Shown here piece by piece: positions 1 to 64,000 of a stretch of DNA of 64,000 nt. Position 1 is the first letter of the stretch. The number at the start of each line of letters is the position of its first letter. A model generated the notes under the pieces. The model was given only the letters and a program-made list of their open reading frames with translations. It was not told where the DNA came from and searched no databases. Source of the DNA: Natronobacterium gregoryi SP2. Its GTDB lineage: Archaea; Halobacteriota; Halobacteria; Halobacteriales; Natrialbaceae. A program made the position numbers and the translations under genes. The stretch covers positions 1,612,001 to 1,676,000 of the forward strand of contig NC_019792.1 in the NCBI RefSeq assembly GCF_000230715.2. Direction: 5' to 3'.

Positions 1-404
1 GAGCGGAGGATGCGCCGGCCCTTCAGATCGGCGAACAGCAGCGCCAACGCGAGGCCGAGGAACGTGCTCGCGGGGACGTGTACGACGACCCACAGGAGGT
101 TGTGAGTGAGCGCGCCCATCGGATACTGGAGGACCTGTATGTTCGACCAGTGGACGACGAGCGGATCGGTGAGCGATCGAATCCAGTTGTCCAGGCCGAC
201 GAACTCCTGCATCGTGAACGTCTCCCAGGAGTAGAAGCTCCCGATCACCGAGTACGCGATCGGCCCGACGGAGAAGATTCCGAACAGCGTCAGCCCGGGA
301 ATCAGGAACACGGCGATGGCGATTGCCTTCTCGCGATCGACGTCCGGGCCGACATCCAGCTCGCGATCGCCCTCGAGTGCATCGAATCGATCTCGTAAGC
401 TCAT
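1..404 (-). CDS. ABC transporter permease, MalF/UgpA class (partial)
   Basis: The first 134 residues of an inner-membrane permease for a carbohydrate-type ABC importer; the rest lies beyond the left edge of the window. A charged cytoplasmic N-terminus is followed by a first transmembrane segment at about residues 26-50 and a second starting near residue 97, the usual opening of the MalF/UgpA branch. The ATG at 404 is 23 bp downstream of the stop codon of the ATPase gene on the same strand, so the two are very probably one transcript read leftwards. The substrate cannot be told from this part; partner permease and binding-protein genes would be expected further left. Confidence 0.8.
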   Translation of the reverse strand, partial: MSLRDRFDALEGDRELDVGPDVDREKAIAIAVFLIPGLTLFGIFSVGPIAYSVIGSFYSWETFTMQEFVGLDNWIRSLTDPLVVHWSNIQVLQYPMGALTHNLLWVVVHVPASTFLGLALALLFADLKGRRILR

Positions 405-427
405 GGCGTGGTTCCTCCGTCCGCATC

Positions 428-1612
428 TTATCCGACCAGCTCGCCGTTGTCGTCGTACAGGTACGCGTCCTCGTCGGCGAACGTCAGGTAGACGGTGTCG
501 CCGCGGTCGACGGTCGCGGTCGGTTCTTTGGCGTTGACGAGTTGGTCGTTGACCGAGACGTTGATGAGGTCGTACTCCCCGAGCGGTTCGATGGTGTCGA
601 CGGTCCCCTCGATCGCGTTTCCGGAGGACGGCTGCGTGGTCGTGATGGTCAGATCCTCCGGTCGAACCCCGAGTGCGACGTCGGCCCGCTCGGTCGTCGT
701 CACGACGCCGGCCGCGTTCGGGTCGCCCTGGATGGCCGTCCCGGATTCCCTTTTCGGTTCGGTTTCCACGACGGCTTCGTCGCCGCTGGGTTCGATCCGG
801 CCCCGATCGCCCGTCATCTCGTCTACTGCGACGGTTCCTGCGTCGCCGAGGTCGATCGTGCCGTTACGACGCGTCCCCTGGAACAGGTTCATCGGCGGCG
901 ATCCGATGAACCGGGCGACCCACGCCGTCCGGGGGCGCTCGTACAGCTCCTTCGGCGGTGCGAGCTGCTGGATCGTCCCCTGGTTCATGACCGCGACCCT
1001 GTCGGCCATGCTCATCGCCTCCTCCTGGTTGTGCGTGACGTAGATCGTCGTGATGTCGAGCTCGTTCTGGAGGCGTTTCAGCTCGATGCGCATCTCCTGG
1101 CGGAGCTTCGCATCCAGGTTCGACAGCGGCTCGTCGAGGAGGAACACCGTCGGCTCACGGACGATCGCGCGGGCCAGCGCGACTCGCTGGCGCTGGCCGC
1201 CGGAGAGTGCCGCCGGTTTCTTGTCGACCTGGCCCTCGATGTGGAGCAACTCCGTGACCTCCTCGACTTTCCGGTCGCGCTCGTCGGGGGGAATCCCGCG
1301 AACTTTCAACGGGTAGCCGATGTTCTGTGCGACCGTCATGTGGGGATACAGCGCGTAGTTCTGGAAGACCATCGCCACGTTCCTGTCGCTGGACGACCGC
1401 CCGTCGACTCGCTCGTCGTCGAAGAAAATCGCACCCTCCGATGGCTGTTCTAGTCCCGCGACGAGTCGCAACGATGTCGTCTTCCCACACCCCGACGGAC
1501 CGAGAAAGACGAGAAACTCGCCGTCGTCGACCTCGAGGTCGATCTGGTAGTTCGCGACAGTGTTCCCCGCATCGAAATATTTGCTTACGCCTTCCATGCG
1601 GACCAATGCCAT
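428..1612 (-). CDS. Sugar ABC transporter ATP-binding protein (MalK/UgpC/MsmX family)
   Basis: A 394-residue ATPase that would energise the import permease encoded just downstream. Walker A GPSGCGKTT, Q-loop region QNYALYPHM, signature LSGGQRQR and Walker B LLDEPLSNLDA are all intact. After the nucleotide-binding domain (about residues 1-235) comes a TOBE/OB region ending near residue 390. Between the two TOBE parts is an acidic, Thr/Glu-rich stretch of about 70 residues (about 255-325), longer than in typical MalK and perhaps a halophilic insertion. Substrate is unknown; sugars or glycerol-phosphate are the usual cargo of this family. The start was chosen because it has a TATA-like element about 24-33 bp upstream. 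Confidence 0.92.
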   Translation of the reverse strand: MALVRMEGVSKYFDAGNTVANYQIDLEVDDGEFLVFLGPSGCGKTTSLRLVAGLEQPSEGAIFFDDERVDGRSSSDRNVAMVFQNYALYPHMTVAQNIGYPLKVRGIPPDERDRKVEEVTELLHIEGQVDKKPAALSGGQRQRVALARAIVREPTVFLLDEPLSNLDAKLRQEMRIELKRLQNELDITTIYVTHNQEEAMSMADRVAVMNQGTIQQLAPPKELYERPRTAWVARFIGSPPMNLFQGTRRNGTIDLGDAGTVAVDEMTGDRGRIEPSGDEAVVETEPKRESGTAIQGDPNAAGVVTTTERADVALGVRPEDLTITTTQPSSGNAIEGTVDTIEPLGEYDLINVSVNDQLVNAKEPTATVDRGDTVYLTFADEDAYLYDDNGELVG

Positions 1613-1635
1613 ACGATGATTGTACGCCGGATTCT

Positions 1636-1646
1636 ATCATTAAACC
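1636..1646 (-). promoter_or_regulatory. TATA-like element of the ABC transporter operon
   Basis: On the minus strand the sequence reads GGTTTAATGAT about 24-33 bp before the ATG at 1612, the spacing expected for a leaderless or short-leader haloarchaeal transcript. Inferred from position and composition only. Confidence 0.45.
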
Positions 1647-1838
1647 CGGTTGTACGGCCTGGTTTGCTGATATGACCGTTCCGGAGAAAGGCACGGAAGG
1701 CCGACGTTCGAGCCGGTTGAAGAGTCGGATCGGTCGAGATGAAACCGTCAGAACCGAGACACTCGCCGACATTGCGGCCGTCGGCGTACGATACGGCCCG
1801 GAGACTCGAGAAGAAAAGAGCGGGACCGAGTCGAGCGC

Positions 1839-2579
1839 TCAATCTGTCTGTCCGATCGTGGTGGTTTCCGACTCCGTAGCGGAGTCGGCTGCCGACTGGG
1901 GTTCTCGAACGTCGCGAACGTACTCGAGGAAGTTGTCGAAGACGAGTTTCGCGGGGCAGGCGGCGCGATAGTTCTCGGGGGTGATCTCGGCGAGGATCGA
2001 CTCGAGGCGCTCCTCGGAGAGGTCTTTCCGCTCGACGAGTTCACGTGCAGTCTTCGTGTCGAACTCGGGATGGAACTGGACGCCGAAGACGTGGTCGTGG
2101 CGGAACCCGTGGTTCGAGTAGTCGTTCTCGGCGATCGGTGTGGCGGCTGACGGGAGTTCGGATACCTCGTCGAAGTGGCTGGTGAAGGCGACGAACTCTG
2201 CGGGGAGACTGTCGAACAGCCGCGACTCCGTGACCTGTTCGATTTCGCTGTACCCGACTTCGTAGACGCCCATGTCTTCGACTGTTCCACCGAGGACGTC
2301 CGCGAGTAGCTGGTGGCCCCAGCAGACGCCGAGGAAAGGGAGGCCGCGGTCGATTGCGTCGCTGACCCAGTCTTTCGTCGTCTCGATCCACTCCTCGTCC
2401 CAGTAGACCGACGACCGCGACCCCGTGACCACGACGCCGTCGAAGTCGAAGTGGTCCGGAACCGTGCCGTCGGTGACGTCGAACTCGGCGAGCGAGGCGT
2501 CGAGTTCGCGCCGAAAGTTCCGCGTCGTGTTCGCGTCCCGGTGGGCTGCGTTCAGGACGGCGATACGGAGTTGCCTCAT
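1839..2579 (-). CDS. Type 1 glutamine amidotransferase
   Basis: A 246-residue single-domain class I amidotransferase that would hydrolyse glutamine to supply ammonia. The nucleophile elbow GVCWGHQ places Cys86, and the FHPEF motif supplies His170 and Glu172, so the triad is complete. It resembles the stand-alone GMP-synthase-like GATases of haloarchaea whose partner synthetase is not adjacent; no synthetase lies next to it here. The C-terminal 25 residues are Ser/Thr/Glu-rich and look like a disordered tail. It lies 226 bp upstream of the ABC operon on the same strand, with a separate promoter between them, so co-transcription is doubtful. The acceptor substrate is unknown. Confidence 0.85.
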   Translation of the reverse strand: MRQLRIAVLNAAHRDANTTRNFRRELDASLAEFDVTDGTVPDHFDFDGVVVTGSRSSVYWDEEWIETTKDWVSDAIDRGLPFLGVCWGHQLLADVLGGTVEDMGVYEVGYSEIEQVTESRLFDSLPAEFVAFTSHFDEVSELPSAATPIAENDYSNHGFRHDHVFGVQFHPEFDTKTARELVERKDLSEERLESILAEITPENYRAACPAKLVFDNFLEYVRDVREPQSAADSATESETTTIGQTD

Positions 2580-2832
2580 CGAAACCTAGTGGTTACTCGA
2601 CGACAATATGCCTTCCGTCCCTTTGGTCGTTACTGCGATCGGAAACCGCGAGTCGGCCGGGGCGTGTGGCGGCCGTCGTTGCCACGGATCGAACACGCCA
2701 GTTCGTGACTCGAGACGGCGTTGCTCGGAGAGCTGGCACTCTCCGTCGTCTCACCAGCGCCACTGGCAACTCCCAGCAGCCACGGCGTCATCGGACGCAC
2801 GAATCGGCGACCACCGGTTCCAGCGCCCCCGT

Positions 2833-3612
2833 CTACTCCGCCGAGTGTTCTTCGAGAAACCCACGTAGCCGATCGTTGACCGTCCGCGACCGTTCGATCG
2901 TCACGAGGTGGCCCGCTCCCTCAAGTTCGACGCACTCGCCTCGCGGCAGCCTACGCGCGAGGTCCTGACCGGCTGAAACAGGAACCAGTGTGTCGTCTGC
3001 TCCGTGGAAGAGCCGCGTGGGCTGGGTCACCTCGACGAGCCAGTCGGTCGCGTCGAACCCCTCGAGTGCGCCGACCTGTGCCTCCCAGCCCGCACGATTC
3101 GCGTCGCCGTCGGCCCGCCAATCGACGATCCCGTCGACGACGTCTGGCTGTGTCTCGCGGAACGCGGCAGAGAGAACCGTCTCGAGTGACTCCCGGAGTG
3201 CGCTCCGGGAGTCGGGCGGCGCGAACAGCCCCTCGAGGTCGAACGCCGATTCACGGGCCGCAGTCCCGATCAACGTCAGCGTCTCGACGCAACTCGAGGT
3301 CCGTGCTGCTTCGAGTGCGATCGCACCGCCGAGTCCGAGGCCGACGACGTGGGCGTTGCGAGCGTTGCAGTTCGACAGGACAGCCTCGAGATCGTCTGCG
3401 AGCGTCTCCAGATCGTAGGGTCCTGGTGGTGCGTCCGACCGGCCCGTCCCCCGGAGGTCCCAGGCGACGGCTTCGAAGGGGCCGGCGAGGGCGGCGTGTT
3501 GCCACCCCCACGACCAGCCACCGAGGCCGGCTTCGGGGACGAACACGACCGTTTCGCCCTCGCCGTCCCGTTCGTAGAATAGTGAGACATCGCCGTTCGT
3601 CGCAGTTGGCAT
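2833..3612 (-). CDS. Alpha/beta-hydrolase fold protein lacking the catalytic serine
   Basis: A 259-residue protein with the full alpha/beta-hydrolase layout: an oxyanion region near residue 27, the WDLRGTGRSD strand-turn (51-60), the nucleophile elbow at 91-96, an acid in GADD (206-207) and the catalytic His in GAGH (235). The elbow reads GLGLGG where active members read G-x-S-x-G, so the nucleophile serine is replaced by Gly93. The acid and histidine are kept. It is therefore either a non-catalytic member or one using another chemistry; neighbours (alaS, a GATase) do not suggest a substrate. The fold assignment is firm, the function is not. Confidence 0.82.
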   Translation of the reverse strand: MPTATNGDVSLFYERDGEGETVVFVPEAGLGGWSWGWQHAALAGPFEAVAWDLRGTGRSDAPPGPYDLETLADDLEAVLSNCNARNAHVVGLGLGGAIALEAARTSSCVETLTLIGTAARESAFDLEGLFAPPDSRSALRESLETVLSAAFRETQPDVVDGIVDWRADGDANRAGWEAQVGALEGFDATDWLVEVTQPTRLFHGADDTLVPVSAGQDLARRLPRGECVELEGAGHLVTIERSRTVNDRLRGFLEEHSAE

Positions 3613-3809
3613 ACGCCCGCTACGCTGGCAGCGGGGAGAAAAGCGACGGTTTCGGTCAGCCGTTCAGGCGCGCTCGAATCGCTCGCGTGCCAGCCTCGAG
3701 GTCGATCCGGACTGGTCGGTGCAGAACGGGGACAGTCAGACGAATCGCTGGAACGCTTGACTGGCACAATCGCACCCTCGTTCCGGCCGTGGCGTACAAC
3801 TGGCCCATA

Positions 3810-6584
3810 TCAGGCGTCGAGAACCTGACGAAGTACGTCCGGCGCGTCCTCGAGTGCGTCGTCTAAGGCCTCGACGTTGGGGCCACCGCCTTGAGCGAAG
3901 TCCGGCGGACCGCCGCCACCACCGCCGACCTTGGCGGCGAGTTCGCCGACGATCTCGCCGGCGTTGACGCCGATACCGTCGGGAACCGCAACGACGAACT
4001 GGGCGCTATCGGTGCCGCTACCGAGGACGGCGATCTTGCCGTCGTCGGCGATGGCGGTTGCCGTCGGCCGGAGTTCGTCCATGTTGGCGTCGATACGGTC
4101 GACGACCGCGGTGGTGTCGCCGATATCGACTTCGTCGGCGTCGCCACCGCCGCCGGCACGGGCCGCCGCGAGCTGTTCTTGCAAGTCCTCGATCTGCTTG
4201 CCTCGATCTTTCCACTCCTCGAAGAAGCGTTCGGCGGTCTCGGGGACCTCTTCGGGGGTGACGTCGAGCACGTCAGCAGCCGCGTAGAGAGCATCTTCTT
4301 TCCGCTGGGTTGCCTCGAGAGCGGCCTCGCCGGCGGCGAAGGTGATGCGTTCGACGCCGTCCTGGACGCGTTCGGTCGAGAGGACTTTGATCGAGCCGAC
4401 ATCGCCGGTGCGGGCGACGTGGGTGCCACCACAGGCCTGGACGTCCTCGTCGACGTGGATGAGCCGGATCTGTTCGCCCGGCGGGATGCCACCCTGGTAG
4501 AGGTCGAAGCCGTGTTCGGCCTCGGCGTCGTGGCGGTCGGGCCACTCCTGGCTGACCGCAGTGTTTTCCATTACGATCTCGTTCGCACGCCGTTCGATCG
4601 CCGTGACGTCTTCACGGGAGATCCGGTCGTAGTGACGCAGGTCGATCCGCGAGGAGTCGACGCCCTTCTGGGCACCGGCCTGGCGGACGTGATCGCCGAG
4701 CACCTGGCGGGCCGAGTGGATGACGATATGAGTGGCCGTGTGGTGTCTCATTAGCTGGCGGCGTCGGGTGGCATCGAGCCGTCCGTTGACGAACTCGCCT
4801 TTGCCTGGGTTCTCGTCGGTCCGGTGAAGGACGACATCGTCTTCGATCTGGACGTCTTCGACGTCGACGGTGGTTTCGTCGGTCGAGAGCGTCCCCGTGT
4901 CGGCGGGCTGGCCACCGCCCTCGGGGTAGAACATCGTCTGGTCGAGCACGACGTCGTATCCCTCCTCGCGCTCGAAGACGTCGAGCACGACCGCCTCGAA
5001 GTGGGTTCGCTGCTGGTCGTCGTAGTAGAGCTTCTCGGTCTCGGGGAGGTCGGCGAATCGCTCGTCTTCCTCCTCGGTCGCCTCCTCGACCGCCTCGCCG
5101 GTGTCGTGACGATCCGCGACGAGGCTGTAGAAGTCGTCCGGAACCGCGACCTCCGCACCGGCCTCGGCGGCGATCTCTTCGACCATGTCCGGCTGGATGC
5201 CGTGGGAGTCGTAGAGCTCTATCAGTTCGGCCGTCGGAATCGGCTCGCCGTTCTCGGCGTACTCTTCGGCGATCGACTCGACGCGACGGCCGCCGCGCTC
5301 GAGCGTCTCGCGGTACTTCTCGACTTCGGTGCGGACGATGTCACGGATTGTGTCGCGGTTCTCGTATTCGAGTCGGTCGGCCTGCATGTCGACGAGTTCG
5401 TCCAGCGGTGCGTCGACGCCGACGTTGTCACAGAGCCGTTTCGTGCGGCGAAGGACCATCCGTGCGAGATAGCCCGTCCCGACGTTCGACGGGACGATCC
5501 CGTCGCCGAACATGTACGCGAGCGTTCGACAGTGGTCGGCGATGGCATAGACGTCCTCGAGCGGTTCGACCAGTTCGCGGAGCTCGTTGGTCGAGACGCC
5601 GAGTTGGGCGGCGATGTCGTCGCGGGCAGCCTCGACATCGTCGACGTCGTCGATGTCCAGGTTCCCAGAGAGGCGGGCGGCACGAGCGACGAGGTCAGCC
5701 TCCTCCTCGGTGTGGCCGATCCCCGCGTTGTCTTTGAGGAACGCGATCATCTCGGGGTAGATCGCCTCGTAGACCGTCGGCGTCCCCTGGCTCATCCAGG
5801 TCCAGCGCTCGAGACCGTAGCCAGTGTCGACGACGTAGGTGTCCATGTACGAGTAGCGGTTGCCGTCCTTGAGCTCGTACTCGCCGTCGGGGTCTTGCTC
5901 CATACACATGAAGACCAGCGTCGCGAGCTCGAGTCCCTTGTAGATGACTTCGATCGCGGGCCCGGCGTTGCCGCCGCCGACCCAGGGGTCTTCGATGTAC
6001 GTGACCTCGGTGACGTCGGCACCCATCTCCTCGAGCAGCGTATCACAGAGTTCGACGGTGCGGTCCTTCCAGTAGACCTCGCCCTCGTAGGCGTAGTCGG
6101 CGTCGGCGTCCGCCCGGCTGTTGAACGCGTGGTGGGCCATCATCTCGAAAGCCATCGTGTGCCGACCCGTCTTGCCGACGTTGTCGATGTCCTGCATCCG
6201 GATGCAGGGCTGGCTCACGGTAAGCGGATTGGCCGGCGGCGGCGTCTCGCCGCTGGTCACCAGCGGCTGGAAGTCGTAGATCGACGCCTGGGTCAGCAAG
6301 ACGTCGTCGCGCCAGCGGTTGGCGGCGACGGGATAGGGATCGATCCGCTCGTGGTCGTGGTCCTCGAAAAAGGAGAGAAACGCCTCCCGCATCTCCTCGA
6401 GGCTGTACTCCTCGTCGAACCCGGGGTCGCCGATGAAGTCGTACTCCGCACACGGCGGCTCCCCGCAGGTCTCCCGGTCCTGGTCGCGCGTCCAGAAGTG
6501 ATTCCCGCACTCGGGACACTCCGTTCGCACGAACCCTTCCTCCTCGAAGTACTCGAGGCGGTACTCGTCCACCAGGTCACTCAT
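3810..6584 (-). CDS. alaS: Alanyl-tRNA synthetase
   Basis: Charges tRNA-Ala with alanine and edits mischarged Ser/Gly. The 924-residue protein is the archaeal type: an N-terminal zinc-ribbon-like part (CPECGNHFW, then CGEPPC), the class II aminoacylation core, an editing domain with HHTATH (about residue 610) and CGGTH (about 716), and a C-terminal dimerisation region with Gly-rich GGGGGG near the end. A longer reading to 6806 is open but low in coding character; the ATG at 6584 gives the family N-terminus ([12 protein letters not shown]), so it is used here. Upstream 459 bp hold no gene. Single-gene transcription is likely. Confidence 0.96.
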
Positions 6585-7043
6585 TATAGATGTGTTGGCC
6601 AGCCAGCGCCTAAAACAGTTCCGCAACGTCCATCGCTGGAGAATAACCGCCCAACGGGACGATCGGTCGCACTCGAGGGTAGCCGTCGAGGAGACGGGAG
6701 GGATCGCTGTCTCGATGTCTCGGTACGACCGCGCACACAGGCGGTTACACCGGAACTGACCGCAAGGAAACTGTCGAGACGGACGGCTGTCACGAGGGGC
6801 CGACACCGCGATACCGGTCGCGTTCGCCGCCGCACCGACCGCCAGTCGGCCGTCGGAACCGACTCGAGAGGCCGGTCATCGATCGAAAGTAGCGGGGGGA
6901 ACGAACCGGCGTGGCCTCGTTGCCTTCGCGGTACATAGTTCTCTTGGCTTCGCGGCAGAAATCAGCGTCAGACGTGGCCGAAGAATCTTTACCCCGTTCC
7001 TCCGGACTGTGTATGTAGACGACCGATTCGGTCGACGTCATCG
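6585..7043. other. Intergenic region between divergent alaS and sensor gene
   Basis: 459 bp with no credible gene on either strand. It must carry the divergent promoters of alaS and of the GAF/PAS protein; I see no clear repeat or hairpin. Confidence 0.5.
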
Positions 7044-9203
7044 ATGGCATACTCGTCAACGCGCCCCCAGCCCCGGACGATTCTCTACGCGGCCCACTCC
7101 GAAGCGATGGCCCGCGACGGAGCGGCAGCACTGAAGCGCGTCCTGTCGGAGGTCGCTCGTGGAACCGACGTGGAACCGACGGTTCATCCGGTCGGTTCCG
7201 TCGAGGATCTCGACGAACTCTCCTCGCAGGCGGACTGTGTCGTCTTCTCGGAGTCGAGCGCCGGGGGCGACACAGCCGATACAGCGGCACACGCCGATCT
7301 GCTCGAGGTGGTCAACTGGTGTGAATCGACGCCGCTCGTCGTTTACACCGACGAGTCGTACGCGTCCGCCACCGCCCGCTCGGCAGACGAAATCGACGGC
7401 TACGTCCGTCGGAACACGGCCGACTCGCTGGTCCACCTCGCCGACGAAATCGTAAAGGAGTACCACGCGGACGTGCTCGAGGCGTCGACGGACGAATCGA
7501 ACTCGCTCGAGGAACTCAGCGGTGGCTCCCGGTCTGGTTCCGAACGCGGTCGACAGTCCCGACCCAGTGGCCCACCGTCGGCGTCCGAGCAGCCGGCGAC
7601 CTCGAGAACGACGACGCTTCTCCAGGCCGCAGCGCGCATCGCGGACTGTCGCGACCGCGACATCCTCTTCGAGCAACTGATCGACGAAGTCGTCGACGTA
7701 CTCGGCTTCGAACACTGCTGGCTCGCAACCGTCAACTTTGGCGATCTCGTCCCACGGACGTCCTCGCCGGCGGTCCCGGTGGAGGCACTCGGCGAGACGC
7801 CCGTCCGAAGTCCCTTCGGCGAGGCGTTTCGCTCCGGCGAACCAACCCACATCGACCTCGCGGGCCACGACGTACTCGGCGGTGGCACCGACCGCTCGCT
7901 GTACAGCATCCCCGTCGGTGACGTTGGCGTGTTGCAGGTCGTCGTCGACGCCGACGCGGCGACCGAAGACTCCTCGGCCGAATCCGACCTCGAGATGCTC
8001 GAGTCACTGTGTGGATACACTGCGACGATCCTCGAGCGAAACTGGACCGAACTCGGCTTGATCAACGACCGCGACCGGATCAAACGACAGCGCGATCGGC
8101 TCTCGGCCAAACAGAATCTGTTTGCCGACGCCTGCAAACGGCTCGAAAACGAACGTGACCGGCTCCAGACCGTCTTCGACCGGTTCCCGGACCCTACTGT
8201 CCGGTACGAGGTCGAAGACGGGACGGCCCGCATTCGAGGCGTCAACGACTCTTTCACCGAAGCGTTCGGCGACGAGGAATCGGTCGTCGGCGAGGGGCTC
8301 GCGGAGTACACGGTCCCCGACGGCCTCGCGGAACGGACAGCCGCACTCGACGAGGCACTTCGCTCCGGAAAGCAGCAGTTGCTCGTCCACCGCCGCGAGA
8401 CGGTCGAGGGGACCCGCGACTTCGTGTTGACCGTCGTTCCCCTCCAGACGACCGACGCCGAAGCCGAAGATGAAGACGAAAACGACGGCGAGCGGACGAA
8501 AGCCGGGCTGCTCGTCTACGACGACGTCACCGAGCGAAAACGCCGCGAACTCGAGCACGCAGCCGCGACGAAGCGTCTCGATGCCGTCACCGAACTCGCC
8601 GACGACGAACTCGAGCCCCAGCTAACCGTCGCCCGAAGCTATCTCGAACTCGCCGAGAAGACCGGCAAGGAAGAACACTTCCGGACGATGGAAGAGGCCC
8701 ACGAGGAAGCCAAGGTGGCGCTGGACGAACTGCTCGACACCGTCGGCAAAGCAGGCGACGAACTCGAACCGGTCGCGGTCAGCGACGTCGCCCGCCACGC
8801 CTGGACGACCGTCGACACCGACGGCGCACGGCTAGTCACCGAAAGCGACCTCATCCTCGAAGGCGATCGAAAGCGGTTGCGAGAACTGTTCGAGAGCGTG
8901 CTCGAGACCGCGATCGACGTCGACAGCGCCGAAAGTGAGACCGGAACTGATCCGGTTACGATCACCGTCGGCGCGACCGACGACGGCTTCTACGTGGTCG
9001 GTGACAGACCGACGACAGACAGCCCCGATGGGCCACAGGGTGCGCCGACGCCCGGCCGGCTGAACGGCACCGACGGGAGCGGACTCCAACTCGATCGGGT
9101 CGAGGAGATCGCCACCGACCACGGCTGGGACATCGGCGTCGCGGAGGACGACGATGGCACGGCCTTTGCCTTCCGCGGGGTCGACGCGGTCGATCTGTCC
9201 TGA
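7044..9203 (+). CDS. GAF/PAS sensor protein with degenerate receiver and kinase domains
   Basis: A 719-residue soluble signalling protein. In order: a receiver-like domain (about 10-118) whose phospho-acceptor strand reads CVVFSES, without the Asp; an acidic Ser-rich linker (about 120-185); a GAF domain (about 187-345); a coiled coil; a PAS domain (about 385-510) ending DDVTERKRR; a HisKA-like helix pair (about 515-585); and a HATPase-like C-terminus. At the H-box position the sequence reads ADDELEPQLTVA where active haloarchaeal kinases have a His, and the N-box Asn is absent (ELFESVLETAID). It therefore looks like a pseudokinase that may sense a ligand or redox state and signal by binding a partner. 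No partner regulator is adjacent. Confidence 0.8.
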   Translation: MAYSSTRPQPRTILYAAHSEAMARDGAAALKRVLSEVARGTDVEPTVHPVGSVEDLDELSSQADCVVFSESSAGGDTADTAAHADLLEVVNWCESTPLVVYTDESYASATARSADEIDGYVRRNTADSLVHLADEIVKEYHADVLEASTDESNSLEELSGGSRSGSERGRQSRPSGPPSASEQPATSRTTTLLQAAARIADCRDRDILFEQLIDEVVDVLGFEHCWLATVNFGDLVPRTSSPAVPVEALGETPVRSPFGEAFRSGEPTHIDLAGHDVLGGGTDRSLYSIPVGDVGVLQVVVDADAATEDSSAESDLEMLESLCGYTATILERNWTELGLINDRDRIKRQRDRLSAKQNLFADACKRLENERDRLQTVFDRFPDPTVRYEVEDGTARIRGVNDSFTEAFGDEESVVGEGLAEYTVPDGLAERTAALDEALRSGKQQLLVHRRETVEGTRDFVLTVVPLQTTDAEAEDEDENDGERTKAGLLVYDDVTERKRRELEHAAATKRLDAVTELADDELEPQLTVARSYLELAEKTGKEEHFRTMEEAHEEAKVALDELLDTVGKAGDELEPVAVSDVARHAWTTVDTDGARLVTESDLILEGDRKRLRELFESVLETAIDVDSAESETGTDPVTITVGATDDGFYVVGDRPTTDSPDGPQGAPTPGRLNGTDGSGLQLDRVEEIATDHGWDIGVAEDDDGTAFAFRGVDAVDLS

Positions 9204-9552
9204 GCGGTCGGATCAGCCGACGTACCTGGCCGGCACCGAGAGACCGAACTCCGGGGCCGACTCCGCGACGATCCCTTTACTCGTGTAAATGTCGGGCTTG
9301 TAGTAGAGTTCGTGCGTGATCCCGTACTCGTCCCGCAGGTGCTCCCTGACGCGGTCGACGTCGTCTTTTGCGAAGTAGTTCGGCGTGTAGACGGTCAGCA
9401 GGTAGTCGTCGTACATCTCGAGGTTGTCGTAGCCGAACGTCGTCATCGCCTTTGTCGCCCAGATGACGCCATCCCCCGCGTCGGCGACGAACTCGGGCCA
9501 CAGCTCCGCGATGCGCTCACCGGTGCCCGTCACCTGCCACTTGCCGAAGCTG

Positions 9553-10860
9553 ATGTACTACGCCTACAAGTATCGCCTCGAGCCGTCTGACGGCCAACGC
9601 GAGGAGTTGGACCGCCAGCGCGATATCTGTAGGCAACTATACAATCACACTCGCTACCGCCTCAACGAGTACCGAGAGAACCACGGCGAACTACCGTCCA
9701 TGACCACGCTTCGGTCGGAGCTACCTGGCCTCAAAAAGTGGTGGGACGAGCTCAATGACGTGTACTCGAAGGTACTCCAAACTGTCGTCGAACGATTCTT
9801 CAACAACCTCCGTAGCCTCTCCGCACTCAAAGAGAACGGCTACGACGTCGGCCAACTCAAGTGGAAGCCACCACGCGAGTTCCGCAGTTTCACGTACAAC
9901 CAGTCTGGCTTCGAGCTCGACAAGAAGGACGGTCAGACTGTCCTGTCACTCTCGAAACTTGCGGACATACCGATCCGGCTCCACCGAGAGATTCCCGACA
10001 ACGCCGCACTCAAACAGGTCACGCTCAAGAAGGAGCCAACGGGAGAGTGGTTCGCCACCTTCGGTGTCGAAGTCGACCGAGAGCCACCGCAAAAGCCCGA
10101 CCAGCCGACGGACGTCGTCGGGATCGACGTAGGCATCCTGAAGTACGCCCACGACACCGATGGTCACGCGGTCGAATCGGTTGACCTCTCGGACGAACGC
10201 GAACGGCTCGAGCGAGAGCAACGAAAACTCTCGCGCAAAGATCACGGCTCGAACAACTACGAGAAGCAACGCCGTCGCGTGGCCGAGTGTCACGCCGACC
10301 TGAAGAACAAGCGCCGAGACTTCTTGCACAAACTCTCGAACTACTACGCTCGAGAGTACGATCTAGTCGCGATCGAAGACCTTGACGCAAAAGGCTTGGT
10401 CGAACTTGACGGCAACTCTCGGAACCGTGCTGGAGCAGCGTGGGGGACGTTCCTTCAGATGCTCGAGTACAAGTGCGAACGCGAGGGAACGCGCTTCGTG
10501 GCCGTCGATCCGGCTGGAACGACCAAAGAGTGTGCGGCTTGCGGTGTGTCGAGCGAGAAACCGCTGTGGGTCCGCGAACACGCCTGTCCGTCGTGCGGGT
10601 TCACCGCCGATCGGGACTGGAACGCGGCCTGGAACATTCTTTCTCGCGGGATCAAGCAGGTAGGAGCGGGACGCTCCGAATCAACGTCCTCAGAATCGCC
10701 GTGCGATTCTGATGGGCTGCGAAAATCGCGCAGCGATTTTCGAACGCCTGTGGAGACTGCGCTCCCTACGGGAACCACCTCGGTTCCTGCAAAGCGCGTC
10801 GTGGAAGCAGGAAGCCCCATCTGCTCACGGGCGCGAAGCGCCCGTTCGCATGGTCCGTGA
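9553..10860 (+). CDS. tnpB: TnpB RNA-guided endonuclease (IS1341-type)
   Basis: A 435-residue TnpB. The N-terminal OrfB_IS605 helix-turn-helix region is followed by the RuvC fold: Asp in GIDVG (about residue 191), Glu in IEDL (about 274), the zinc motif CAAC...CPSC (about 320-347), and the last catalytic Asp in DRDWNAAW (about 353). All catalytic residues are present, so the protein may be active. The C-terminal tail (TSVPAKRVVEAGSP) overlaps the guide-RNA scaffold, as usual. Residues about 378-396 are an extra Ser/Asp-rich stretch encoded by two short palindromes. A longer upstream reading is open but falls in the DUF1917 target sequence, so the start at 9553 is used. Confidence 0.9.
   Translation: MYYAYKYRLEPSDGQREELDRQRDICRQLYNHTRYRLNEYRENHGELPSMTTLRSELPGLKKWWDELNDVYSKVLQTVVERFFNNLRSLSALKENGYDVGQLKWKPPREFRSFTYNQSGFELDKKDGQTVLSLSKLADIPIRLHREIPDNAALKQVTLKKEPTGEWFATFGVEVDREPPQKPDQPTDVVGIDVGILKYAHDTDGHAVESVDLSDERERLEREQRKLSRKDHGSNNYEKQRRRVAECHADLKNKRRDFLHKLSNYYAREYDLVAIEDLDAKGLVELDGNSRNRAGAAWGTFLQMLEYKCEREGTRFVAVDPAGTTKECAACGVSSEKPLWVREHACPSCGFTADRDWNAAWNILSRGIKQVGAGRSESTSSESPCDSDGLRKSRSDFRTPVETALPTGTTSVPAKRVVEAGSPICSRARSARSHGP
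10691..10741. repeat. Two adjacent 21-bp palindromes inside the tnpB 3' end
   Basis: 10691-10711 is a hairpin with arms CAGAATCGC and GCGATTCTG, and 10721-10741 is a second with arms GAAAATCGC and GCGATTTTC. They add residues between GAGRSES and TPVETALP, a joint that is continuous in the family as I know it. They precede the conserved RNA scaffold and could be extra stem-loops of the overlapping RNA or a small palindromic insertion. Confidence 0.6.
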
Positions 10861-10867
10861 GACCTTA

Positions 10868-12019
10868 ATGATCAAGATAACTTTTGCAAATATGGACTGA
10901 GGAACTGGTCGATCCAAGACTTGGCGAATCCAAGTCGATCGGTGAGGGTGTTGAAGAGGCGGCGAGCGAGAGTGCGGAACGCGCTCTCGCTCGCCACGAC
11001 GATTGGTGAAGCATTCCGTTTGAGCACTTTCCAGACCTGCTCGATTGGATTGAGATGCGGTGAACCGACCGGAAGAAAGACGAGATCGATACCGAGTTGA
11101 TGTGCGCGCTTGCGCGTGTGCTCACAGATGTGAGACGAGAAGTTGTCCAAGACGAGCAGAATCCGCGTTCCCGGATTCTGCTCGCGGACCTCCTCCAATA
11201 GGGCACAGATGTTCTCTTTCGATTGATCTTCAGGAAAGGTCAGGACACTTTCGCCGTTGAGCGTATAGCACCCGACCGCTGGTTCGTCAAGCTTCACCAG
11301 CGGTCGTTCGAGTGTCGGATCATCGACGTACCACAGTCGATGCGAATTGTCGTATGGTTGCGGATGAGAAGCGTCACAAAAACCGACGATAGTTCCTCCA
11401 TCTGTACAGATATCGTCGTCGAGAACCCAGCCTTCGTCCTCATCCTCGGGACGCTTGTTATGTGCTGTCTCTGTTTCCTCGTCGAACGCGTCTGCGACGC
11501 GTTCTTCGAGGATTTCATCTGCATTTTCTGGCCGTGAGGGACGTTTTGGACGTGGTTTAGCGTAAGACAGTCCGAGATTCCGGAGGAATCGACCGAGATA
11601 ATCCGGATGGTACTCAACATCGAACTCTTCGTCCAAGAGCTGGTGAACTTCCTGTGCTTTCCAGGGCTGTCCCTCCCGGAGAAGTTCTAGAAGACACTCT
11701 TGTTCCTCGTCACCGAGCTTCGGGGGCCTTCCGCTCCCGAAGTTCGGTGTCAACTGACCCAGCCCGCCATCGTTCCATCGACGTGCCCAGCGACTTCCAG
11801 TCGACGCAGATTTCCCAACGTCGTCGGCTGCTTCTTCGTACGTTGCACCCTTGTAGAGACGTTTGACAAAGGTGAGCCGCTTGACGACCTTTGGATCGTC
11901 TGCTTCGTCCAGCAGACGATCCAACTCCTCCTCGCTCAGATGACGAACGAGCTCGCCCCGCCGGTCTCCTCCCATTACCCCGTTCGTCTTAGCCCACGCC
12001 CAAAACTTCTGTCACTCAT
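10868..12019 (-). mobile_element. IS630-type insertion sequence
   Basis: An 1152-bp element flanked by TA at 10866-10867 and 12020-12021, the TA duplication typical of the IS630/Tc1 group. Imperfect terminal inverted repeats of 19 bp: ATGATCAAGATAACTTTTG at the left and ATGAGTGACAGAAGTTTTG read inwards from the right (13 of 19 identical). One transposase gene fills it on the minus strand, with its stop codon inside the left repeat. It sits in the loop of a hairpin of the tnpB element. Confidence 0.85.
10872..11975 (-). CDS. IS630 family transposase
   Basis: A 367-residue DDE transposase. The N-terminal third carries two helix-turn-helix modules of the IS630 type (YKGATYEEAADDVGKS and the GSGRPPKL linker to a second HTH), followed by the catalytic core with Asp in GFCDAS, Asp in LVLDNFSSH and Glu in HLNPIEQVWK. 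No frameshift or stop interrupts it, so the element may still be mobile. It is transcribed opposite to the tnpB gene that surrounds it. Confidence 0.92.
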   Translation of the reverse strand: MGGDRRGELVRHLSEEELDRLLDEADDPKVVKRLTFVKRLYKGATYEEAADDVGKSASTGSRWARRWNDGGLGQLTPNFGSGRPPKLGDEEQECLLELLREGQPWKAQEVHQLLDEEFDVEYHPDYLGRFLRNLGLSYAKPRPKRPSRPENADEILEERVADAFDEETETAHNKRPEDEDEGWVLDDDICTDGGTIVGFCDASHPQPYDNSHRLWYVDDPTLERPLVKLDEPAVGCYTLNGESVLTFPEDQSKENICALLEEVREQNPGTRILLVLDNFSSHICEHTRKRAHQLGIDLVFLPVGSPHLNPIEQVWKVLKRNASPIVVASESAFRTLARRLFNTLTDRLGFAKSWIDQFLSPYLQKLS

Positions 12020-12164
12020 TACGGTCTCACGCTACCCTCAAGGAGCGAACGGCGTCAGCCGTGAGCGAGTAGGGTGGGGTAGTTCACATGCTATCGGGTT
12101 TTGCCACCGTGTTCTCGGAGAAACGTGGCGTACGCATTTGTGCCGGAAGACGGTACGTGTCGGT

Positions 12165-12674
12165 ATGTTCAGACGTGCTCGAGAGCTCGGCCCGCCGGTG
12201 CTGGTCCCGCTGGCCTGGGGATTCGTGACTGCTGCCTATCTCGGCGTCGTCGCCGAACGAACGCTGTTCGTCGCCCACGTCGTGATGGCCGTCTTTCTGG
12301 TCGGCTTCGCGGCGACCGGCTACGCCGACATGCGCGAGGGCCTGCTCCAAACGTGGTGGTGGATCGTCGCCGTCGGCTCGCTCGTCACGCTCTGTGGCGT
12401 CGTCGGCCTCTGGCTCGAGCCGACGAATCGGCTGCTCGAGGCCGTCGCCCTCTTTGGCTGGATCGGCCTGCCGGCGATCGGGTTCGTCGAAACCGGGCGT
12501 CGGGTCGGCCGAGGAACTCGGATCTACGTGGCCGGAGCCGCTGGCTGTCTGTTCGGTGCGATCCTCTTTGCCGGCGGCCAGTTCTGGTCCCTCGAACTGA
12601 CCGCGGCCGTGGGCCTCGCTCTCGTCGGCGTCGGACAGACGGCGGGGATTGTCGATGCGGCAGTCCGCTACTGA
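12165..12674 (+). CDS. Haloarchaeal integral membrane protein, unknown function
   Basis: 169 residues with a short basic N-terminus (MFRRARELG) and about five or six hydrophobic segments, among them LVPLAWGFVTAAYLGVV, HVVMAVFLVGFAATGYA, WWWIVAVGSLVTLCGVVGLW and the last near residues 130-165. I recognise no named domain. Its ATG is only 27 bp from the start of the divergent DUF1917 gene, so its promoter must lie within or beyond that broken gene, or the true start is further in. Function unknown. Confidence 0.65.
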   Translation: MFRRARELGPPVLVPLAWGFVTAAYLGVVAERTLFVAHVVMAVFLVGFAATGYADMREGLLQTWWWIVAVGSLVTLCGVVGLWLEPTNRLLEAVALFGWIGLPAIGFVETGRRVGRGTRIYVAGAAGCLFGAILFAGGQFWSLELTAAVGLALVGVGQTAGIVDAAVRY

Positions 12675-12777
12675 ACCGATAGCGACACGCATCACGCCCC
12701 GCTGTGAGCCGATCGATCCGTCGATGTCCCTCCCTTCTCCTGCCCCCATCCTGGGAGACCCTGGAGAGAAATCGACG

Positions 12778-13770
12778 CTACGCGTCGTCGTCCAAGGCCA
12801 GCGACGCCAGCATCGCCTCGAGTTGCAGGCGCTCGTTTGCACCTTCCGTGATGCGGTAGTCGACTTCGCCGAGACGTTCGAGCAGCCGCACGGTCGCCCG
12901 CTCGGGGATGTCAAACTCCCAGGCGGAGCGGTGGAGTTGATCGATGACGTCGCCGCCGGCGAGCCCGCGATCCATGAGCAAGTCTTCGAGGGCTGCGCGG
13001 GCGGCAGTGAAGTCGCCGTCGATAGCGTGTTCGACCATCTCCTCGACCTCCTCGGGGCGGGCGGTCGAGGTGATCGCGAAGACGGTCTCCTCGTCGACGA
13101 CTTCGCCCATGACGGCTGCAGCCTGGAGGCCGTTGATCGCCTTGCGCATGTCGCCGTCGGCCGCGTAGACCAGCGCGTCGACACCGTTGTCGGTGAGTTC
13201 GATCGTTTCGGTAGCGGCAATCTCGCGTATCTGTGTCTCGACCGCGTCGTCACCGAGTTCGGTAAAGCGAAAGACCGCACAGCGAGACTGGATCGGGTCG
13301 ATGATCTGACTCGAGTAGTTACACGAGAGGATGAATCGCGTGTTGTTCGAGAACTGTTCCATCGTGCGACGCAGTGCGGATTGGGCGTCGCTGGTCAGCG
13401 CGTCGGCTTCGTCCAGGAAGATGATGCGGTGGTCGTAGCCGCCAAACGACGATCGCGCGAAGTCTTTGATCCGGTCGCGGACGACGTCGATCCCGCGCTG
13501 GTCGGAGGCGTTCAACTCGAGGAAGTTCTCCTTCCAGTCGTCGCCGTAGACTTCGCGGGCGATAGCTTGTGCACTGGCCGTTTTGCCAACGCCCGCCGGC
13601 CCCGCGAACATGAGGTGGGGGAGGTCGTCCTGCTCGACGTACCGTTTCAGTCGCGGGACGATGTTCTCGTGGCCCTTGATCTCGTCGAGCCGCTCCGGCC
13701 GGTACTTCTCGATCCAGACTTCTGTCTTGCCGGGTGTCGGCTCCGCCGCCTCGGCGTCGGCCTCGCTCAT
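12778..13770 (-). CDS. rfcS: Replication factor C small subunit
   Basis: Clamp-loader ATPase subunit that helps load PCNA onto primed DNA. The 330-residue protein carries Walker A GPAGVGKT (about residue 48-55), Walker B FLDEADAL and the arginine-finger motif PIQSRC, followed by the lid and C-terminal collar helices. Length is normal for the intein-free archaeal small subunit; no intein is present. It is a single gene; the SAMP2 gene starts 640 bp away on the other strand. Confidence 0.96.
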
Positions 13771-14411
13771 ACCGGCCCAACGCGTGGGGCGAAAATAAAT
13801 CGTCCGAAGGTCGACTTCGAACCGCTACCGGCTCCGCCCACCCACACGGTAGCTTGCCGCTGGCCGAGAAACCGTCGCACGCGTCACTGTGAGCACGGCC
13901 CACTCGTGGGGCCGTCGTCTGTGTCGTCCTCGTCACGTTCGTCCGGGCGATGACAGCGACGGGTCCGACAGTTCCAAAACCGAAAGACGGGGCAGCCGTA
14001 TGGTCGTCGCGGACGGCAAGACGATCGAGACCCCTCGAGACGGCCCGATCGTACTGAACACGACGGCTGCACTCGTTGGCTCTGCCCCAGCGAACTGGTC
14101 AGACCGTCGATGTGAACGGCAGACGCGAAGCGATGCCAGCACGGAAGGGTCGATGCCGGCTCGAATCGTCCCGAGAGCCCCACTCGCGGTCACGCCGCTC
14201 GAGTCTTTTTCTGTTTCCCACTTTCGACGGACGGACTACAGCACTTACGTATCTCGAGAGCGAAGTCGTAGCTGCCGTTCACGTATTCACCCACCTGAGC
14301 GATACGAAGACCGTCCATCGGGCCATTTCAGCCCACTTTTCCAGGTGCTAGATTCGATACAGTCCAGTCATCGAGCGACGCGCTCAAGTCCGCGCCATCG
14401 TAACTGCGAGT
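13771..14411. other. Long intergenic region between rfcS and SAMP2 genes
   Basis: 641 bp between divergent genes. Open frames here have arginine-rich, unnatural translations and look like high-GC noise. I see no repeat, tRNA or clear hairpin. It must hold the rfcS promoter on the left and the SAMP2 promoter on the right; possible non-coding RNA cannot be judged from sequence alone. Confidence 0.5.
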
Positions 14412-14618
14412 ATGCACGTCACCGTCGACGTCAAAGGCGAGGGAAGCCACGAGATCGATCTCGCGGAACTCGAGGAGGAGACCTACGCTGGTCTGCTCCG
14501 GAAAGTCGACCTCAGTCCCCACGAGGTGAGTGTCCTCGTCGACGGCCAACCGGTACCGGAGGATCAGCCGGTCGAGAGCGACGAGGTGACAGTGTTGCGG
14601 CTGATCAAGGGCGGATAG
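14412..14618 (+). CDS. samp2: Small archaeal modifier protein SAMP2 (ubiquitin-like)
   Basis: A 68-residue beta-grasp protein ending in KGG, the C-terminal di-glycine that is adenylated by UbaA and attached to lysines of target proteins, and which also carries sulfur for tRNA wobble-uridine thiolation. The core (LSPHEVSVLVDGQPVPED, then VLRLIKGG) closely matches the Haloferax SAMP2 pattern as I remember it. The internal lysine that allows SAMP2 chains is plausible in VTVDVKGEG. No E1 gene is nearby. Its stop codon is directly adjacent to the stop of the convergent ilvA gene. Confidence 0.9.
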   Translation: MHVTVDVKGEGSHEIDLAELEEETYAGLLRKVDLSPHEVSVLVDGQPVPEDQPVESDEVTVLRLIKGG

Positions 14619-15857
14619 CTACGCGTTGGCGTGTTTGACCTCGTGGCCGTGGTCGCGGATCGATCGAATGATCGCTCGCGCCTGTCCTGCACCGCTCGTC
14701 TCGATTTCGAAGACGAGATGGGCCTCGCCGACGTCGAGTTCCGGAGCCGACCGGTCGTGTCGGATCGTCTGAATGTTGGCGTTGTGTTTCGCGATCAACC
14801 CTGAAATCTCTTCCATCTTGCCCGGTTGGTCGTCGATCCGGACCCGGAGTCGGAGTAGCTGATCGCGGTCGGAAAGTGCATGGACCAGCACAGTCTGTAA
14901 CATCGTCATGTCGAGATTGCCACCACACAGCAGCGGCATCACGGTCTCACCCGAGACGTCGAGTTCCTCGCTGATGATGGCTGCAACCGACGCTGCGCCC
15001 GCGCCCTCGACGACCTGTTTCGCCCGCTCCAACAGGAGCAAGATAGCACGCGCGATTTCGCCGTCTGTCACCGTTACCACCTCGTCGACGTGGTCCTCGA
15101 TCAACGAGAGCGTGAGATCCGAAATGCCACCCGTGGCGATCCCGTCGGCGATCGTATCGACCGACTCGAGCGAGACGGGGACTCCTTTCTGGAGGCTGTC
15201 CGGAACTGTCGTGGCACCAGAGGCCTGCACCCCGACGACCCGGGTTTCCGGCGAGAGTTCGTCGAACGCGGTCGCGATTCCCGAGATGAGTCCGCCACCA
15301 CCGATCGGAACGACGATGGTGTCGACCTCGGGCAGGTCCTCGTACATCTCGACGCCGAGCGTGCCCTGGCCGGCGACGATCGCGGGGTCGTCGTAGGCGT
15401 GGACGAACTCGACGTCGTCGTCCGCGGAGCTGAGTTCCTGTGCGTGGGCCATCGCCTCGCGGAAGTCGGTGCCGACGAGTTCCACTTCGGCTCCGTACTC
15501 CCGCGTCGCGTCGACCTTGGCCTGGGGAGCGGTCCGGGGCATCACGATGGTCGACTCGACGCCGAGTTTCGTCGCCGCGAGTGCGACGCCCTGGGCGTGG
15601 TTGCCGGCACTCGCAGCGACGACCCCCCCGATATCACCTTCCGCCGCAGTCTTGGCAATCTTGTTGTACGCACCACGAGTCTTGAACGAGCCCGTCCACT
15701 GCAGGTGCTCCATCTTGAGGTGGACCTCGCCACCGGTGAGTTCGTCCAGTGACGTACTCCGTTCGACGGGCGTCCGTTTGACGACCGACTCGTCGTCGAG
15801 ACGCTCGCGGGCCGTCTCGATGTCGGCGAACGTAACGAGATCGGAACTATCAGTCAT
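14619..15857 (-). CDS. ilvA: Threonine ammonia-lyase (threonine dehydratase)
   Basis: PLP enzyme converting threonine to 2-oxobutanoate, the first step of isoleucine synthesis from threonine. 412 residues: catalytic domain with the PLP lysine in GSFKTRGAY (Lys59) and the Gly-rich phosphate loop GGGGLISG, then a C-terminal ACT-like regulatory domain (about 330-412; RVRIDDQPGKM). The ATG at 15857 is chosen over a site 12 bp upstream because it gives the normal N-terminus and a TATA-like element (ATTATTTG) about 26-35 bp before it. Convergent with the SAMP2 gene, with no spacer between stop codons. Confidence 0.94.
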   Translation of the reverse strand: MTDSSDLVTFADIETARERLDDESVVKRTPVERSTSLDELTGGEVHLKMEHLQWTGSFKTRGAYNKIAKTAAEGDIGGVVAASAGNHAQGVALAATKLGVESTIVMPRTAPQAKVDATREYGAEVELVGTDFREAMAHAQELSSADDDVEFVHAYDDPAIVAGQGTLGVEMYEDLPEVDTIVVPIGGGGLISGIATAFDELSPETRVVGVQASGATTVPDSLQKGVPVSLESVDTIADGIATGGISDLTLSLIEDHVDEVVTVTDGEIARAILLLLERAKQVVEGAGAASVAAIISEELDVSGETVMPLLCGGNLDMTMLQTVLVHALSDRDQLLRLRVRIDDQPGKMEEISGLIAKHNANIQTIRHDRSAPELDVGEAHLVFEIETSGAGQARAIIRSIRDHGHEVKHANA

Positions 15858-16174
15858 TCGTTGGTGCAATATTTACACAGGGGCAAATAATGGTTCCCTC
15901 ACCGACTTGCTCGAGTGAGACGGATTGCTGTACCTCTCTCTTGTCGATCGCCAGAACGGTGTCGGCGACCGGTAGTAATTGACGACAGGAAACCGTCTGA
16001 AGGCGAGCGACGAGCCGACCGTCAGAAGACGAGTTTCGGTCGGTGAGAAAGCCGGACAGTTTTGCTCCCGGAACGCAGAGATGCCGTCGTAATGGCGAAC
16101 GCGTACAATGGGCGACGTCTGGAGGGAGCGACGAGCGGACGACTCGTGCCGAGAGCACTCCCGCGACGCGGACG
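15858..16174. other. Divergent promoter region of ilvA and a GNAT gene
   Basis: 317 bp without a credible gene. On the minus strand CCATTATTTGC at about 15883-15893 is a reasonable TATA element for ilvA. Nothing else recognisable. Confidence 0.45.
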
Positions 16175-16579
16175 ATGACGATATCGACGTTCGTCCGGTC
16201 CGCACGACCCGAGGACGCCCTCGAGGTCAGGCGTATCCTCGACGCGGCGATGCTCGAGCCCGGCGACGTCGACGCACGAATCGACGATAGCGACGTTTTC
16301 GTGGCGGGTGATCGGACCGGAGCGACAGAACGCATCCTCGGCACTGCCGTCCTCGAACCACTCGAAACTCAGCACGGGGCACACCTCTCCGCGATCGGCG
16401 TCCGTCGCCGTCACCGGGGAAACGGTCTCGGTCGGCGGTTGGTCGAGCGCTCACTCGAGCGAGAAGGCAGGCTCACCGCACGGTTCGACGACGGCGTCCG
16501 TCCGTTCTACGATTCGCTCGGTTTTACCATCGAGTCGGTAGACGAGCAGCGATATCGGGGGGTACTCGTCGAGAGGTGA
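16175..16579 (+). CDS. GNAT family N-acetyltransferase
   Basis: A 134-residue single-domain acetyltransferase using acetyl-CoA. The CoA-binding turn is visible as VRRRHRGNGLGRRLV (about residues 73-87), and the C-terminal strand FYDSLGF is the usual end of the fold. The acceptor is unknown. The ATG at 16175 is preferred to longer readings, which are arginine-rich and unlike the family. A solitary tnpB right end follows it by about 50 bp. Confidence 0.82.
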   Translation: MTISTFVRSARPEDALEVRRILDAAMLEPGDVDARIDDSDVFVAGDRTGATERILGTAVLEPLETQHGAHLSAIGVRRRHRGNGLGRRLVERSLEREGRLTARFDDGVRPFYDSLGFTIESVDEQRYRGVLVER

Positions 16580-16625
16580 CGGGCTCCGAACGCGTTCTGG
16601 CCAGTCCCAGTAGTACCAGTGGGCT

Positions 16626-16739
16626 GGAACCGACTGCGTCCCCTCCAAGAGCCACTTCGGTTCCTGCAAAGCGCGTCGTTAAAATGGGAAGCCCCACTCG
16701 AGCGCGAGCGCAAGCGAGCGAGTAGAGTGGGTAGCTAAC
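16626..16739 (+). repeat. Solitary tnpB element right end (reRNA-like relic), copy 1
   Basis: Shares with the tnpB element the block from GACTGCG through TTCGGTTCCTGCAAAGC and GCGTCGT to GGAAGCCCC. It still translates as the TnpB C-terminal tail (TSVPAKRVV, then MGSP), but no other part of tnpB is present. The end forms a stem with arms CCCACTC and GAGTGGG and closes with GGGTAGCTAACC, homologous to GGGGTAGTTCAC of the full element. It could be a decayed element or a stand-alone guide RNA gene; bases after 16739 would be the guide. Confidence 0.75.
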
Positions 16740-16793
16740 CGACTGTTGACCGCCCTGACGACTCCGCCGACGGAACCCAGGACCAAAGACACG

Positions 16794-19175
16794 TTACGAC
16801 TCCGACTCGAGTTTCGTCCGGAACCGGTCGAGTCCGAGTCCGAGCATGTCGGGGCTTACAGACTGGAACTCGCCGTTGTCCGGCAGGTAGCCGCGAACGG
16901 AATCCCAACTGTCGCGAGCGTAGCGTTCGTCTAGCAGCACCCGGACGCCGACGTCGTCAGGGCTCCGGATGACACGGCCGATCGCTTGGCGTGCCTTCCG
17001 GACCGCAGGGATCGTCAGCGCATACTCGAAACCGTCGCCGAACGCGTCGTCGTACGCTCGCCTCACGGCCTTCGTCCGCGGACTCGAGGTGTTGACGATC
17101 GGTACGCCACAGACCACGGCAGCCGAAAGGCGATCGCCGCTGTAGTCGACGCCTTCCGTGAGCGTTCCCCGGAGACTCGTCACGAGCACCTTCCCGTCGC
17201 CCGCGAAGAACTCGGATTTCAGCGACTGGGTCGTCTCGTCGTCGCTCGAGGCGTCCAGCAGGACGGGTTTGTCGACGCGCGACTCGAGTTCGCCCGCGAT
17301 CCACTCGGCCTCGGCGTAACTCGGCATGCCGACGAGGACGTTACCGGGGAGGCTGGCGACCGTCGAGACGGCGTCAGCGTAGTGGGTTCTGGTCTGGTTC
17401 TCCGCTCCCGGGTGACCACGGTTGTCGTACGTGTACTTCGGCGCGGCGACCGCGAAACTCTCGCGGTTCTCCTCGGGGAAGTGGAGTCCGTAGCGGCGCT
17501 CGACGACCGGCCTGTCTTCCTCGCGCTCGAGGTAGTCGAGTCCTATCACTTCAGCGAACGCCTCGACCGGCTCGAGAGTCGCGCTCATCAGGACGCCACC
17601 GCCGAAAGCGGCGAGTCGATCTCCGATGGCGTCGCTTGGCACGCAGTTGTGCAAGGCGAGGCGGGCGTTGTAGGCCCGACGCCAGGAATCGACAGGCTCG
17701 GTGTCGTCCCAGGTGCGCTCGAGTTCGATCTCCCGGAAGTAGTCGGTGTGATCGCAGCGATACCACTCGCCGAGCACGCGGCCGACCGCCGGCGCGGCTC
17801 GAGCCCGCTCTTCGTCCTCGGCCTCGTTCAGAATCCGGGCGACGACGGCCCCGACGGCTTCGGCGCGAACCCACTCGACGTCGCCGTAGCCAGCCTCGCG
17901 AGCCCACTCGCTGATCTCGTCTTCTGCCGGTTCGGCAGGATCGCGGAGGGGGATCTCCTCGTCCTCGAGATCAGTCAGGTTCGACTCCCAGCCCCGGTGG
18001 TTCCGGTCGAGAGAGGCCGTCACCCGTCGGTCGAGTTCGGCGCGGAGGTCCTGGATGAACTCGAGCGTGCGGTGCAGTTCCTCGTAGGAGACGTCGCTGT
18101 CGTTCAGTTCCGAGCGCACGAGGTCGGCGTCGGCGGTCTTCGACCCGCCCTGGGCCTGCCGTCCCTCGCGTTCGAACTTGACCGGCTGGATGACCCGCGA
18201 GAGTTCGGTTTCGGCGTCCCGCAGCGTTCGATCGGCGACCCCGTCGCTGACCAGATCGCGGACGCGAGGCTCGAGCATGTGTGCCTCGTCGCAGACGACG
18301 AACGTCGAATCGTCGAGCAACGCGCCCGTAAAAGAGCCGGTCGTCTGAGGGTCGAAGGCGTGGTAGTAGTTGCCGACGACGACCTCGACCTGGCCCAGCA
18401 CTGCGCCCATCACCGAGTGCGGACAGGTGCCGTTGCGAACCGCGCGAGCTACGAGTTCCGACGGCGTGACCAGCCCAGCCTCCGTGAAGTCGTAGGGGAC
18501 GGCCTCGGCAGGATCGCCAGTACCGTCTTCGCTCTCCGGCAGGTCCTCGAGATACTGGGCGTAGAACGGACAGTACTCTGTTTCGGCTCCTGCTGGCCCG
18601 CCGTCGCTGTACTCGGGGAGGTCGAGCGGATAGGGCGTCGGCTCGCCGGCGGTCTCGAGGTAGTTCGCACTGCCGGCACTGCCGCTGTCGGCGAGCCCGA
18701 TCTGCTGGCTGCGGGCGCGTGCGGCGAGGTTCTGTGCCGTCGTCTCGCCACCCTCTCCGGTGAGGTCTCGCGTACGATCCCGCAACGTCTCACAGCGGTC
18801 GTAGACGTTGCCGTCGTCGATCCCCGCAGCACCCTCGCGGTTGTACGGACAGACGTCGGCCTTACCGACGAGCGTGAGTCCCGAGACCGGTCGCCAGTCG
18901 TCGGGCAGGGTCTCGTTTATCGTCTCTAAGTCCTCCTCGAACTGGCGTAACTGTTGTTTGACGCTCGTGAGGACGAACACCCGCTCGTAGTCGCTGTCGG
19001 GGTCGCGCACGAGGTCGATCCCGGCCGTGAGCGCGAGCATCGTCTTCCCGGTGCCACAGGCCCCCTCGACGACGGTGTAGCCGCCCTCGCGGGCGGTCTC
19101 GACGGCCGTCTCGATCCCGTCGACCTGCTCGTCGTAGGGCTCGTCGTGGCCGAAGATCGCGCGCCAGTCCGTCAT
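16794..19175 (-). CDS. XPD/Rad3-like ATP-dependent DNA helicase (iron-sulfur, superfamily 2)
   Basis: A 793-residue 5'-3' DNA helicase of the XPD/DinG type, probably in DNA repair. Walker A GACGTGKT is at residues 39-46, DEAH near residue 297 and the C-terminal motifs ITSLRGTLTEGVDY-like and QAIGRVIRS near the end. Four cysteines between motifs (in DVCPYN, YDRCET, EYCPFY and GTCPHS) are placed like the 4Fe-4S cluster ligands of this family. A long acidic insertion follows the cluster. The gene stands alone; the neighbouring CPBP pseudogene is transcribed in the same direction from 81 bp or more upstream. Confidence 0.9.
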   Translation of the reverse strand: MTDWRAIFGHDEPYDEQVDGIETAVETAREGGYTVVEGACGTGKTMLALTAGIDLVRDPDSDYERVFVLTSVKQQLRQFEEDLETINETLPDDWRPVSGLTLVGKADVCPYNREGAAGIDDGNVYDRCETLRDRTRDLTGEGGETTAQNLAARARSQQIGLADSGSAGSANYLETAGEPTPYPLDLPEYSDGGPAGAETEYCPFYAQYLEDLPESEDGTGDPAEAVPYDFTEAGLVTPSELVARAVRNGTCPHSVMGAVLGQVEVVVGNYYHAFDPQTTGSFTGALLDDSTFVVCDEAHMLEPRVRDLVSDGVADRTLRDAETELSRVIQPVKFEREGRQAQGGSKTADADLVRSELNDSDVSYEELHRTLEFIQDLRAELDRRVTASLDRNHRGWESNLTDLEDEEIPLRDPAEPAEDEISEWAREAGYGDVEWVRAEAVGAVVARILNEAEDEERARAAPAVGRVLGEWYRCDHTDYFREIELERTWDDTEPVDSWRRAYNARLALHNCVPSDAIGDRLAAFGGGVLMSATLEPVEAFAEVIGLDYLEREEDRPVVERRYGLHFPEENRESFAVAAPKYTYDNRGHPGAENQTRTHYADAVSTVASLPGNVLVGMPSYAEAEWIAGELESRVDKPVLLDASSDDETTQSLKSEFFAGDGKVLVTSLRGTLTEGVDYSGDRLSAAVVCGVPIVNTSSPRTKAVRRAYDDAFGDGFEYALTIPAVRKARQAIGRVIRSPDDVGVRVLLDERYARDSWDSVRGYLPDNGEFQSVSPDMLGLGLDRFRTKLESES

Positions 19176-19256
19176 ACTGTCAGTACTCCTCGCCGGTCGT
19201 CCATAGCGTTGACGGACCGAACTCGTCCCGGCATCGGTGATAAACCTGCGCAGTTC

Positions 19257-20209
19257 TCACTCCTCGGGTGGTGACGCCTCGAGCGGTCCGGGGTCGGGGC
19301 CTCCACTCCAGTCGTCCCTCGAAGCGTCGGGAAGCGACCACTCCCGCTCGAGATCGGGCGCACCGCGAACGGCAATCACGACTGCAGCGAGGCCGAAGGC
19401 CAAAACCCCCACCCCACCGACGGGATTGACGAGGAGCTCGTGGCCGCCCTGTGTGAAGACCAGCATCGTTGTCGCGAAGCCGTTGAACGTCCCGTGCAGG
19501 ATCGTCGGCGCGAGCACCGACTTCGCCTGCACCGTGACGTAGGTGTAGACCGGCGACATCGCGAGACAGGCGGCGGTCATCATCCCGACGCCGACGACGG
19601 GGTAGTTCGGATAGTTGTACCCTTCGAGGATCACCGGCGCGTGCCAGAGACCCCAGAGTACGCCGATGATCGCCGAAGCACCCAGAAACCGACGGGCGAG
19701 AGTTCGGTTCGGAGGACGCCGCGCCAGCCGAACTCCTCGCCGGACGCGAGGACGGCGTTGATCGTCGCGCCGAAGACGAGCGCGGCGACGACCGTGAGCA
19801 GCAGGTTCCAGGGCCAACCGGGGAGCTCCGGGCCAGCAGCGGCCTCGCTGTCTTGCGGTTGCGTCTCGGTGACGTCTATTCTCTCGCCGGTCAGCGGGTT
19901 CGCGTCGGGAACGAACTCGACGCCGGGAACGGCAAGCGCGATTCCGGCTCCAACCAGCACGAGGACGATCGGAACGGCGGCAGCGATCGCAAGCCAGCGG
20001 AACCGTCCCCGCGGCAAGCGGAGCCCCGCTGTCTCGAACGACGGACCACCGACGAGACACGTGACGACCCCGGCGAGCAACGGCGTGAACATGTACGCAG
20101 GTGCGAGGAGAATCATATCGACGCCGGTGAGCTACGAGGCAGCGACGAAGCCGCCGGAGAGCACGACAAGCGAGCCGAGAAAGGTAAGCGGCAATCGACG
20201 AACGGTCAC
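19257..20209 (-). pseudogene. CPBP (CAAX-like) intramembrane metalloprotease gene, broken
   Basis: Three open stretches make up one CPBP protease. From a GTG at 20209 the first reads MTVRRLPLTFLGSLVVLSG and ends at an in-frame TAG at 20132-20134; the same frame resumes at once (LTGVDMILLAPAYMF) through the first glutamate motif EEFGWRG. Near 19680 the frame is lost by one base, and the remaining part (ASAIIGVLWGLWHAP, then PTILHGTFNGF with the second and third metal-binding motifs) continues in another frame to 19257. The active-site residues themselves are kept. One stop plus one frameshift argue for a real pseudogene rather than one sequencing error. Such proteins are membrane proteases of unknown substrate. 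Confidence 0.8.
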
Positions 20210-20368
20210 GGGCTCGCCGTCACCTCCAGCGTCGTCGAACAGTCGTAGTGTAACATATGTGATCCGATTTCGGAGAGCAGTATAACTGTTGTGCCACCGG
20301 CGAGACCGACTCCCCAGCAGGCCGTTGCTGGCCCACCGCTTACCCCACGTCCGTCCCTGGAACCGGAC

Positions 20369-20608
20369 GTGAACGTCCCAGAGCCGCTCCAAGACGTCGA
20401 CGGACAGGACGCACTCGTTCGAAACGTCGAGGACGACGATCGCGGAAATCCCATCGTGGTCGATTTCGGTCAGGATGCGAGGATCGACGCCACCGACTCG
20501 AGGGTTATCGTCGTCGGAGACGGGCGACAACTCGAGTTCGAACTACCTGCATCGGCGAGTGACGTGACCGTTCGAAACGGCGTCGTGACGATCGAAGGCG
20601 ACGGTTAG
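20369..20608 (+). CDS. Small Hsp20-like protein (DUF7127-like)
   Basis: About 79 residues beginning at GTG 20369 (MNVPEPLQDVDGQ), acidic, with an IVVDFG strand and an Hsp20-like edge (LEFELPASASDV, then NGVVTIEG). I recall a haloarchaeal family of this shape named DUF7127; the number is from memory. A GTG at 20291 would add 26 Pro/Ala-rich residues that look unlike the family. It lies 4 bp from the convergent DUF457 gene stop. Role unknown; a chaperone-like or stress role is only inference. Confidence 0.65.
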   Translation: MNVPEPLQDVDGQDALVRNVEDDDRGNPIVVDFGQDARIDATDSRVIVVGDGRQLEFELPASASDVTVRNGVVTIEGDG

Positions 20609-20612
20609 ATCG

Positions 20613-21242
20613 TTATCGACGCTGTCGCTTCGCCAGGTCGTAGATCGACGACCCGGTCGACGAGAGTAACCGTTTCGTTCCCACCAGGACCTCGCGGGCG
20701 ACGGGTGCACCGTCGAAGAGCCACAGCAGGGCTGCCAGCGCTGCGGCCGCGAACTGCACCCAGAGATACGTCGAAAGTTCGCCCGCGAGCAGTTGTTGCT
20801 GATAGCTGGCAAAGAGCTGGGCGAATTCGGCGAGAAACCCCTCGTGGGAGTGCGTCGGAGGCATCTCGACCGGTGCAACCGGCCAGAGGACGATCCCGAA
20901 CTCGAGGTAGCCGCCCCGGACGTAGCCGTCGACGACGTCGGCCGGCAGGTGCAACAGGTAGCCGACGCCGAACGCGAGCCCTGCTCGTGGTCGTCCCCAC
21001 GAACGCGCGAGCACGCCGACGGCAATCGCCAGCGGCACCGCGAAGAAGATCGAGTGCCCGAGCGCGTAGCCAGTCTCGAAGATGCCGAACTCCCAGGCCA
21101 GTGGCTTGTCGACGATATCGGGGAGGACCGAGGCAAAGACGACGGCAAACGCCTCGAGGCCGCCGGGCGGCTCGCGGTAGGAGAGGTGACAGAACAGCGA
21201 GTACGCGAGGTAGCCGACGATCGCGTGTTCCCAGGGCCACAT
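20613..21242 (-). CDS. Membrane-bound metal-dependent hydrolase, YdjM/DUF457 family
   Basis: 209 residues. The N-terminus MWPWEHAIVGYLAYS is the family's start, with a His and then conserved Asp and His in VLPDIVD, ALGHSIFF and YLLHLPADV, all on or beside hydrophobic helices; a last transmembrane segment is at about 165-185. The family is predicted to be zinc-dependent membrane hydrolases; no substrate is known in archaea. The ATG at 21242 is chosen because it gives this start; longer readings are arginine-rich noise. Confidence 0.82.
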   Translation of the reverse strand: MWPWEHAIVGYLAYSLFCHLSYREPPGGLEAFAVVFASVLPDIVDKPLAWEFGIFETGYALGHSIFFAVPLAIAVGVLARSWGRPRAGLAFGVGYLLHLPADVVDGYVRGGYLEFGIVLWPVAPVEMPPTHSHEGFLAEFAQLFASYQQQLLAGELSTYLWVQFAAAALAALLWLFDGAPVAREVLVGTKRLLSSTGSSIYDLAKRQRR

Positions 21243-21352
21243 GGGAGGCCGTAGCCGACCGGGAGGGAAGTGCGTTCGCCCCGCTTTCAGATCGTGAGTT
21301 GAGTCGCACGCTCGAGCGCAACGCACTCGAGTGTGGACGCACAACCGCTCGT

Positions 21353-21946
21353 ATGAGCGAGACAACGGCTGATTTCGACGTCGACGCGTGGCGAGAGGAA
21401 CTCCAGGCGAAACGCGCCGAGAAAGACGAGTTCTTCGACGAACATCCACAGTCGCCGATCCCGCCCGAGGAGCGCGACGAGTTCGAGGGACTCGACTACT
21501 TCGATCCCGCTCCCGACTACCGCGTGACCGCGACGGCGACGGCCCACGACGACCCCGAGGTTGTCCTGCTCGACACCACCACGGGTCGGGAGATGCGCTA
21601 TCTCCGAACGACGACGCTTGCTTTCGACCTCGAGCGCGAGGACGCCGATCTCGAGGACGGCACGTACGAACTCGCGGCCTACCAGCAGGAGCGGCCCGGG
21701 AGCGACCAAGAAGAGCCGCTTTTCGTTCCCTTCCGGGACAAGACGACGGGCCAGCAGAGCTACGAAGGCGGTCGATACATGGAGCTTGCGCCCGAGCGAG
21801 AACTCGAGGACGGAGACGAACTCGTCGTCGACTTCAACCTCGCGTACACGCCGTTCTGTGCCTACAGCGAGACGTTTGACTGTCCACTCCCGCCGGAAGA
21901 GAACTGGCTCGAGGTGGCGATTCCGGCCGGGGAACGGTTCGAGTAG
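21353..21946 (+). CDS. DUF1684 family protein
   Basis: A 197-residue acidic cytosolic protein. The family signature is visible: RAEKDEFFDEHPQSPIPPEE near the start, the central PLFVPFRDKTTGQQSYEGGRY (about 122-143; key residues F, D, T, Y, G, G, R), and the end NLAYTPFCAYSETFDCPLPP with its conserved Asn, Tyr, Cys and Pro residues. DUF1684 members occur across bacteria and haloarchaea, with no assigned enzyme activity. Divergent from the DUF457 gene with 110 bp between them; the 374 bp downstream hold at most a decayed ORF. Confidence 0.85.
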   Translation: MSETTADFDVDAWREELQAKRAEKDEFFDEHPQSPIPPEERDEFEGLDYFDPAPDYRVTATATAHDDPEVVLLDTTTGREMRYLRTTTLAFDLEREDADLEDGTYELAAYQQERPGSDQEEPLFVPFRDKTTGQQSYEGGRYMELAPERELEDGDELVVDFNLAYTPFCAYSETFDCPLPPEENWLEVAIPAGERFE

Positions 21947-22320
21947 GCTCCTGTCGCTTTTTGTTCCTCGGTACCGTGAAGTAGTGTCTGGACGGTAGAG
22001 GACAACGGTGAACGAATCGAGTGCGACCCGGCGCGATCCTCCGTGATGTCCTGCTGGACACGGGTCTGTCGCCGCACAACGAAATGGTAACGACTGGCTC
22101 GCGAACTGTTCCCGATCTCCTCCTCAAGATACTGGAGCAATCGTACAACACAGGGACTGTCCTCGCAGTTTCGATGCGGGCCACCCATCGTGAGCAGCGA
22201 TTTCGCTTTCTCGTGAGACACATACCTCTCCTGACGCAGTCACGATAACGAGGAGATCAACAGCCAATAGCGGGGAAGCCACTGATCGAATGTCGGTCTT
22301 GGACCCAAAGAAACGTAGAA
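21947..22320 (-). other. Gene-poor stretch with a possible decayed small ORF
   Basis: On the minus strand an ATG at 22221 opens a reading that starts MSHEKAKSLLTMGG and goes on NCEDSPCVVRLLQYLEEEIG, with natural-looking composition for about 45 residues, resembling the start of small haloarchaeal HTH proteins (DUF7123-like, from memory). Beyond that the composition becomes unnatural and the frame runs into the DUF1684 gene. It may be a remnant or a short gene; I cannot decide. Otherwise nothing is seen here. Confidence 0.25.
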
Positions 22321-22392
22321 AGCCTAGGCCGGGATTTGAACCCGGGCTCTCGTCCTTACCAAGGACGCGCTTTACCGCTAAGCTACCCAGGC
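22321..22392 (-). tRNA. tRNA-Thr (GGT anticodon)
   Basis: Complete cloverleaf on the minus strand: acceptor GCCTGGG pairing with CCTAGGC, D-arm, anticodon stem CGTCC/GGACG around the loop TTGGTAA, T-arm CCGGG-TTCAAAT-CCCGG. Discriminator base T, as usual for archaeal tRNA-Thr. No intron. A TATA-like CATAAAGT lies about 30 bp upstream, at about 22421-22429. Confidence 0.95.
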
Positions 22393-22482
22393 ACGCATTG
22401 TATCGTTGCTCGGAGTCGACTTTATGGGTTTCGATTCGCTCCGGTCGTGAGGGCGTGTGCCGCGGTGCACCGAGACGGTAGA

Positions 22483-23244
22483 TCAGGGATCTGTCGCCGG
22501 TTTCGCCCGATCGGTCGTGTAATCCTCGAGTTCCGACAGTGATCGTTCGACGGCGACGAGACACTCATCGACGGGTGGAAACGACGTTCCAGTGGTATCG
22601 ACAATTTCGTCGGCGACCGCAAGTAGCCGTGGCGTCGCCGGTTGGTCGGCCGCGGCGGCTCCAGTCTGAACTGCCAGTTCGAGGATGTCTCGTTCCAGAT
22701 TGGCGTCGAGTTCCCTGGCTCGAGCGGCCTGGTCGTCGCCGAGAGCGTGCCGTTTCGTCTGGTCACGGCCGAAAGACTGGACAGTCTGGACGGCCGTTTC
22801 GGCAGCGTCGGTTCGTGCGAGCAGGTAGAAGCCGCGTGCAACGAGGATGTCGGCGGCCAGGATTTCGAGGTCTTCCTCGATGTCGACTTGGACGGACTCT
22901 CCGTCTCCCGTCCAGGGTTCCTCGTGGGCTAGGGTACGCGTAAGCCCCAGCCCCTCGTAGATGAGTTGGACACCGGCTGCGTGCGAGACGATTCCCCCGT
23001 GTGTGCAACTTTTACACGCCCACGTTGTGTCCCCGTTGACAGTCGGCTCTTCGAACGCTGTCCCGGCTCTGTTAGCGCTCGCGTTTCGTTCGCAAGCGAT
23101 CGCCGCGGCGCTTTCGAGAGTGAGGACCGCAGGAACCATCGATGCCCGCTCGAGGACGGAGTCGACTACCTCGTACAACCGCGGTGGTTCAACGTCTGCG
23201 ACGGCCTCGGAAGCCGCACGCCGACAGATGTCGGCTTTCGCCAT
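22483..23244 (-). CDS. Haloarchaeal conserved protein (DUF7114-like), helical
   Basis: 253 residues, mainly alpha-helical and acidic, with no membrane segment. A CKSC motif in TTWACKSCTHGG (about residue 75) and EDLEILAADILVARGFYLLART in the middle look conserved-type; the all-helical pattern with Asp-rich turns recalls polyprenyl-synthase-like folds, but the DDxxD motifs are not present. I recall the family name DUF7114 only weakly. Divergent from the enoyl-CoA hydratase gene with a 60-bp spacer. Function unknown. Confidence 0.7.
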   Translation of the reverse strand: MAKADICRRAASEAVADVEPPRLYEVVDSVLERASMVPAVLTLESAAAIACERNASANRAGTAFEEPTVNGDTTWACKSCTHGGIVSHAAGVQLIYEGLGLTRTLAHEEPWTGDGESVQVDIEEDLEILAADILVARGFYLLARTDAAETAVQTVQSFGRDQTKRHALGDDQAARARELDANLERDILELAVQTGAAAADQPATPRLLAVADEIVDTTGTSFPPVDECLVAVERSLSELEDYTTDRAKPATDP

Positions 23245-23304
23245 TGGCTGACCCTTACGACGGAGGAGGCAAAGACCTTTGGAAACGCCCGGTCGACTCC
23301 TGAC

Positions 23305-24015
23305 ATGATCGATGTCGACTCCGACGCCGAGCGACCGATACGTACCGTCACGCTCGACCGCCCGGAGGTTCGAAACGCCCTGACGGTCGACGGCCTCGAG
23401 GCTATCGAAGCGGCGATCGACGACGCCGAGGAGGCGGTCGTCTATCTCCGTGGGGCGGGACCCGCCTTCTGTGCCGGCGCTGACTTCGAGGCCGTAAGCG
23501 GCCTAAACGGTGACTCGGAGCGGGCCGAATCGTTTGCCCGACTCGGTCAGCGGGTTGCCCGGACGATCGAAGAGACACCGTCGATCGTCGTCGCGGGAAT
23601 CGATGGGCCTGCCAGGGGTGGCGGACTCGAGTTGGCGCTCGCCTGTGACGTGCGGGTCGGAACGCCGGAGTCGACGTACGGCGAGCCAGGCGTCAGCTTC
23701 GGCCTGTTCGGTGCCTGGGGTGGCACCGTCCGGCTGCCACGGATCGTCGGCGAGGGCAACGCACTCGAGTTGGCACTCACCGGCCGGAGTATCGACGCCG
23801 AGGCAGCACTCCGGCTGGGGCTGATCTCGCGGATCGAGCCGGAGCCGCGGACGGTCGCGACGGAGATCGCGGCTAACGCCGACGACGCACTGGCCGTCCT
23901 GAAGCGTCGACTTCGGGACGGCGACGACCGAACAGCCCAGGAGGCCCGCGAGGCACAGGCGTTTGCCGACCTCGTCGCCGCCCACGCCGACGACGTCGAC
24001 GCCATCCTCGAGTAA
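23305..24015 (+). CDS. Enoyl-CoA hydratase/isomerase family protein
   Basis: A 236-residue crotonase-fold enzyme. The first oxyanion motif GAGPAFCAGADFEA, the second GPARGGGLELALACD (with the catalytic-type Glu) and GAWGGTVRLPRIVG are all in place. Expected to hydrate enoyl-CoA in fatty-acid or amino-acid breakdown, but members vary in reaction. It is shorter than the usual 255-260 residues, at the C-terminal trimerisation helices. The ATG at 23305 gives the usual start. No other beta-oxidation gene is near, so it is probably a stand-alone gene. Confidence 0.88.
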   Translation: MIDVDSDAERPIRTVTLDRPEVRNALTVDGLEAIEAAIDDAEEAVVYLRGAGPAFCAGADFEAVSGLNGDSERAESFARLGQRVARTIEETPSIVVAGIDGPARGGGLELALACDVRVGTPESTYGEPGVSFGLFGAWGGTVRLPRIVGEGNALELALTGRSIDAEAALRLGLISRIEPEPRTVATEIAANADDALAVLKRRLRDGDDRTAQEAREAQAFADLVAAHADDVDAILE

Positions 24016-24071
24016 CCGTTACGTGTGACATCTCCATCATCTTTTTCTCGGTTCGGTGAGACGGACGAACG

Positions 24072-24608
24072 ATGCCCGATTCGACGTTTCTCCCCGGTGA
24101 CGCCGTCGACCTCCGCCCGATAGAGGAAGACGACCTCGAGTTCTTTCGGGACGCGATCAACGACCCACAGGTCTGGCGACCGATCGGCGGTTCGCGCCCG
24201 CTGAACCTCGAGCAGGAACGAGAGTACTTCGAAGATGTCGTCTGTAGCGACGACGGCGTGCAGTTGCTGATCGTCGCCGACGGTTCACCTGTGGGGACGA
24301 TTGGCCTCCACGACATCGACTGGGAAGCCGACTCGGCCGAAATCGGCTACTGGCTCGAGCCCGACGCCCACGACCAGGGATATGGCACCGAAGCCGCGGC
24401 GTTGCTCGTCGGCTACGGCTTCGACCAGCTCGGACTCCACCGCATCCGGGCTCACGTCTTCGAGTTCAACGACGCCTCGCAGCGACTGCTCGAGTCGATC
24501 GGCTTTATCAGGGAAGGAACCAAGCGGGAGTCGCAGTTCATCGACGGCGAGTATCAGGACACGTACTGGTACGGGCTACTCGAGGAGGAGTGGCGCGAGG
24601 GCACGTAA
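24072..24608 (+). CDS. RimJ/RimL-like GNAT acetyltransferase, first of a tandem pair
   Basis: 178 residues. N-terminal VDLRPIEEDDLEFFRDAIND, the CoA-binding turn DAHDQGYGTEAAALLV and the C-terminal IRAHVFEFNDASQRLLES, FIREGTKRE, YWYGLL are typical of RimJ/RimL-type enzymes that acetylate amino groups. The next gene is a clear paralogue in the same orientation 68 bp downstream. Substrate unknown. Confidence 0.88.
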   Translation: MPDSTFLPGDAVDLRPIEEDDLEFFRDAINDPQVWRPIGGSRPLNLEQEREYFEDVVCSDDGVQLLIVADGSPVGTIGLHDIDWEADSAEIGYWLEPDAHDQGYGTEAAALLVGYGFDQLGLHRIRAHVFEFNDASQRLLESIGFIREGTKRESQFIDGEYQDTYWYGLLEEEWREGT

Positions 24609-24676
24609 TCCAACCGTCTCGGCTGTTCCGCCACCGATCCCATCGTTTTTTAGTAGCACCGGCCTATCGGGAGTCG

Positions 24677-25216
24677 ATGCCGGGATCGATCTTTCTGGAA
24701 GGCGATTCGATAGAGTTACGAACGATAGAGGAGTCTGATCTCGAGTTTTTACAGGATGGCATCAACGATCCACGAATCCGCGTGCCGCTCGGACGGGCGA
24801 AGCCTATCAACAGGGCACAGGAACGGGAGTTCTTCGAGGAGGAGGTTTGTGGCGACGACGCGATCCACCTCCTGATCGCGGCCGACGGGGAGCCGGTCGG
24901 AGCTATCGGTCTCGATCCGATCGAACGGTACCGCCAGTGGGGTGAGATCGGCTACTGGATCGCGCCCGACTTCCACGGCCACGGTTACGGAAGTGATGCC
25001 CTGTCGACGACGATCGAGTACGCATTCACGCAGCTCGGCCTGCACAAACTCGCCGCACGCGTCTACGAGTTCAACGAGCCGTCGATGGAGCTCTTGGAGT
25101 CGGTCGGCTTTCGCCGCGAGGGCGTCCACCGCAAGGACGCATTCGTCGACGGAGAGTACAAAGACACGTACTGGTATGGGCTGCTCGAGGACGAGTGGCG
25201 CGAAAACGACCCCTAA
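24677..25216 (+). CDS. RimJ/RimL-like GNAT acetyltransferase, second of a tandem pair
   Basis: 179 residues, colinear with its upstream neighbour over its whole length (shared DLEF, REFFEEEVC-like, GEIGYWI, HGHGYGSDAL, LARVYEFNEPS-like and DTYWYGLLEDEWRE blocks), so the pair arose by tandem duplication. The ATG at 24677 matches the paralogue's start. The last codons overlap by 4 bp, tail to tail, with the nadE stop. Substrate unknown; the pair may have split targets. Confidence 0.88.
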   Translation: MPGSIFLEGDSIELRTIEESDLEFLQDGINDPRIRVPLGRAKPINRAQEREFFEEEVCGDDAIHLLIAADGEPVGAIGLDPIERYRQWGEIGYWIAPDFHGHGYGSDALSTTIEYAFTQLGLHKLAARVYEFNEPSMELLESVGFRREGVHRKDAFVDGEYKDTYWYGLLEDEWRENDP

Positions 25217-26007
25217 TTCAACGGCTCCGGCGCTGGCGGCACCATCCGCTTGTGCTCGCTGCGTTCGTACATGCCACGGACCTTCTCGACAGTCTCTTTC
25301 TCGACATCGAGTTCTCGAGCCGTCGCAGCGACCGAGAGCGGGCCGTCGATGTGGGTTACGAGAATCGCGTCGAGGGTGTCGTACTCGACTCCCATCTCCT
25401 CCTCGTCCGTCTGGTCGGCCCACAACTCCGCAGTCGCGGTCTTCGCCGCGAGATCCGCAGGGACGCCGACGTGACGTGCAAGCTGGCGGACCTGGGCCTT
25501 GTAGAGGTTTCCGATCGGGTGGCAGTCGACTGCGCCGTCGCCGTATTTCGTGAAGTAGCCAACCGCGGCCTCGCTGCGATTACCGGTTCCGAGGACGAGC
25601 CGGTTCTCGTGGTTCGCGACGAGGTAGTTCAGCACGGCCCGGACGCGTGCGCGAGCGTTCCCGACCGCGACGTGGTCGCCCTCGGCGTCGGGATAGGCAG
25701 ACAGCAGTGAGTCGACGATCGGCTCGATCTCGATGACGTCGTAGCTGATCTCGAGGTCCTGTGCGACCCGCTCGGCGTCGCTCATGTTGTCGTCGCCGCT
25801 GACGCGGGCCGGGAGAACGAGCCCGTGGACGTTCTTGGCACCCAGTGCCTCGCGTCCCAGATAGGCGGTGAGCGTACTGTCGATTCCACCTGAGAGGCCG
25901 AGGACGGCACCGTCGGCTGCTGCCGCTTCGACTCGGTCCTGGATGAACGCGGTGATGTGCTCGCGTCGCCGTTCCAACTCCGTCTCAGAGAGCCGAGGGT
26001 CGATCAT
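25213..26007 (-). CDS. nadE: NAD(+) synthase
   Basis: Converts deamido-NAD to NAD with ATP and an amide donor, the last step of NAD synthesis. The 264-residue protein has the PP-loop LGLSGGIDS (about 36-44), the NMSDAERVA segment, LVLGTGNRSE and the K-rich end, and it lacks a glutaminase domain, so it uses ammonia as in other short archaeal NadE. The start at 26007 follows a TATA-like TTTATTAGAT about 26-36 bp upstream. Stop overlaps the convergent GNAT gene by 4 bp. Confidence 0.95.
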   Translation of the reverse strand: MIDPRLSETELERRREHITAFIQDRVEAAAADGAVLGLSGGIDSTLTAYLGREALGAKNVHGLVLPARVSGDDNMSDAERVAQDLEISYDVIEIEPIVDSLLSAYPDAEGDHVAVGNARARVRAVLNYLVANHENRLVLGTGNRSEAAVGYFTKYGDGAVDCHPIGNLYKAQVRQLARHVGVPADLAAKTATAELWADQTDEEEMGVEYDTLDAILVTHIDGPLSVAATARELDVEKETVEKVRGMYERSEHKRMVPPAPEPLN

Positions 26008-26032
26008 TTAGAGCGCTATACGACAGGGGCCA

Positions 26033-26043
26033 TCTAATAAACT
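26033..26043 (-). promoter_or_regulatory. TATA element of nadE
   Basis: Minus strand reads TTTATTAGATG 26-36 bp before the nadE ATG, the right distance for a leaderless archaeal transcript. Confidence 0.55.
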
Positions 26044-26199
26044 TCCCTCGAACACAGAAGGTAGACGAATGGGCAGTTCTGGCGGCCACGTGTGTCGCGA
26101 GCGCTACGTTGAAGTGGAATCGGCGGATACGTCAGTGTACACTCGAGTGCACCGCAGTGGGGCGGACGTCGTCCGTCGAAGTACGGCGCGAGTGAACAA

Positions 26200-26270
26200 G
26201 CGCCGGTGGTCTAGTGGTAGGACATGAGCTTCCCAAGCTCATAGCCCGGGTTCAATTCCCGGCCGGCGCA
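26200..26270 (+). tRNA. tRNA-Gly (CCC anticodon)
   Basis: Acceptor GCGCCGG pairs with CCGGCGC; anticodon stem TGAGC/GCTCA encloses TTCCCAA; T-arm CCGGG-TTCAATT-CCCGG; discriminator A. 71 nt, no intron. A TATA element is not obvious upstream. Confidence 0.95.
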
Positions 26271-26593
26271 TGTTGTGACGAACACCTCGTGAGTGACAAC
26301 TGGAGAGCAGAGAATCGAGCGCCACGAGCGAGAGTTCGCCAGACCAGCGGTCTCGAGTCGTTCGATCACGGGATGGGGTCGTCGGATGGGACTAACTCAC
26401 GTAATACAGCGGGGGACGACCGACTGCGACCGGTAGTGACATTCTCGAGACGGGGTTACGGGTTGGTGCTACTGGCTCTCCAGACAGCGACCACGACGAT
26501 CAGGTACCGATGGTGTCGTGTTCCGATTCCCCGTACCACACGGCGTTCGATTGAAAAGTCTTAATACTATCACCCGGGTATGTAGAGTTGCAA
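26271..26593. other. Spacer between tRNA-Gly and the first tRNA-Asp
   Basis: 323 bp with no gene that I can support. The last part (about 26560-26593) is the tRNA-Asp promoter: AAAAGTCTTAATACT with its TATA-like CTTAATAC about 25 bp upstream of the tRNA. This promoter block recurs before the second tRNA-Asp. Confidence 0.55.
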
Positions 26594-26666
26594 GCCCGGG
26601 TGGTGTAGTGGCCCATCATACAACCCTGTCACGGTTGTGACGCGGGTTCAAATCCCGCCTCGGGCG
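26594..26666 (+). tRNA. tRNA-Asp (GTC anticodon), copy 1
   Basis: 73 nt. Acceptor GCCCGGG pairs with CTCGGGC (one G-T), anticodon loop CTGTCAC within CAACC/GGTTG, T-arm GCGGG-TTCAAAT-CCCGC, discriminator G. Identical to copy 2 at 29501. Confidence 0.96.
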
Positions 26667-26966
26667 TTTTCTCGAAGCGTAATCCGTGAGCGACCAGCGT
26701 GTTGTGTTGTGACGATCAGATGTCGGAACGCGGGTAGACGGAATTCGAACGACGGGGAGCGGTCCGATCGACGTTCAGGGCGACCAGTTTGCCGCGTTGT
26801 GCGCCCTCGAGATCGAGCGCAGAGCGTGGCGGGTCCCGTCACTTGTCACCGATAGCTGCTCACTGCGAGTGGACGAGGCAGGCGTCGTCGTTGCAGACGC
26901 CGGGTAGCTGCTGGGACTGTCGTCGGTGACTGTGAGATAGTTGGCCGATAACGTTAATGTGGAAGT
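26667..26966. other. Spacer between tRNA-Asp copy 1 and htr
   Basis: 300 bp. The first 60 bp or so (GTTTTCTCGAAGCGTAATCC and on) are similar to the bases following the second tRNA-Asp copy, so the duplication extends past the tRNA. No gene seen. Confidence 0.5.
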
Positions 26967-29381
26967 ATGTCACATGCTGGTATGGGTCAACGAAAGAAGT
27001 CTGACAATTTTTGCCGTCGGCGCGTGTACGACACGCTTCGCAGCCGATATGTCTTCAAGATTGCTACAGTCGTACTACTCGTGGCGATATTGCTTCTCGG
27101 AGCCGGCTACGTGACGTTCGCTCAGGTAGAAGCGAGCGTGCAAGACGACGCAGAAGAGACGCTGGTCAACGCCGCGGACCGGGAGGTGCAGGGGCTCGAC
27201 CAATTCGTTCGTGAACGAAACAACGACGTCGCCCGGCTATCGGGGAACACGGCCCTTCGAAGCGACGACGACGAGGAGATCCGGGAGATACTACTGGGGA
27301 ACCTCGAGCAACTCCCGAGGGAGGTCGAGGCGGTCCACTACTACAATCTCGAGACGAGTAGGGTGGAGGTAAGCACCGATAATAGTCTCGAGGGAACGAC
27401 AATCGACGAGACCGAGCGGACGTGGGGTGTCGGGCCAGACGATTTCGGTAACGCGCTGGCAGTTCGGTCGTTCGAACCCTACGAGACCGCCGATGGACCA
27501 CGGGTCGGGTTCGCGAGCCCAATCTCGGGGCAATCGAGCCACACGGTCGTCGTGACCGTGAATCTCGCCGACAGGAGCGATCTGTTGATCTCGCCCGTCG
27601 ACGACGGTGTCATCGAAGTCGTCTCGACCGACGGACAGGTAGTCCTGGCCGAAGAACCGGACGACATTCTCACCGAGTTCCAGTTGCTCGACGAACTCCC
27701 ACATCTCGAGCAGAAGGGGGCGCTCGCTCATCTCGAGGAGGACGACGAAGCGACGGGAGAGGTCGAGATCGTCGCAGGAGGACACGATCGTATCGGCGAC
27801 GATCGGGCAGTCGTCGCGACGATTCCGCTCGAGGAGACGTCGTGGACGGTCGCCACAGTCGCACCGTACGGAACGGTATTCGATACTGTCGGCGACGTCA
27901 CACAGAACATCGGGGTCCTGATCGGTATTTCGCTGTTGGGGTTCGTCACTGTCGGGGCGGTGATCTCGCGGGACATCAGTAACTCCCTCGACGAGATGAC
28001 CGGGTACGCCGAAGAGATCGAGAGTGGGAACTTCGACGTGACGATCGAGCAGTCTCGAGTCGACGAGTTCGGCCAGCTAGCGGGACTGTTTGCCCGCATT
28101 CGGGAGACGATGAGTGAACAGTTAGTCGCGGTCGAAGAGCAGGCCGAGAAAGCCGACCAGGAACGCAAGCGTGCCAAGCAGGCCAAAGCCGACGCCGAAG
28201 AGGCACGGGAAACGGCCCAGCAGGCCAAAGCCGACGCCGAAGAGCTCAGCCACCACATCGAGCAGAAGGCCGAAGCGTACCGGGTTGCCATCGAAGCTGC
28301 CGCGGACGGTGATCTGACCTGTCGGGTCGATACGACCAGCCGGAGTCAGGCGATGATCGACATCGGGACCGCCCTGAACGGAATGTTGGCCGACGTCGAA
28401 CAGTTGGTCATTCGAATCCAGCGCGTCGCCCGTCAACTCGACGAGGAAAGCAACGAGGTGACGACTTCGACCGAGGAGGTGCAGGCGTCGAGTACCGACG
28501 TTGCTGAAAGTATCGAGGAAATTTCGGTCGGTGCCGAACAGCAAAACGAGCAGCTCACAGCGGCGGCGACGGAGATGAGTGATCTCTCGGCGACGGTCGA
28601 AGAGATCGCTTCGTCTTCGGATTCGGTTGCAGATCAGGTTGCCCAGGCCGCGGAGTGGGGGCAGGACGGCCAGCGAGCGGCGGCCGATGCGATCGAGACG
28701 ATGGAAGAGATCGAATCGCAGGCGGTCGACACTGTCGAAGAGATGGAGACTCTCCAGGACGAGGTCGAGCGAATCGGCGAGGTCGCCAATCTGATCGACG
28801 ACATCGCGAGCGAGACGAACCTGCTCGCGATGAACGCGTCGATCGAAGCCGCCAACGCGGCCGATTCCGGCGACGGGTTCGCCGTCGTAGCGGACGAGGT
28901 CAAGTCGCTGGCGGAAGAGACATCCGAGGCGACCCAGGAGGTCGAGCGACTCGTCGAAACGGTCGAAGAGTCGACCGAGTCAGTTGCCGGCGACGTCTTC
29001 GCGATGCAGTCTGGGATCGAAAACGGCAGAGAGACCATCGACGAAACGGTCGACACTCTCGAGCGGATCGTCGCCGCCGTCGAGGATGCAAACGCGAGCG
29101 TCCAATCGATCAACGAGGCGACGGACGATCAGGCTGCCTCTACCCAGAAGGTGGCTGCGAGGGTCGACGACGTGACGGCAGTCAGCGAGCGGACGGCAGC
29201 GGAGGCCCAGAACGTGTCGGCCGCAGCAGATCAGCAGTCGAGTGCTGTTCGACAGATAGCCGAGAACGCCGACTCGCTCTCCGGGCGGGCCGAGGAGTTA
29301 CAGACGCTCGTGGATCGGTTCGATACGTCAGCTACCGACGATGGCGAGGGGAATACCGAACTCGTGACAGTCGACGACTGA
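26967..29381 (+). CDS. htr: Methyl-accepting transducer protein (Htr)
   Basis: An 804-residue membrane receptor for taxis, signalling through CheW/CheA. A basic N-terminus leads into TM1 (about 28-53), an extracellular sensory domain of about 255 residues of Cache/PAS type (54-313), TM2 (about 314-334), HAMP domains in the 335-480 region separated by a coiled coil with a QAKADAEEA repeat, and the long MCP signalling coil. The hairpin tip NLLAMNASIEAANA (about 617-630) is intact. No C-terminal CheR-docking pentapeptide is seen. No che gene is near. The ligand is unknown. It lies between two tRNA-Asp copies, and a collapsed paralogue follows the second copy. Confidence 0.93.
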   Translation: MSHAGMGQRKKSDNFCRRRVYDTLRSRYVFKIATVVLLVAILLLGAGYVTFAQVEASVQDDAEETLVNAADREVQGLDQFVRERNNDVARLSGNTALRSDDDEEIREILLGNLEQLPREVEAVHYYNLETSRVEVSTDNSLEGTTIDETERTWGVGPDDFGNALAVRSFEPYETADGPRVGFASPISGQSSHTVVVTVNLADRSDLLISPVDDGVIEVVSTDGQVVLAEEPDDILTEFQLLDELPHLEQKGALAHLEEDDEATGEVEIVAGGHDRIGDDRAVVATIPLEETSWTVATVAPYGTVFDTVGDVTQNIGVLIGISLLGFVTVGAVISRDISNSLDEMTGYAEEIESGNFDVTIEQSRVDEFGQLAGLFARIRETMSEQLVAVEEQAEKADQERKRAKQAKADAEEARETAQQAKADAEELSHHIEQKAEAYRVAIEAAADGDLTCRVDTTSRSQAMIDIGTALNGMLADVEQLVIRIQRVARQLDEESNEVTTSTEEVQASSTDVAESIEEISVGAEQQNEQLTAAATEMSDLSATVEEIASSSDSVADQVAQAAEWGQDGQRAAADAIETMEEIESQAVDTVEEMETLQDEVERIGEVANLIDDIASETNLLAMNASIEAANAADSGDGFAVVADEVKSLAEETSEATQEVERLVETVEESTESVAGDVFAMQSGIENGRETIDETVDTLERIVAAVEDANASVQSINEATDDQAASTQKVAARVDDVTAVSERTAAEAQNVSAAADQQSSAVRQIAENADSLSGRAEELQTLVDRFDTSATDDGEGNTELVTVDD

Positions 29382-29466
29382 TCTCGAGGGCGTCGGCCGA
29401 CGACGAATCGGTCCGGTAAGGAATGACGATGACAGCAGTTTGACTGGGCGAACCGAGAACAAAACC

Positions 29467-29474
29467 CTTAATAC
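29467..29474 (+). promoter_or_regulatory. TATA element of tRNA-Asp copy 2
   Basis: CTTAATAC about 27-34 bp upstream of the tRNA, inside ACCCTTAATACTCTCAC; the same element (AGTCTTAATACTATCAC) precedes copy 1, which supports both as promoters. Confidence 0.6.
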
Positions 29475-29500
29475 TCTCACCGGGAAACGATGAGTTGCAA

Positions 29501-29573
29501 GCCCGGGTGGTGTAGTGGCCCATCATACAACCCTGTCACGGTTGTGACGCGGGTTCAAATCCCGCCTCGGGCG
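29501..29573 (+). tRNA. tRNA-Asp (GTC anticodon), copy 2
   Basis: 73 nt, identical to copy 1 at 26594. The promoter block before it and about 60 bp after it are also alike in both places, so a segment larger than the tRNA was duplicated. Confidence 0.96.
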
Positions 29574-29663
29574 TTTTCTTGGAGTGTAATTCGTGAGCAA
29601 CCAGCGTGCTGTGTTGCGAACATCGAACGGCGAGAGACGACGATAAGTTGGTTTCGACTCGGC

Positions 29664-29760
29664 AGGTGTCCTGCAGAGCCGATCCCCAATCTTGACCAAT
29701 CGGTCTGTCAGGCGTTCGTCGCCAAACTCAGCAGACTGAAACTCCTTTCGAATTTTGCCA
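29664..29760 (-). pseudogene. Remnant of an IS4-type transposase N-terminus
   Basis: A short minus-strand stretch reads KEFQSAEFGDERLTDRLVKI, then GDRL, which matches the N-terminal DNA-binding domain of IS4-family (Tn5-like) transposases as I know the pattern (FGD-RLT-RLVKI). No catalytic domain follows and no inverted repeats were recognised. Treated as a relic next to the collapsed htr copy. Confidence 0.5.
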
Positions 29761-29968
29761 GAGCCATCAGTCTGACACAGCTCCGCCTCGCCTCCATCTG
29801 TCCTCCGGCTTTGTGACCCACTCTGCATCTTGGCCACACTCTCTGCGAACTACGGCGATAGGATTTGTGGGTAAGAGACAGCGCTTTAGCGGTGGGTGGC
29901 TCAAGGAAGTCGTCTCGACGGATACAGGACAGGTGGCACTCGGCGAGGGGGCGGGAGAGCTTCTCGAG

Positions 29969-30245
29969 GAGTTGACGGGCTACGCGGAGGCGATCGAGGC
30001 CGGGAATCTCGACGTGACGGTCGGGGCGAAACGACAGCGCGGGCAACTCGAGACCGAACGTGTCGGCGGCAGCCGAAGAACAGACGAGCGCGGTACGGGG
30101 AATCGTCGAAAACGCCGAGTCGCTGTCGGGTCGTGCTGACGAACTCCAGTCGCTCGTCGACCGATTCGACACGTCGGAAAACGATGGAGCCGACGGCGGG
30201 GGGAACGGCGAGACAACCGACGTCGTGGTGGTCGGCGATGGCTAA
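29969..30245 (+). pseudogene. Collapsed second htr copy
   Basis: Two pieces of an htr gene are fused by a large internal deletion. First a HAMP-entry segment ELTGYAEAIEAGNLDVTV, closely like EMTGYAEEIESGNFDVTI of the intact gene; then, after about 35 bp, the C-terminal end NVSAAAEEQTSAVRGIVENA through LSGRADELQSLVDRFDTS to the stop at 30243. Everything between, including the signalling tip, is missing, and so is the sensory part. Together with the duplicated tRNA-Asp upstream it marks a former tandem tRNA-Asp/htr duplication. Confidence 0.8.
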
Positions 30246-30276
30246 TACCGTCCCAACCGTCGACTGACGGGTCGAA
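30243..30276 (+). repeat. TAGTAC-family palindromic repeat, left half
   Basis: Starts TAATACCGTCCCAACC and continues GTCGACTGACGGGTCGAA. It is identical, apart from one base at the end, to 51380-51413. The TAA stop codon of the htr remnant is its first three bases. The right half is degenerate here. Confidence 0.65.
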
Positions 30277-30479
30277 ACCGGTTGTGTGGGCCGGCTCGAC
30301 GCCTTCATCGACGTTTGACCAAGAGCTGACCGATCTGTGGCTCCGGTCGCTCTGATAAGAATATATTTCCGGGCGAGAGCTAATTAGTTAATAACCGATT
30401 GGGGTCCGTCGTACGACGAGTGGGGATCGTCGGGGTCGGCGACGAGGACCGAGATCGCGACAGCAGACTACGCAGATTC

Positions 30480-32663
30480 ATGACGAACATTACTGCCCTT
30501 GTCGTCGACAACGAACCCGGTTTCGCCGAACTGGCCTGCGAGATGCTCGAGCGCGAACGCGACGCGATCGATGCCGAGCCAGCGACGAGCACCGTGGACG
30601 CACTCGAACGTCTCGAAGCGACCGGAGCACCGCCGGTCGACTGTATCGTCAGTGACTACGCGATGCCGCGGATGACCGGCCTCGAACTGCTTGAGCAGGT
30701 TCGAGCGGTAGATCCCGATCTGCCGTTTATTCTCTTTACGGGCAGAGGGTCCGAGGCTGTCGCGAGCGAAGCGATCGATGCTGGTGTGACACAGTATCTG
30801 CAGAAGCGGGCCGAGAGCGAGCAGTACGCCGTGTTGGCAGCTGAGATCGTCAACGCTGTCGAACAGTACCGCACCGAAAACGAACTTCAGGAAAACGAGC
30901 GACGATACCAGCGGACGGTCACGGCACTACACGAGACGGCGCGTGACTTGATGCGGGCCGAGAGCAAAGACGAGATTTACCGGACGGCGGTTGAGACGGG
31001 CCGAGAGGATCTCGACGTTCCGGTCGTCGTGGCCTACGCGTTCGACTCGAGTGAGGGTGCACTCGAGTTGAGTGCGTCGTCCGAAAGGACGGTAGGGACC
31101 GAGCCGAAAAGCGGTGAGGCTCCGGCTGTAACTCCGGAGACGCCGACAGGAACGACAGGCCTTGATCCCGCGCCGCGGTTCGAACGCGGTGACGGAGTCG
31201 TCTGGGAGGTCTTCTCGGAGGGTGAAACGACCACCTGCGACGGAACGGACGCTGTCAGGGCCACTGCCGTCGAGGACGACGATCCGGCCGTTCGGAACTG
31301 GAGCGAACTTGTCGTTCCCCTCGGTACCCACGGGGTGTTGGTCGCCGGCACCGACGATACCGACGGTTTCGATGGGGCGAAGACGGAACTGCTGCACGTG
31401 CTATCGGCAAACGTCGAGGCCGCGCTGGATCGTGCCGAACGCGAGGACCTGCTCCGGGAGCGCGACCGGACGTTGACCCAGCAAAACGAGGAACTGAGTA
31501 GACTCAACCACACGAACAGCGTTGTTCGAGAGATCAATCACGGGATCGCACAGGCCTCGACGCGGCCGGAAATCGAGACGACCGTCTGTGAGCGCCTCGC
31601 CAACACCGACCGCTACCAGTTCGCCTGGATTGCGACCGCGGACGAACCACCGGAACCGACCACCTGGGCCGGCGTCGACGCAACGTACGTCGACAAGCTT
31701 CACGAGGAAGGCGACCGTGCGCCCGAAGTCGCCCTAGTCCGTGACGCTCTCGAGTCTAACTGCGTCTGCGTCGTAGACGACGTCCTCGAGGCCGAAGGCT
31801 GGGACCATCGCCGTAAAGAAGCACTCACCCACGGCTACCAGACGGTTCTTGCGGTGCCACTTTCCGACGAAGAACGACGCCGCGGCGTCCTGGTCGTTCA
31901 CGTCGACGGCGTCGGCTCGATTGGCGACCGTGAACGAGAGGTCTTCGCCGAACTCGGAGAGACGATCGGGTACGCGCTCCGGTCGGTCGAGCGAGCGCGG
32001 GCGATGTTGATCGATAGCCGGATCGAACTCGAACTCGAGTGTCGGGACGACCGGCTATTGCTCAATCGGCTCTCGAATTGGTCGGGTGGACGAGTAACGC
32101 TCGAGGGCGTGATCGATCGTGGCGACGGAGACGTCGTCAGTTTCGTCAGCGCTCCCGACACCGTTTCGCCGGCCACGCTCGAAGAAGAGTCGGCGGTCGT
32201 CGAGCGAGCCACGGTCGTCTCCGAGGGCGACGAACTGTTGCTCGAGGCGACGACCGGTCCAACGCCGTTTCTCGAGGTGTTACACAGCTACGACGTCAGG
32301 CTCCAGTCGGTCGCCTCCGAGGGCGGCGTCGCGACGCTCACCCTGGCGGTTCCCAAACAGATCGATACTCGCGAACTCGTCGAGTCGATCAGGGTCGAGT
32401 ACCCTGAAACGGAGTTGCAGGCACGTCGGGAGACGACCGCGACTCCCTCGACCCGTCAGCTCGATACGTACCTCGAACAGCGACTGACAGACAGACAGTT
32501 CGAGGCGTTGCAGGCGGCTCACTACGGTGGATTCTTTTCCTGGCCGCGGGAGACGACGGCCGAAGAACTCGCCGAGGTGCTGTCGGTGTCGCCGCCGACC
32601 TACCACTATCACCTCCGGGCAGCGGAGCGAAAGCTCGTCTCGCTCGCGTTCGATGGAATCTAA
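30480..32663 (+). CDS. Receiver-GAF-GAF-HTH_10 regulator (Bat-like)
   Basis: A 727-residue transcription regulator of the bacterioopsin-activator type. Receiver domain (about 4-118) with the phospho-acceptor Asp59 in IVSDYAMP; a GAF-like domain (about 130-320); a coiled coil; a second GAF domain (about 355-510); the Bat/BAT C-terminal domain (about 515-655); and an HTH_10 domain at the end (RQFEALQAAHYGGFF, then SPPTYHYHLRAAERKL). The receiver suggests phosphorylation by a separate histidine kinase. The ATG at 30480 gives the normal receiver start; the extra upstream reading is arginine-rich. Targets are unknown; no opsin or crt gene is in the window. Confidence 0.88.
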   Translation: MTNITALVVDNEPGFAELACEMLERERDAIDAEPATSTVDALERLEATGAPPVDCIVSDYAMPRMTGLELLEQVRAVDPDLPFILFTGRGSEAVASEAIDAGVTQYLQKRAESEQYAVLAAEIVNAVEQYRTENELQENERRYQRTVTALHETARDLMRAESKDEIYRTAVETGREDLDVPVVVAYAFDSSEGALELSASSERTVGTEPKSGEAPAVTPETPTGTTGLDPAPRFERGDGVVWEVFSEGETTTCDGTDAVRATAVEDDDPAVRNWSELVVPLGTHGVLVAGTDDTDGFDGAKTELLHVLSANVEAALDRAEREDLLRERDRTLTQQNEELSRLNHTNSVVREINHGIAQASTRPEIETTVCERLANTDRYQFAWIATADEPPEPTTWAGVDATYVDKLHEEGDRAPEVALVRDALESNCVCVVDDVLEAEGWDHRRKEALTHGYQTVLAVPLSDEERRRGVLVVHVDGVGSIGDREREVFAELGETIGYALRSVERARAMLIDSRIELELECRDDRLLLNRLSNWSGGRVTLEGVIDRGDGDVVSFVSAPDTVSPATLEEESAVVERATVVSEGDELLLEATTGPTPFLEVLHSYDVRLQSVASEGGVATLTLAVPKQIDTRELVESIRVEYPETELQARRETTATPSTRQLDTYLEQRLTDRQFEALQAAHYGGFFSWPRETTAEELAEVLSVSPPTYHYHLRAAERKLVSLAFDGI

Positions 32664-32762
32664 TTAATTAGTACTTGCCACTGTCCATTACTAATAGGTT
32701 ATAGAGTATGCTTAATGAGTAGTAGCACGTAGGACTGAGTGGCGATCTTCGGTAGTTGTCGC

Positions 32763-32803
32763 CACCCCCACCCCACCCCCCACCCCCAATCCCCAATTTC
32801 CCC
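32763..32803 (-). repeat. G-quadruplex-like G-rich tract
   Basis: On the minus strand the sequence has runs GGGG, GGGG, GGGGG, GGGGGG, GGGG and GGGGG separated by loops of one to five bases, with three of the loops a single T. It lies between the convergent ends of the Bat-like gene (stop 32663) and the methyltransferase gene (stop 32857). It fits a G4 motif and could act in termination or stall polymerase; no function is shown. Confidence 0.6.
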
Positions 32804-32856
32804 ACATTTCCGGCGATCCAGAGAGCCATCTCCGACACGACGTGCGAGCGCGGTCG

Positions 32857-33612
32857 TCAGTTCGGCCCCGATTCGACGCGACGGTCCCATTCGATCCACT
32901 CTCGTTCCCAGCCAGCACGGGACTCGAGTCGCTTTCGGGCACGTTCCCGGTCTTCCCGTTCTGTGCGGTTTCGCTCGACGGCACCGGCCTGTTCGCCGTC
33001 GACGAGCAGCGGATCGAATGAAACGATGCCGAACTCACGCCGTTTGTCCCCGGGAGAGACCGAAACGAGTCGCTGTCGCTGAGTGCCACAGGGAAAGACG
33101 AGTCGGCCGTCCTCGGCGAGTTGATCGAGCAACGCTCGTGGCGGTTCGACGGCCGCCGCCTCGAGTAGGATGCGATCGAACGGAGCGTACTCCGGCAGAC
33201 CGCTCGCACCGTCGCGTCGGTCGACGAGCACGCCATTGTACCCCGCTCGAGCCAGGTTCTCGCGAGCTAGCCCGACCAGTGGGCGGGCGATGTCGATGGC
33301 GTGGACGTTCGTCTCGTCGGTCAGTTCCGCGGCGACTGCTGCCGTGTAGCCGACGCCAGCGCCGACGATCAACACGCTGTCGCCGTCCTCGATCGAGAGG
33401 GTATCGAAGAGACGAGCGACCGTACTCGGCGCGAGGACGCGCGTTCCGAGTGTTTCGTGTTCGCGATCGGCGTAGGCCACCCGCTCCTCTTCGAGAAACT
33501 CGTGGCGCGAGACATCCCGCATGGCGAGGGCGACAGCCTCGTTCGAGAGGACCTCTTTGGGTGGTGACGTAAGCCCGTCGACCATGTCGTCCCGTAGTAC
33601 CGCGGGTTCCAT
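32857..33612 (-). CDS. PIMT-like methyltransferase, divergent paralogue
   Basis: A 251-residue SAM-dependent methyltransferase of the isoaspartyl-methyltransferase fold (motif I VLIVGAGVGYTAAV, then VHAIDIA and DRILLEAA). The family's substrate loop TISAPHMVA is replaced by TLGTRVLAPSTVA, so it may not repair isoaspartate. A basic/acidic C-terminal tail (RTEREDRERARKRLE) is extra. It follows pcm on the same strand by 41 bp, so both are probably co-transcribed. Such tandem pairs are common in haloarchaea; the function of the second gene is unknown. Confidence 0.83.
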   Translation of the reverse strand: MEPAVLRDDMVDGLTSPPKEVLSNEAVALAMRDVSRHEFLEEERVAYADREHETLGTRVLAPSTVARLFDTLSIEDGDSVLIVGAGVGYTAAVAAELTDETNVHAIDIARPLVGLARENLARAGYNGVLVDRRDGASGLPEYAPFDRILLEAAAVEPPRALLDQLAEDGRLVFPCGTQRQRLVSVSPGDKRREFGIVSFDPLLVDGEQAGAVERNRTEREDRERARKRLESRAGWEREWIEWDRRVESGPN

Positions 33613-33653
33613 AGTCGGAGTATCGCTCGAGACGTAATCAATGGCGCGCTTGC

Positions 33654-34316
33654 CTACCCGCGCATTCGAACGAACCGGACGCCGCAGTGTTCGGTCCGCT
33701 CGAGGCTCCCGTCTGCCCGCTTCGTTGCTTTCACGAGCGTCTGAAAGGCGGTCCCGACGGGAGCGAGTAGTCGGCCACCCGTCTGGAGCTGTTCGACGAC
33801 CGGGCCTGGCAGTTCCGGCGTCGCACAGGTGAAGTAGGCGGCGTCGTAGGGGGCGTGGTCGGCCCACCCCTCGCGGCCGTCACCGACCCGCACCGAGACG
33901 TCGCCGTAGCCCGTCTTTTTCAGCCGTTCGCGTGCCTTCTCTGCCAGCTCCTCGCCGTACTCGACGCTGTAGACGTTCTCCGCGCCGACGAACTCGGCCG
34001 TGACTGCCGCGTGGTAGCCACAGCCAGTCCCGATCTCGAGAACAGACTCGCCTTCCTCGAGTTCCAGTTCGTCGGCCATGATCGCGACCATGTGCGGTGC
34101 GCTGATCGTCTGGCCCTCGCCGATCGGCAGCGGCCGGTCGGCGTAGGCGTCGCCGCGGCGATCCGGCGGGACGAACTCGTGACGGGGCACCGACTCGAGC
34201 GCCTCGAGGACGCGGTCGTCGTCGACGCGGGAGGCGACGGTCCGGATCATCCGCTCGCGGACGGTTTCGTAGTCGTCGGCGTCGCCAGGGCCGTCGAACC
34301 CGAAGCGGTCGAACAT
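33654..34316 (-). CDS. pcm: Protein-L-isoaspartate O-methyltransferase
   Basis: 220-residue repair enzyme that methylates isoaspartyl residues of aged proteins using SAM. Motif I VLEIGTGCGYHAAV, the substrate loop TISAPHMVAIM and the post-motif LLAPVG are intact. First gene of the pcm/PIMT-like pair read leftwards. Confidence 0.93.
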   Translation of the reverse strand: MFDRFGFDGPGDADDYETVRERMIRTVASRVDDDRVLEALESVPRHEFVPPDRRGDAYADRPLPIGEGQTISAPHMVAIMADELELEEGESVLEIGTGCGYHAAVTAEFVGAENVYSVEYGEELAEKARERLKKTGYGDVSVRVGDGREGWADHAPYDAAYFTCATPELPGPVVEQLQTGGRLLAPVGTAFQTLVKATKRADGSLERTEHCGVRFVRMRG

Positions 34317-34656
34317 GGTCGACGATACGCGCTCGCGGGCAATAGGTAGTGGGCCGAAATTGCGGGGGTATCCCGACAGGAGACTGACGAATACAGCCAG
34401 AATTCGTGGTGCACGCAGTCGGCTGGGGAGGGTGAGGTTTCGGGCGGGACTGATACGGTTTACTGTAAGTCATTTGCGGCACAACTGCGACCCGGGCGGC
34501 GGTTGCGCCGGTAAATCGGTACAGTAATCCGTATAAAAGGGCCGGGGGCTTTCTGGGTGGTGTCGGCTTCATCTCGCTGCGAAAGCGGTTGCTTTCGCCT
34601 CGAGTCGCTGTAAGTCCCTGCGTTGTAGTTTTCAGCTCTCGAAAGAACGAACGAGT
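34317..34656. other. Intergenic region with palindromic repeat and hairpin
   Basis: 340 bp between pcm start and the 3' end of the zinc-ribbon gene. It holds repeat copy A (34451-34534) and a separate hairpin with arms GCGAAAGC and GCTTTCGC at 34578-34597, about 60 bp downstream of the zinc-ribbon gene stop, where it could act in 3' end formation. The pcm promoter must lie to the left. Confidence 0.5.
34451..34534. repeat. TGATACGG palindromic repeat, copy A
   Basis: Outer arms TGATACGGTTTACTGTA and TACAGTAATCCGTATA; inner arms around GCGGCACAACTGC and GCGGTTGCGCCG. 84 bp, intergenic, not touching a stop codon. Confidence 0.8.
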
Positions 34657-35325
34657 TTACCAGGCCGACCAGGCGCTTGTCTGCTCGTCGTAGGCGTAGA
34701 TCCGTTTTGTGTCTTTCGCCAGCACGGTGTCGCCTTCCATCTCGTAGCGGTCCCGCTCGTAGCTCGAGGCGTCGTCGCGGACGACGAAGGCGTCGATTTC
34801 GAACTCGTCGTCGCCGAACTCCTCGATCGCGCCGACCTCGAACTCGTAGTCACCGGGGACGTAAACCGTCGTCGAGCGGCTGTCGTCTCGAGAGCCGTCC
34901 TGCGGGTGGATCGTCACGTTGACCGCGACGTTGTCGACCTCGCGGGTCCAGACGGTCTCGGCCTCCTCGGCGGGGGCTTCGTCGACTCGCTTGTGACCCT
35001 CGAGTTCGACGCTGGTCACGCGAACGGTCGAGAGCACTTCCTCGGTCTCTAAGATGAACTCGTCGCCGACCTCGACGGTCTCGTCTTCGGGCGTCGTGAC
35101 GTTTGCCGTGAAGGACTCGCCGTCCTGGGAGACGACGACGTCTAGCGTTACTTCGGCCGTTCGTTCGGGCTGTACCTTGTGGACGTGGCCACACTCACTG
35201 CAGCGGACGGTGACGGTCCCACCGCCTTCGCTCGCGGTGAGGACCTCGTGGACGGTCTCGAGCTCCGGCGAGCACGACGGGCAGGGTGTCGGAACCCGAT
35301 CCGGCAGCTCCGATGAATCGCTCAT
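34657..35325 (-). CDS. HVO_0476 family zinc-ribbon protein
   Basis: A 222-residue acidic protein. Two CxxC knuckles (CPSC at about 15-18 and CSEC at about 42-45) form an N-terminal zinc ribbon, followed by beta-rich domains (TVEVGDEFILETEE, STTVYVPGDYEFEVG). The family is named after HVO_0476 of Haloferax and is haloarchaeal; no function is known, and a nucleic-acid or protein-binding role is only inference. It is 68 bp downstream of the aminopeptidase gene on the same strand, so the two may form an operon. Confidence 0.85.
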   Translation of the reverse strand: MSDSSELPDRVPTPCPSCSPELETVHEVLTASEGGGTVTVRCSECGHVHKVQPERTAEVTLDVVVSQDGESFTANVTTPEDETVEVGDEFILETEEVLSTVRVTSVELEGHKRVDEAPAEEAETVWTREVDNVAVNVTIHPQDGSRDDSRSTTVYVPGDYEFEVGAIEEFGDDEFEIDAFVVRDDASSYERDRYEMEGDTVLAKDTKRIYAYDEQTSAWSAW

Positions 35326-35393
35326 AACACTCCGTAGCGGCCACGCACCTAAAAGGCGATTGGACCTGTCGTCGGGTGTGATACCGTTTCGGA

Positions 35394-36338
35394 CTACGCT
35401 TCGGGAAGTTCGATCTCCTCACCGTCGGCGTACACCGTCGGGTCTCGGACGATGCCGTCGAGGTGGATCGGGGCTTCCGTCTCGCCGCCGATGCTGGCGT
35501 TGTCACCGATGGCGATGTGAATCGTCCCCGCCGCCTTCTCGTCGAGCAGAACCGAGCCGACGAGTTCCGTGACACCGACGTTCGTCCCGATGCCGAGTTC
35601 GGCGAGGTTGTACGCCGCGTCACCGACCTCGTCGGCCGCTTCGTCGACCTGTGCGCGAATCTCGTCGTCCGAGATTTCCGTGACGAGGCCGTCCTCGACC
35701 ACGAACTCGAGTTCACGGCCCTCGAGCAGCCCGTGGGGTCGCATCGTTCCGTCGACGACGTAGGTGCCGTCGGCCGATTCGGGGCTGACGAACACCTCGC
35801 CCGCGGGGAGGTTCGAGAACGACCCCGGATCGCTCACGTCGCCGGTGTCGTCGTGCCACTCCCGATCGCCGACCGCGAACGTGATGTCGGTCCCCAGGTC
35901 GGTCGTCACGCGGACCTCGTCGGCGTCGGCGACGCGCTCGAGGGTGCGTTTGCACTCGTCGGCGATGCGATCGTAGTCGGCGTCGAGCCCGGTGACGAAC
36001 ACCTCCTCGGTGATTCCGGGCAGCGTCGAACCCCGGGCTCCCTCGTCGGTCGCGTCGGATCGAGCGCGGGTGTGGCTCAGGCTCTTCGTCGTCGGTGCGA
36101 GGAAGGCGTCTGCTCCTTCCATGGCGGCCGCGACCGGTGCCGGTGGTTCGGCTCCGTGTTGTTCGCCCGGCGGGTAGCGGACGATCGTCGCGTCGTCGGT
36201 TACCTCGCGGACGACCTCGTAGAGGGCCACACCGATTGGTTCCCGGTCGTCGTCCGTGACGACCACGCAGGACTCCTCGCCCTCGAGTTCGAGGCACTGC
36301 TGGACGGCAGTTTCAGCAGCAGTTCGAAGTTCGGACAT
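35394..36338 (-). CDS. Aminopeptidase, M29-like
   Basis: 314 residues. The pattern of short motifs (EVFVSPESADGTYVVDG, LNLPAGEVF-like FSNLPAGE, GIGTNVGV and the end ENGTIH-type AAGTIHIAIGDN) corresponds to leucyl-aminopeptidase-like M29/thermophilic aminopeptidase proteins that bind two metal ions. Several metal ligands of classic M29 enzymes are hard to place, so activity is uncertain. Probably first gene of a leftward operon with the zinc-ribbon gene. The ATG at 36338 is preferred over an upstream site that lacks family similarity. Confidence 0.75.
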   Translation of the reverse strand: MSELRTAAETAVQQCLELEGEESCVVVTDDDREPIGVALYEVVREVTDDATIVRYPPGEQHGAEPPAPVAAAMEGADAFLAPTTKSLSHTRARSDATDEGARGSTLPGITEEVFVTGLDADYDRIADECKRTLERVADADEVRVTTDLGTDITFAVGDREWHDDTGDVSDPGSFSNLPAGEVFVSPESADGTYVVDGTMRPHGLLEGRELEFVVEDGLVTEISDDEIRAQVDEAADEVGDAAYNLAELGIGTNVGVTELVGSVLLDEKAAGTIHIAIGDNASIGGETEAPIHLDGIVRDPTVYADGEEIELPEA

Positions 36339-36415
36339 AGTACTACGTCCGCCCGTTGTGCCGATAGGCTTTGCCTTCTGCTCCGGCACGGTCACGAGCG
36401 GCTGGTTTCGGACGG

Positions 36416-37648
36416 CTACTCGGACTCTGCGACGGCCTCGAGGACCTCGACACCGACGAGCCCCTCGCCCGTGAGCGCGCGGACGTAGGCACCGCCGGCG
36501 ACCGAGACGTGCGAGAAGTCCTCTTCCTCGAGATCGTACATCGGGATCGCACGGGAGGTGTCGCCGCCGCCGACGACCGAGAAGCAGTCGGCCTCGGCGA
36601 TCGCAGAGAGCACCGCGACGGTGCCGTCGGCGAAGCGCTCGTCCTCGAAGACGCCGAGTGCGCCCTTGACGAAGACGGCCTCGGATTCGGCGACGAGGTC
36701 GGCGTACTCGTCGGCGGTGTCGCTCCCGACGTCGAGATACGACGTCTCCTTCTCGATCTCGGCGACGGCTCGTTCGACGCGCTCGCCGTCGTCGGTCTCG
36801 GAGGCAAGGTCACTCGCGAGGTGTAGTCGGTCGCCGTACTCCTCGCGGACGCCTTCGATGGTGTCGGCGTGGTCCTCCCACTGGTGGTCGAAGAACTCGG
36901 TTCCCTCGACGTCGTAGCCGACGTCGTGGCCGTCGGCACGCAAGAAGAGTTCGCCGACGATCCCACCCAGACAGAAGCGATCGACGGTATCGTCGACCTC
37001 CTCGATGACCGGGATGAGGTCCTCGGCTTTCGTCCCGCCAAGCACCATCGTCACCAGCCCGTCGAACTCCCGCTGTTGGATCGCCGAGTTCGCAGTGTAC
37101 TCCGACTCCATCACCCGGCCCGCGTAGGCGTCCAGCACTCGAGGGAACCCAACGAGCGAGGCGTGTGAGCGGTGGGCCGCCGAGTAGGCGTCGTTGACGT
37201 AGGCGTCGAACTCGGGGGCGAGCGTTTGGACGAACTCGGTGTCGGCTTTCTCGTCCGGGGCTTCTTCGGGGAGTTCTTCCTCGCACATTCGGGCGTTCTC
37301 GAGGAGGAGAACGTCGCCGGCCTCGAGTCCGCCGATCGCCTCGAGGGCGTCCTCGCCGACGGTGTCGTCGACGAACGCGACCTCCTGTCCGAGGTGGTCG
37401 GCGAGGATGTCGGCGTGTCCCTCGAGCGAGATGAACGTGTCACGACCCGGCCGTCCCTGGTGGGCGAGCAGGGCTACGGCGTGGTCGTCCGCGAGCAGTT
37501 CGGCGATGGTTTCGGCGTGGCGGGCGAACCGCCGGTTGTCCTGGACGACGCCGTCTTCGACGGGGGCGTTGATGTCGATACGGACGAGCAGTTGCTGTCC
37601 CGATTCGAGGTCGTCGATGGTCTGGAACGTGGACGTAGTCGTGCTCAT
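36416..37648 (-). CDS. pgk: Phosphoglycerate kinase
   Basis: Glycolytic/gluconeogenic enzyme that moves phosphate between 1,3-bisphosphoglycerate and ADP. 410 residues; N-terminal substrate residues in VRIDINAPVEDG, NRR, LLAHQGRPGRD, then LLLENARM and the C-terminal nucleotide loop VVGGGDTSRA. It lies 125 bp downstream of class I gap on the same strand, which supports joint transcription. The ATG at 37648 gives the proper start; an in-frame ATG 45 bp upstream adds non-family residues. Confidence 0.95.
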   Translation of the reverse strand: MSTTTSTFQTIDDLESGQQLLVRIDINAPVEDGVVQDNRRFARHAETIAELLADDHAVALLAHQGRPGRDTFISLEGHADILADHLGQEVAFVDDTVGEDALEAIGGLEAGDVLLLENARMCEEELPEEAPDEKADTEFVQTLAPEFDAYVNDAYSAAHRSHASLVGFPRVLDAYAGRVMESEYTANSAIQQREFDGLVTMVLGGTKAEDLIPVIEEVDDTVDRFCLGGIVGELFLRADGHDVGYDVEGTEFFDHQWEDHADTIEGVREEYGDRLHLASDLASETDDGERVERAVAEIEKETSYLDVGSDTADEYADLVAESEAVFVKGALGVFEDERFADGTVAVLSAIAEADCFSVVGGGDTSRAIPMYDLEEEDFSHVSVAGGAYVRALTGEGLVGVEVLEAVAESE

Positions 37649-37709
37649 GACTGTGTTCGTGTTCGTGGTTCCTAGGTCGACTGACACGGTCAAATAACAG
37701 GGGGAAACG

Positions 37710-37765
37710 AAATCGAACGGGTCGAACGCGGTCGAACGCGGTCGAGCCCGGCCGAACGCGTTCGG
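37710..37765. repeat. Short tandem repeats in the gap-pgk spacer
   Basis: Units close to GGTCGAACGC occur three to four times in a row at about 37713-37762. The spacer is otherwise ordinary. Function unknown. Confidence 0.5.
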
Positions 37766-37773
37766 AACCGAGG

Positions 37774-38844
37774 CTACCGTACGACCGCTTCGTCGGCGTC
37801 GGACTCGACGTCTTCGGACTCGGAGACCACGTAGGTCGCGAGATCGAGCATTCGCTCCGAGAAGCCGTACTCGTTGTCGTACCAGGCAAGTACCTTCACG
37901 AGGCCGTCCTCGAGGACCATCGATCCCTCGAGATCGACGTACGAGGAGAACGGCAGGCCGACGACGTCCCGCGAGACGATTTCGTCGTCGGTGTATCCGA
38001 GGACGCCGGCGAGGTCGCCGTCCGCAGCCTCGCGGATCGCCGCCTCGAGGTCGGCTTTCGTAACGTCGGACTCGAGGTCGACGGTGAGGTCGGTAATCGA
38101 TCCGTTCGGGACCGGCACACGAATCGCCATGCCGTCGAGTTTCCCCTCGAGTTCGGGGAGGACCTCGGTGGTGGCGACTGCAGCACCGGTCGTCGTCGGG
38201 ACGATGTTTTCGGCGGCAGCCCGACCGCGACGGCGTTTGCTGCTCGGGCCGTCGATGAGGTCTTGCGAACCGGTGTAGGCGTGAACCGTCGTCAGCAGCC
38301 CCGACTCGATACCGAACTCCTCCTCGAGCACCTTCACAACCGGTGCGATAGAGTTGGTCGTACAGGAAGCGTTCGAGACGACGTCAGCCCCGTCGTACTC
38401 CTCGTGGTTGACGCCGTAGACGAACATCGGGACCGTCTTCTCGCCTTTCGGCGGGGCGGAGATGACGACCTTCTCGGCTCCGGCCTCGAGGTGCTTTGCG
38501 GCCTCGTCGTGGGTCCGGAACAGGCCGGTCGCCTCGAACGCGACGTCGACATCGAGTTCGTCCCAGGGCAGTGCCGTGGGATCGCGCTCGGAGAGGAGGT
38601 CGATCTCGCGGTCGCCGACGGAGAGTGTGTCGCCGTCCTGGGAGACGTCCTCGAGTCGGCCGTAGACGGAATCGTACTCGAGCAGGTACGCCATGTCGTC
38701 GTCGTCCATCACGTCGTTGATGGCGACGATCTCGACATCATCGTCCGACAGTGCCGCGCGCAAAACGCTTCGACCGATTCTGCCGAAGCCGTTGAGACCG
38801 ACGCGGACCGTCTCTTCGACCACACTGTACGAAAGTTCACTCAT
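37774..38844 (-). CDS. gapI: Glyceraldehyde-3-phosphate dehydrogenase, class I (bacterial type)
   Basis: NAD(P)-dependent oxidation of glyceraldehyde-3-phosphate to 1,3-bisphosphoglycerate. 356 residues with the Rossmann start VGLNGFGRIGR, active-site SNASCTTNS (about residue 160), SSKRRRGRAAAENI and WYDNEYGF near the C-terminus. Asp in INDVMDD after the second strand suggests NAD preference. In Haloferax the corresponding GapI is the catabolic enzyme. Its leaderless-type promoter has a TrmB-like box over the start codon. It forms an operon with pgk and is divergent from the archaeal-type gap. Confidence 0.94.
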   Translation of the reverse strand: MSELSYSVVEETVRVGLNGFGRIGRSVLRAALSDDDVEIVAINDVMDDDDMAYLLEYDSVYGRLEDVSQDGDTLSVGDREIDLLSERDPTALPWDELDVDVAFEATGLFRTHDEAAKHLEAGAEKVVISAPPKGEKTVPMFVYGVNHEEYDGADVVSNASCTTNSIAPVVKVLEEEFGIESGLLTTVHAYTGSQDLIDGPSSKRRRGRAAAENIVPTTTGAAVATTEVLPELEGKLDGMAIRVPVPNGSITDLTVDLESDVTKADLEAAIREAADGDLAGVLGYTDDEIVSRDVVGLPFSSYVDLEGSMVLEDGLVKVLAWYDNEYGFSERMLDLATYVVSESEDVESDADEAVVR

Positions 38845-38853
38845 ATCCGAGTA
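38838..38853 (-). promoter_or_regulatory. TrmB-like box overlapping the gapI start
   Basis: On the minus strand TACT-N7-GAGTG, one base from the haloarchaeal TrmB motif TACT-N7/8-GAGTA. It spans about -9 to +7 of the gapI ATG and lies downstream of the TATA element, the arrangement in which TrmB would repress. Confidence 0.55.
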
Positions 38854-38867
38854 GTAAGATGGCCAGC

Positions 38868-38877
38868 GTTAAATTTG
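38868..38877 (-). promoter_or_regulatory. TATA element of gapI
   Basis: AAATTTAAC-like element on the minus strand 24-33 bp before the ATG, consistent with a leaderless mRNA. Confidence 0.6.
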
Positions 38878-39029
38878 TTCCCCAGTTTAGAACCGTTATG
38901 TATTCGCCGACGGAGTGTCGTCGGCACCAGAACGTTCCGGGGCTGCGGATCAACAACCACTTTACGGACATGTCTAGTCGACCACACAGGTGTGAGATAC
39001 CACATCACTGCACGGCACTCTCCCCAGGT

Positions 39030-39045
39030 TACTCAATTTCGAGTT
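39030..39045 (+). promoter_or_regulatory. TrmB-like box upstream of gapII
   Basis: TACT-CAATTTC-GAGTT, one base from the TrmB motif, centred about 66 bp before the gapII ATG and upstream of a TATA-like AAGGTTATG at 39069-39077. An upstream site would suit activation during gluconeogenic growth. Confidence 0.55.
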
Positions 39046-39103
39046 AACATATATCAACTTCCTGCAAAAAGGTTATGAGCGTCGGCGGTGGACGTAGACC
39101 CAT

Positions 39104-40189
39104 ATGCTACGGGTCGGAATCAACGGGTACGGAACCATCGGCAAACGCGTCGCGGATGCTGTCCGCAAACAGCCCGACATGGCGGTCCAGGGCGTCGGGA
39201 AACGCAGCCCTGACTACGTCGCAGTTGGGGCCGACGAAGAGGACTACCCCGTCTACGCCGTAGACGAAGACCGTGCCGACGAGTTCCGCGAAATCGGCAT
39301 CGACCTCGCCGGTACTGTCGACGACCTGGTCGCCGAAAGCGACATTGTCGTCGACGCAACACCGTCAGGCATCGGTGCCGAGAACCGTCCGCTGTACGAA
39401 CGCCACGAAACACCCGCACTCTTCCAAGGCGGCGAAGACGCGACCGTCGCCGAAGTGAGCTTCAACGCTCGTGTAAACTACGACGAAGCCGAAGACGCCG
39501 ACTACGCACGGGTCGTCTCCTGTAACACGACCGGTCTTTCCCGATTCCTCGCTCCACTCCACGAGCACTACGGCGTCGACAAGACTCGAGTGACACTCGT
39601 TCGCCGCGGCGGCGACCCGGACCAGACCGGTCGCGGCCCGATCAACGACACGGTCCCGGACCCGGTGTCGATTCCGTCCCACCACGGGCCGGACGTCCAG
39701 ACGATCTTCCCCGAACTCGACATCGACACGATCGGGCTGAAGGTTCCGACGACGATGATGCACGTCCACTCGGTCAACGTCACCCTCGAGAACCGACCCG
39801 ACGACATCGACGAAGTGATCGACCTGTTCAAAAGCGAAGACCGCATCCTCACGGTTCCCGACTACGCCGGCATCGACGGCGCAGGCACCCTCAAAGATCT
39901 CGCACAGGACGCCGGCCGACCGCGGGGAGACATCTGGGAGAACTGCCTCTGGGAAGAGTCACTGACCCTCCAGGGCCAGGATCTGTACTGCATGCAAGCG
40001 ATCCACCAGGAGGCCGATGTCGTCCCCGAAAACGTCGACGCGATCCGTGCGCTAGAGGGAGATCACTCCGGCCCGGAGAGTCGAGCGCTTACGAACGAAA
40101 CGCTCGGCATCGATCTGGGATACCTCACCGACCGAACCGATCTCACGGCCAACCGAGGAACGCCCGACGAATCGCTGGCGGACGACTGA
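39104..40189 (+). CDS. gapII: Glyceraldehyde-3-phosphate dehydrogenase, class II (archaeal type)
   Basis: 361-residue phosphorylating GAPDH of the archaeal type, unrelated in detail to the class I enzyme next door: start [18 protein letters not shown], active-site Cys140 in [10 protein letters not shown], and [13 protein letters not shown]. In Haloferax the corresponding GapII works in gluconeogenesis. Divergent from gapI/pgk with a shared 259-bp promoter region that carries TrmB-like boxes. Its TGA stop codon is the first three bases of palindromic repeat copy B. Confidence 0.95.
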
Positions 40190-40268
40190 TACGGATTACT
40201 GTCCCGATTTACCGGCGCAACCGCCGCCCGGGTCGCGGTTGTGCCGATAATCGGGACACCAGTCCGTA
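40187..40268. repeat. TGATACGG palindromic repeat, copy B
   Basis: Begins with the gapII stop codon: TGATACGGATTACTGTCCCG; matching end CGGGACACCAGTCCGTA. Inner arms CCGGCGCAACCGC and GCGGTTGTGCCG. The best preserved long stem in the family. Confidence 0.85.
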
Positions 40269-40414
40269 CGGGACGAATCGCTGTCCCGTGCTCGTAGTGA
40301 CCCGTTCCGCAGCGTAGCCCGACCACCGAAACGTGGAAGAAGGCCACCGGCAGAGCGGTCCCGACCCGACCACACAGAAGACCTGATCGGCCGTTGACTT
40401 CTTCGATCCGGGGA

Positions 40415-40423
40415 AAGTTTTTG
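40415..40423 (+). promoter_or_regulatory. TATA element of hsp20
   Basis: GGGGAAAGTTTTTGC region, about 25-33 bp before the ATG at 40448, with a purine-rich BRE-like start. Confidence 0.5.
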
Positions 40424-40447
40424 CACCTCCCATCCTTACGAACATCC

Positions 40448-40849
40448 ATGCGTCGTGACGACCGTGACGAACCCTTCGACGACCTCTTTCGTGAGATCGA
40501 ACGAATGATGAACGAAATGATGAACAGCGCCGACACTGACGTCGACTTTAGCTCCCCAGGCAACGCCGGAAACGGCTTCGGGACCGACACCCACGTCGAC
40601 ATTCACGACACCGACGACGAGATCCGCGTCATCGCCGATCTCCCAGGCGTCGCAAAAGACAACATCGAACTCGAGTGTGACGGCAAGTCCCTGACGATCT
40701 CGGCAAGCAGCGACCGCCGCCAATACGACGAGCGCGTCGATCTCCCGCGTCGCGTCAACGAACACACTGCCTCTGCAACCTACAACAACGGCGTCCTCGA
40801 GGTCGTCTTCGAGTCAGCCGAACAGTCCTCGGGTATCAGTCTCGAGTAA
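40448..40849 (+). CDS. Small heat shock protein, Hsp20/alpha-crystallin family
   Basis: 133-residue ATP-independent chaperone. A flexible N-terminus (RMMNEMMNS) precedes the alpha-crystallin domain (about 45-125) with VIADLPGVAKDNIELE and the A-x-Y-NNGVLEVV end that fits the usual A-x-x-x-NGVL motif. The C-terminal IxI-type tail is seen as GISLE only in weak form. Single gene with its own promoter. Confidence 0.92.
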   Translation: MRRDDRDEPFDDLFREIERMMNEMMNSADTDVDFSSPGNAGNGFGTDTHVDIHDTDDEIRVIADLPGVAKDNIELECDGKSLTISASSDRRQYDERVDLPRRVNEHTASATYNNGVLEVVFESAEQSSGISLE

Positions 40850-40888
40850 CGCGGGCGTCGCGGTCGATTCCCGATCGGTTCGGGGTTC

Positions 40889-41770
40889 CTACTCGTTGCG
40901 TTCCGTGTCTGCCCTCGTTCGTATCCCAGACGCCAACCGGTCGTAGAACCCCGACTCGTACTTCGTCGCCTCGTCGATCGTCGGGCGAGCGTTCGTCTCG
41001 TTGACCACCAGTCGATCTGCGGTCTCGAGCAAGTCGACGCCGACAAACGGGATCTCGAGAGCTTCGGCGACCGATTCTGCCAGCCGTCGGTGTTCCGCCG
41101 GGAGGTCGACACCGGTCGCTTCGGCCCCACGATGGACGTTGTGTTTCCACTGGCCCTCCGCGATGGCCTCGTCGGGAAGTCGGCGTTCGACCGCACCGAC
41201 ACACTCTCGTTCGAGGACCATCACGCGGTAGTCCGTCGCATTCGGTACGTACTCCTGGACGAGAAACGACCGGTCGCCGGTCGCCCGGTAGTCGTGGACC
41301 AGCGAGAGATAGTCACAGATTCCCAGAAAGGAATCGAGGTCGTGAGCCTTCGCAACACCGACACCTCGCGTCGTCGAGTTCGGTTTGACGACGACCGGCG
41401 GCTCGAACCGCTCGAAGACCTCGGCCAGTTCGCCCTCCGAGACATCGTTCGAGACGTAGACCGACTTCGGTACAGGAAGACCGTCCCGCTCGAGACGCGC
41501 GAGTACTTCGGCCTTGTTCCGCGAGGTCGAGACCGTCTCGTGGTCGTTGAGCCACGGTATCTCCAGCAGTGCATCGGCAACCCCACCCTCCATTAGCCGA
41601 CCGGGATAGACGAAGCCGACGTCGTACTCGTCGGGTCCCCACGGTGGCTCTGTCAGATCCACCACGCGCTCGCTCGCAGGCACGTGATGGACGCGGATAC
41701 CACGCTCCTCGAGTGGATCGCGCATCCGCTCGAACGTCTCCTGATCGTTGGCGACCGCGAGATCGATCAT
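40889..41770 (-). CDS. RimK-like ATP-grasp ligase
   Basis: A 293-residue ATP-grasp enzyme that would join a carboxylate to an amine through an acyl-phosphate. Pre-ATP-grasp domain (about 1-90), ATP-binding strands KAEVLARLERDGLPVPKS and PVVVKPNSTTRGVGVAK, then LVQEYVPNATDYRV and the Mg-binding end VDLLETADRLVVNETNARP. The glycine-rich loop departs from RimK, and residue use (WKHNVHRGA) matches the wider RimK/LysX group. Substrate unknown: glutamate addition to a protein or cofactor is possible. Not adjacent to lysine or coenzyme F420 genes. Confidence 0.82.
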   Translation of the reverse strand: MIDLAVANDQETFERMRDPLEERGIRVHHVPASERVVDLTEPPWGPDEYDVGFVYPGRLMEGGVADALLEIPWLNDHETVSTSRNKAEVLARLERDGLPVPKSVYVSNDVSEGELAEVFERFEPPVVVKPNSTTRGVGVAKAHDLDSFLGICDYLSLVHDYRATGDRSFLVQEYVPNATDYRVMVLERECVGAVERRLPDEAIAEGQWKHNVHRGAEATGVDLPAEHRRLAESVAEALEIPFVGVDLLETADRLVVNETNARPTIDEATKYESGFYDRLASGIRTRADTERNE

Positions 41771-41820
41771 ACCAGGAGTGAGGTGTAGATCGATAAAAAA
41801 GTCCAGTTACTGGCCGGGAG

Positions 41821-41850
41821 TGATACGGCTGACTGACAGTAATCCGTATC
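41821..41850. repeat. TGATACGG palindromic repeat, copy C (internally deleted)
   Basis: TGATACGG directly joined through CTGACTG to ACAGTAATCCGTATC: both outer arms kept, the inner 50 bp missing. It lies directly before a solitary tnpB right end. Confidence 0.7.
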
Positions 41851-41854
41851 AAGT

Positions 41855-41967
41855 GTCTGCAAAGCGCGTCGTAGAAACGGGAAGCCTCGGGGTCGTTCGA
41901 GAGAGCGAAGCTCCCTCGTGATGACGAGAATTTTCGATTCTCGAACCACTTGGCCCCGAGGCGATTC
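41855..41967 (+). repeat. Solitary tnpB element right end (reRNA-like relic), copy 2
   Basis: Starts CTGCAAAGCGCGTCGTAGAA and GGGAAGCC, the conserved scaffold of the tnpB element at 9.5 kb. It ends in a perfect 9-bp stem (GCCTCGGGG / CCCCGAGGC) followed by GATTCAC. No tnpB coding sequence remains. The final TCAC supplies, on the minus strand, the TGA stop codon of the ribosomal protein gene. Bases after 41967 (the guide position) are the 3' end of that gene. Confidence 0.75.
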
Positions 41968-42496
41968 ACGCGATCAATTTCTCTTCGCCTTTCTCGACCA
42001 CGATCCGACACGGCGGCGTGATCTTGTTGTAGGCGCGACGGAACGCTTCCTTGGCGAAGTCGGCGTCGTCGACGTCACACCAGATCGTGAAGATGCGGTC
42101 GCCAGCGTCGATTCGCGCGGCGGTGCCGACGATTTTCCCGAACGACTGGCGCATCCCGTCGGAAACACGGTCTGCACCCGCACCGGTCGCCTGCTTGTTC
42201 TCCCGAATGACGTTGTGGGGGAACTTACGCAGGATCATCTTGTAGTTACCCTCGCCGGCGTTTTTCAGCATGTAGCGGTTGGCCGAGAGACGTGAGGACT
42301 CGAGTGAGCCGTGACGGATCTGGACTTCTTCTTCCGTGACGAGGCTGATCTGGACGGGGTAGTCCTCGGCCTCGGCACCGATGTCGCCCATCTTGTGCTG
42401 TGCAATCTTCGAACCCGGGATGCCAGTAATGTATTCACGGCGCGTGTAGGCCGGCTTACTGATGTCCCGGTACATCGAGGCGGGTTTCTCGGACAT
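41966..42496 (-). CDS. rpl10e: 50S ribosomal protein L16 (archaeal L10e)
   Basis: 176-residue large-subunit protein near the tRNA sites and the peptidyl-transferase centre. [19 protein letters not shown] at the start, [16 protein letters not shown] and the end [10 protein letters not shown] are the family's landmarks. It is a single gene away from the ribosomal operons, as usual in haloarchaea. Its TGA stop lies within the end of a solitary tnpB right-end relic. Confidence 0.96.
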
Positions 42497-42559
42497 TGTG
42501 GTTACTTACGAAAACGGAAGCCTACCGTGCGGATAAAGGCTTCGAAGCGAACTCTCGCG

Positions 42560-42793
42560 TTACCGGTCGACCGTTGCGTACTTCGCGTCGACTTTCTCGA
42601 CGAGGCCCTGACTCGAGAGCGCGTTGAGAACGCTCAAAATTGCGATTTTCTTCATCGACAACGCGCGAGCGAGGTCGGTCGCCGTTGCGCCCCCGGTCGC
42701 CTCGAGGTAGAGGTACACCAGTTTCGCCTGCGGCGAATCGATTGCAGGGGGGAGTGGTTCGGTCGGTTCGATCGAACGCTGTGGATCTAGCAT
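42560..42793 (-). CDS. Small winged-helix (MarR-like) protein
   Basis: 77 residues forming little more than one winged helix (about 22-75): AKLVYLYLEATGGATATDLA, then MKKIAILSVLNALSSQGLVE and KYATV as wing. No ligand domain, so it may act through partners or as a DNA-binding accessory. A TATA element (GTTATATCC on the minus strand, about 25-30 bp upstream of the ATG) supports the start. Neighbouring L10e is 64 bp downstream on the same strand, so the two may be co-transcribed. Confidence 0.75.
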   Translation of the reverse strand: MLDPQRSIEPTEPLPPAIDSPQAKLVYLYLEATGGATATDLARALSMKKIAILSVLNALSSQGLVEKVDAKYATVDR

Positions 42794-43093
42794 ACCGGCA
42801 TCGGCTACGTACCAGGATATAACTCTATGGTGCAGTCGATGAGTACTCTTTAGAGAGCATAGATGGATATATATGTCATATTACTACTTGCTTGAAGACG
42901 CTATGAACGGGTGCTCGAGCGACATCGCTCGATCGGCATTCGACGAGAGTGGGGTGTCCCGCTGTAGACGAACCGGTCGACAGGTGGGTTGGCGAACTCG
43001 AGTGAGTTGCCACAGCGGTTCGACTGTGAGCCTGTGAACGACGCGGATTTCGTCTGTCGGCGTTTTTAAGGGTCTCCACCGCTAGCATAGAGC
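42794..43093. other. Divergent promoter region with AT-rich tract
   Basis: 300 bp. At the left, GGATATAACT (about 42815-42824) is the HTH gene's TATA box. An AT-rich stretch GGATATATATGTCATATTAC at about 42863-42882 stands out from the high-GC background. At the right, GTTTTTAAG at 43062-43070 is the TATA box of the protease gene, 24-32 bp before its ATG. No gene is seen. Confidence 0.55.
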
Positions 43094-44287
43094 ATGATGA
43101 AGAGTTTCCGGATCGGTTCCCTGTTCGGGATTCCGATCAAACTCGATCTCACGTTCTTGCTGATCCTCCCGGTGTTCGCGTATCTCATCGGGTTTCAGAT
43201 CGAGCCAGTCATCGAGTTGCTCAACGTAACGATGAATGCCGGTATCGATGTCGGCGCGCTCACGGCCGAATGGTGGCTCCCGTATCTCGTCGGGTTGGCC
43301 GCAGCGATCGGGTTGTTCGTCGGCGTCCTGTTTCACGAACTGGGTCACTCGGTGACGGCCCAGCGGTACGGGTTCCCGATCGACTCGATCACACTGTGGC
43401 TGCTCGGGGGGATCGCTGCACTGTCGGAGATGCCCGAAGACTGGAAGCAAGAGTTCAACATCGCTATCGCCGGTCCGATCGTCTCGGTTCTCGTCGGAGT
43501 GGTGTCGTACGCGCTCTTTCTGGTGACACCCGAGGCGTTCGACGGCGCGCGGTTCGTCCTCGGCTATCTCGCAGTATTGAACGTTGCGCTTGCGATTTTC
43601 AACATGGTGCCGGCGTTCCCGATGGACGGCGGGCGGATTCTTCGAGCACTACTGGCCCGAAGTCAGCCGTACGCTCAGGCGACTCAACAGGCCGCCAGCA
43701 TCGGAAAGATGTTCGCGTTCATCATGGGGCTGTTCGGCCTGTTCGCGTTCAACATCATCCTCATCGCCGTCGCCTTCTTCGTCTACATCGCTGCCTCGAG
43801 CGAGGCCCAGCAGGTGACGATGAAGGCTGCGTTCCAAGATGTCACAGTCTCGGATATCATGACGCCAGCCCGGGACCTCCACACCGTCGAGCCCGGAACC
43901 TCGGTCACGGAACTCGTCCAGCGGATGTTTACCGAACGCCACACCGGCTACCCGGTCGTCGATCGCGACGCCTGGAGTGACGGCGAACTAATTGGACTCG
44001 TGACGCTCGAGGACGCCCGCGAGATCGATCCCGTCGAACGCGACGCCTACGTCGTCGAGGACGTGATGACGACCGACCTCGAGACGATTTCGCCCGACTC
44101 CGACGCGATGACCGCGATCGAACGCATGCAGCAAAGCGGCATTGGTCGTCTTCTCGTCGTCGAGGACGACGATCTCGTCGGGTTGATCTCTCGGACGGAC
44201 CTGATGACCGCCTTCGACATCGTCCAACAAAGCGGCGGGGCGGTCGGACGACGTGACCAGGTCCAACCGGTCGGCAGCATGGATTAA
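43094..44287 (+). CDS. Site-2 protease family (M50) membrane metalloprotease with CBS domains
   Basis: 397 residues. A six-helix intramembrane protease core (about 1-245) with the zinc motif HELGHS (about 81-86) and the second metal motif NMVPAFPMDGGR (about 174-185), followed by two CBS domains (VSDIMTPARDLHTVE about 255-312; VEDVMTTDLETISP about 318-375). CBS domains usually bind adenine nucleotides and may control the protease. Substrates in archaea are unknown; membrane-tethered regulators are typical. The start has a TATA box at leaderless distance; a second ATG directly follows the first. Confidence 0.92.
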   Translation: MMKSFRIGSLFGIPIKLDLTFLLILPVFAYLIGFQIEPVIELLNVTMNAGIDVGALTAEWWLPYLVGLAAAIGLFVGVLFHELGHSVTAQRYGFPIDSITLWLLGGIAALSEMPEDWKQEFNIAIAGPIVSVLVGVVSYALFLVTPEAFDGARFVLGYLAVLNVALAIFNMVPAFPMDGGRILRALLARSQPYAQATQQAASIGKMFAFIMGLFGLFAFNIILIAVAFFVYIAASSEAQQVTMKAAFQDVTVSDIMTPARDLHTVEPGTSVTELVQRMFTERHTGYPVVDRDAWSDGELIGLVTLEDAREIDPVERDAYVVEDVMTTDLETISPDSDAMTAIERMQQSGIGRLLVVEDDDLVGLISRTDLMTAFDIVQQSGGAVGRRDQVQPVGSMD

Positions 44288-44395
44288 CCCCGTCCCAGAG
44301 TCGGGCAGCGACGAGGACCAGTGTCGTCACTCTCGCAACCGTCTCGAGCCCCAAGACCAACATTCTTAACCCCGGCCGGAGCCGACGGTTCGCCG

Positions 44396-45412
44396 ATGCC
44401 ACCGGCCATCGAGACCGTCGATCTCGTGAAGGAGTACGGCGACCTGCGGGCCTTACAGGAACTCTCACTGACTGTCGAAGAAGGCGAATTTTTCGGGCTG
44501 CTCGGTCCCAACGGTGCGGGCAAGACGACGTTTATCAACACGCTCGTCGGGCTCGTCCGCAAGACGGGCGGCGAAGCGCGCGTCTTCGGCTACGACGTCG
44601 AGGACGACTATCGGGCGGCCCGCGACGCGATCGGGCTCGCTCCCCAGGAGTTCAACGTCGATCGGTTCTTTCCGATCCGGGAGGTCCTGATGCACAAGGC
44701 CGGCTACCACGGCGTTCCCGAAGACGAGGCCGCCGAACGGGCGGACGAAGCCCTCAAGCGAGTCGGTATCTACGACAAGCGAAACGAACGGTTCGACTGG
44801 CTCTCCGGCGGGATGAAACGGCGCTTGCTGCTCGCTCGAGCGCTCGTCACCGATCCCGACCTGTTGATCCTCGACGAGCCGACCGCGGGGGTCGACGTCC
44901 AGTTGCGCCACGACCTCTGGGAACTCGTGACCGAACTCAATGCGGAGGGGACGACGGTCCTGTTGACGACTCACTACATCGAAGAGGCCGAGCGACTCTG
45001 TGACCGAGTTGCGATCGTCAACGAAGGGCGGAAAGTAACTGTCGCAACGCCGGACGAACTCAAGAAGCGGGGCACCGACACGGTCTCGGTCCGCCTCGAG
45101 TCCCCGATTTCGACCGCAGCGTCAACTCTCGAGGAGAGTCTCGGCGCGTACGCCCACGACGTCTCGACGGGCGCGGCCGGCAACCAACTCGAGGTCCGCG
45201 TCGACGACGGTGGATCGACCGCGCCGCGACTGCTCAACGACCTCGAAACCGCGGGCTACGAAATCGCCGATCTCGAGATTTCGCGGACCTCGCTCGAGGA
45301 GATCTTCGTGGATCTCACCCGCAGTGAGGACCGGACGGTGACGCGGTCGTCGGCTGCGAGCGAAGACGGTGACGACGGTCCGAAACGCGAACAGGAGGGG
45401 GTCGCCCGATGA
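44396..45412 (+). CDS. ABC transporter ATP-binding protein (ABC-2 exporter type)
   Basis: 338-residue ATPase of the DrrA/CcmA type. Walker A GPNGAGKTT, signature LSGGMKRR, Walker B LLILDEPTAGVD, switch TTHYIEEAE and a C-terminal domain that ends in an acidic tail. It overlaps the permease start by 4 bp (ATGA), so the two are translationally coupled and form an exporter, probably for a lipid, drug or polysaccharide-type substrate. The ATG at 44396 gives the family N-terminus (IETVDLVKEYGDLRAL); longer readings lack it. Confidence 0.92.
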   Translation: MPPAIETVDLVKEYGDLRALQELSLTVEEGEFFGLLGPNGAGKTTFINTLVGLVRKTGGEARVFGYDVEDDYRAARDAIGLAPQEFNVDRFFPIREVLMHKAGYHGVPEDEAAERADEALKRVGIYDKRNERFDWLSGGMKRRLLLARALVTDPDLLILDEPTAGVDVQLRHDLWELVTELNAEGTTVLLTTHYIEEAERLCDRVAIVNEGRKVTVATPDELKKRGTDTVSVRLESPISTAASTLEESLGAYAHDVSTGAAGNQLEVRVDDGGSTAPRLLNDLETAGYEIADLEISRTSLEEIFVDLTRSEDRTVTRSSAASEDGDDGPKREQEGVAR

Positions 45413-46221
45413 TCTCGGTCGGCTTCCGGGCGCTGTTTCGTCGCGAAGTCTTGCGGTTCGTCCGCCGGCCCAAGAACACGTTCATGCCGCCGGCGATCAC
45501 GAACGTCCTCTATTTCGCCGTCTTCGGGGTCATTCTCGGTGGCCGGATCGACAGCCCGGTCGAAGGGGTTCCAGGAGCCGATTTCGGCTACATACTCTTC
45601 TTGATTCCCGGCCTCGTCGTGCTGGGAACGATCTCGAATGCCTTCGAGAACGCCTCGTTCTCGATCTTCCACGGGCGGTGGAACGAGTACATCCACGAGA
45701 CGCTGACTTCCCCACTGTCGTACGCCGAGATGGTCGTCGCGTACGTTGGAGCGAGCGCGGTCCGCGGGCTGATCGTCGGCCTGATCGTCGCCATCATCGG
45801 CGCGCTGTTCGTCCCGCTGTCGATAGCGAACGGACTCTTCCTGGTCACAACGATGGTCGTCATCTCCGCGCTGTTTGCCGGATTCGGGATCATCGGCGGA
45901 CTGATCGCTCGAGATTTCGACGACCTGACCGTGATGAACCAGTTCATCCTGCGGCCGCTGGTGTTTTTCGGCGCGGTCTTCTACTCGCTGACGATGCTCG
46001 AGCCGATCTGGCAGTACGTCTCGCTGTTGAATCCGATGGTCTACATGGTCGACAGCGTTCGGTACGGGCTGTTGGGCTACTCGGACATGCATTACGTCGC
46101 ACCGGCAGCGTACGCCGAGTTCGCACCCTATCTCTCGCTTGTCATACTGAGTCTCCTGACGGCTGTCGTCGTCGCTATCGACATCTACCTCTTCAAGACT
46201 GGCTACGGGTTGACCGACTGA
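45409..46221 (+). CDS. ABC-2 type transporter permease
   Basis: 270 residues with six hydrophobic segments and the family's cytoplasmic start LFRREVLRFVRRPKN. ABC-2 landmarks are the amphipathic segment and GRWNEYIHETLTSPLSYAEM, then FYSLTMLEPIWQYVSLLNP. Starts within the stop of the ATPase gene (ATGA). Its own TGA stop is the first three bases of palindromic repeat copy D. Exported substrate unknown. Confidence 0.9.
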   Translation: MISVGFRALFRREVLRFVRRPKNTFMPPAITNVLYFAVFGVILGGRIDSPVEGVPGADFGYILFLIPGLVVLGTISNAFENASFSIFHGRWNEYIHETLTSPLSYAEMVVAYVGASAVRGLIVGLIVAIIGALFVPLSIANGLFLVTTMVVISALFAGFGIIGGLIARDFDDLTVMNQFILRPLVFFGAVFYSLTMLEPIWQYVSLLNPMVYMVDSVRYGLLGYSDMHYVAPAAYAEFAPYLSLVILSLLTAVVVAIDIYLFKTGYGLTD

Positions 46222-46305
46222 GATGGTTTGCTGTCAGTCAGTTCCGGCGCGACCGCAAGCTCTCCTGCGGTCGCACCGGGACATCGGGATAGCAGTCCGT
46301 ATGAG
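46219..46305. repeat. TGATACGG palindromic repeat, copy D1
   Basis: Starts TGAGATGGTTTGCTGTCAG with the permease stop codon as its first three bases; inner arms CCGGCGCGACCGC and GCGGTCGCACCGG; ends ATAGCAGTCCGTATGAG. Head-to-tail with copy D2, sharing the bases TGAG. Confidence 0.85.
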
Positions 46306-46387
46306 ACGGATTGATGGAACTAGTTGCTGCCGATCGCCGACCCCGTTCTGACGACCGGCAGTAAATCGTTACAGCAACCCGTATGAG
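46302..46387. repeat. TGATACGG palindromic repeat, copy D2
   Basis: TGAGACGGATTGATGGAAC ... ATCGTTACAGCAACCCGTATGAG. The inner arms are less regular than in D1. Tandem with D1 and 91 bp before the carbonic anhydrase gene. Confidence 0.7.
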
Positions 46388-46478
46388 GCGGGTGATAGCG
46401 TCTCCCTGGGCGGAGACCACGTCTGTATGCTCGCCCCAACGCGTAACCACTTTGTAGTCGGTCCTGTCGCTTACCAGT

Positions 46479-47186
46479 ATGAGCGACGATCCCAACCAGG
46501 CGGTTCTCCACGAGTTGCTCGCCGGCAACGACGACCACGTCGAGGGACTGGCCGACGACTACTTCGACACCGTCCAGGATGGACAACAGCCCGATGTCGT
46601 CGCCGTCTGCTGTTCGGACTCGAGAGTGCCACAGGAACGGATGTGGGGCGTCGACGATCCGGGCACGGTCTTCACGCCGAGTAACATCGGCAACCAGGTC
46701 TGGGACGAGGACGAAGGCGAGCGACTCGTCGACGGCGGCGTGTTGTATCCGCTCTATCACGCCGGAACCGACGTCGCGGTCGTCGTCGGCCACACCGGCT
46801 GTGGAGCCGTCACCGCGGCTTACGAGGTCGCAACGGGTGGCGCTCTCCCGGGGCCAGAAGGCGTCGACACGTGGGTCGAACAGCTCGTCCCTGTCGTCGA
46901 GGAGGGCCTCGAGAGCGATCTCGTCGACACAGAGGCCGAGCGAGAGACGGTCATCAATCAACTCGTCGAGTACAACGTCGATCGGCAGACGAGATACCTC
47001 CGAGAGGCTAACGAGGTGCCGGACGAGGTCGATATCTACGGCTTCGTGTACGACTTCCAGGGTGTCTACGGCGACGAATACGGCCGTGCGTATCTCGTCC
47101 ACGACAATGGTGTGACGGAGCCAGACCGGATAGCTGACCGTCTGCCAGACCGCTACGAGACCGCGACGCGGAGTCTCCTGTACTGA
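46479..47186 (+). CDS. Beta-class carbonic anhydrase
   Basis: 235-residue zinc enzyme for CO2/bicarbonate exchange. Zinc ligands Cys45 in CCSDSRV, His105 and Cys108 in GHTGCG, with Asp47/Arg49 as the catalytic dyad. The C-terminal FVYDFQGVYGDEYGRAYLV is the family's last strand pair. Possible roles are bicarbonate supply for carboxylases or pH control. Flanked on both sides by tandem palindromic repeats. Confidence 0.93.
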   Translation: MSDDPNQAVLHELLAGNDDHVEGLADDYFDTVQDGQQPDVVAVCCSDSRVPQERMWGVDDPGTVFTPSNIGNQVWDEDEGERLVDGGVLYPLYHAGTDVAVVVGHTGCGAVTAAYEVATGGALPGPEGVDTWVEQLVPVVEEGLESDLVDTEAERETVINQLVEYNVDRQTRYLREANEVPDEVDIYGFVYDFQGVYGDEYGRAYLVHDNGVTEPDRIADRLPDRYETATRSLLY

Positions 47187-47254
47187 CCGCAGCAACGACC
47201 AGCGAGACCGATCCTCGTCGCGCCGACACACCGTCGCGCTCGAGCGACGGCGTC

Positions 47255-47339
47255 TCAGACGGTTTCCTGTCGGTCGTTGCCGGTGCGACCGCTTCGAGGC
47301 GTGGTTGGACCGATAGATCGTCACAGCACGCCGCCTCAG
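47255..47339. repeat. TGATACGG palindromic repeat, copy E1
   Basis: TCAGACGGTTTCCTGTCGG ... CGTCACAGCACGCCGCCTCAG. Inner part GCCGGTGCGACCGC with a weak match on the other side. Shares its last bases with E2. Confidence 0.7.
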
Positions 47340-47421
47340 GCGGTTTGCTGTCAGTCAGTTCCGGCGCGACCGCAGGGAGGCTCGCGGTCGCGCCGGGACA
47401 GCGCGACAGCAGTCCGTATCA
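47336..47421. repeat. TGATACGG palindromic repeat, copy E2
   Basis: TCAGGCGGTTTGCTGTCAG ... GCGACAGCAGTCCGTATCA. Inner arms CCGGCGCGACCGC and GCGGTCGCGCCGG are perfect. Its last three bases (47419-47421) are the TGA stop codon, on the minus strand, of the zinc-finger gene. Confidence 0.85.
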
Positions 47422-47592
47422 GTCACTCTCGTCGCCCACGAACACGGTTTTCAATCGATTCCCACAGTTGGGACAACACAACGTCTGCCACTTCATCGGG
47501 TCGAGACCTCCCATCGTCTCCGTACGGCGCGTCTCGGTTTTGCTCACTGTCGTGTCGCAGGTCTTGCAGTGAAACGACTCCGTCTGGCTCAT
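47419..47592 (-). CDS. Small double-CxxC zinc-finger protein
   Basis: A 57-residue protein too short for most ORF filters. It begins MSQTESFHCKTCDTTVSKTE and ends CCPNCGNRLKTVFVGDESD, with CKTC (about 9-12) and CPNC (about 40-43) as a four-cysteine zinc ribbon. Acidic tail and natural composition support coding. Such microproteins with two CxxC knuckles are abundant in haloarchaea; a few affect motility or biofilm formation. The stop codon is inside palindromic repeat E2. It is 69 bp upstream of, and convergent with nothing but, the repeat array; the next gene to the right is on the same strand. Confidence 0.75.
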   Translation of the reverse strand: MSQTESFHCKTCDTTVSKTETRRTETMGGLDPMKWQTLCCPNCGNRLKTVFVGDESD

Positions 47593-47661
47593 GCTAGAGA
47601 CGTACGGATCGAGTCATCTTCGCTGTTTGGGACGCCGCCGGGCCGTCGTTTCACCGTCCGC

Positions 47662-48066
47662 TCAACGAATCGAGTTCAAGAAGTCGAGCCAACGCTTGTG
47701 ATCCTCGATCTCTTCCGCAGGCGCTTCGGACGTGTACCCGCCTCCCCGGAGGCTCTTGAGGGCGTTCAGCGTGCGGTCGATTCCGACGATCGTATCCGCA
47801 ATCTCCTCGGCCTCTTCGTACTCAAGCGGTGCTGACTCGAGTCGCTCGACGAGGCGCTCCCGTTCTTCTTGGAGCGAGATCTGCGCCTCCCTGACGACCG
47901 GTTTGAGGTCGTCGGGAATACCCTCAACTTTCCTCGTTTCGATGACGAACTCGTCGACAGGGATCTCTTCGTCTCCGATCGTGATCGTGTCCGGAATGGA
48001 GATCCCGATAGTTGCACTCGGGCGGTTGACACGCTCGAGTAGTTCTTTCCGCTCGTCCTCGTTCAT
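47662..48066 (-). CDS. Haloarchaeal conserved protein (DUF5788-like)
   Basis: 134 residues, acidic and helical: start MNEDERKELLERVNRPSATI, central DEIPVDEFVIETRKVEGIP-like segment, and a helical hairpin (LQEERERLVERLESA; EEAEEIADTIVGIDRTLNAL) with a final DHKRWLDFLNSIR. I recall this as DUF5788. No enzyme motif is visible; a helical protein-binding role would fit. The zinc-finger gene follows 69 bp downstream on the same strand and may be co-transcribed. Confidence 0.75.
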   Translation of the reverse strand: MNEDERKELLERVNRPSATIGISIPDTITIGDEEIPVDEFVIETRKVEGIPDDLKPVVREAQISLQEERERLVERLESAPLEYEEAEEIADTIVGIDRTLNALKSLRGGGYTSEAPAEEIEDHKRWLDFLNSIR

Positions 48067-48369
48067 ACTCGGCGATTGGAATTACGTACGTAAGTACTGC
48101 AGGAGAACGTCGCGTGGCAGGAACTCATACTGTCGGACAGAAGTCAGTCCGAAGTCGGTCGTGGATTCGCGGCCGTCTCCACCGGTGACGGGCCCAACAG
48201 AGCGACCGATCGTCACGTCGTTCTGTCCGGCAGTAGTCCCTTCCCCCTACCCTGGCCTGCCCTGCCTTGCTCTCCCTCCAGCGCAATCGAGTGCAGAACC
48301 CGCACGCGCCAGAGAACGCGCCACAGTACCGGAGCGTTTATATGCGTCGGTGCGTTTTTCTCAGAGGCA
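48067..48369. other. Divergent promoter region of DUF5788-like and csp genes
   Basis: 303 bp. A pyrimidine-rich block (CCCTACCCTGGCCTGCC and on, at about 48245-48278) and the csp TATA box are the only marked features. No gene seen. Confidence 0.45.
48337..48343 (+). promoter_or_regulatory. TATA element of the cold-shock gene
   Basis: TTTATAT in GAGCGTTTATATGCG, 27-33 bp before the ATG at 48370; the strongest TATA match in the window. Confidence 0.7.
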
Positions 48370-48564
48370 ATGGCGCAAGGAACCGTTGATTTCTTCAACG
48401 ACACTGGCGGTTACGGATTTATCGAAACTGAGGACGCGGACGAGGACGTCTTCTTCCACATGGAAGACATCGGCGGCCCGGACCTCGAAGAAGGTCAGGA
48501 ACTCGAGTTCGAGATCGAGCAGGCCCCCAAGGGCCCGCGCGCGACGAACGTCGAGCGCCTGTAG
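48370..48564 (+). CDS. cspA: Cold-shock protein (CspA family)
   Basis: 64-residue single OB-fold RNA/ssDNA-binding protein, probably an RNA chaperone. RNP1 GGYGFIE and RNP2 DVFFHM are intact, and acidic residues are added on the surface as in haloarchaeal Csp. A strong TATA box and likely leaderless mRNA point to high expression. A hairpin (GAGCGAC...GTCGCTC, about 48614-48633) follows about 50 bp downstream and may mark the mRNA end. Confidence 0.95.
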
Positions 48565-48679
48565 ATTCGATTCGGAGCGGTATCGGCACTTGACTGCAGT
48601 ATTTTACGCTCTCGAGCGACGGCTCTGTCGCTCGTCGGCGTCGATCAACGTTTAGTAGCTGCGTTGCCGACCTGTTGCT

Positions 48680-49057
48680 ATGCCCGATCCGGAACCACTG
48701 CTCCGCTCGAGCGAGGAGATCGAGTACGAGTCCGTCGACGCCGCCGACGGCCTCCAGAAAGGTGTTCTGCTAGATGACTCCCACGGCGCGCCGAACTTCG
48801 CGCTCCGTCGGTTCGTCCTCGAGCCCGGTACCGACGTGCCAGCACACACCAACGAAGTCGAACACGAACAGTACGTGCTCGAGGGCGAGTACACCGTGGG
48901 AATCGGCGACGAAGAGTACGAGCTGTCGGCCGGAGACTCGCTACTCGTTCCGGCTGGCACGGTCCACTGGTACCGCAACGAAAGCGACAATCCCGGGGCC
49001 TTCCTCTGTGCGGTGCCAAACGGCGACGACGAAATCGTACTACAAGACTCGCAGTGA
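48680..49057 (+). CDS. Cupin domain protein
   Basis: 125 residues forming one double-stranded beta-helix. Motif 1 is HTNEVEHEQYVLEGEYTV (two His and Glu as metal ligands) and motif 2 VPAGTVHWYRNES (third His). Single-domain cupins of this kind are metal-binding enzymes or sensors; the substrate is unknown. Independent gene between csp and the helicase gene. Confidence 0.87.
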   Translation: MPDPEPLLRSSEEIEYESVDAADGLQKGVLLDDSHGAPNFALRRFVLEPGTDVPAHTNEVEHEQYVLEGEYTVGIGDEEYELSAGDSLLVPAGTVHWYRNESDNPGAFLCAVPNGDDEIVLQDSQ

Positions 49058-49231
49058 ACGGTCGGTCGCCGCCGGTCGGCACACAGGTCGCGCGGCCCGA
49101 CCCGTATCGCGGCTTCTCTGTCGGTTCCGACTGGTCGGAGGGTCGGCAAGCCGCTGTGTTGACACTGGGTCCCGCCAGTCGTCGAAACCGAGTCCGAATC
49201 GCTCAAGTGCGCTACCCGCATATCACGTTCC

Positions 49232-51298
49232 GTGTCGAAGCAGGTCCAGCAGGTCGATACGATCTTCTGTCACGAGACGGGAGACGACTACCTCACCATC
49301 GTCGAGCGGGACGGCGAACGGCTGTTCCGGGCGAAACTCGGTCTCTCGGAGACCTCGGCCGGTCCCCGGCCCGCCAAGTTCCGGCTGAAGCAAGGTTCGA
49401 CCGAAGAGCCACGCCAGCCCGACGAGTTCGTCGAACTCGCACGCCGTGCGAAGCGAATTCGAATTTCGGAACAGACCTCGCAAAGCGCACGCGAAGAACT
49501 GATGGAGATGTTCTCGGGCTATCAGCTCGAAAATAAAGCGAAAGCCGTCAGAACCTGCCGGTACTGTGCCTCTGCGGGCCGGTACTCTCCAATTACGACC
49601 GAAACCGCGGTCAAAGACGACCAAGACTGGATCTGCCAGGACTGTGCACGTCAGGAACTCGAGCGTCAACTCACCTACAGCAGCGGCGGCGAGGTGACGG
49701 GAACGGCGAAAGAACGACTCGAAGAACTAATGCTCGAGGTACAGGACCTCCAGCGGATCGTCAACCTGCTGCAGGGACAACTCGATCCCGACCTCACGAA
49801 GTTCGATACGATTTCGGCGACGACCGACGAAGTCGACCCCGTCCGTGTGGACTCGCTGAACCTGCATCCGGGCCTGCAGAACCTACTCGAGGACCGGTTC
49901 GAGACGCTACTTCCGGTACAGAGTCTCTCGGTCGAAAACGGGCTGTTCGACGGTGACGACCAGCTCGTGGTGTCGGCGACGGCGACCGGGAAGACCCTAG
50001 TCGGTGAGATGGCCGGAATCAATCGCGTGCTCAACGGCAAGGGGACGATGCTCTTTCTCGTCCCGCTGGTCGCGCTCGCGAACCAGAAGTACGAGGACTT
50101 CACCGAGGAGTACGGTCATCTCGTCGACGTCTCTATTCGCGTCGGTGCGAGCCGGATCGCCGATGAAGGCGAACGGTTCGACCCGAACGCCGACGTCATC
50201 GTCGGCACCTACGAGGGGATCGACCACGCCCTCCGAACGGGCAAGGAGATGGGCGACATTGGGACCGTCGTCATCGACGAGGTGCACACACTCAAAGAGG
50301 AGGGTCGCGGTCACCGCCTCGACGGCCTGATTTCGCGGCTCAAGTACGCCTGCGAACAGCGAGCGAAACGACGCGACGACTACGGAGGAGCACAGTGGGT
50401 CTACCTCTCGGCGACCGTCGGCAACCCCGAACAACTGACGAGTGCACTCGAGTCGACACTCATCGAGTTCGAGGAACGTCCCGTCCCGATCGAGCGTCAC
50501 GTCACCTTCGCCAGCGGTCAGGAGAAGGTCCGCATCGAGAACAAACTCGTCAGACGCGAGTTCGACACCGAGTCCTCCAAGGGCTACCGCGGGCAGACGA
50601 TCATCTTCACCAACTCCCGCCGGCGGTGTCACGAGATTTCACGGAAACTCGAGTACTCCGCTGCACCGTATCACGCCGGTCTCGACTACAAGCGCCGCAA
50701 GAAGGTCGAACGACAGTTCGGCGACCAGGAACTGTCCGCTGTCGTCACCACCGCCGCGCTCGCCGCTGGCGTCGACTTTCCGGCGTCACAGGTGATCTTC
50801 GATTCGTTGGCGATGGGGATCGAGTGGCTCTCCGTCCAGGAGTTCCACCAGATGCTCGGCCGCGCGGGTCGCCCCGATTATCACGACAAAGGAACAGTGT
50901 ACGTGCTGGTCGAGCCCGATTGCACCTACCACAACTCGATGGAGGGGACGGAAGACGAGATTGCGTTCAAGCTCCTCAAAGGCGAGATGGAGCCGGTAAT
51001 GACCGAGTACGACGAGACAGCAGCCATCGAGGAGACACTTGCAAACGTCACGGTCGGCGGGAAAGCCGCGAAGTCGCTCAACGATCGGATGCTCGGCGAG
51101 ATTCCGACCAAACACGCCGTCGGCAAACTCCTGCAGTACGACTTTATCGACGGCTTCGAGCCGACGCCGCTCGGCCGCGTCGTGACCGAACACTTCCTCG
51201 ATCCCGACGAAGCGTTCGTGCTACTCGACGGAATCAGGAAGGACGCCCACCCCTACGAGCTCGTTACCGACATCGAACTCCGAGATACAGACCTCTAG
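49232..51298 (+). CDS. Ski2-like superfamily 2 helicase with N-terminal DUF5814-like region
   Basis: 688 residues starting at GTG. The N-terminal 220 residues hold a haloarchaeal domain (recalled as DUF5814) with a zinc ribbon, CRYC about 107-110 and CQDC about 135-138. The helicase core follows: Walker A variant SATATGKT (about 247), DEVH (about 348-351), a SAT-type motif LSATVGNPEQL, TIIFTNSRRR and motif VI QMLGRAGRP (about 540). A winged-helix-like C-terminus ends the protein. Role unknown; similar to Hel308/Ski2 families in DNA or RNA remodelling. Its TAG stop is the first three bases of a TAGTAC repeat. Confidence 0.88.
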   Translation: MSKQVQQVDTIFCHETGDDYLTIVERDGERLFRAKLGLSETSAGPRPAKFRLKQGSTEEPRQPDEFVELARRAKRIRISEQTSQSAREELMEMFSGYQLENKAKAVRTCRYCASAGRYSPITTETAVKDDQDWICQDCARQELERQLTYSSGGEVTGTAKERLEELMLEVQDLQRIVNLLQGQLDPDLTKFDTISATTDEVDPVRVDSLNLHPGLQNLLEDRFETLLPVQSLSVENGLFDGDDQLVVSATATGKTLVGEMAGINRVLNGKGTMLFLVPLVALANQKYEDFTEEYGHLVDVSIRVGASRIADEGERFDPNADVIVGTYEGIDHALRTGKEMGDIGTVVIDEVHTLKEEGRGHRLDGLISRLKYACEQRAKRRDDYGGAQWVYLSATVGNPEQLTSALESTLIEFEERPVPIERHVTFASGQEKVRIENKLVRREFDTESSKGYRGQTIIFTNSRRRCHEISRKLEYSAAPYHAGLDYKRRKKVERQFGDQELSAVVTTAALAAGVDFPASQVIFDSLAMGIEWLSVQEFHQMLGRAGRPDYHDKGTVYVLVEPDCTYHNSMEGTEDEIAFKLLKGEMEPVMTEYDETAAIEETLANVTVGGKAAKSLNDRMLGEIPTKHAVGKLLQYDFIDGFEPTPLGRVVTEHFLDPDEAFVLLDGIRKDAHPYELVTDIELRDTDL

Positions 51299-51385
51299 TA
51301 CTCTGCCAAGCGTCGACTGCTGCGTGAACCCAGACGACCGCATTCGGTTTCACTCATCCGTTCAGGCTTGCCAAAGCACTAGTAC
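51296..51385. repeat. TAGTAC palindromic repeat, copy 1 of a tandem pair
   Basis: TAGTACTCTGCCAAGCGTCG ... TTCAGGCTTGCCAAAGCACTAGTAC. Aligns with the next copy at both ends; the middle has diverged. The helicase stop codon TAG is its first three bases. Confidence 0.7.
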
Positions 51386-51469
51386 CGTCCCAACCGTCGA
51401 CTGACGGGTCGAATCGGGCCACACCGCCAGATTCGACCCATCAGTTTAGGCTTGGCCCGCCACTAGTAC
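51380..51469. repeat. TAGTAC palindromic repeat, copy 2 of a tandem pair
   Basis: TAGTACCGTCCCAACC ... CACTAGTAC; inner arms GGGTCGAATC and GATTCGACCC make a good hairpin. It shares TAGTAC with copy 1. At its right end CTA (51463-51465) is, on the minus strand, the TAG stop codon of the small membrane protein gene. The left half recurs at 30243. Confidence 0.8.
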
Positions 51470-51714
51470 AGGTATCGTTCGTACAGCGGCACGAGCGCCG
51501 TCCAGAACAGGACGAAGACTGCACCGACGACGACGATGACGAGCCAGGGCGTCTCCGCCCCAGACGTCGGTTGTGCCGTCGCCGTCAGCGGCGACCCGCC
51601 GAGTAACACGAACGTCGCTGCAAACAGCAACAGGCAGACGACGACGCTGCCAACCTCGAGCGTCGTCGCGATAGGGTGTCGCCGGAACCGTGCGGCGAGA
51701 TTCGAGAGTGACAT
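51463..51714 (-). CDS. Small two-helix membrane protein
   Basis: 83 residues: basic N-terminus NLAARFRRHP, TM1 about 19-40 (VGSVVVCLLLFAATFVLL), a polar loop and TM2 about 55-75 (WLVIVVVGAVFVLFWTALV). Looks like the haloarchaeal small membrane proteins with no assigned role. Divergent towards the next repeat; its stop codon lies inside a TAGTAC repeat. Coding status rests on composition and membrane pattern only. Confidence 0.6.
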   Translation of the reverse strand: MSLSNLAARFRRHPIATTLEVGSVVVCLLLFAATFVLLGGSPLTATAQPTSGAETPWLVIVVVGAVFVLFWTALVPLYERYLY

Positions 51715-51772
51715 CGTAGTTCGTCACTCACACCGGTGCGACAAAACAGTCACGGGCGACGACTCGAGCGCT

Positions 51773-51856
51773 CAGACGGAGTGCTGTGAGTTATGGGCGG
51801 TGCAACCGCGCCCTGTCTTGGGTTGCAACGGTAAATCGTTACAGCAAACCGTATCA
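51773..51856. repeat. TGATACGG palindromic repeat, copy F
   Basis: TCAGACGGAGTGCTGTGAG ... ATCGTTACAGCAAACCGTATCA. Inner arms GGTGCAACCGC and a weaker GGGTTGCAACGG. Its last three bases are the TGA stop codon, on the minus strand, of the 63-residue membrane protein gene. Confidence 0.8.
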
Positions 51857-52045
51857 CTCGTCGACGACGGCGGCCTCGATTCGGGCCAGCGATCGCGCGA
51901 TGATGACGAGGACGTAACAGCCCACCAGCACCGTCAGCGCGATGATCGCGAGCAGCAGTTCGCCAGTGACCACGCCGTAGCCCGCAATGAAAAACGCCAG
52001 GAAGATGCCGGCTGCCAGTTCCAGATCTGCGTTCGAGTCGCCCAT
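51854..52045 (-). CDS. Small two-helix membrane protein
   Basis: 63 residues: short acidic start MGDSNADLE, TM1 about 10-32 (AAGIFLAFFIAGYGVVTG) and TM2 about 34-56 (IIALTVLVGCYVLVIIARS). No family recognised beyond haloarchaeal small membrane proteins. It follows the HIT gene by 70 bp on the same strand and may be co-transcribed. The TGA stop is part of repeat F. Confidence 0.65.
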   Translation of the reverse strand: MGDSNADLELAAGIFLAFFIAGYGVVTGELLLAIIALTVLVGCYVLVIIARSLARIEAAVVDE

Positions 52046-52115
52046 AGCCGTGACTGTCACCCTCGCAAAATAGTGCTATCGATTCCTGCGGGGTCGCGGA
52101 CCGAGAAACGTCTTC

Positions 52116-52535
52116 TCAGGCTCGAGACTCGATATCTTCGGCGATCTCGTCGAGTTCGTCGTCCTCGAGGTCGGGCGTCTCGCCTGCGACGGCGTGGATG
52201 GGGCCGCCGCCGTCGCCCTCGAACCGGGGGACGATGTGGCAGTGGACGTGCGGGACCTCCTGGCCGGCCGCCTCGCCGTTGTTGAACGCGACGGTCGAGG
52301 CGTCGGCGTCGACGGCGTCCTCGACGGCGGGGACCAGCCGGTGAATCGTGTCGTAGAGGTCGTCGGCGACATCCTCGGGGATGTCGTTCAGCCGTTCGTA
52401 CTCGTCTTTGGGGACGACCAGCGTGTGCCCGGGCGCGAGTGGATTCGCGTCCAGGAACGCCAGCGTAGTCTCGTCTTCGTACACGACGCGTGCGGGAATC
52501 TCGCCCTCGACGATCTGGCTGAAGATCGTACTCAT
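52116..52535 (-). CDS. HIT family nucleotide hydrolase/transferase
   Basis: 139 residues with the histidine-triad motif HVHCHIV (about 96-102), the start TIFSQIVEGEIPARVVYEDE and LVVPKDEYERLNDIP. Probably a nucleotide phosphoramidase or Ap4A-type hydrolase. One of the triad residues is Cys/His as in the HxHxH form. Gly-rich acidic tail. Single or first gene of a short leftward operon. Confidence 0.92.
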   Translation of the reverse strand: MSTIFSQIVEGEIPARVVYEDETTLAFLDANPLAPGHTLVVPKDEYERLNDIPEDVADDLYDTIHRLVPAVEDAVDADASTVAFNNGEAAGQEVPHVHCHIVPRFEGDGGGPIHAVAGETPDLEDDELDEIAEDIESRA

Positions 52536-52697
52536 ACGCGAACATCTGTCGGCTCGTGGTAAGAAGGTTACCCGCCGAGGTCGTCCATCTGGGGGGTTTC
52601 CGCGGATTCCCTGGTTTCGGGCAGCTTCATTGGAGTCGAGGGCGTTTAGTCCGGGCGGTTCGCTGGCGTGTGGTGTTCAGGAGAGCGCAAAGGGGAT

Positions 52698-52706
52698 AAG
52701 TTTACC
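52698..52706 (+). promoter_or_regulatory. TATA element of the 76-residue membrane protein gene
   Basis: AGTTTACCT in GGGGATAAGTTTACC, about 26-34 bp before the ATG at 52732. Confidence 0.45.
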
Positions 52707-52731
52707 TTGTCTCGGTGGCTTCGATTTGATA

Positions 52732-52962
52732 ATGTCGTCAGAACTGCTCGCCGAATCGCTATCGATGCTGCTCTACACTGTCGCTGCGGCCGTTCTCACG
52801 GTTGGTGGAGTTCTCGCCGAAGGAGCGAGTCTCCAGCATCTCGGTTCCGGTGAACTGGCTGTCGGACTGTGGCTCGCTGCAATCGGGGCCGTCATGCTCT
52901 ACGCTGGCATCTACGGCATTGCCTACAAGAAACTGCTCGCGTCGATCCTGGCGCGCTCGTAA
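52732..52962 (+). CDS. Small two-helix membrane protein
   Basis: 76 residues. Helix 1 at about 8-28 (SMLLYTVAAAVLTVGGVLA), a loop with SLQHLGSGEL, helix 2 at about 42-64 (VGLWLAAIGAVMLYAGIYGIA) and a basic end KKLLASILARS. It looks like a conserved haloarchaeal small membrane protein; I cannot name a function. Own promoter. Confidence 0.72.
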   Translation: MSSELLAESLSMLLYTVAAAVLTVGGVLAEGASLQHLGSGELAVGLWLAAIGAVMLYAGIYGIAYKKLLASILARS

Positions 52963-53039
52963 TTTTTCGGCCCAGGTCGGGAGTCAGCCGTCGGTCGGAA
53001 CTGCCTCTCTCTGGACCTGCTTTCGTTGCGTCTAACGTG

Positions 53040-53578
53040 GTCGGACCGTCTTCGTCGCGAGTACCGGCGTCTCCGCAGTTGCACTGGCGCTCGTCGTCAC
53101 GGCGGGCTCTACCGGCAGCCTGTGCGGTGCGACGGTCCTGTTTGGCTTCACGACTGCGCTCTACGGCGTCACGCGGTTTAGGCCTCTCTCGCGTATTCAC
53201 TCGGCGCGTGGCGGGACGACGATCGGGGACGATGGGTGCGGGTGACTTCGGTAACGCGGTGGTCTCGCCGATCACCGTCGCGACGCTTGCGCTTCCGTTT
53301 GTCGAGAGGGTCGCCGGCCTCGTCGCCGTTACCGCCGTCACGAGCAGCGTCCTCTGTTACTCGCCGATCACTCTAACCTCCCTCACTGCGTCTTTTCCGG
53401 ACGACGTTCGAGGGACCGGCCTCAGTTCCGTCCGGACGGGGTACATGTTGATCGGGGCCGGGGAGTCCGACGGTCGTGGGCACGCTCGCCAACGCCGACT
53501 ACTTCGACGAAGCGTTTTCTTGCTGTCTGCGGTTGCAGCCGTCGCGGTCGTCTCTCGTTGTTCCTTCCCGAGGAGTAG
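53040..53578 (+). pseudogene. MFS transporter remnant (C-terminal part, multiple frameshifts)
   Basis: Pieces of a major-facilitator C-terminal half in changing frames: ASTGVSAVALALVVTAG (53050 on), then ITVATLALPFVERVAGLV, SLTASFPDDVRGTGLSSVRT and GYMLIGAG in a second frame (to about 53460), then PTVVGTLANADYFDEAF in another frame, and FLLSAVAAVAVVS with LFLPEE and stop at 53576-53578 after two more shifts. The order matches TM8-TM12 of haloarchaeal MFS proteins. No N-terminal half is present. Nothing here can be expressed as one protein. Confidence 0.75.
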
Positions 53579-53692
53579 TAAACTGGGAGTCGGCTCGATC
53601 CGGTGTGGTACCACCGGATTGGCAGTTCGTCCGACGTATCGGGGAGCACACGGACCGATTCTCCTTTAGTCTCGGAGCGAATCACGTGACCT

Positions 53693-56600
53693 ATGAGCAG
53701 GTTCGACGATGTCGACGACCAGTACGACCCACACGACCTAGAGCAGCGGGTCTTCGATTACTGGGACGACGTCGACGCCTACGAGCAGACGGTCGAGCAC
53801 CGATCCGACGGTGAATCGTTCTTCTTCGTGGACGGGCCGCCGTACACCTCCGGCTCGGCACACATGGGGACCACCTGGAACAAGACCCTGAAAGACGTCT
53901 ACCTCCGCTTTTTCCGAATGCAGGGGTACGACGTCACCGACCGACCGGGATACGACATGCACGGACTCCCCATCGAGACCCGCGTCGAGGAGCGTCTCGG
54001 GTTCGAGAACAAGAAAGACATCGAAGAGTTCGGCGAGGAGAACTTCATCCAGGAGTGCAAAGAGTACGCCGAGGAGCAACTCGAGGGGCTGCAGGCGGAC
54101 TTCCAGGACTTCGGCGTCTGGATGGACTGGGACGACCCGTACAAGACGGTCCGTCCGGAGTACATGGAAGCGGCCTGGTGGGGCTTCGCGAAGGCCGCCG
54201 AGCGCGGCCTCGTCGAGAAAGGGAACCGCTCGATCTCGCAGTGTCCGCGGTGTGAGACGGCGATCGCGAACAACGAGGTCGAGTACGACGACGTCGAGGA
54301 CCCCTCGGTCTACGTCAAATTCGACCTGAAGGACCGAGACGGGAAGATCGTCATCTGGACGACCACGCCCTGGACGATCCCGGCGAACACCTTCGTCGCC
54401 GTCGACGAGGAGGGTGACTACGTCGGCGTTCGCGCCGAAAAGGACGGCGAGGAAGAGCTACTCTACGTCGCCGAAGCCAAACACGAGGCGGTCCTGAAGG
54501 AGGGCCGCTACGAGGACTACGAAACCGTCGAGGAGCTTTCGGGCGAGGAGCTGATCGGCTGGTCCTACGAGCATCCGCTGGCCGACCAGGTCCCCGAACA
54601 CCCAGATCACGAGGGCGCAGGCGAGGTCTACGCCGCCGACTACGTCGACACGAGTGGCGACGGCACGGGGCTCGTCCACTCCGCGCCGGGCCACGGTGAG
54701 GAGGACTTCGAGCGCGGCCACGAACTCGGGTTCCCGATCTTCTGTCCCGTCGACGGCGACGGCGTCTACACCGACGAGGCCGGCACGTACGAGGGGCAGT
54801 TCGTCAAAGACGCCGACGACGAGATCATCGCCGATCTCGAGGACGAAGGAGCATTGCTCGCCTCCGGCACCGTCCACCACAGCTACGGACACTGCTGGCG
54901 CTGTGATACGGGAATCGTCCAGATCGTCACCGACCAGTGGTTCATCACGATCACCGACGTCAAGGACGAACTCCTCGCAAACATCGAGGACAGTCAGTGG
55001 CACCCCGACTGGGCCCGGGACAACCGCTTCCGCGATTTCGTCGAGGAGGCACCCGACTGGAACGCCTCACGACAGCGCTACTGGGGGATTCCACTCCCCG
55101 TGTGGACACCGGAAGATAGGGACGACGACGAGGATCGCATCGTCATCACCGACCGCGAGGAACTCGCCGAGCGAGTCGACCAGGAGATCGATCCCGAGAC
55201 CGTCGACCTCCACAAGGACACCGTCGACGAGCTGACGATCACCGAAGACGAGACCACCTACACTCGTGTCCCCGACGTGTTCGACGTCTGGCTCGACTCT
55301 TCGGTGGCGTCGTGGGGGACGCTGGACTACCCCGAGGACGACAGCCGGTTCGACGAGCTCTGGCCAGCCGACTTCATCGTCGAAGCCCACGACCAGACCC
55401 GTGGCTGGTTCTGGTCGCAACTCTCGATGGGGTCCGCCGCACTCGGCGACATCCCCTACGAGGAGGTCCTGATGCACGGCCACGCGTTGATGCCAGATGG
55501 CCGCGCGATGAGCAAGTCCAAGGACATCCTGATCGACCCCCACGAAGCCATCGACCGTCACGGCCGGGACGTCATGCGGCTGTTCCTGCTGTCGAACAAT
55601 CCGCAAGGCGACGACATGCGTTTCGACTGGGACGGGATGCAGACGATGGAGGACCACCTCCGGACGCTGTGGAACGTCTTCCGGTTCCCGCTGCCGTACA
55701 TGCGACTGGACGACTTCGATCCGCAAACGACCAGCTTAGCGGACGTCGACGACGATCTCGAGCTCGTCGACGAGTGGGTGCTCGCCCGCCTCCAGTCCAC
55801 CAAAGCCGAGATGACCGACCACTTCGAGGACCGTCGCCAGGACAAAGCCGTCGACGCCCTCCTCGAGTTCGTCGTCGAGGATGTCTCGCGGTTCTACGTC
55901 CAGGCCGTCCGCGAACGGATGTGGGAGGAAGAAGACAGCGCCTCCAAGGAGGCCGCCTACGCGACGCTCTACCGCGTGCTGCGGGAGACGGTCGCCTTGC
56001 TCGCCCCCTACGCGCCGTTCATCTCCGAGGAGATCTACGGCACGCTCACCGGCGACGCCGAACACGACACGGTCCACATGTGTGACTGGCCCGAACTCGA
56101 CGAGTACTGGGTCGACGAACAGCTCGAGGAAGACGTCGCCTATCTCCGCGCGATCGAGGAAGCCGGCGCGAACGCCCGCCAGCAGGCCGGTCGTAAGCTT
56201 CGCTGGCCCGTGCCGCGAGTCGTCGTGGCGGCCGACGACGACCGCGTCGCCGAGGCCGTAGAGCGTCACACCGGCTTGCTCGAGGATCGACTCAACGCCC
56301 GCGAGATCGAACTCGTCTCCGCCGAGGAACGCTGGGAGGAACTCCAGTACAGCGCCGAGGCCGACATGAGCGAACTCGGCCCCGCCTTCGGCGACCGCGC
56401 CGGACAGGTGATGAACGCGCTCAACGAGGCTCGCATCGACGACCCAGACCTCGAGTCCCTCGAGGAGGCCGTCGAGGACGTGCTCGAGGCCGACGAGTCG
56501 ATCGAGAAGTCGATGGTCTCGTTCGTCACGGAGACGCCGGACGACATCGCTGGCACTGCATTCGGGCTGAACGGCGACGATCGGGGCGTCGTCTACGTCG

Positions 56601-56905
56601 ACGCCTCACTGACCGAGAACATCGAGAGCGAGGGTTACGCCCGCGAGGTCATCCGACGCGTCCAGGAGATGCGCAAGGATCTCGAACTCGACGTCGAGGA
56701 ACGGATCGCGCTGGACCTCGCAATCGACGACGACCGCGTCGCCGAGCTGGTCGACGACCGCGAGGACCTGATCCGCGAGGAGGTTCGCGCCGACGAACTC
56801 CGAGCAGTCGAGGACGGTGACGGCCACCGCAAGGAGTGGGACGTCGAGGGCGTGACGATGGAGATTGCAGTCGAACCGCTGGCGGCTGCGGAAGCGTCGG
56901 ACTAG
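53693..56905 (+). CDS. ileS: Isoleucyl-tRNA synthetase
   Basis: Class I synthetase that charges tRNA-Ile and edits Val. 1070 residues: HIGH motif variant SAHMGTTWNK (about residue 49), editing domain (about 180-400, with the WTTTPWTIP entry), KMSKS variant AMSKSKD (about 604-610), anticodon-binding helices, and the archaeal/eukaryal-type C-terminal domain rich in Glu/Asp. No separate zinc finger at the end. Single gene. Confidence 0.97.
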   Translation: MSRFDDVDDQYDPHDLEQRVFDYWDDVDAYEQTVEHRSDGESFFFVDGPPYTSGSAHMGTTWNKTLKDVYLRFFRMQGYDVTDRPGYDMHGLPIETRVEERLGFENKKDIEEFGEENFIQECKEYAEEQLEGLQADFQDFGVWMDWDDPYKTVRPEYMEAAWWGFAKAAERGLVEKGNRSISQCPRCETAIANNEVEYDDVEDPSVYVKFDLKDRDGKIVIWTTTPWTIPANTFVAVDEEGDYVGVRAEKDGEEELLYVAEAKHEAVLKEGRYEDYETVEELSGEELIGWSYEHPLADQVPEHPDHEGAGEVYAADYVDTSGDGTGLVHSAPGHGEEDFERGHELGFPIFCPVDGDGVYTDEAGTYEGQFVKDADDEIIADLEDEGALLASGTVHHSYGHCWRCDTGIVQIVTDQWFITITDVKDELLANIEDSQWHPDWARDNRFRDFVEEAPDWNASRQRYWGIPLPVWTPEDRDDDEDRIVITDREELAERVDQEIDPETVDLHKDTVDELTITEDETTYTRVPDVFDVWLDSSVASWGTLDYPEDDSRFDELWPADFIVEAHDQTRGWFWSQLSMGSAALGDIPYEEVLMHGHALMPDGRAMSKSKDILIDPHEAIDRHGRDVMRLFLLSNNPQGDDMRFDWDGMQTMEDHLRTLWNVFRFPLPYMRLDDFDPQTTSLADVDDDLELVDEWVLARLQSTKAEMTDHFEDRRQDKAVDALLEFVVEDVSRFYVQAVRERMWEEEDSASKEAAYATLYRVLRETVALLAPYAPFISEEIYGTLTGDAEHDTVHMCDWPELDEYWVDEQLEEDVAYLRAIEEAGANARQQAGRKLRWPVPRVVVAADDDRVAEAVERHTGLLEDRLNAREIELVSAEERWEELQYSAEADMSELGPAFGDRAGQVMNALNEARIDDPDLESLEEAVEDVLEADESIEKSMVSFVTETPDDIAGTAFGLNGDDRGVVYVDASLTENIESEGYAREVIRRVQEMRKDLELDVEERIALDLAIDDDRVAELVDDREDLIREEVRADELRAVEDGDGHRKEWDVEGVTMEIAVEPLAAAEASD

Positions 56906-56975
56906 TCGCTGCGGGGCGTCGCTCGACTTCTGCTGTTTGGCTATAGTTTAGTGATTCTAGCGAGAGGAGGCGCGT

Positions 56976-57419
56976 ATGGACGACGGACTCGGATCGTTCT
57001 TCGAGATGCTGATGGCGATTACCGCCACCGCAACACTTCCGCTGGGCATCCTTGCGGCGGTCTTCTCGGGGTTTCCTGCAGCGACGGCCGTCTTCGTGAT
57101 CGGCTGGCTGCTGCTGGTGCCGATCTTCGCGATCACCTCGGAGTACCTCGGATCGTCTTGTCGGGAGGGAGACGGCGTACCGTGGGTTCGCGAAAGAGTG
57201 ACGAGCCACTCGAGCGAGTCGTCCACTGCCGACGAGCGGACGGCGGACGAGGACCCGCTCGAGACGCTCCGCGACCGGTACGCTCGCGGGGAGATCGACG
57301 ACCGCGAGTTCGAACGGCGACTCGAGCGACTGATTGCGACGGAGGAGGTTCCGGAGGCAGCGGTCGGTGACCGTGACGAGCGGTCGGGCTCGGGTGACCG
57401 GGAGCGACTGCGGGAGTGA
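56976..57419 (+). CDS. Membrane protein with C-terminal SHOCT domain
   Basis: 147 residues: two hydrophobic helices at about 10-32 and 34-58, an acidic linker, then the SHOCT helix pair DPLETLRDRYARGEID / REFERRLERL (about 93-122), and a charged tail. SHOCT parts are thought to mediate oligomerisation; the rest has no known function. Common in haloarchaea. No operon partner. Confidence 0.82.
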   Translation: MDDGLGSFFEMLMAITATATLPLGILAAVFSGFPAATAVFVIGWLLLVPIFAITSEYLGSSCREGDGVPWVRERVTSHSSESSTADERTADEDPLETLRDRYARGEIDDREFERRLERLIATEEVPEAAVGDRDERSGSGDRERLRE

Positions 57420-57522
57420 CTCGAGGAGCGTTGGTGGCTGTCGAAGGAGAAATCGCCGTGTCGATTCTCTCTCGGGTACGATCACCACAAGAATATTGAT
57501 TGTCAACTTCGAGTATACGCTC

Positions 57523-59607
57523 GTGTGCTATCGGGTCGTCGTCGTCGCTCTTTTACTCGTTGCGTCGCTTCCCGTCGGTATCGCTGGTGCCGTCGGTAGC
57601 GGTTCGGTCGCCGCCAGCGAAAGACCGGAACAGATCGACAGCGGTGTCTCAGTCGAGAGGTCCGTCTCTGGGATCGATCGTTCGGACCGGTTCGCGATTC
57701 CTTCGAGCGACGTCCTCCAGCGGACGACGACTCTCCGACACCTCCCCGACGACCCCGGGGAGTTCGAGGCCGAGATGACTTTCGAGGTGCCCGACGCCGT
57801 CACCGAACTCGAGGTCGACCTCGAGTCCGAGGCCACCGTCCGGTCGACCGACGGACTCGAGGCGACCGGCGATGGGGTCTACGAGTGGACGGAATCGACC
57901 GACGAGCCGTCGATGGTGCTGACGGTGCCTGCGAACCGAACTGGGGACGAGCGACACCAGCAGGCCGCAGTGAGAAACGCCAGCGGCGGGGACGCCGGCT
58001 ACACCTTCGTCGATACTGGCGAGTGGGGGGTCGTCCAGGTTCCCCAGGCGAGTCTCTCTTGGCGGGAGACCGAGTCCGTCGGCTTCGAGTCGACGGCGGC
58101 CGTCGACGGCCCCGGCGCGACCGGCGGCGATATCGCCGTCTTCGGCGAGGTGACCGAACACGAACGAGCAGTCGACAGCGAGCGCCACCGGTTGGTCGTC
58201 CCCGAGGCGGCCGACCTGGACGAAGAGCCCGACGACGTGCTCGAGACGCTCGCAGCCGGCAGTGACGCCCTCTCGGTCGGCGAACGTCCCGACGAACTGT
58301 TCGTCGTCGCGGCTCCGACAGACGCCGAGTGGGGGCCACGCGGACTCCAGTACGGCGACGGTGATGTCTGGGTCCGCGCCGACGCCAGCCTCGCCGAACC
58401 CGACAACGTCTGGCTCCACGAGTACGTCCACGCTCGCCAGGCGTTTGCGGGCCCACAGGACGGCACTGCGACCGAAACCGAGTGGCTGATCGAGGCCCAG
58501 GCCGAGTACTACGCCGCCCTGATCGCCCTCGAGAAGGGCTTGATCGAGTTCGACGGGTTCCAGCGATTCCTCGAGCGTGGCGAGCAATCGCCTTACGCCG
58601 CCGGCGTTCTCGCCGAACCGGAGAGCTGGGACGCCGAGACCGACTACGTGAAAGGGCCGCTGGTCTACGGCGAACTCGACCGCCAGCTCCGGCTCGAGAC
58701 CGACGGCGATCGGATGCTCGAGGACGTCTTTCGTGAACTCAACGCCCGGTCTGACAAGGGGACGGTGACAGCGGTGGACTTCCTCGAGGCGGTCGAGAAC
58801 GCGGGCGGCACGGCGGTCAAGGAACGCGCCGAACGCTACACGCGAACGAAGGCCGTGCCGTCGGTGTGGGAGCGATCCGAACACGAAGTGGCGTTCGACC
58901 AGCCGGTCGCGACCGTGGAGTACGGATTCGGTGCGGAGCCGATCGAAGTCGAGGACGACTCCTGGGAGCGGTGGGAACGCGACGACGAGACGGTTACCGC
59001 CGTTCCAGTCGGTGAACCGGTCACTGTCCCCGTCGACGTCGAGAATGCCGGTGACTGGAACGGTACCTACGACGCCACGCTACACGTCGACGGGTCGGTC
59101 GTCGACCACGTCGAGGGCTTTCTCGCAGCCGGCGACCGGACGACGGAGCGACTCGAGTGGACGCCGACCGAGCAGGGCGTCTCCGAACTCCGCGTCGGCG
59201 ACGAGACGGCGACTGCGTTCGCCCGCGGCCCCTCGAGCGTCACCGTCACCGACCTCGACGTCGAACCCGAAGACGCCGACCCCGGCGAGTCGGTGACGGC
59301 GACGGCGACGGTCGAAGCCGCAACCGATCGTCCCGGCGCGGCGGTGCTCGAGGTCCGTACGCCCGAGGGCGTCGCCGCCGAAGAACCCGTCCTGGTCCGG
59401 CCCGGGGAGACTGCGACGCTCGAGTCCGACGTCGCGTTCGACGACGATGGATACTACGAGGTGGCCGTCGCCGATCGAACGACGACGGTCTCGGTTGGCG
59501 GGCTGCCGGCGGCCGAACTCGAGGACGTCCCCGGTTTTGGCGCAGTCGCTACAGTCATCGTACTGCTGGTCGTGACGGCGTTCGCAGCGCGTCGCCGCGA
59601 AGACTAA
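57523..59607 (+). CDS. Surface-anchored gluzincin-type metalloprotease with PGF-CTERM sorting signal
   Basis: 694 residues from GTG 57523 (TTG 57496 is an alternative). Signal peptide CYRVVVVALLLVASLPVGIA, then a beta-rich domain (about 60-190), the zinc motif HEYVH (about 298-302) in WLHEYVHARQ with a downstream Glu in EWLIEAQAEYY (about 324) as in gluzincins, a helical part, two CARDB-like Ig domains (about 480-660), and a C-terminal PGF (about 669) followed by a membrane helix and ARRRED. PGF-CTERM proteins are cut by archaeosortase A and lipid-anchored to the S-layer side. Function: extracellular protease, inferred. Possible promoter AATATT about 27 bp before the GTG. Confidence 0.83.
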   Translation: MCYRVVVVALLLVASLPVGIAGAVGSGSVAASERPEQIDSGVSVERSVSGIDRSDRFAIPSSDVLQRTTTLRHLPDDPGEFEAEMTFEVPDAVTELEVDLESEATVRSTDGLEATGDGVYEWTESTDEPSMVLTVPANRTGDERHQQAAVRNASGGDAGYTFVDTGEWGVVQVPQASLSWRETESVGFESTAAVDGPGATGGDIAVFGEVTEHERAVDSERHRLVVPEAADLDEEPDDVLETLAAGSDALSVGERPDELFVVAAPTDAEWGPRGLQYGDGDVWVRADASLAEPDNVWLHEYVHARQAFAGPQDGTATETEWLIEAQAEYYAALIALEKGLIEFDGFQRFLERGEQSPYAAGVLAEPESWDAETDYVKGPLVYGELDRQLRLETDGDRMLEDVFRELNARSDKGTVTAVDFLEAVENAGGTAVKERAERYTRTKAVPSVWERSEHEVAFDQPVATVEYGFGAEPIEVEDDSWERWERDDETVTAVPVGEPVTVPVDVENAGDWNGTYDATLHVDGSVVDHVEGFLAAGDRTTERLEWTPTEQGVSELRVGDETATAFARGPSSVTVTDLDVEPEDADPGESVTATATVEAATDRPGAAVLEVRTPEGVAAEEPVLVRPGETATLESDVAFDDDGYYEVAVADRTTTVSVGGLPAAELEDVPGFGAVATVIVLLVVTAFAARRRED

Positions 59608-59608
59608 C

Positions 59609-60142
59609 TCACTCGAGCGAGATCCGGAACCGGCACGCGTCCGCACCGTCGTGGACACACGCCGTCTCCTCGACGGTGGCAGTGATATCGAACTCGGCAG
59701 AGTCCGTCCAGAACCCCCTGTGCGAGCGAGCAGTCGCCCCGCTCGGAGCGGTACGTGACGACGACTGTCTCCCCTGCTTCGGCGAGTCGTCCCGAGATGT
59801 CGGGTGGCGAGACGCCGTCGGAGTCCCGCCTCGATATCGGCGGTTATCGTCCCGAGTTCGAGAAGGAGGGTGAGAAATCCCACGTCGTCGACGTAAGCGT
59901 CGAACGTGGGCAGCAATTCCGGGGCGAGTCGCCGACCGAAAGCGCGTTCGATCTGTCTTCTAGACTGGGTGGCGAGGCTCGAGAGAGTGGCGAGAAGCGC
60001 CTCGAGTTTCTCGTCGTCGTACCGTGAGACCGACAGGTAAAGCGTCGTCTCGACGTCGGCTCGACCGAGAACTGCATCCCAGGCGTCACGGCCAGCGTTC
60101 TCGGCGACGGACCTCGAGCGTCTTGGAGACGATTCCGTGCAT
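59609..60142 (-). pseudogene. Heme-NO-binding (HNOB/H-NOX-like) domain gene, frameshifted
   Basis: Starts MHGIVSKTLE at 60142, the family's start with the usual His-Gly. The frame shifts near 60110, after which NAGRDAWDAVLGRADVETTLY and LSVSRYDDEKLEALL, RQIERAFGRRLAPELLPTFD follow. About 59780 the frame changes again (VVVTYRSERGDCSLAQGVLDG), then a third change gives the V4R-like end FDITATVEETACVHDGADAC and the stop at 59609. The order matches a roughly 180-residue HNOB protein. At least three frameshifts make it non-functional. Such proteins bind heme and NO/O2 and are often linked to signalling proteins. Confidence 0.72.
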
Positions 60143-60258
60143 CGGTTCGGCGATTCGACCGCTCGAGCGTCGACTGTGCCGACCCGGACCCTCGTCGGTC
60201 GGTATCGCCTACGTGTCGCCGACGGCTACTTACTCGTTGTAGCCCCCTGTCCGCCGAG

Positions 60259-61116
60259 TTATAGGTGTGTCGTGATCGTCGGCGCGACGGAGACTGCACT
60301 GGCCTCGCGTTCGATTGTATCGGTGCCGTAGATCGCCTCGACACCGGCTCGCGAGAGTTTCGCGTAGGCGTTTCGGGCCAGTAGCGGGTGGACGCAGGTG
60401 ACGAAGACGCGAGCGACGTCTCGCTCCTGTAAGACGGCGACGGCCTCGCTCATCGTCGACCCCGTCGCGATGATGTCGTCGGTGACGACGACGTCCCGGC
60501 CGGTGACCGCGACGTCACTCGGCGAGATCTCGACCTCGGTGCCGGAGTGGCGTGTCTTTTCGAAGTAGTCGGTCTCGCCCTCGCCGTAGGCGTCCCGGAC
60601 CGTCTCGGCGAGGTCGACCGCACCAGCGTCCGGTGAAAGGAAGACGGGATCGGTCAGGTCGCCGGGAAGGGGTTCGGCCAGCCGTCCCGCGGCGTCGATC
60701 GCGGTCGCCGTCGGTTCGAAGAACTCACAGACTGCGTCCTCGTGAGGAGTGACGGTCAGCACGCGGTCCGTGCCTGTCGAAATGGCTCGAGCAACTGCCC
60801 GCGCGGAGATCGGGTGTCCTGGTTCGAAGGGTTTGTCCTGTCGCGCATAGCCCATGTACGGCAGGACGGTGACGACCTCGCCGACGCCGGCCTCACGGAC
60901 GGCGTCCTGTAGCTGGAGTAGTTCGACGTGTGCGTCGCTCGAGACCGTCGAGGCGACGACGACTGCCCGGTCGGGAACGTGGCCGTCCAGTTCTGGGACC
61001 GATGCGAGTAGTTCGCCGTCGGGAAACCGATCGTAGTCGACGGCGGCGAGCGGTTCCTCGAGTTCGGCTGCGAGCGCCGCGGCGAGCGATTGTGACGTAG
61101 CGCCAGTAACGATCAT
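60259..61116 (-). CDS. prs: Ribose-phosphate diphosphokinase (PRPP synthase)
   Basis: Makes phosphoribosyl pyrophosphate from ribose-5-phosphate and ATP for nucleotides, His and NAD. 285 residues, typical of short archaeal Prs. Catalytic loop region LPYMGYARQDKPF, PRPP motif DVVVTDDIIATGST and SPDAGAVDLAE are present. The ATG at 61116 gives the usual MIVTGATSQSLA start rather than an ATG 12 bp upstream. Single gene. Confidence 0.95.
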   Translation of the reverse strand: MIVTGATSQSLAAALAAELEEPLAAVDYDRFPDGELLASVPELDGHVPDRAVVVASTVSSDAHVELLQLQDAVREAGVGEVVTVLPYMGYARQDKPFEPGHPISARAVARAISTGTDRVLTVTPHEDAVCEFFEPTATAIDAAGRLAEPLPGDLTDPVFLSPDAGAVDLAETVRDAYGEGETDYFEKTRHSGTEVEISPSDVAVTGRDVVVTDDIIATGSTMSEAVAVLQERDVARVFVTCVHPLLARNAYAKLSRAGVEAIYGTDTIEREASAVSVAPTITTHL

Positions 61117-61204
61117 ACGCTGTGCCACAGCGTGTGGCGTAAACCAGTTTTCGTTCTCGTGATCGGTTCGTTGCGTTCCGGGTCCAGTTGGCGATCAAAC
61201 GTCT

Positions 61205-61292
61205 CACACGGACCGCTGTCAGTTAGTTCGGCGCGACGACCCATCTGCGACCGCGCCGGTACGTCGGTACATCGGTACAGCAATCCGTCTCA
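61205..61292. repeat. TGATACGG palindromic repeat, copy G
   Basis: CACGGACCGCTGTCAGTTAG ... CATCGGTACAGCAATCCGTCTCA. Inner arms CGGCGCGACGACC and a matching GCGACCGCGCCGG. Its last three bases are the TGA stop codon, on the minus strand, of the Tat lipoprotein gene. Confidence 0.75.
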
Positions 61293-61832
61293 GTCGAAGT
61301 CGGCGTCGCCGCCGCCACAGGGGCCGCCGTCGGTGTCACCGAGCAGCGACAGGTCGCCGTTGCGATCGATCAATGCCAGGAGATTGAGACAGTCCGGGTC
61401 GTTCCAGGTCCCTGCGTCGACCTGGATGGGTGGCTCCTCGTCGAGACGTGCCATCACACGGAACGAGTCCTCTCCGGTCCGCCACTCGCGCTCGAGGGTC
61501 AGCCCGTTGCCAGCCGCGAGTTCGTGGGTCGTCCAGTGTTCGATCTCGCCGTCGAACTCGACGATGACATCTACCGTGTGGGGTTCGTCGTGGACGTTTT
61601 CGACGGTGATCTCACCGAGTACCGTCTCGTCGGGACCCGCATCGATGTCGCTTCCCGTCTCGGGATCGGCGGTTTCGTCGCCGCCATTGCTCGTTTCGTT
61701 GGCGTCGCCTCCACCGGCCCCGTCTTCGTCGTCGTTTGCTCCGTCACCGTCTTCGTTTGCCGAACAACCGGCGGTCACGCCCACGAACGCAGTGCCGGTG
61801 CCTGCGAGGAGTTGGCGTCGCGATAGACTCAT
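61290..61832 (-). CDS. Tat-exported lipoprotein, unknown function
   Basis: 180 residues. Twin-arginine signal LSRRQLLAGTG with a short hydrophobic core and the lipobox TAGC (Cys about residue 23), as usual for haloarchaeal lipoproteins. A low-complexity acidic linker (Asp/Glu/Gly/Asn, about 24-68) leads to a beta-sandwich domain (about 70-175; VLGEITVENVHDEPHTVDV) like the halocyanin-neighbour Ig-type domains. Two Cys near the end (DPDC, GGPC). The role is unknown. Its stop codon is part of palindromic repeat G. Confidence 0.82.
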   Translation of the reverse strand: MSLSRRQLLAGTGTAFVGVTAGCSANEDGDGANDDEDGAGGGDANETSNGGDETADPETGSDIDAGPDETVLGEITVENVHDEPHTVDVIVEFDGEIEHWTTHELAAGNGLTLEREWRTGEDSFRVMARLDEEPPIQVDAGTWNDPDCLNLLALIDRNGDLSLLGDTDGGPCGGGDADFD

Positions 61833-61895
61833 ATCGGTTACACAGTAACTCGAGGGAGTTAATTCTGCGTCAGACGAGGTTGCAACGACGCGACA

Positions 61896-62765
61896 CTATC
61901 GGGGCACTGCCAGTCCAGTGACGTTTCGAACGCCGATCGACCGACCACGCCACTCGCCGTCACCCGCGACTTCGACGGTTCCCGTCTCCGTCACGGCATA
62001 GACCTGCTCGCCGTAGCCGACGGCGACGATCCGGTCGGCCCCGGCCGATCGCGTCTCGTCTTCGTGCCACTCGCCGTCGGCGTACTCGTACACGCTGCCG
62101 TCGCTCGAGACGGCGTGGGCACGAGAGAGCGAGCCAGGGTTCGACCGCGGGTCGGCCGCGACGACGTCGAACCTGCCCTCGGAGAGTTCCATCCAGCCGT
62201 TCCCGAGTTTGTAGAGGCCGTCGTCAGTTGCTGCCAGCGGGACGCCGACCGCGGCGACGTCGCGAACATCGGAGAGTCCGGCATGCTCGAGGTCGTCGTC
62301 GCCGTGGACGCGGTAGACGCCATCGTCGGTGCCGACGAAGTCGCCGTCGATCGCTCGCACCTCCTCGATCGTCCCCGTTCGGTCCTCGTCCTTGCCTTTC
62401 GACTCGAGGACGGTCCAGTTTCCGCTGGCTTCGAGCCGAGCGATTCGTCCGTCGGGGCCGGCCGCGACGAGTCGGTCTTCGTCGTCGTAGCCGACGGCGA
62501 CCGCAGAGCCGAACCCGGTCTCGACGAACGCGAGGCCGTCGCTTTTCTCCGCGGACGCGAGTACGCCGACGTCTTCGTCGGTCGCGACCGCCACGCGGCC
62601 GTCGGCGGCGGCCACGTCACGGGCATCACACCGGTTACAGAGCGAGAACTCGCCGACGGTGTCGCCGGCGATCCGGACCCGGACGACCCCCATCGGACTC
62701 GAGACGTAGGCTTCTGTCACCTCGTCGCGGTCGCCGTAGACGCGTTTCTCCTCGATCGAGAGCAT
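61896..62765 (-). CDS. HVO_0234 family beta-propeller protein
   Basis: 289 residues built of about six repeated four-strand units, each with the pattern V-A-V-G-(Y/D)-D-(D/G) ... V..., for example FGSAVAVGYDDEDRLVAAGP, DFVGTDDGVYRV and VAAVGVPLAATDDGLYKLG. A CNRCDARDV segment at about 44-52 stands out. The family is named after HVO_0234 and has no known function. The ATG at 62765 fits the family start (MLSIEEKRVYGDRD); extended readings lack similarity. Divergent from the phosphomutase gene. Confidence 0.82.
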   Translation of the reverse strand: MLSIEEKRVYGDRDEVTEAYVSSPMGVVRVRIAGDTVGEFSLCNRCDARDVAAADGRVAVATDEDVGVLASAEKSDGLAFVETGFGSAVAVGYDDEDRLVAAGPDGRIARLEASGNWTVLESKGKDEDRTGTIEEVRAIDGDFVGTDDGVYRVHGDDDLEHAGLSDVRDVAAVGVPLAATDDGLYKLGNGWMELSEGRFDVVAADPRSNPGSLSRAHAVSSDGSVYEYADGEWHEDETRSAGADRIVAVGYGEQVYAVTETGTVEVAGDGEWRGRSIGVRNVTGLAVPR

Positions 62766-62886
62766 ATCTAACGCGTTGTGGGCGCGGGCCGAAAGGGTTG
62801 CCGTCTGCTGGCTCTGTGCCAGCGCAGTCGACGCCACGGCAGACGCTCCGGAATTCCTATGAGGAGCCCCATCGGACTAGTACCCG

Positions 62887-64000
62887 ATGGAAGTGTTCGG
62901 ATCCAGTGGGACACGCGGCGTCGCCAACGACGAACTGACGCCCGCGTTCGTCCTGCGCGTCGCGAAAGCGGCGGGGACGGCCTGGGGGGTCGATCGGGTT
63001 GCCATCGCGCGTGACACGCGCTACACCGGCCGAATGCTCGCCGACGCGGCCGCGAGCGGGCTGGCGAGTACGGGAACCGATGTCGACCGCCTCGGAGTCG
63101 TCCCCACCCCGGGGGCACAGTTCTACGCCGAACGCGAAGCGATTCCAGTAATCGTCGTCACGGCCTCGCACAATCCGCCACAGTACAACGGGATCAAACT
63201 CGTCGGCAGCGACGGCGTCGAACTCGCCGTCTCCGACTTAGAGCGAATCGAAGAGGCGCTGCTCGCGGAGGCCTACACCGTCGCACCGTGGGACGGGACG
63301 GGACGCGTCCGTGAGGTCGAGGGCGTCACCGACGACTACGTCGACGCCCTGCTCGAGGCAGTCGACCGGGAGACGATCGCCGACGCCGAGTTGACGGTCG
63401 CACTCGATCCCGGCCACGGCGCGGGCTCGCTTACCAGTCCCGGCTTCTTCCGGGAACTGGGCTGTCGCGTCGTCACGGTCAACAGCCAGCCCGACGGTCA
63501 CTTCCCCGGCCGAGACCCCGAGCCAGTTCCCGAGAACCTCGCGGAACTGGGACGACTCGTCCGAGCGACCGACGCCGACGTCGGCATCGCCCACGACGGC
63601 GACGCCGACCGCGCGATCTTCTTCGACGAGAACGGCGAGTACGTCGAGGGCGACGCCACACTCGCCGCCCTTGCGGCCGCAGAACTCGAGGCCGGCGACA
63701 CAACCGTCTCGGCGGTCAACGTCTCCCAGCGGCTCGTCGACGTCGTCGACGACGTTGGCGCGGAACTCGAGTTGACGCCGATCGGCTCGACGAACATCAT
63801 CACCCGAATCGAGGAACTCGAGGCGAAAGACAGCCGCGTTCCAATCGCAGGTGAGGGCAACGGCGGGATCTTCTTCCCCGGCTATCGGCTCTCGCGGGAC
63901 GGTGCGTTTACGGCTGCACGGTTTCTCGAACTCGTCGCCGAGCGACCGGTCAGCGAGATCGTCGCGCCCTACGGCGGCTACGCCAACGTTCGGCGCAACA
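62887..64000 (+). CDS. Phosphohexomutase (phosphomannomutase/phosphoglucosamine mutase type), partial
   Basis: The first 371 codons; the end lies beyond the window. Alpha-D-phosphohexomutase superfamily with all domain landmarks seen so far: start EVFGSSGTRGVANDEL, the phosphoserine loop VTASHNPPQYNG (about 96-107), the metal loop DGDADR (about 238-243) and the sugar loop GEGNGG (about 322-327). GEGNGGI and NGIK resemble the glucosamine/mannose branch of haloarchaea; the exact substrate (Man-1-P, GlcN-1-P or Glc-1-P) cannot be told. Likely for sugar-nucleotide supply. Confidence 0.9.
   Translation, partial: MEVFGSSGTRGVANDELTPAFVLRVAKAAGTAWGVDRVAIARDTRYTGRMLADAAASGLASTGTDVDRLGVVPTPGAQFYAEREAIPVIVVTASHNPPQYNGIKLVGSDGVELAVSDLERIEEALLAEAYTVAPWDGTGRVREVEGVTDDYVDALLEAVDRETIADAELTVALDPGHGAGSLTSPGFFRELGCRVVTVNSQPDGHFPGRDPEPVPENLAELGRLVRATDADVGIAHDGDADRAIFFDENGEYVEGDATLAALAAAELEAGDTTVSAVNVSQRLVDVVDDVGAELELTPIGSTNIITRIEELEAKDSRVPIAGEGNGGIFFPGYRLSRDGAFTAARFLELVAERPVSEIVAPYGGYANVRRN

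What the first reader, a model, noticed from the sequence alone, without database searches (positions are those of the whole stretch)
9213..12137. Precise nested insertion: tnpB element in a DUF1917 gene, IS630 in the tnpB element
Removing 9553-12087 restores an uninterrupted 129-codon DUF1917 frame across the joint (AKPDS, Ile, SFGKW). This fixes both ends of the tnpB element to the base: it begins with the tnpB ATG and ends with TTCAC, with no target duplication. Removing 10868-12019 (with one TA) restores a perfect hairpin in the right end. The order of events is readable: tnpB element first, IS630 later. An element whose first base is the start codon leaves the promoter to the target, here on the opposite strand.
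Basis: seen in the sequence. Interest (0 to 1): 0.72.

Follow-up and report, generated by a model that had tools for sequence, protein, structure and literature searches.

The report
Transposon that inserts at hairpin tips
The nested insertion is half real: the tnpB element did not land cleanly in the DUF1917 gene (it is a left-truncated copy at a rearranged junction), but the IS630 element inside it belongs to a haloarchaeal group that inserts at the exact centre of DNA hairpins without copying the expected 'TA' target, which is unusual for this transposon family.

Summary
Overturned for the outer insertion, extended for the inner one.

(1) Same-genus DUF1917 orthologues are about 180 aa. Homology to the window stops at 9547; their N-terminal ~69 aa are absent from this genome. 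The right flank 12088-12776 is not DUF1917: it carries a membrane-protein gene found elsewhere in relatives.

(2) Relatives fix the tnpB element's true ends. The right end TTCAC is correct. The left end is TTAGCTGAATyGAGGCGCTAAG, 283 bp before the tnpB ATG; the window copy lacks its left 278 bp.

(3) The IS630 insertion (10866-12021) is real. Its relatives hit the centre of perfect palindromes: 39 of 54 distinct targets score >=8, against 1.1% in mispaired controls. Stems share no sequence.

(4) Unoccupied homologous sites for about 13 targets lack the central TA that a TA duplication needs (two pairs have 99-100% identical flanks). TA therefore travels with the element.

(5) These IS630 elements recur in 3' hairpins of tnpB elements and their deleted derivatives.

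I found no earlier report of hairpin-tip targeting by an IS630-family element; nearest precedents are IS1272 and Haloquadratum SMR-A repeats.

The parts
9213..9547 (-). 3' remnant of the DUF1917 (Pfam Bles03) gene; homology to intact orthologues stops at 9547
9548..12087 (+). tnpB-only (IS1341-type) element, 5'-truncated by 278 bp, interrupted by IS630 at 10866-12021; intact right end ...TAGTTCAC
   Evidence: sister copy L002 and relatives L197-L225
9553..10860 (+). tnpB, 435 codons, open frame
10683..10746 (+). ~60-nt double-hairpin insert inside the tnpB 3' coding region, in frame; absent from most relatives (span includes the flanking AACG repeats)
10818..12032 (+). ~60-nt double-hairpin insert in the element's right end (10818-10865 plus 12022-12032), split by IS630; absent from most relatives
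10856..10864 (+). left arm CGTGAGACC of the hairpin that IS630 hit
10866..12021 (-). IS630-family element, 1,156 bp including the terminal TA at each end
10872..11975 (-). IS630-family DDE transposase, 367 codons
12023..12031 (+). right arm GGTCTCACG of the hairpin that IS630 hit
12083..12087 (+). TTCAC, the conserved right terminus of the tnpB element
12130..12674 (+). membrane-protein gene (CDS from 12165) with conserved upstream DNA; sits at other loci in relatives, so foreign to the DUF1917-rfc locus

Best explanation
Outer junction (shown): a 5'-truncated tnpB element abuts the 3' remnant of DUF1917. The DUF1917 5' part and the element's left 278 bp are missing, and a membrane-protein gene lies on the other side; this is a rearrangement or deletion, not a clean insertion. 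Inner junction (shown): an IS630-family element sits at the dyad centre of a hairpin. This haloarchaeal IS630 clade inserts at the centre of unrelated perfect palindromes (arms about 8-15 bp) without duplicating TA, and the terminal TA dinucleotides travel with the element. Inferred mechanism: the DDE transposase dimer joins both element 3' ends to the tips of a cruciform or hairpin. The two attacks fall at or within one base of the dyad centre, so the product has a stagger of 0 (even loops), or -1 or perhaps +1 (odd loops), instead of the usual 2-bp TA stagger. Inferred consequence: because tnpB elements and their deleted derivatives carry such hairpins in the 3' (probable omega-RNA) region, they are recurrent homes for this IS, and an insertion there should split the guide RNA.
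For: DUF1917 orthologues and synteny in G001-G003. True element ends in about 28 relatives. Seven of eight full-length ~100% IS630 copies in this genome in perfect palindromes. 39 of 54 distinct targets score >=8, against 1.1% of mispaired flanks, 19 of 5,150 TA sites and 0.09% of all window positions. No sequence consensus in the stems. Unoccupied sites lack the required central TA: L100/L254, L027/L039, L028, L129, L157, L166, L026, L030. Recurrence in tnpB-derived elements: L026, L032, L030, L067 and ten copies in one repeat with tnpB-element ends in Natrinema gelatinilyticum, both orientations. Named clade members ISNpe13 and ISHti6 also sit in palindromes.
Against: About 15 of 54 targets do not score as palindromes; some look recombined (L033) or have uncertain ends, but some may be genuine exceptions. 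Most unoccupied sites are paralogous repeats rather than isogenic strains; only L100/L254 and L027/L039 are near-perfect pairs. Odd loops behave inconsistently (centre base lost in L026, L027, L030; apparently duplicated in L139, L266). One diverged homologous hairpin (L013) has a TTAA loop. L107 shows a changed half-loop. The cruciform step and the effect on the guide RNA are untested.
Confidence: 0.8

Rival explanations
1. One reading: a tnpB element that begins at its own ATG inserted precisely in DUF1917 with no target duplication, and an ordinary IS630 later inserted at a TA in its hairpin.
For: The joined frame is open, the right end TTCAC is correct, and the IS630 is flanked by TA on both sides.
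Against: Orthologues have a different N-terminus and the right flank is foreign DNA. Relatives have 283 bp before the ATG. Sister loops are TTC, without TA.
Confidence: 0.02
2. Ordinary TA-duplicating IS630 with a strong preference for TA in the loops of palindromes; the unoccupied sites compared here differ from the true pre-insertion sites by later loop changes.
For: TA is present at both ends of the copies, as for canonical IS630/Tc1-mariner elements (PMC2170065). Several comparisons are between paralogous repeats, and one diverged hairpin has a TTAA loop.
Against: None of about 13 compared targets has an unoccupied form with TA at the centre. L100/L254 (99-100% flanks, intact coding frame) and L027/L039 (100% flanks) would both need independent 2-bp or 1-bp changes exactly at the centre.
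Confidence: 0.12
3. Capture at breaks: palindromes are cut at hairpin tips by a host nuclease (Mre11-Rad50/SbcCD type) and the excised IS630 is joined into the break, so the specificity is the host's and not the transposase's.
For: Would explain centre insertion, absence of duplication and occasional loss of the centre base.
Against: Stems and element ends are precise in most cases, without the ragged deletions expected of break repair. The trait follows the transposase clade and is absent from the few non-haloarchaeal IS630 copies checked.
Confidence: 0.1

Closest known systems
IS630 / Tc1-mariner family (ISY100, IS630; ISfinder-named ISNpe13 and ISHti6 in the same clade)
   Same: NCBIfam IS630 transposase, DDE_3 domain, about 1.15 kb, short inverted repeats, TA at both borders
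   Different: Targets the centre of palindromes whatever their sequence, and the TA is not a target duplication where this could be checked
IS1272 (IS1182 family), inverted-repeat-replacing transposition (PMC5678879)
   Same: Target recognised as an inverted repeat (potential stem-loop) of unrelated sequence; no target duplication
   Different: Different transposase family; IS1272 replaces the whole stem-loop, whereas here both arms are kept and at most the centre base changes
Haloquadratum SMR-A repeats in near-terminal palindromes of IS605-type elements and PATEs (PMC3119063)
   Same: Haloarchaeal elements that recurrently insert within palindromes of tnpB-type elements, without target duplication
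   Different: SMR-A are about 110 bp with no transposase; the IS630 here is autonomous; whether they share terminal repeats could not be tested
IS200/IS605 family, tnpB-only (IS1341-type) elements of haloarchaea
   Same: tnpB, right end TTCAC, near-terminal palindromes
   Different: The window copy lacks its left end and carries two ~60-nt double-hairpin inserts

Membership tests
IS630 family | IS630-type transposase | tested here: met
   NF033545 transpos_IS630, 291 bits against a cut-off of 100; Pfam DDE_3
IS630 family | TA dinucleotide at both borders | tested here: met
IS630 family | the bordering TA is a duplication of a TA in the target | tested here: not met
   unoccupied forms of about 13 targets lack the central TA; mostly paralogous comparisons, two near-perfect pairs
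IS630 family | catalytic DDE/DDD residues in place | not tested
   only the domain match was obtained
IS200/IS605 tnpB-only (IS1341-type) element | TnpB protein | tested here: met
   NF040570 guided_TnpB 291 bits; Cas12f1-like_TNB and OrfB_IS605
IS200/IS605 tnpB-only (IS1341-type) element | conserved right end | tested here: met
   TAGTTCAC in the aligned relatives and the window
IS200/IS605 tnpB-only (IS1341-type) element | conserved left end | tested here: not met
   left 278 bp missing in the window copy: a truncated member
IS200/IS605 tnpB-only (IS1341-type) element | match to an Rfam omega-RNA/sotRNA family | tested here: not met
   no relevant match up to E 0.5 in the element loci; the omega-RNA reading rests on position only
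IS1182/IS1272 stem-loop-replacing elements | the whole target stem-loop is replaced | tested here: not met
   both arms retained at the hairpin targets
Haloquadratum SMR-A | shared terminal inverted repeats with SMR-A | not testable with these tools
DUF1917 gene precisely interrupted by the element | orthologue sequence continues across the joint | tested here: not met

The most novel reading that the evidence does not exclude
A clade of IS630/Tc1-mariner-type transposases has given up TA-duplicating insertion. It instead recognises the shape of extruded DNA hairpins (cruciform tips), inserting at the dyad centre with 0 or +/-1 nt stagger, and thereby repeatedly parks in and disarms the guide-RNA hairpins of TnpB elements.
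Probability: 0.55. Interest if true: 0.8.

Novelty: new variant of a known kind. Interest (0 to 1): 0.6.

Why it matters
If confirmed it would be, as far as I could find, the first structure-directed, TA-independent target mode in the IS630/Tc1-mariner group. It would offer a natural in vivo reporter of cruciform extrusion in archaea, and a mechanistic basis for the noted habit of haloarchaeal mobile elements to insert into IS605-type palindromes (PMC3119063). It also questions the assumption that TA at the borders of these elements is a target duplication, which affects annotation of their ends.

Tried and rejected
Rfam search for a known omega-RNA or other structured RNA in the element: nothing relevant. 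A general association of IS630 targets with double hairpins: not enriched overall (8 of 39 against 42 of 300 random positions), so double hairpins are only a subset of targets. ORF continuity across the joint as a test of TA duplication: inconclusive, because GC-rich DNA gives long spurious frames. Finding the membrane gene's ancestral locus in this genome: of the gene itself only the window copy matches. The original IS630 target papers (Tenzen 1990, 1991) are not held. Literature searches for hairpin or palindrome targeting by IS630 elements found no such report; absence from this library is not proof.

Full report
What was checked. The window is part of a 3.79-Mb haloarchaeal chromosome. 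Removing the IS630 element restores a hairpin CGTGAGACC-loop-GGTCTCACG.

Outer junction. In three same-genus genomes (L053-L055) the DUF1917 gene is about 180 codons and lies directly beside the rfc gene. Homology to the window stops at 9547. Orthologues continue upstream of GKW with about 69 residues (...EIDREALETETTIGKW) that bear no resemblance to MRTPRFSENTVAKPDS. A search of the genus finds in the window's genome only the 285-bp 3' part. The DNA right of the element (12088-12776) instead holds a membrane-protein gene with its upstream DNA, which lies elsewhere in relatives and is absent from the DUF1917-rfc locus there.

True ends of the tnpB element. A 98% sister copy (L002) lacks IS630 and aligns to the window only from 9548. 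Upstream of its tnpB it has a small ORF (MKRTTITLREDQHEWVQDNHLNLSSFVQEKLDELIEERES, no Pfam match) overlapping the tnpB start; other copies in the genome have, by my reading of their sequence, a tnpA or a DUF2080-like gene there (inference). Aligned relatives from many genera start at TTAGCTGAATyGAGGCGCTAAG, 283 bp before the ATG in L002, and end at TAGTTCAC, with unrelated flanks beyond. Most relatives whose right end could be read have one of about 63-70 nt. The window copy carries an extra ~60-nt double hairpin there, and another ~60-nt in-frame one in tnpB.

The IS630 element. The transposase belongs to NCBIfam IS630. The genome holds eight full-length copies at ~100% identity (plus a ninth at 95%); seven of the eight sit in perfect palindromes of 9-12 bp arms. 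Insertions from many haloarchaea were collected, with element ends set from terminal repeats and bordering TA only, not from the palindromes. Seventy-three usable sites give 54 distinct targets, of which 39 have a palindrome score of 8 or more. The same score is reached by 1.1% of mispaired flanks, 19 of 5,150 TA sites and 0.09% of all window positions (slightly different scoring). The stems share no strong sequence consensus (at most 0.31 bits per position), which points to shape rather than sequence. ISNpe13 and ISHti6 sit in such palindromes too, whereas six bacterial and Methanobrevibacter/Methanosphaera relatives show none at the best-supported ends (small sample).

No TA duplication. Unoccupied homologous sites are available for about 13 targets. 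In the best pair, G001 against G002 (99-100% flank identity), the filled site CTC[TA..TA]ACG corresponds to CTCACG inside an open epimerase-like reading. In a paralogous pair with 100% identical flanks (L027/L039), CTCCTGG became CTC[TA..TA]TGG. Other even loops are simply split at the centre (L028 T^T, L129 G^G, L157 TG^GC, L166 GT^CA). Odd loops lose the centre base (window TTC; L030 GAA, whose unoccupied relative lies in the window itself near 41,897) or appear to duplicate it (L139, L266). No unoccupied form matching a given target has the central TA that a TA duplication requires; one diverged homologous hairpin (L013) has a TTAA loop. The terminal TA therefore most likely travels with the element.

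Targets inside tnpB elements. The window copy and L032 occupy the same hairpin in two different tnpB subfamilies. L030 and L067 also lie in tnpB 3' regions. In Natrinema gelatinilyticum ten copies lie at one hairpin of a short repeat with tnpB-element ends (TTTTAGCTG...TAGTTCAC), in both orientations. Some of these may have spread as IS630-carrying repeats rather than by independent hits; the two orientations and two loop forms require more than one event. Haloquadratum SMR-A repeats were reported to target the same kind of palindrome (PMC3119063).

Mechanism and status. Shown: palindrome-centre targeting, absence of TA duplication at the sites where it could be checked, recurrence in tnpB-derived elements. 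Inferred: attack on an extruded cruciform or hairpin by the transposase dimer with a stagger near zero; splitting of the guide RNA. IS1272 of the IS1182 family is the nearest mechanistic analogue but removes the stems (PMC5678879). IS630 itself is reported to prefer TA in CTAG (title of Tenzen and Ohtsubo 1991 in the reference list seen; paper not held). Whether its sites also lie in inverted repeats should be looked up before claiming priority.

Noticed in passing
window 41837-41980: Another tnpB-element right end with a double hairpin (CGAGAGAGC-GAA-GCTCCCTCG), the unoccupied relative of the hairpin hit by the IS630 copy L030.
   Followed up: partly
window 10683-10746 and 10818-12032; L002, L003, L220, L238: ~60-nt double-hairpin inserts in tnpB elements (one in frame in tnpB) and at least one copy (L238) that I found outside an obvious tnpB right end; they may be tiny mobile repeats in their own right.
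   Followed up: partly
L117-L163 (Natrinema gelatinilyticum BND6): About 20 IS630 copies, ten of them at the same hairpin of a ~400-bp tnpB-derived repeat, with IS in both orientations and loops ATAC or GTAT, suggesting repeated insertion or inversion between the arms.
   Followed up: partly
L103, L113, L142, L144: Some copies of the 72%-identical IS630 subgroup carry extra AAATA/TATTT bases just outside one end, between the element and the palindrome arm.
   Followed up: no
L007 and L031: A second, unrelated-looking transposon (gene beginning MATLENVSVEDLRQ) abuts tnpB-derived hairpin sequence in both loci; it may also favour palindromes.
   Followed up: no
L033 (G000:C1:2105920-2107075): The one ~100% IS630 copy in this genome whose flanks do not form a palindrome; possibly a recombination product between IS copies.
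   Followed up: no

What the first reader, a model, noticed from the sequence alone, without database searches (positions are those of the whole stretch)
10775..12087. TnpB keeps its catalytic residues but its own guide RNA is split
RuvC Asp, Glu, Asp and the zinc motif are intact and the reading frame is open. The IS630 element, however, sits in the loop GTGAGACC-TTAC-GGTCTCAC of the right end, between scaffold and guide. The nuclease would lack a cis guide, unless a transcript through the IS is processed. It may therefore depend on scaffolds from elsewhere, such as the two solitary right ends in this window.
Basis: partly seen in the sequence, partly recalled or inferred. Interest (0 to 1): 0.7.

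Follow-up and report, generated by a model that had tools for sequence, protein, structure and literature searches.

The report
Hairpin-seeking IS630 splits TnpB guide RNA
In a salt-loving archaeon, a jumping gene that seems to land exactly at the tips of DNA hairpins has landed in the guide-RNA gene of a TnpB nuclease, so this copy has probably just lost its own guide, while an almost identical intact copy sits elsewhere in the genome.

Summary
The anatomy is real. The tnpB frame (9553-10860) is open, RuvC and zinc motifs kept. A 1,156-bp IS630-family element (10866-12021) divides the guide-RNA scaffold: 91 nt before it, 66 nt plus guide after it, both letter-identical to a complete paralogue (genome 1535154-1536458) that has a single T between them.

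Corrections: the break is inside the scaffold, at the apex of a 60-nt two-hairpin mini-element nested in it; and the "TTAC loop" is not the old loop, since relatives have three-base apices and the TA comes with the IS.

The wider result is the IS. Of 25 two-ended copies in 10 genomes, 19 interrupt a perfect inverted repeat of 6 bp or more, against 23 of 1,181 control TA sites. In 10 of 10 testable insertions the uninterrupted relative has no TA at the junction: insertion at hairpin tips without the TA duplication expected of IS630/Tc1-mariner. tnpB or right-end hairpins are hit in four genomes.

Most likely a recent hit, too young for tnpB to decay.

The parts
9213..9533 (-). 3' part of a Bles03-like gene, broken at its 5' end next to tnpB; longer in relatives G083, G080 and G081
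   Evidence: Pfam PF08939 profile 174-252 of 255; orthologous loci
9553..10860 (+). tnpB, 435 aa, RuvC D/E/D and zinc motif intact; shared sequence with the paralogue starts 5 nt before the ATG
10686..10742 (+). palindromic two-hairpin insert in the 3' coding part of tnpB, absent from the related copy L017 and present in L013 and L014; boundaries approximate
   Evidence: sequence comparison by eye
10775..10865 (+). upstream 91 nt of the guide-RNA scaffold checked, letter-identical to the complete paralogue L013
10819..10865 (+). left part of a 60-nt two-hairpin mini-element nested in the scaffold, cut at the apex of its second hairpin
   Evidence: right ends without it in 6 of 6 fetched loci, it alone in 10 of 10 fetched loci
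10866..12021 (-). IS630-family element (1,156 bp with the TA at both ends), inserted at the hairpin apex where the paralogue has one T
10872..11975 (-). IS630-family transposase, 367 aa, open frame
12022..12033 (+). right part of the nested mini-element
12022..12087 (+). downstream 66 nt of the scaffold with the 3' end GTAGTTCAC, letter-identical to L013
12088..12103 (+). predicted 16-nt guide position (the flank), now separated from tnpB
   Evidence: inference from the ISDra2 guide-RNA layout (PMC8612924, passages)
16626..16737 (+). solitary right end 1: core and hairpin present, altered 3' terminus, no nested mini-element
   Evidence: absent at orthologous place in 3 of 3 relatives
41859..41972 (+). 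solitary right end 2, of the type of the other TnpB (L016); its hairpin is a repeated palindrome

Best explanation
A three-level nest. Level 1: an IS200/IS605-type tnpB element whose right end encodes the guide-RNA scaffold (shown by comparison; transcription inferred). Level 2: a 60-nt two-hairpin mini-element that sits in that scaffold in many relatives and also exists alone (shown). Level 3: an IS630-family element inserted at the apex of the second hairpin (shown). This IS clade inserts at the tips of inverted repeats whose arms have unrelated sequences, so the target is most simply the DNA hairpin itself, as single strand or cruciform (inferred). It brings its own TA ends and replaces 0-1 target bases instead of duplicating a TA (shown by comparison with uninterrupted relatives). 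At this locus the hit detaches guide and 3' scaffold from the rest, so the locus very probably makes no functional cis guide RNA (inferred). tnpB is intact because the hit is recent, not because it has been re-wired; if expressed, TnpB could load the guide RNA of its near-identical paralogue (inferred).
For: Both scaffold parts are identical to L013, joined there by one T. Seven other full IS copies in this genome are 99.5-99.9% identical to ours, so the spread is recent. Hairpin apices: 19 of 25 two-ended copies in 10 genomes. Empty sites: 10 of 10 insertions with an uninterrupted paralogue or relative lack TA at the junction: L026, L032, L030, L027, L031, L091 with one base replaced, L028 and L092 with none, L087 and L085 with joined flanks one base longer than a 96% or 91% relative. 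L092 rests on a relative identical over 140 bp; L027 on six own-genome places at 99%. tnpB or right-end hits by this IS: own genome L026, L032, L030 and a degraded L043; L046 in G082 and L075 in G038; L282 and L288 in G161. In the own genome 3 of 7 matches to the mini-element carry this IS or its remnant at the apex.
Against: No RNA or protein data. 6 of 25 copies have no stem of 6 bp under the strict loop rule (L033, L088, L089, L057, L075, L039/35). Three of these have an explanation: uninterrupted relatives of L033's left flank show a 9-bp stem with a 13-base loop, L088 has an 11-bp stem with a lopsided loop (read by eye), and L075's left flank is a right-end hairpin whose right arm is gone. 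L057, L089 and L039/35 remain weak. L050, L077 and L078 share one site type, and L026 and L032 could be one event copied by recombination, so the 25 are not all independent. One long copy, L034, has TA at one end only. Empty sites are paralogues or relatives, not the parent cell.
Confidence: 0.85

Rival explanations
1. The IS630 inserted by the textbook route into a TA dinucleotide and duplicated it; the hairpin loops simply contained TA.
For: Eight of the nine long own-genome copies are flanked by TA on both sides and the ninth, L034, on one side, as expected for IS630/Tc1-mariner; for ISY100 the TA was shown to be a target duplication (PMC2170065, passages).
Against: 10 of 10 insertions with an uninterrupted relative show no TA at the junction; 21 of 21 displayed related hairpins have three-base apices without TA.
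Confidence: 0.1
2. TnpB here works as a trans-acting nuclease loaded by guide RNAs from solitary right ends, perhaps kept by selection for a trans role.
For: Intact frame; 13 synonymous against 8 non-synonymous differences from L013, pN/pS 0.19; TnpB and its guide RNA were expressed from separate plasmids in PMC8612924 (passages).
Against: The differences from L013 need not postdate the insertion; they lie in codons 17-238 and the rest is identical. A complete paralogue exists. The two named ends are either of another TnpB's type or altered, and not conserved at their places.
Confidence: 0.08
3. The two halves work together as a natural two-piece guide RNA: the upstream scaffold and a downstream scaffold-plus-guide re-anneal through the complementary arms left on either side of the IS, or a read-through transcript folds the IS out as a large loop.
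For: Folding: left and right parts bind with about -18.0 kcal/mol against a mean of -7.7 (sd 3.4) for 100 shuffled right parts; in the 1.36-kb read-through RNA 16 left-right pairs form.
Against: No promoter is known for the downstream piece; the scan covers only bacterial-type promoters and found none there. The transposase gene is antisense. At least one of the 100 shuffles bound more strongly (-20.2). Such re-pairing follows from any apex insertion and needs no selection.
Confidence: 0.04

Closest known systems
IS630/Tc1-mariner elements (ISY100, Shigella IS630)
   Same: DDE transposase of the IS630 family (NF033545), inverted ends beginning with TA, about 1.16 kb
   Different: inserts at hairpin apices; TA is not found in uninterrupted relatives of the target, whereas ISY100 duplicates a target TA (PMC2170065, abstract and passages). 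The CTAG preference of Shigella IS630 is known to me only from a cited title in that call and from recall
IS1272 (IS1182 family by recall) of Staphylococcus
   Same: targets are inverted repeats of unrelated sequence, no target duplication (PMC5678879, abstract and section 22)
   Different: IS1272 replaces the whole inverted repeat; here both arms are kept and only 0-1 apex bases are replaced; different transposase family
IS200/IS605-type TnpB with omega RNA (haloarchaeal sotRNA)
   Same: TnpB protein, right-end scaffold with terminal hairpin; such RNAs are expressed in Halobacterium salinarum (PMC12558985, abstract and section 3.3.3)
   Different: this copy's scaffold is interrupted, so no contiguous guide

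Membership tests
IS630 family | IS630-family DDE transposase | tested here: met
   NF033545 291 bits, cut-off 100; DDE_3
IS630 family | terminal inverted repeats | tested here: met
   TAATGA at both ends
IS630 family | duplication of a target TA | tested here: not met
   10 of 10 insertions with an uninterrupted relative have no TA at the junction; so it is filed by its transposase only, not by its insertion behaviour
TnpB / OMEGA nuclease | RuvC D, E, D and zinc motif | tested here: met
   alignment to 8bf8
TnpB / OMEGA nuclease | contiguous right-end guide RNA with the guide in the flank | tested here: not met
   scaffold interrupted by 1,156 bp
TnpB / OMEGA nuclease | guide RNA expressed and nuclease active | not testable with these tools
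   needs RNA sequencing and a cleavage assay
IS200/IS605 element | tnpA beside tnpB or a mobile copy | tested here: inconclusive
   no tnpA recognised by eye among ORFs at 8-18.5 kb; a related copy, L017, has a tnpA-like end upstream (read by eye)
TldR-type exapted regulators (recalled) | loss of RuvC catalytic residues | tested here: not met
   residues kept
IS1272-type inverted-repeat replacement | both arms of the target inverted repeat removed | tested here: not met
   both arms remain

The most novel reading that the evidence does not exclude
A clade of haloarchaeal IS630 elements recognises folded DNA: its transposase attacks the two strands at the tip of a hairpin or cruciform, joins a TA-ended element there without target duplication, and so has become a recurrent parasite of IS200/IS605 right-end hairpins and the palindromic mini-elements nested in them. 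Each such hit cuts an omega RNA gene into two complementary halves, a natural starting material for a two-piece guide like tracrRNA plus crRNA.
Probability: 0.5. Interest if true: 0.78.

Novelty: new variant of a known kind. Interest (0 to 1): 0.6.

Why it matters
TA duplication is treated as a constant of the IS630/Tc1-mariner group. A clade that inserts at hairpin tips without it would be a new target-choice mode, testable with a plasmid carrying designed hairpins. It would also mark places where DNA folds into hairpins in living haloarchaea, explain why guide-RNA genes of TnpB elements are repeatedly broken, and show one mobile element switching off another's RNA-guided nuclease.

Tried and rejected
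Rfam scan of 9000-17500 found nothing up to E = 1. PDB sequence search with the IS630 transposase gave no hit up to E = 0.01. The promoter/terminator scan was uninformative for an archaeon. The TldR idea was rejected because the catalytic residues are kept. Simple insertion of the tnpB element into the Bles03-like gene was rejected: the right flank does not continue that gene, and its neighbour gene matches elsewhere in G080 and G081, so the element's left and right neighbours come from different places. A script for the 72%-identical IS group missed the closer group's right end, and L271 failed in the final script although one search gave it a 7-bp stem; it is not in the 25. Paper searches for an IS630 that targets hairpins or lacks TA duplication listed none by title or abstract start; these cover only open-licence full texts, of which I opened few, and one of the original IS630 target papers is not held, so priority cannot be claimed. 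PMC2246112 (passages) says nothing on hairpin targets. No paper on a split TnpB guide RNA turned up; I recall one on RNA splitting in the origin of type V CRISPR but did not see it. [quoted passage not shown]

Full report
What is there. The window is G000:C1:1612001-1676000 of a one-contig 3,788,356-bp genome; its haloarchaeal nature is my reading of the sequence. tnpB runs from 9553 to 10860. It is a guided_TnpB by NCBIfam, aligned to ISDra2 TnpB with catalytic and zinc residues in register. Downstream, the right-end scaffold is interrupted at 10866-12021 by an IS630-family element whose transposase lies on the minus strand.

The paralogue. The own genome has a 98% identical TnpB at 1535154-1536458. 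Over 1,319 aligned bases 1,298 are identical, without gaps. Its right end is uninterrupted. The 91 nt before and the 66 nt after our IS are both found letter for letter in it, separated by one T. So the IS with its two TA ends stands where one T stood. Differences between the two genes are 13 synonymous and 8 non-synonymous; this says nothing about the time since the insertion.

The nested mini-element. Right ends without the hit hairpin exist: 6 of 6 fetched loci chosen for matching only the last part of the query read GGAAGCCCC directly followed by (A/G)CCCTC. The 60-nt stretch also exists alone: 10 of 10 fetched loci chosen for matching only that part (these 16 loci were picked from the long list). 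In the own genome seven places match it: four uninterrupted, and three with this IS or its remnant at the apex (ours, 1775414, 1114283).

The IS targets hairpin tips. Junctions were read for all long own-genome matches and for relatives. In the final count of 25 two-ended places in 10 genomes, 19 have a perfect stem of at least 6 bp around the junction, against 23 of 1,181 control TA sites of the window; for at least 9 bp it is 15 of 25 against 1 of 1,181. The earlier, smaller counts gave 13 of 15 and, for the 72%-identical group, 6 of 8; those overlap the 25. The arms are unrelated in sequence, so the common feature is the fold. Not fitting: L033, L088, L089, L057, L075 and L039/35. For L033 uninterrupted copies of the left flank show a 9-bp stem with a 13-base loop, and its right flank is not found beside that left flank elsewhere; L088 has an 11-bp stem with a lopsided loop; L075 has lost one arm of a right-end hairpin.

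No TA duplication. For 10 insertions an uninterrupted paralogue or relative was available and none has TA at the junction: CCTTCGG for L026 and L032, GCGAAGC for L030, CTCCTGG for L027, CGTTCG for L028, ATCAACGAT for L031 (three of five copies; one ATCAATGAT, one ATCATTGAT), GAGCCATGCTC for L091, ACCGAACGGT for L092; L087 and L085 have relatives of 96% and 91% that are one base shorter than the joined flanks. In ISY100 of the same family the TA is a target duplication (PMC2170065, passages). IS1272 of another family also uses inverted repeats without duplication but removes them (PMC5678879).

Recurrence on tnpB right ends. In the own genome the same IS sits in three right-end hairpins (ours, 1775462, 1370495) and, degraded, in a fourth at 348210. 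Elsewhere it hits the 3' part of a tnpB in G082 (L046), a right end in G038 (L075), a right end with the nested mini-element in G161 (L282) and a tnpB gene in G161 (L288). The TnpB at 1371718 (49% identical to ours) has therefore also had its right end split.

The solitary ends. The end at 41859-41972 is like the right end of the 1371718 TnpB and its hairpin matches at least 18 other own-genome places (with 40 of 285 candidates scored). At its orthologous place G083 and G082 show no match, G080 and G081 only stretches of 28-35 nt. The end at 16626 has an altered terminus and no counterpart in G083, G080 or G081 (one 14-nt match). Neither looks like a dedicated guide source for our TnpB.

Expression. 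The paralogue carries a small ORF overlapping the tnpB start, read by eye as a ribbon-helix-helix protein; our locus shares sequence only from 5 nt before the ATG (no upstream match). The upstream neighbour is the broken Bles03-like gene on the other strand. Expression of our tnpB is therefore open.

Could the halves cooperate? The separated parts can re-pair in a folding computation, -18.0 kcal/mol against -7.7 (sd 3.4) for 100 shuffles whose lowest value is -20.2. This is expected of any apex insertion and shows possibility only.

Verdict. Its most likely meaning is a recent hit by an IS that seeks hairpin tips, with an intact twin elsewhere in the genome. The unusual part is the IS's target choice and the missing TA duplication, a claim from comparison of sequences that a transposition assay can test directly.

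Noticed in passing
window 15916-16000: A palindromic repeat with many similar places in this genome and others in relatives (query 6917-7001).
   Followed up: no
window 10686-10742: A palindromic two-hairpin insert in the 3' coding part of tnpB, present in L012, L013 and L014 and absent in L017.
   Followed up: partly
L150 (G083:C2:620543-620596): The tnpB relative in G083 carries a 54-bp insert between two matching parts, similar to the palindrome hit by IS630 in L031.
   Followed up: no
L027, L028, L033: IS630 copies sit in or beside other transposase genes (IS1595-like and IS4-like, read by eye), so this IS often lands in other mobile elements.
   Followed up: partly
window 12088-12700: The right flank of the tnpB element (membrane-protein gene) matches a different place in G080 and G081 than the left flank does, so the region was rearranged.
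   Followed up: partly
L012 against L013: All 21 differences lie in tnpB codons 17-238; the last part of the gene and the scaffold are identical, as after gene conversion.
   Followed up: no

Follow-up and report, generated by a model that had tools for sequence, protein, structure and literature searches.

Why should a pair of short palindromic repeats, placed between two convergent genes of Natronobacterium gregoryi SP2, begin and end on the stop codons of these genes? The repeats lie in a window of 64,000 nucleotides (the whole stretch of DNA analysed here), and the original prediction described them as two tandem copies, of about 90 bp each, of a family built on stop codons. Read directly from 51295 to 51466, the locus has the order CTAG-A-CTAG-B-CTAG. 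There are indeed two CTAG-bounded palindromes in tandem, but they are two distinct modules, A and B, about 70% alike, and not one repeat. The best explanation, to which we assign a probability of roughly 0.93, is that 51298-51463 is a two-unit array of non-autonomous MITEs of the IS630/Tc1-mariner type inserted at CTAG, and that the link with stop codons results from the insertion target and from selection. The features of the locus, and of a related unit elsewhere in the window, are the following.

49232-51298, plus strand: gene of a DEAD/DEAH-type helicase, whose own stop is the insertion target.
51295-51298: left CTAG; its TA is the target-site duplication and its TAG the helicase stop.
51298-51379, plus strand: module A, an 82-bp palindromic MITE core, GTACTCTGCCAAG...GCCAAAGCAC.
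51379-51382: junction CTAG, with a single TA common to modules A and B.
51382-51463, plus strand: module B, an 82-bp palindromic MITE core, GTACCGTCCCAACCG...GGCCCGCCAC.
51463-51466: right CTAG; CTA at 51463-51465 is the stop TAG of the convergent gene, on the minus strand.
51463-51714, minus strand: convergent membrane-protein gene, 83 aa.
30243-30317 (genome 1642243-1642317), plus strand: degenerate B unit, whose left CTAG reads CTAA.

The coincidence of the helicase stop TAG with the left edge of the repeat, in the CTAG at 51295-51298, is as predicted. The stop of the convergent gene is not the last three bases of the second copy: it is the CTA at 51463-51465, and the final TAC (51467-51469) is host DNA. 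The inverted ends are GTACTCTGCCAAG... and GTGCTTTGGCAAG... in A, GTACCGTCCCAACC... and GTGGCGGGCCAAGC... in B. Rejoining the flanks at a single CTAG gives ...GACCTCTAGTACAGG..., an arrangement in which, before insertion, the helicase and the convergent gene would share one CTAG as their stop, with a 4-base overlap. Both stops of the convergent pair are thus preserved through insertion into the shared CTAG. The recurrence predicted at 30243-30276 exists, but it extends beyond a left half and belongs to the degenerate B unit; the TAA stop at 30243 does sit on the start of the repeat, because the CTAG of this unit has degenerated to CTAA.

A palindromic family with TAGTAC/CTAG ends is confirmed by its abundance: the 174-bp dimer has 75 BLAST matches in the genome (best E = 9.9e-87), and many copies share 97-99% identity with the units of the window. 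Copies were found with the dimer, single units, and short patterns, and counted in 416 kb around known copies, window included, of the 3,788,356-bp chromosome; genes in the fetched stretches were called anew for this analysis. This sample, in which C-only arrays and diverged copies are under-counted, holds 258 units in 129 contiguous arrays: 73 of A, 137 of B, and 48 of C, a third palindromic module of about 106 bp (the cores of A and B have 82 bp). With ≤2 mismatches allowed, a 19-mer of unit B has 120 occurrences and its reversed control 0. No unit C was found in plasmids, and an exact 33-mer scan of a collection of genome contigs, perhaps one without the source genome, gave no match. Units of all three modules are non-coding and too small for a transposase, and the 82-bp cores carry terminal inverted repeats (GTACCGTCCCAASCG). 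The arrays range from single B, A+B, and A-B inverted to many three- and four-unit combinations, the units within them being nearly always joined by one CTAG. There is a chimeric unit at 1795028, with an A core and the right end of B, and another in the array at 2312718, with a B core and a C-like left end. Such A/B and C/B chimeras indicate recombination or gene conversion between modules.

Palindromes at convergent gene ends might be retained for a role of their RNA hairpins as terminators or stabilisers of mRNA 3′ ends. Unit B folds into a strong hairpin of 42-51 kcal/mol on either strand (-42.4 for B of the window; z about -6.6 to -6.7), and among 18 related units from several genera there are double, compensatory changes at 10 of 27 pairs (covariation score 0.183, versus 0.076 in shuffles and ≤0.087 when slid). 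The elements are also enriched between convergent genes (38/114 arrays, versus 38/215 gene pairs without an element). However, on one of its strands A shows only poor folding (z -1.4), and a terminator-like site is absent: a scan for terminators and promoters found nothing at the A/B locus. Element positions are, moreover, mostly not common to congeners. Because the paired changes are double ones from G-C to A-T, with G-U intermediates almost absent, they point to symmetry upheld at the DNA level rather than to an RNA role, which we regard as unlikely. An Rfam search of the window found only tRNAs.

An exact CTAG is found at 180 of the 218 analysable edges. Where TA is kept and the outer base is changed, this base is A, T, or G, often by transversion, and at the first base of the element itself almost every change is from G to A; the outer base therefore looks target-derived, as fits a duplication of TA. 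Outside the elements CTAG is under-represented (215 observed versus 417 expected), and its estimated occupancy, extrapolated from the sampled loci, is about 27% at stops, 8% at other intergenic sites, and 0.1% inside genes. With CTAG scarce and genic insertions selected against, survivors are left in intergenic CTAGs or on xxC-TAG stops. The association with stop codons follows, since a target CTAG arises wherever a TAG stop follows a C: in the fetched loci, 40 of 51 TAG stops preceded by C carry an element, as opposed to 2 of 48 preceded by G.

Selection may or may not fully account for the gap between 27% and 8%. Stop CTAGs are occupied about four times as often as other intergenic ones (odds ratio 4.1, P = 4e-5), as one would expect if CTAG-specific insertion were coupled to translation termination or to transcription ends and actively preferred stops. 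Yet the sampled loci were chosen for containing elements, promoters and missed genes are counted among the "intergenic" sites, and an insertion does least harm directly after a stop codon. The choice by IS630 of the TA in CTAG suffices without such coupling, which seems improbable. According to the title of Tenzen and Ohtsubo (1991), IS630 reportedly prefers the TA in 5′-CTAG-3′.

The relation to stop codons is far above chance, as had been proposed, but it fails as a general rule. An array edge is a gene's stop in 42 of the 129 arrays, this one in three being a value of the sample, from loci picked for copies, and lies elsewhere in 87. When both edges are well defined, the edge TAG is an exact stop at 26 of 144 edges and the other 118 are away from stops. 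A family built on stop codons is therefore not supported; both findings that the original prediction named as refuting it, copies mostly away from stops and stops conserved in relatives without the repeat, were made. Nor do the stops rely on the repeats. Sixteen stop-edge genes can be compared with up to four congeners, and the unit is absent from the congeners at 15 of them. In 13 of the 16 the end of the protein is unchanged (within 0-2 codons), nearly always without an element in the congeners; the corresponding site is an empty C-TAG in several of these and TAA or TGA in others. For the helicase, 80 related loci were fetched. More than 40 genomes were compared, and the C-terminus of the protein lies at the same residues, give or take a codon or two, in nearly all of them; in the Natrialbaceae among them the stop has the same position and the repeat is absent. 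Natrinema salsiterrestre and N. ejinorense have GACCTC-TAG there, empty and without the element. In one congener (G004) a single B-like unit sits on the same helicase stop.

Judging from these comparisons, the stop belongs to the gene, because congeners keep its position without the repeat, and the element inserted into it and duplicated it. The opposite reading is that the repeats supply stops, insertion upstream of an old stop truncating or re-terminating the gene. BOX repeats do encode the stops of 36 pneumococcal genes (PMC3049150), the exact stops at 26 of 144 edges would fit, and the C-termini of the congeners are too diverged to judge in the remaining 3 of the 16 genes. Against this, the 13 conserved genes, and the helicase across Natrialbaceae, end at the same place nearly always without the repeat, and stop supply is very hard to sustain.

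The preferred reading of these units as IS630-derived MITEs calls for an autonomous partner, of which the first clue was a BLAST match confined to ends in Natrinema sp. SYSU A 869 (L297). It corresponds to both ends of one IS630-type transposon, with the domains HTH_32/HTH_23/HTH_29 and DDE_3. A family-wide search with the C-terminal part of a relative gave matches in 28 of 125 genomes. Nine copies were examined, eight of 1,217-1,220 bp and a ninth of 1,209 bp, both CTAGs counted. The ends of the autonomous element are CTAGTACCGTCCCAACCGTGGAC...GTCACTCGACGCTTGGGAAGCTACTAG, and the end type in the examined copies is CTAGTACCGTCCCAACCGTGGACAG with its inverted counterpart. The flanks are CTAG/CTAG in five copies, CTCAG/CTCAG in two, CTGAG/CTGAG in one, and mismatched in one; the matched flanks show target duplication. 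More distant haloarchaeal IS630s are likewise flanked by CTAG. Where CTCAG or CTGAG is used, in some IS630 copies (L324, L326, L328) and in the MITEs of another genome (G024, L298), the extra base is duplicated, and apparently one transposase branch makes both 2-bp TA and 3-bp TNA duplications. All nine copies (L324-L329, L331, L349, L350) have an invariant AAAAAAA at the overlap between a 160-aa ORF and the transposase ORF that follows it, which suggests programmed frameshifting.

The left end of B agrees with an IS630 end at 18 of 19 positions and that of C at 17 of 19; right ends agree with IS630 ends at 9-13 of 19 positions (9-12 in A and B). A- or B-like units lie directly on the terminal CTAG of several IS630 copies (L321, L323, L327, L333). 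In the source genome itself no transposase of the partner branch was found. Its two multicopy IS630 types were rejected as partners, their ends (ATACTGATGG... and TAATGAGTGACAG...) being different from those of the units. The window contains a multicopy IS630 at about 11007-11381 on the minus strand, with a 379-aa ORF, ends TAATGAGTGACAGAAG, and seven further copies in the genome, 99% identical; this element is no partner of the CTAG family. Because the matching autonomous element is absent from this genome and present in sister genera, the MITEs here are orphans, and we infer that they were mobilised in trans by an IS630 since lost.

That the units are instead repeats of the REP/BIME type moved by a RAYT (Y1 HUH) transposase, with a GTAG/TAG end as a stop-supplying REP tag, would suit the palindromes, the mosaic arrays, the position downstream of genes, and the report of GTAG REPs as a source of TAG stops (PMC3733652), but it is scarcely credible given that the Y1 genes of this genome are all fragments (the largest, beside a tnpB-like gene, being an ordinary IS200/IS605), that the units have 82 bp with CTAG on both sides where REPs are hairpins of 20-40 bp tagged with GTAG or CGTC on one side, that the autonomous relatives carry terminal inverted repeats together with matched T(N)A duplications of a kind not produced by HUH elements, and that IS630 elements with the same ends contradict it. 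The tnpA of an IS200/IS605 at 3034588-3039063 (L200, L202) is interrupted by an insertion of about 4 kb, and a tnpB-like gene follows. The broken Y1 genes were rejected as mobilisers: for the one beside a tnpB-like gene, none of the A, B, or C units forms the ends, and one C unit lies nearby. An identity of the PATE/IS605 type was rejected as well, since terminal inverted repeats and TA duplications are present.

The CTAG family is separate from the TGATACGG family of the window, as the original prediction had it. Members of the latter are about 86 bp long (TACGG...CCGTA), occur at 12 places in the fetched DNA, including 1505866-1505951, and are flanked by matched 3-bp sequences at 11 of the 12: TCA/TCA (5), TGA/TGA (5), and TAA/TAA (1). 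The family is a separate MITE with TNA duplications, and TGA and TAA stops are among its targets because it duplicates TNA. The supposed common relation of both families to stops thus comes down to the target, CTAG in one and TNA in the other, either of which can contain a stop. In Natronolimnohabitans sp. A-GB9 and Natrarchaeobius AArcht7 (L127, L154) a TGATACGG element begins at the stop codon of this helicase gene, and in G004 (L247) one lies on the stop of a gene whose counterpart in the source genome has an element of the CTAG family. The families also nest: one TGATACGG copy interrupts a B unit, and CTAG units lie inside the GTAACTAGTTAC-like centre of TGATACGG-type elements at 954133, 2706811, and 3130632.

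The IS630-derived MITE reading can be put as a mechanism. An IS630 transposase acting in trans would excise a palindromic unit through its terminal repeat (GTACCGTCCCAASCGTSGAC), and the excised unit would insert at the TA of 5′-CTAG-3′, duplicating TA. Both edges of each unit would then be CTAG and each a fresh target; with every edge a new target, later insertions would build up mosaic arrays in which A, B, and C may follow one another in whatever order and orientation. Selection would remove the genic insertions, leaving those in intergenic CTAGs and on xxC-TAG stops, where the duplication would leave the stop intact, or both stops where convergent genes share a CTAG. The mobilising IS630 would since have been lost from this genome.

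A recognisable B-like unit is present in 35 of 121 genomes and 15 of 29 genera (Natrialbaceae, by the organisms found), mostly in few copies; congeners have 1-12 matches to the dimer each, and the expansion in this genome is lineage-specific. No insertion difference was seen between two strains of one species. It is conceivable, as a tentative extension, that these are the products of an orphan burst: more than 250 units, each offering its own CTAG edges, would have formed combinatorial arrays of three modules with exchange of arms, the symmetry at the DNA level suggesting correction templated by hairpins or cruciforms, or selection for single-stranded hairpins, and the units may move with a foreign IS630 enzyme.

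The kind of element is already known, namely an IS630-derived MITE; this family, its mosaic arrays, and the orphan burst are new, and neither this family nor any haloarchaeal IS630-MITE was found described in the literature searched. IS630-family elements are DDE cut-and-paste transposons that duplicate TA (PMC2170065). Members such as Shigella sonnei IS630 and ISY100 share HTH and DDE_3 domains, TA duplication, and CTAG preference with the autonomous relatives found here; in contrast, the units of the window have no transposase, and CTNAG, with 3-bp TNA duplications, is a further target of the autonomous elements in haloarchaea. RUP of Streptococcus pneumoniae, a 107-bp MITE whose proposed mover is IS630-Spn1 (PMC3049150), is likewise a short non-autonomous repeat with terminal repeats matching an IS630, whereas the genome studied here lacks the partner, its three modules are chained in mosaic arrays, and insertion is into CTAG. 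BOX, BIME/REP mosaics, and GTAG REPs are also modular composite repeats near gene ends, often carrying the stop, but the present units have no RAYT, are palindromic over their whole length, and show both terminal inverted repeats and duplication of the target. The MITEs of Haloquadratum walsbyi can lack a functional transposase (PMC3119063). These MITEs and SMRs are, similarly, transposase-free haloarchaeal repeats of 80-110 bp that insert into other repeats, although the SMRs are described as having no target duplication and, in the A type, PATE/IS605 palindromes as targets.

In conclusion, a single rule, the insertion target, explains why the start of short haloarchaeal palindromes so often coincides exactly with a stop codon. 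It also explains why the same genes carry now one and now the other of two unrelated families, CTAG suiting TAG stops and TNA suiting TGA and TAA. A large repeat family gains a partner, an IS630 subfamily with a CT(N)AG target, and Natrialbaceae provide a ready system of empty sites. A caution also follows: the apparent supply of a stop codon by a repeat can be a target-site duplication and not the truncation of a gene.
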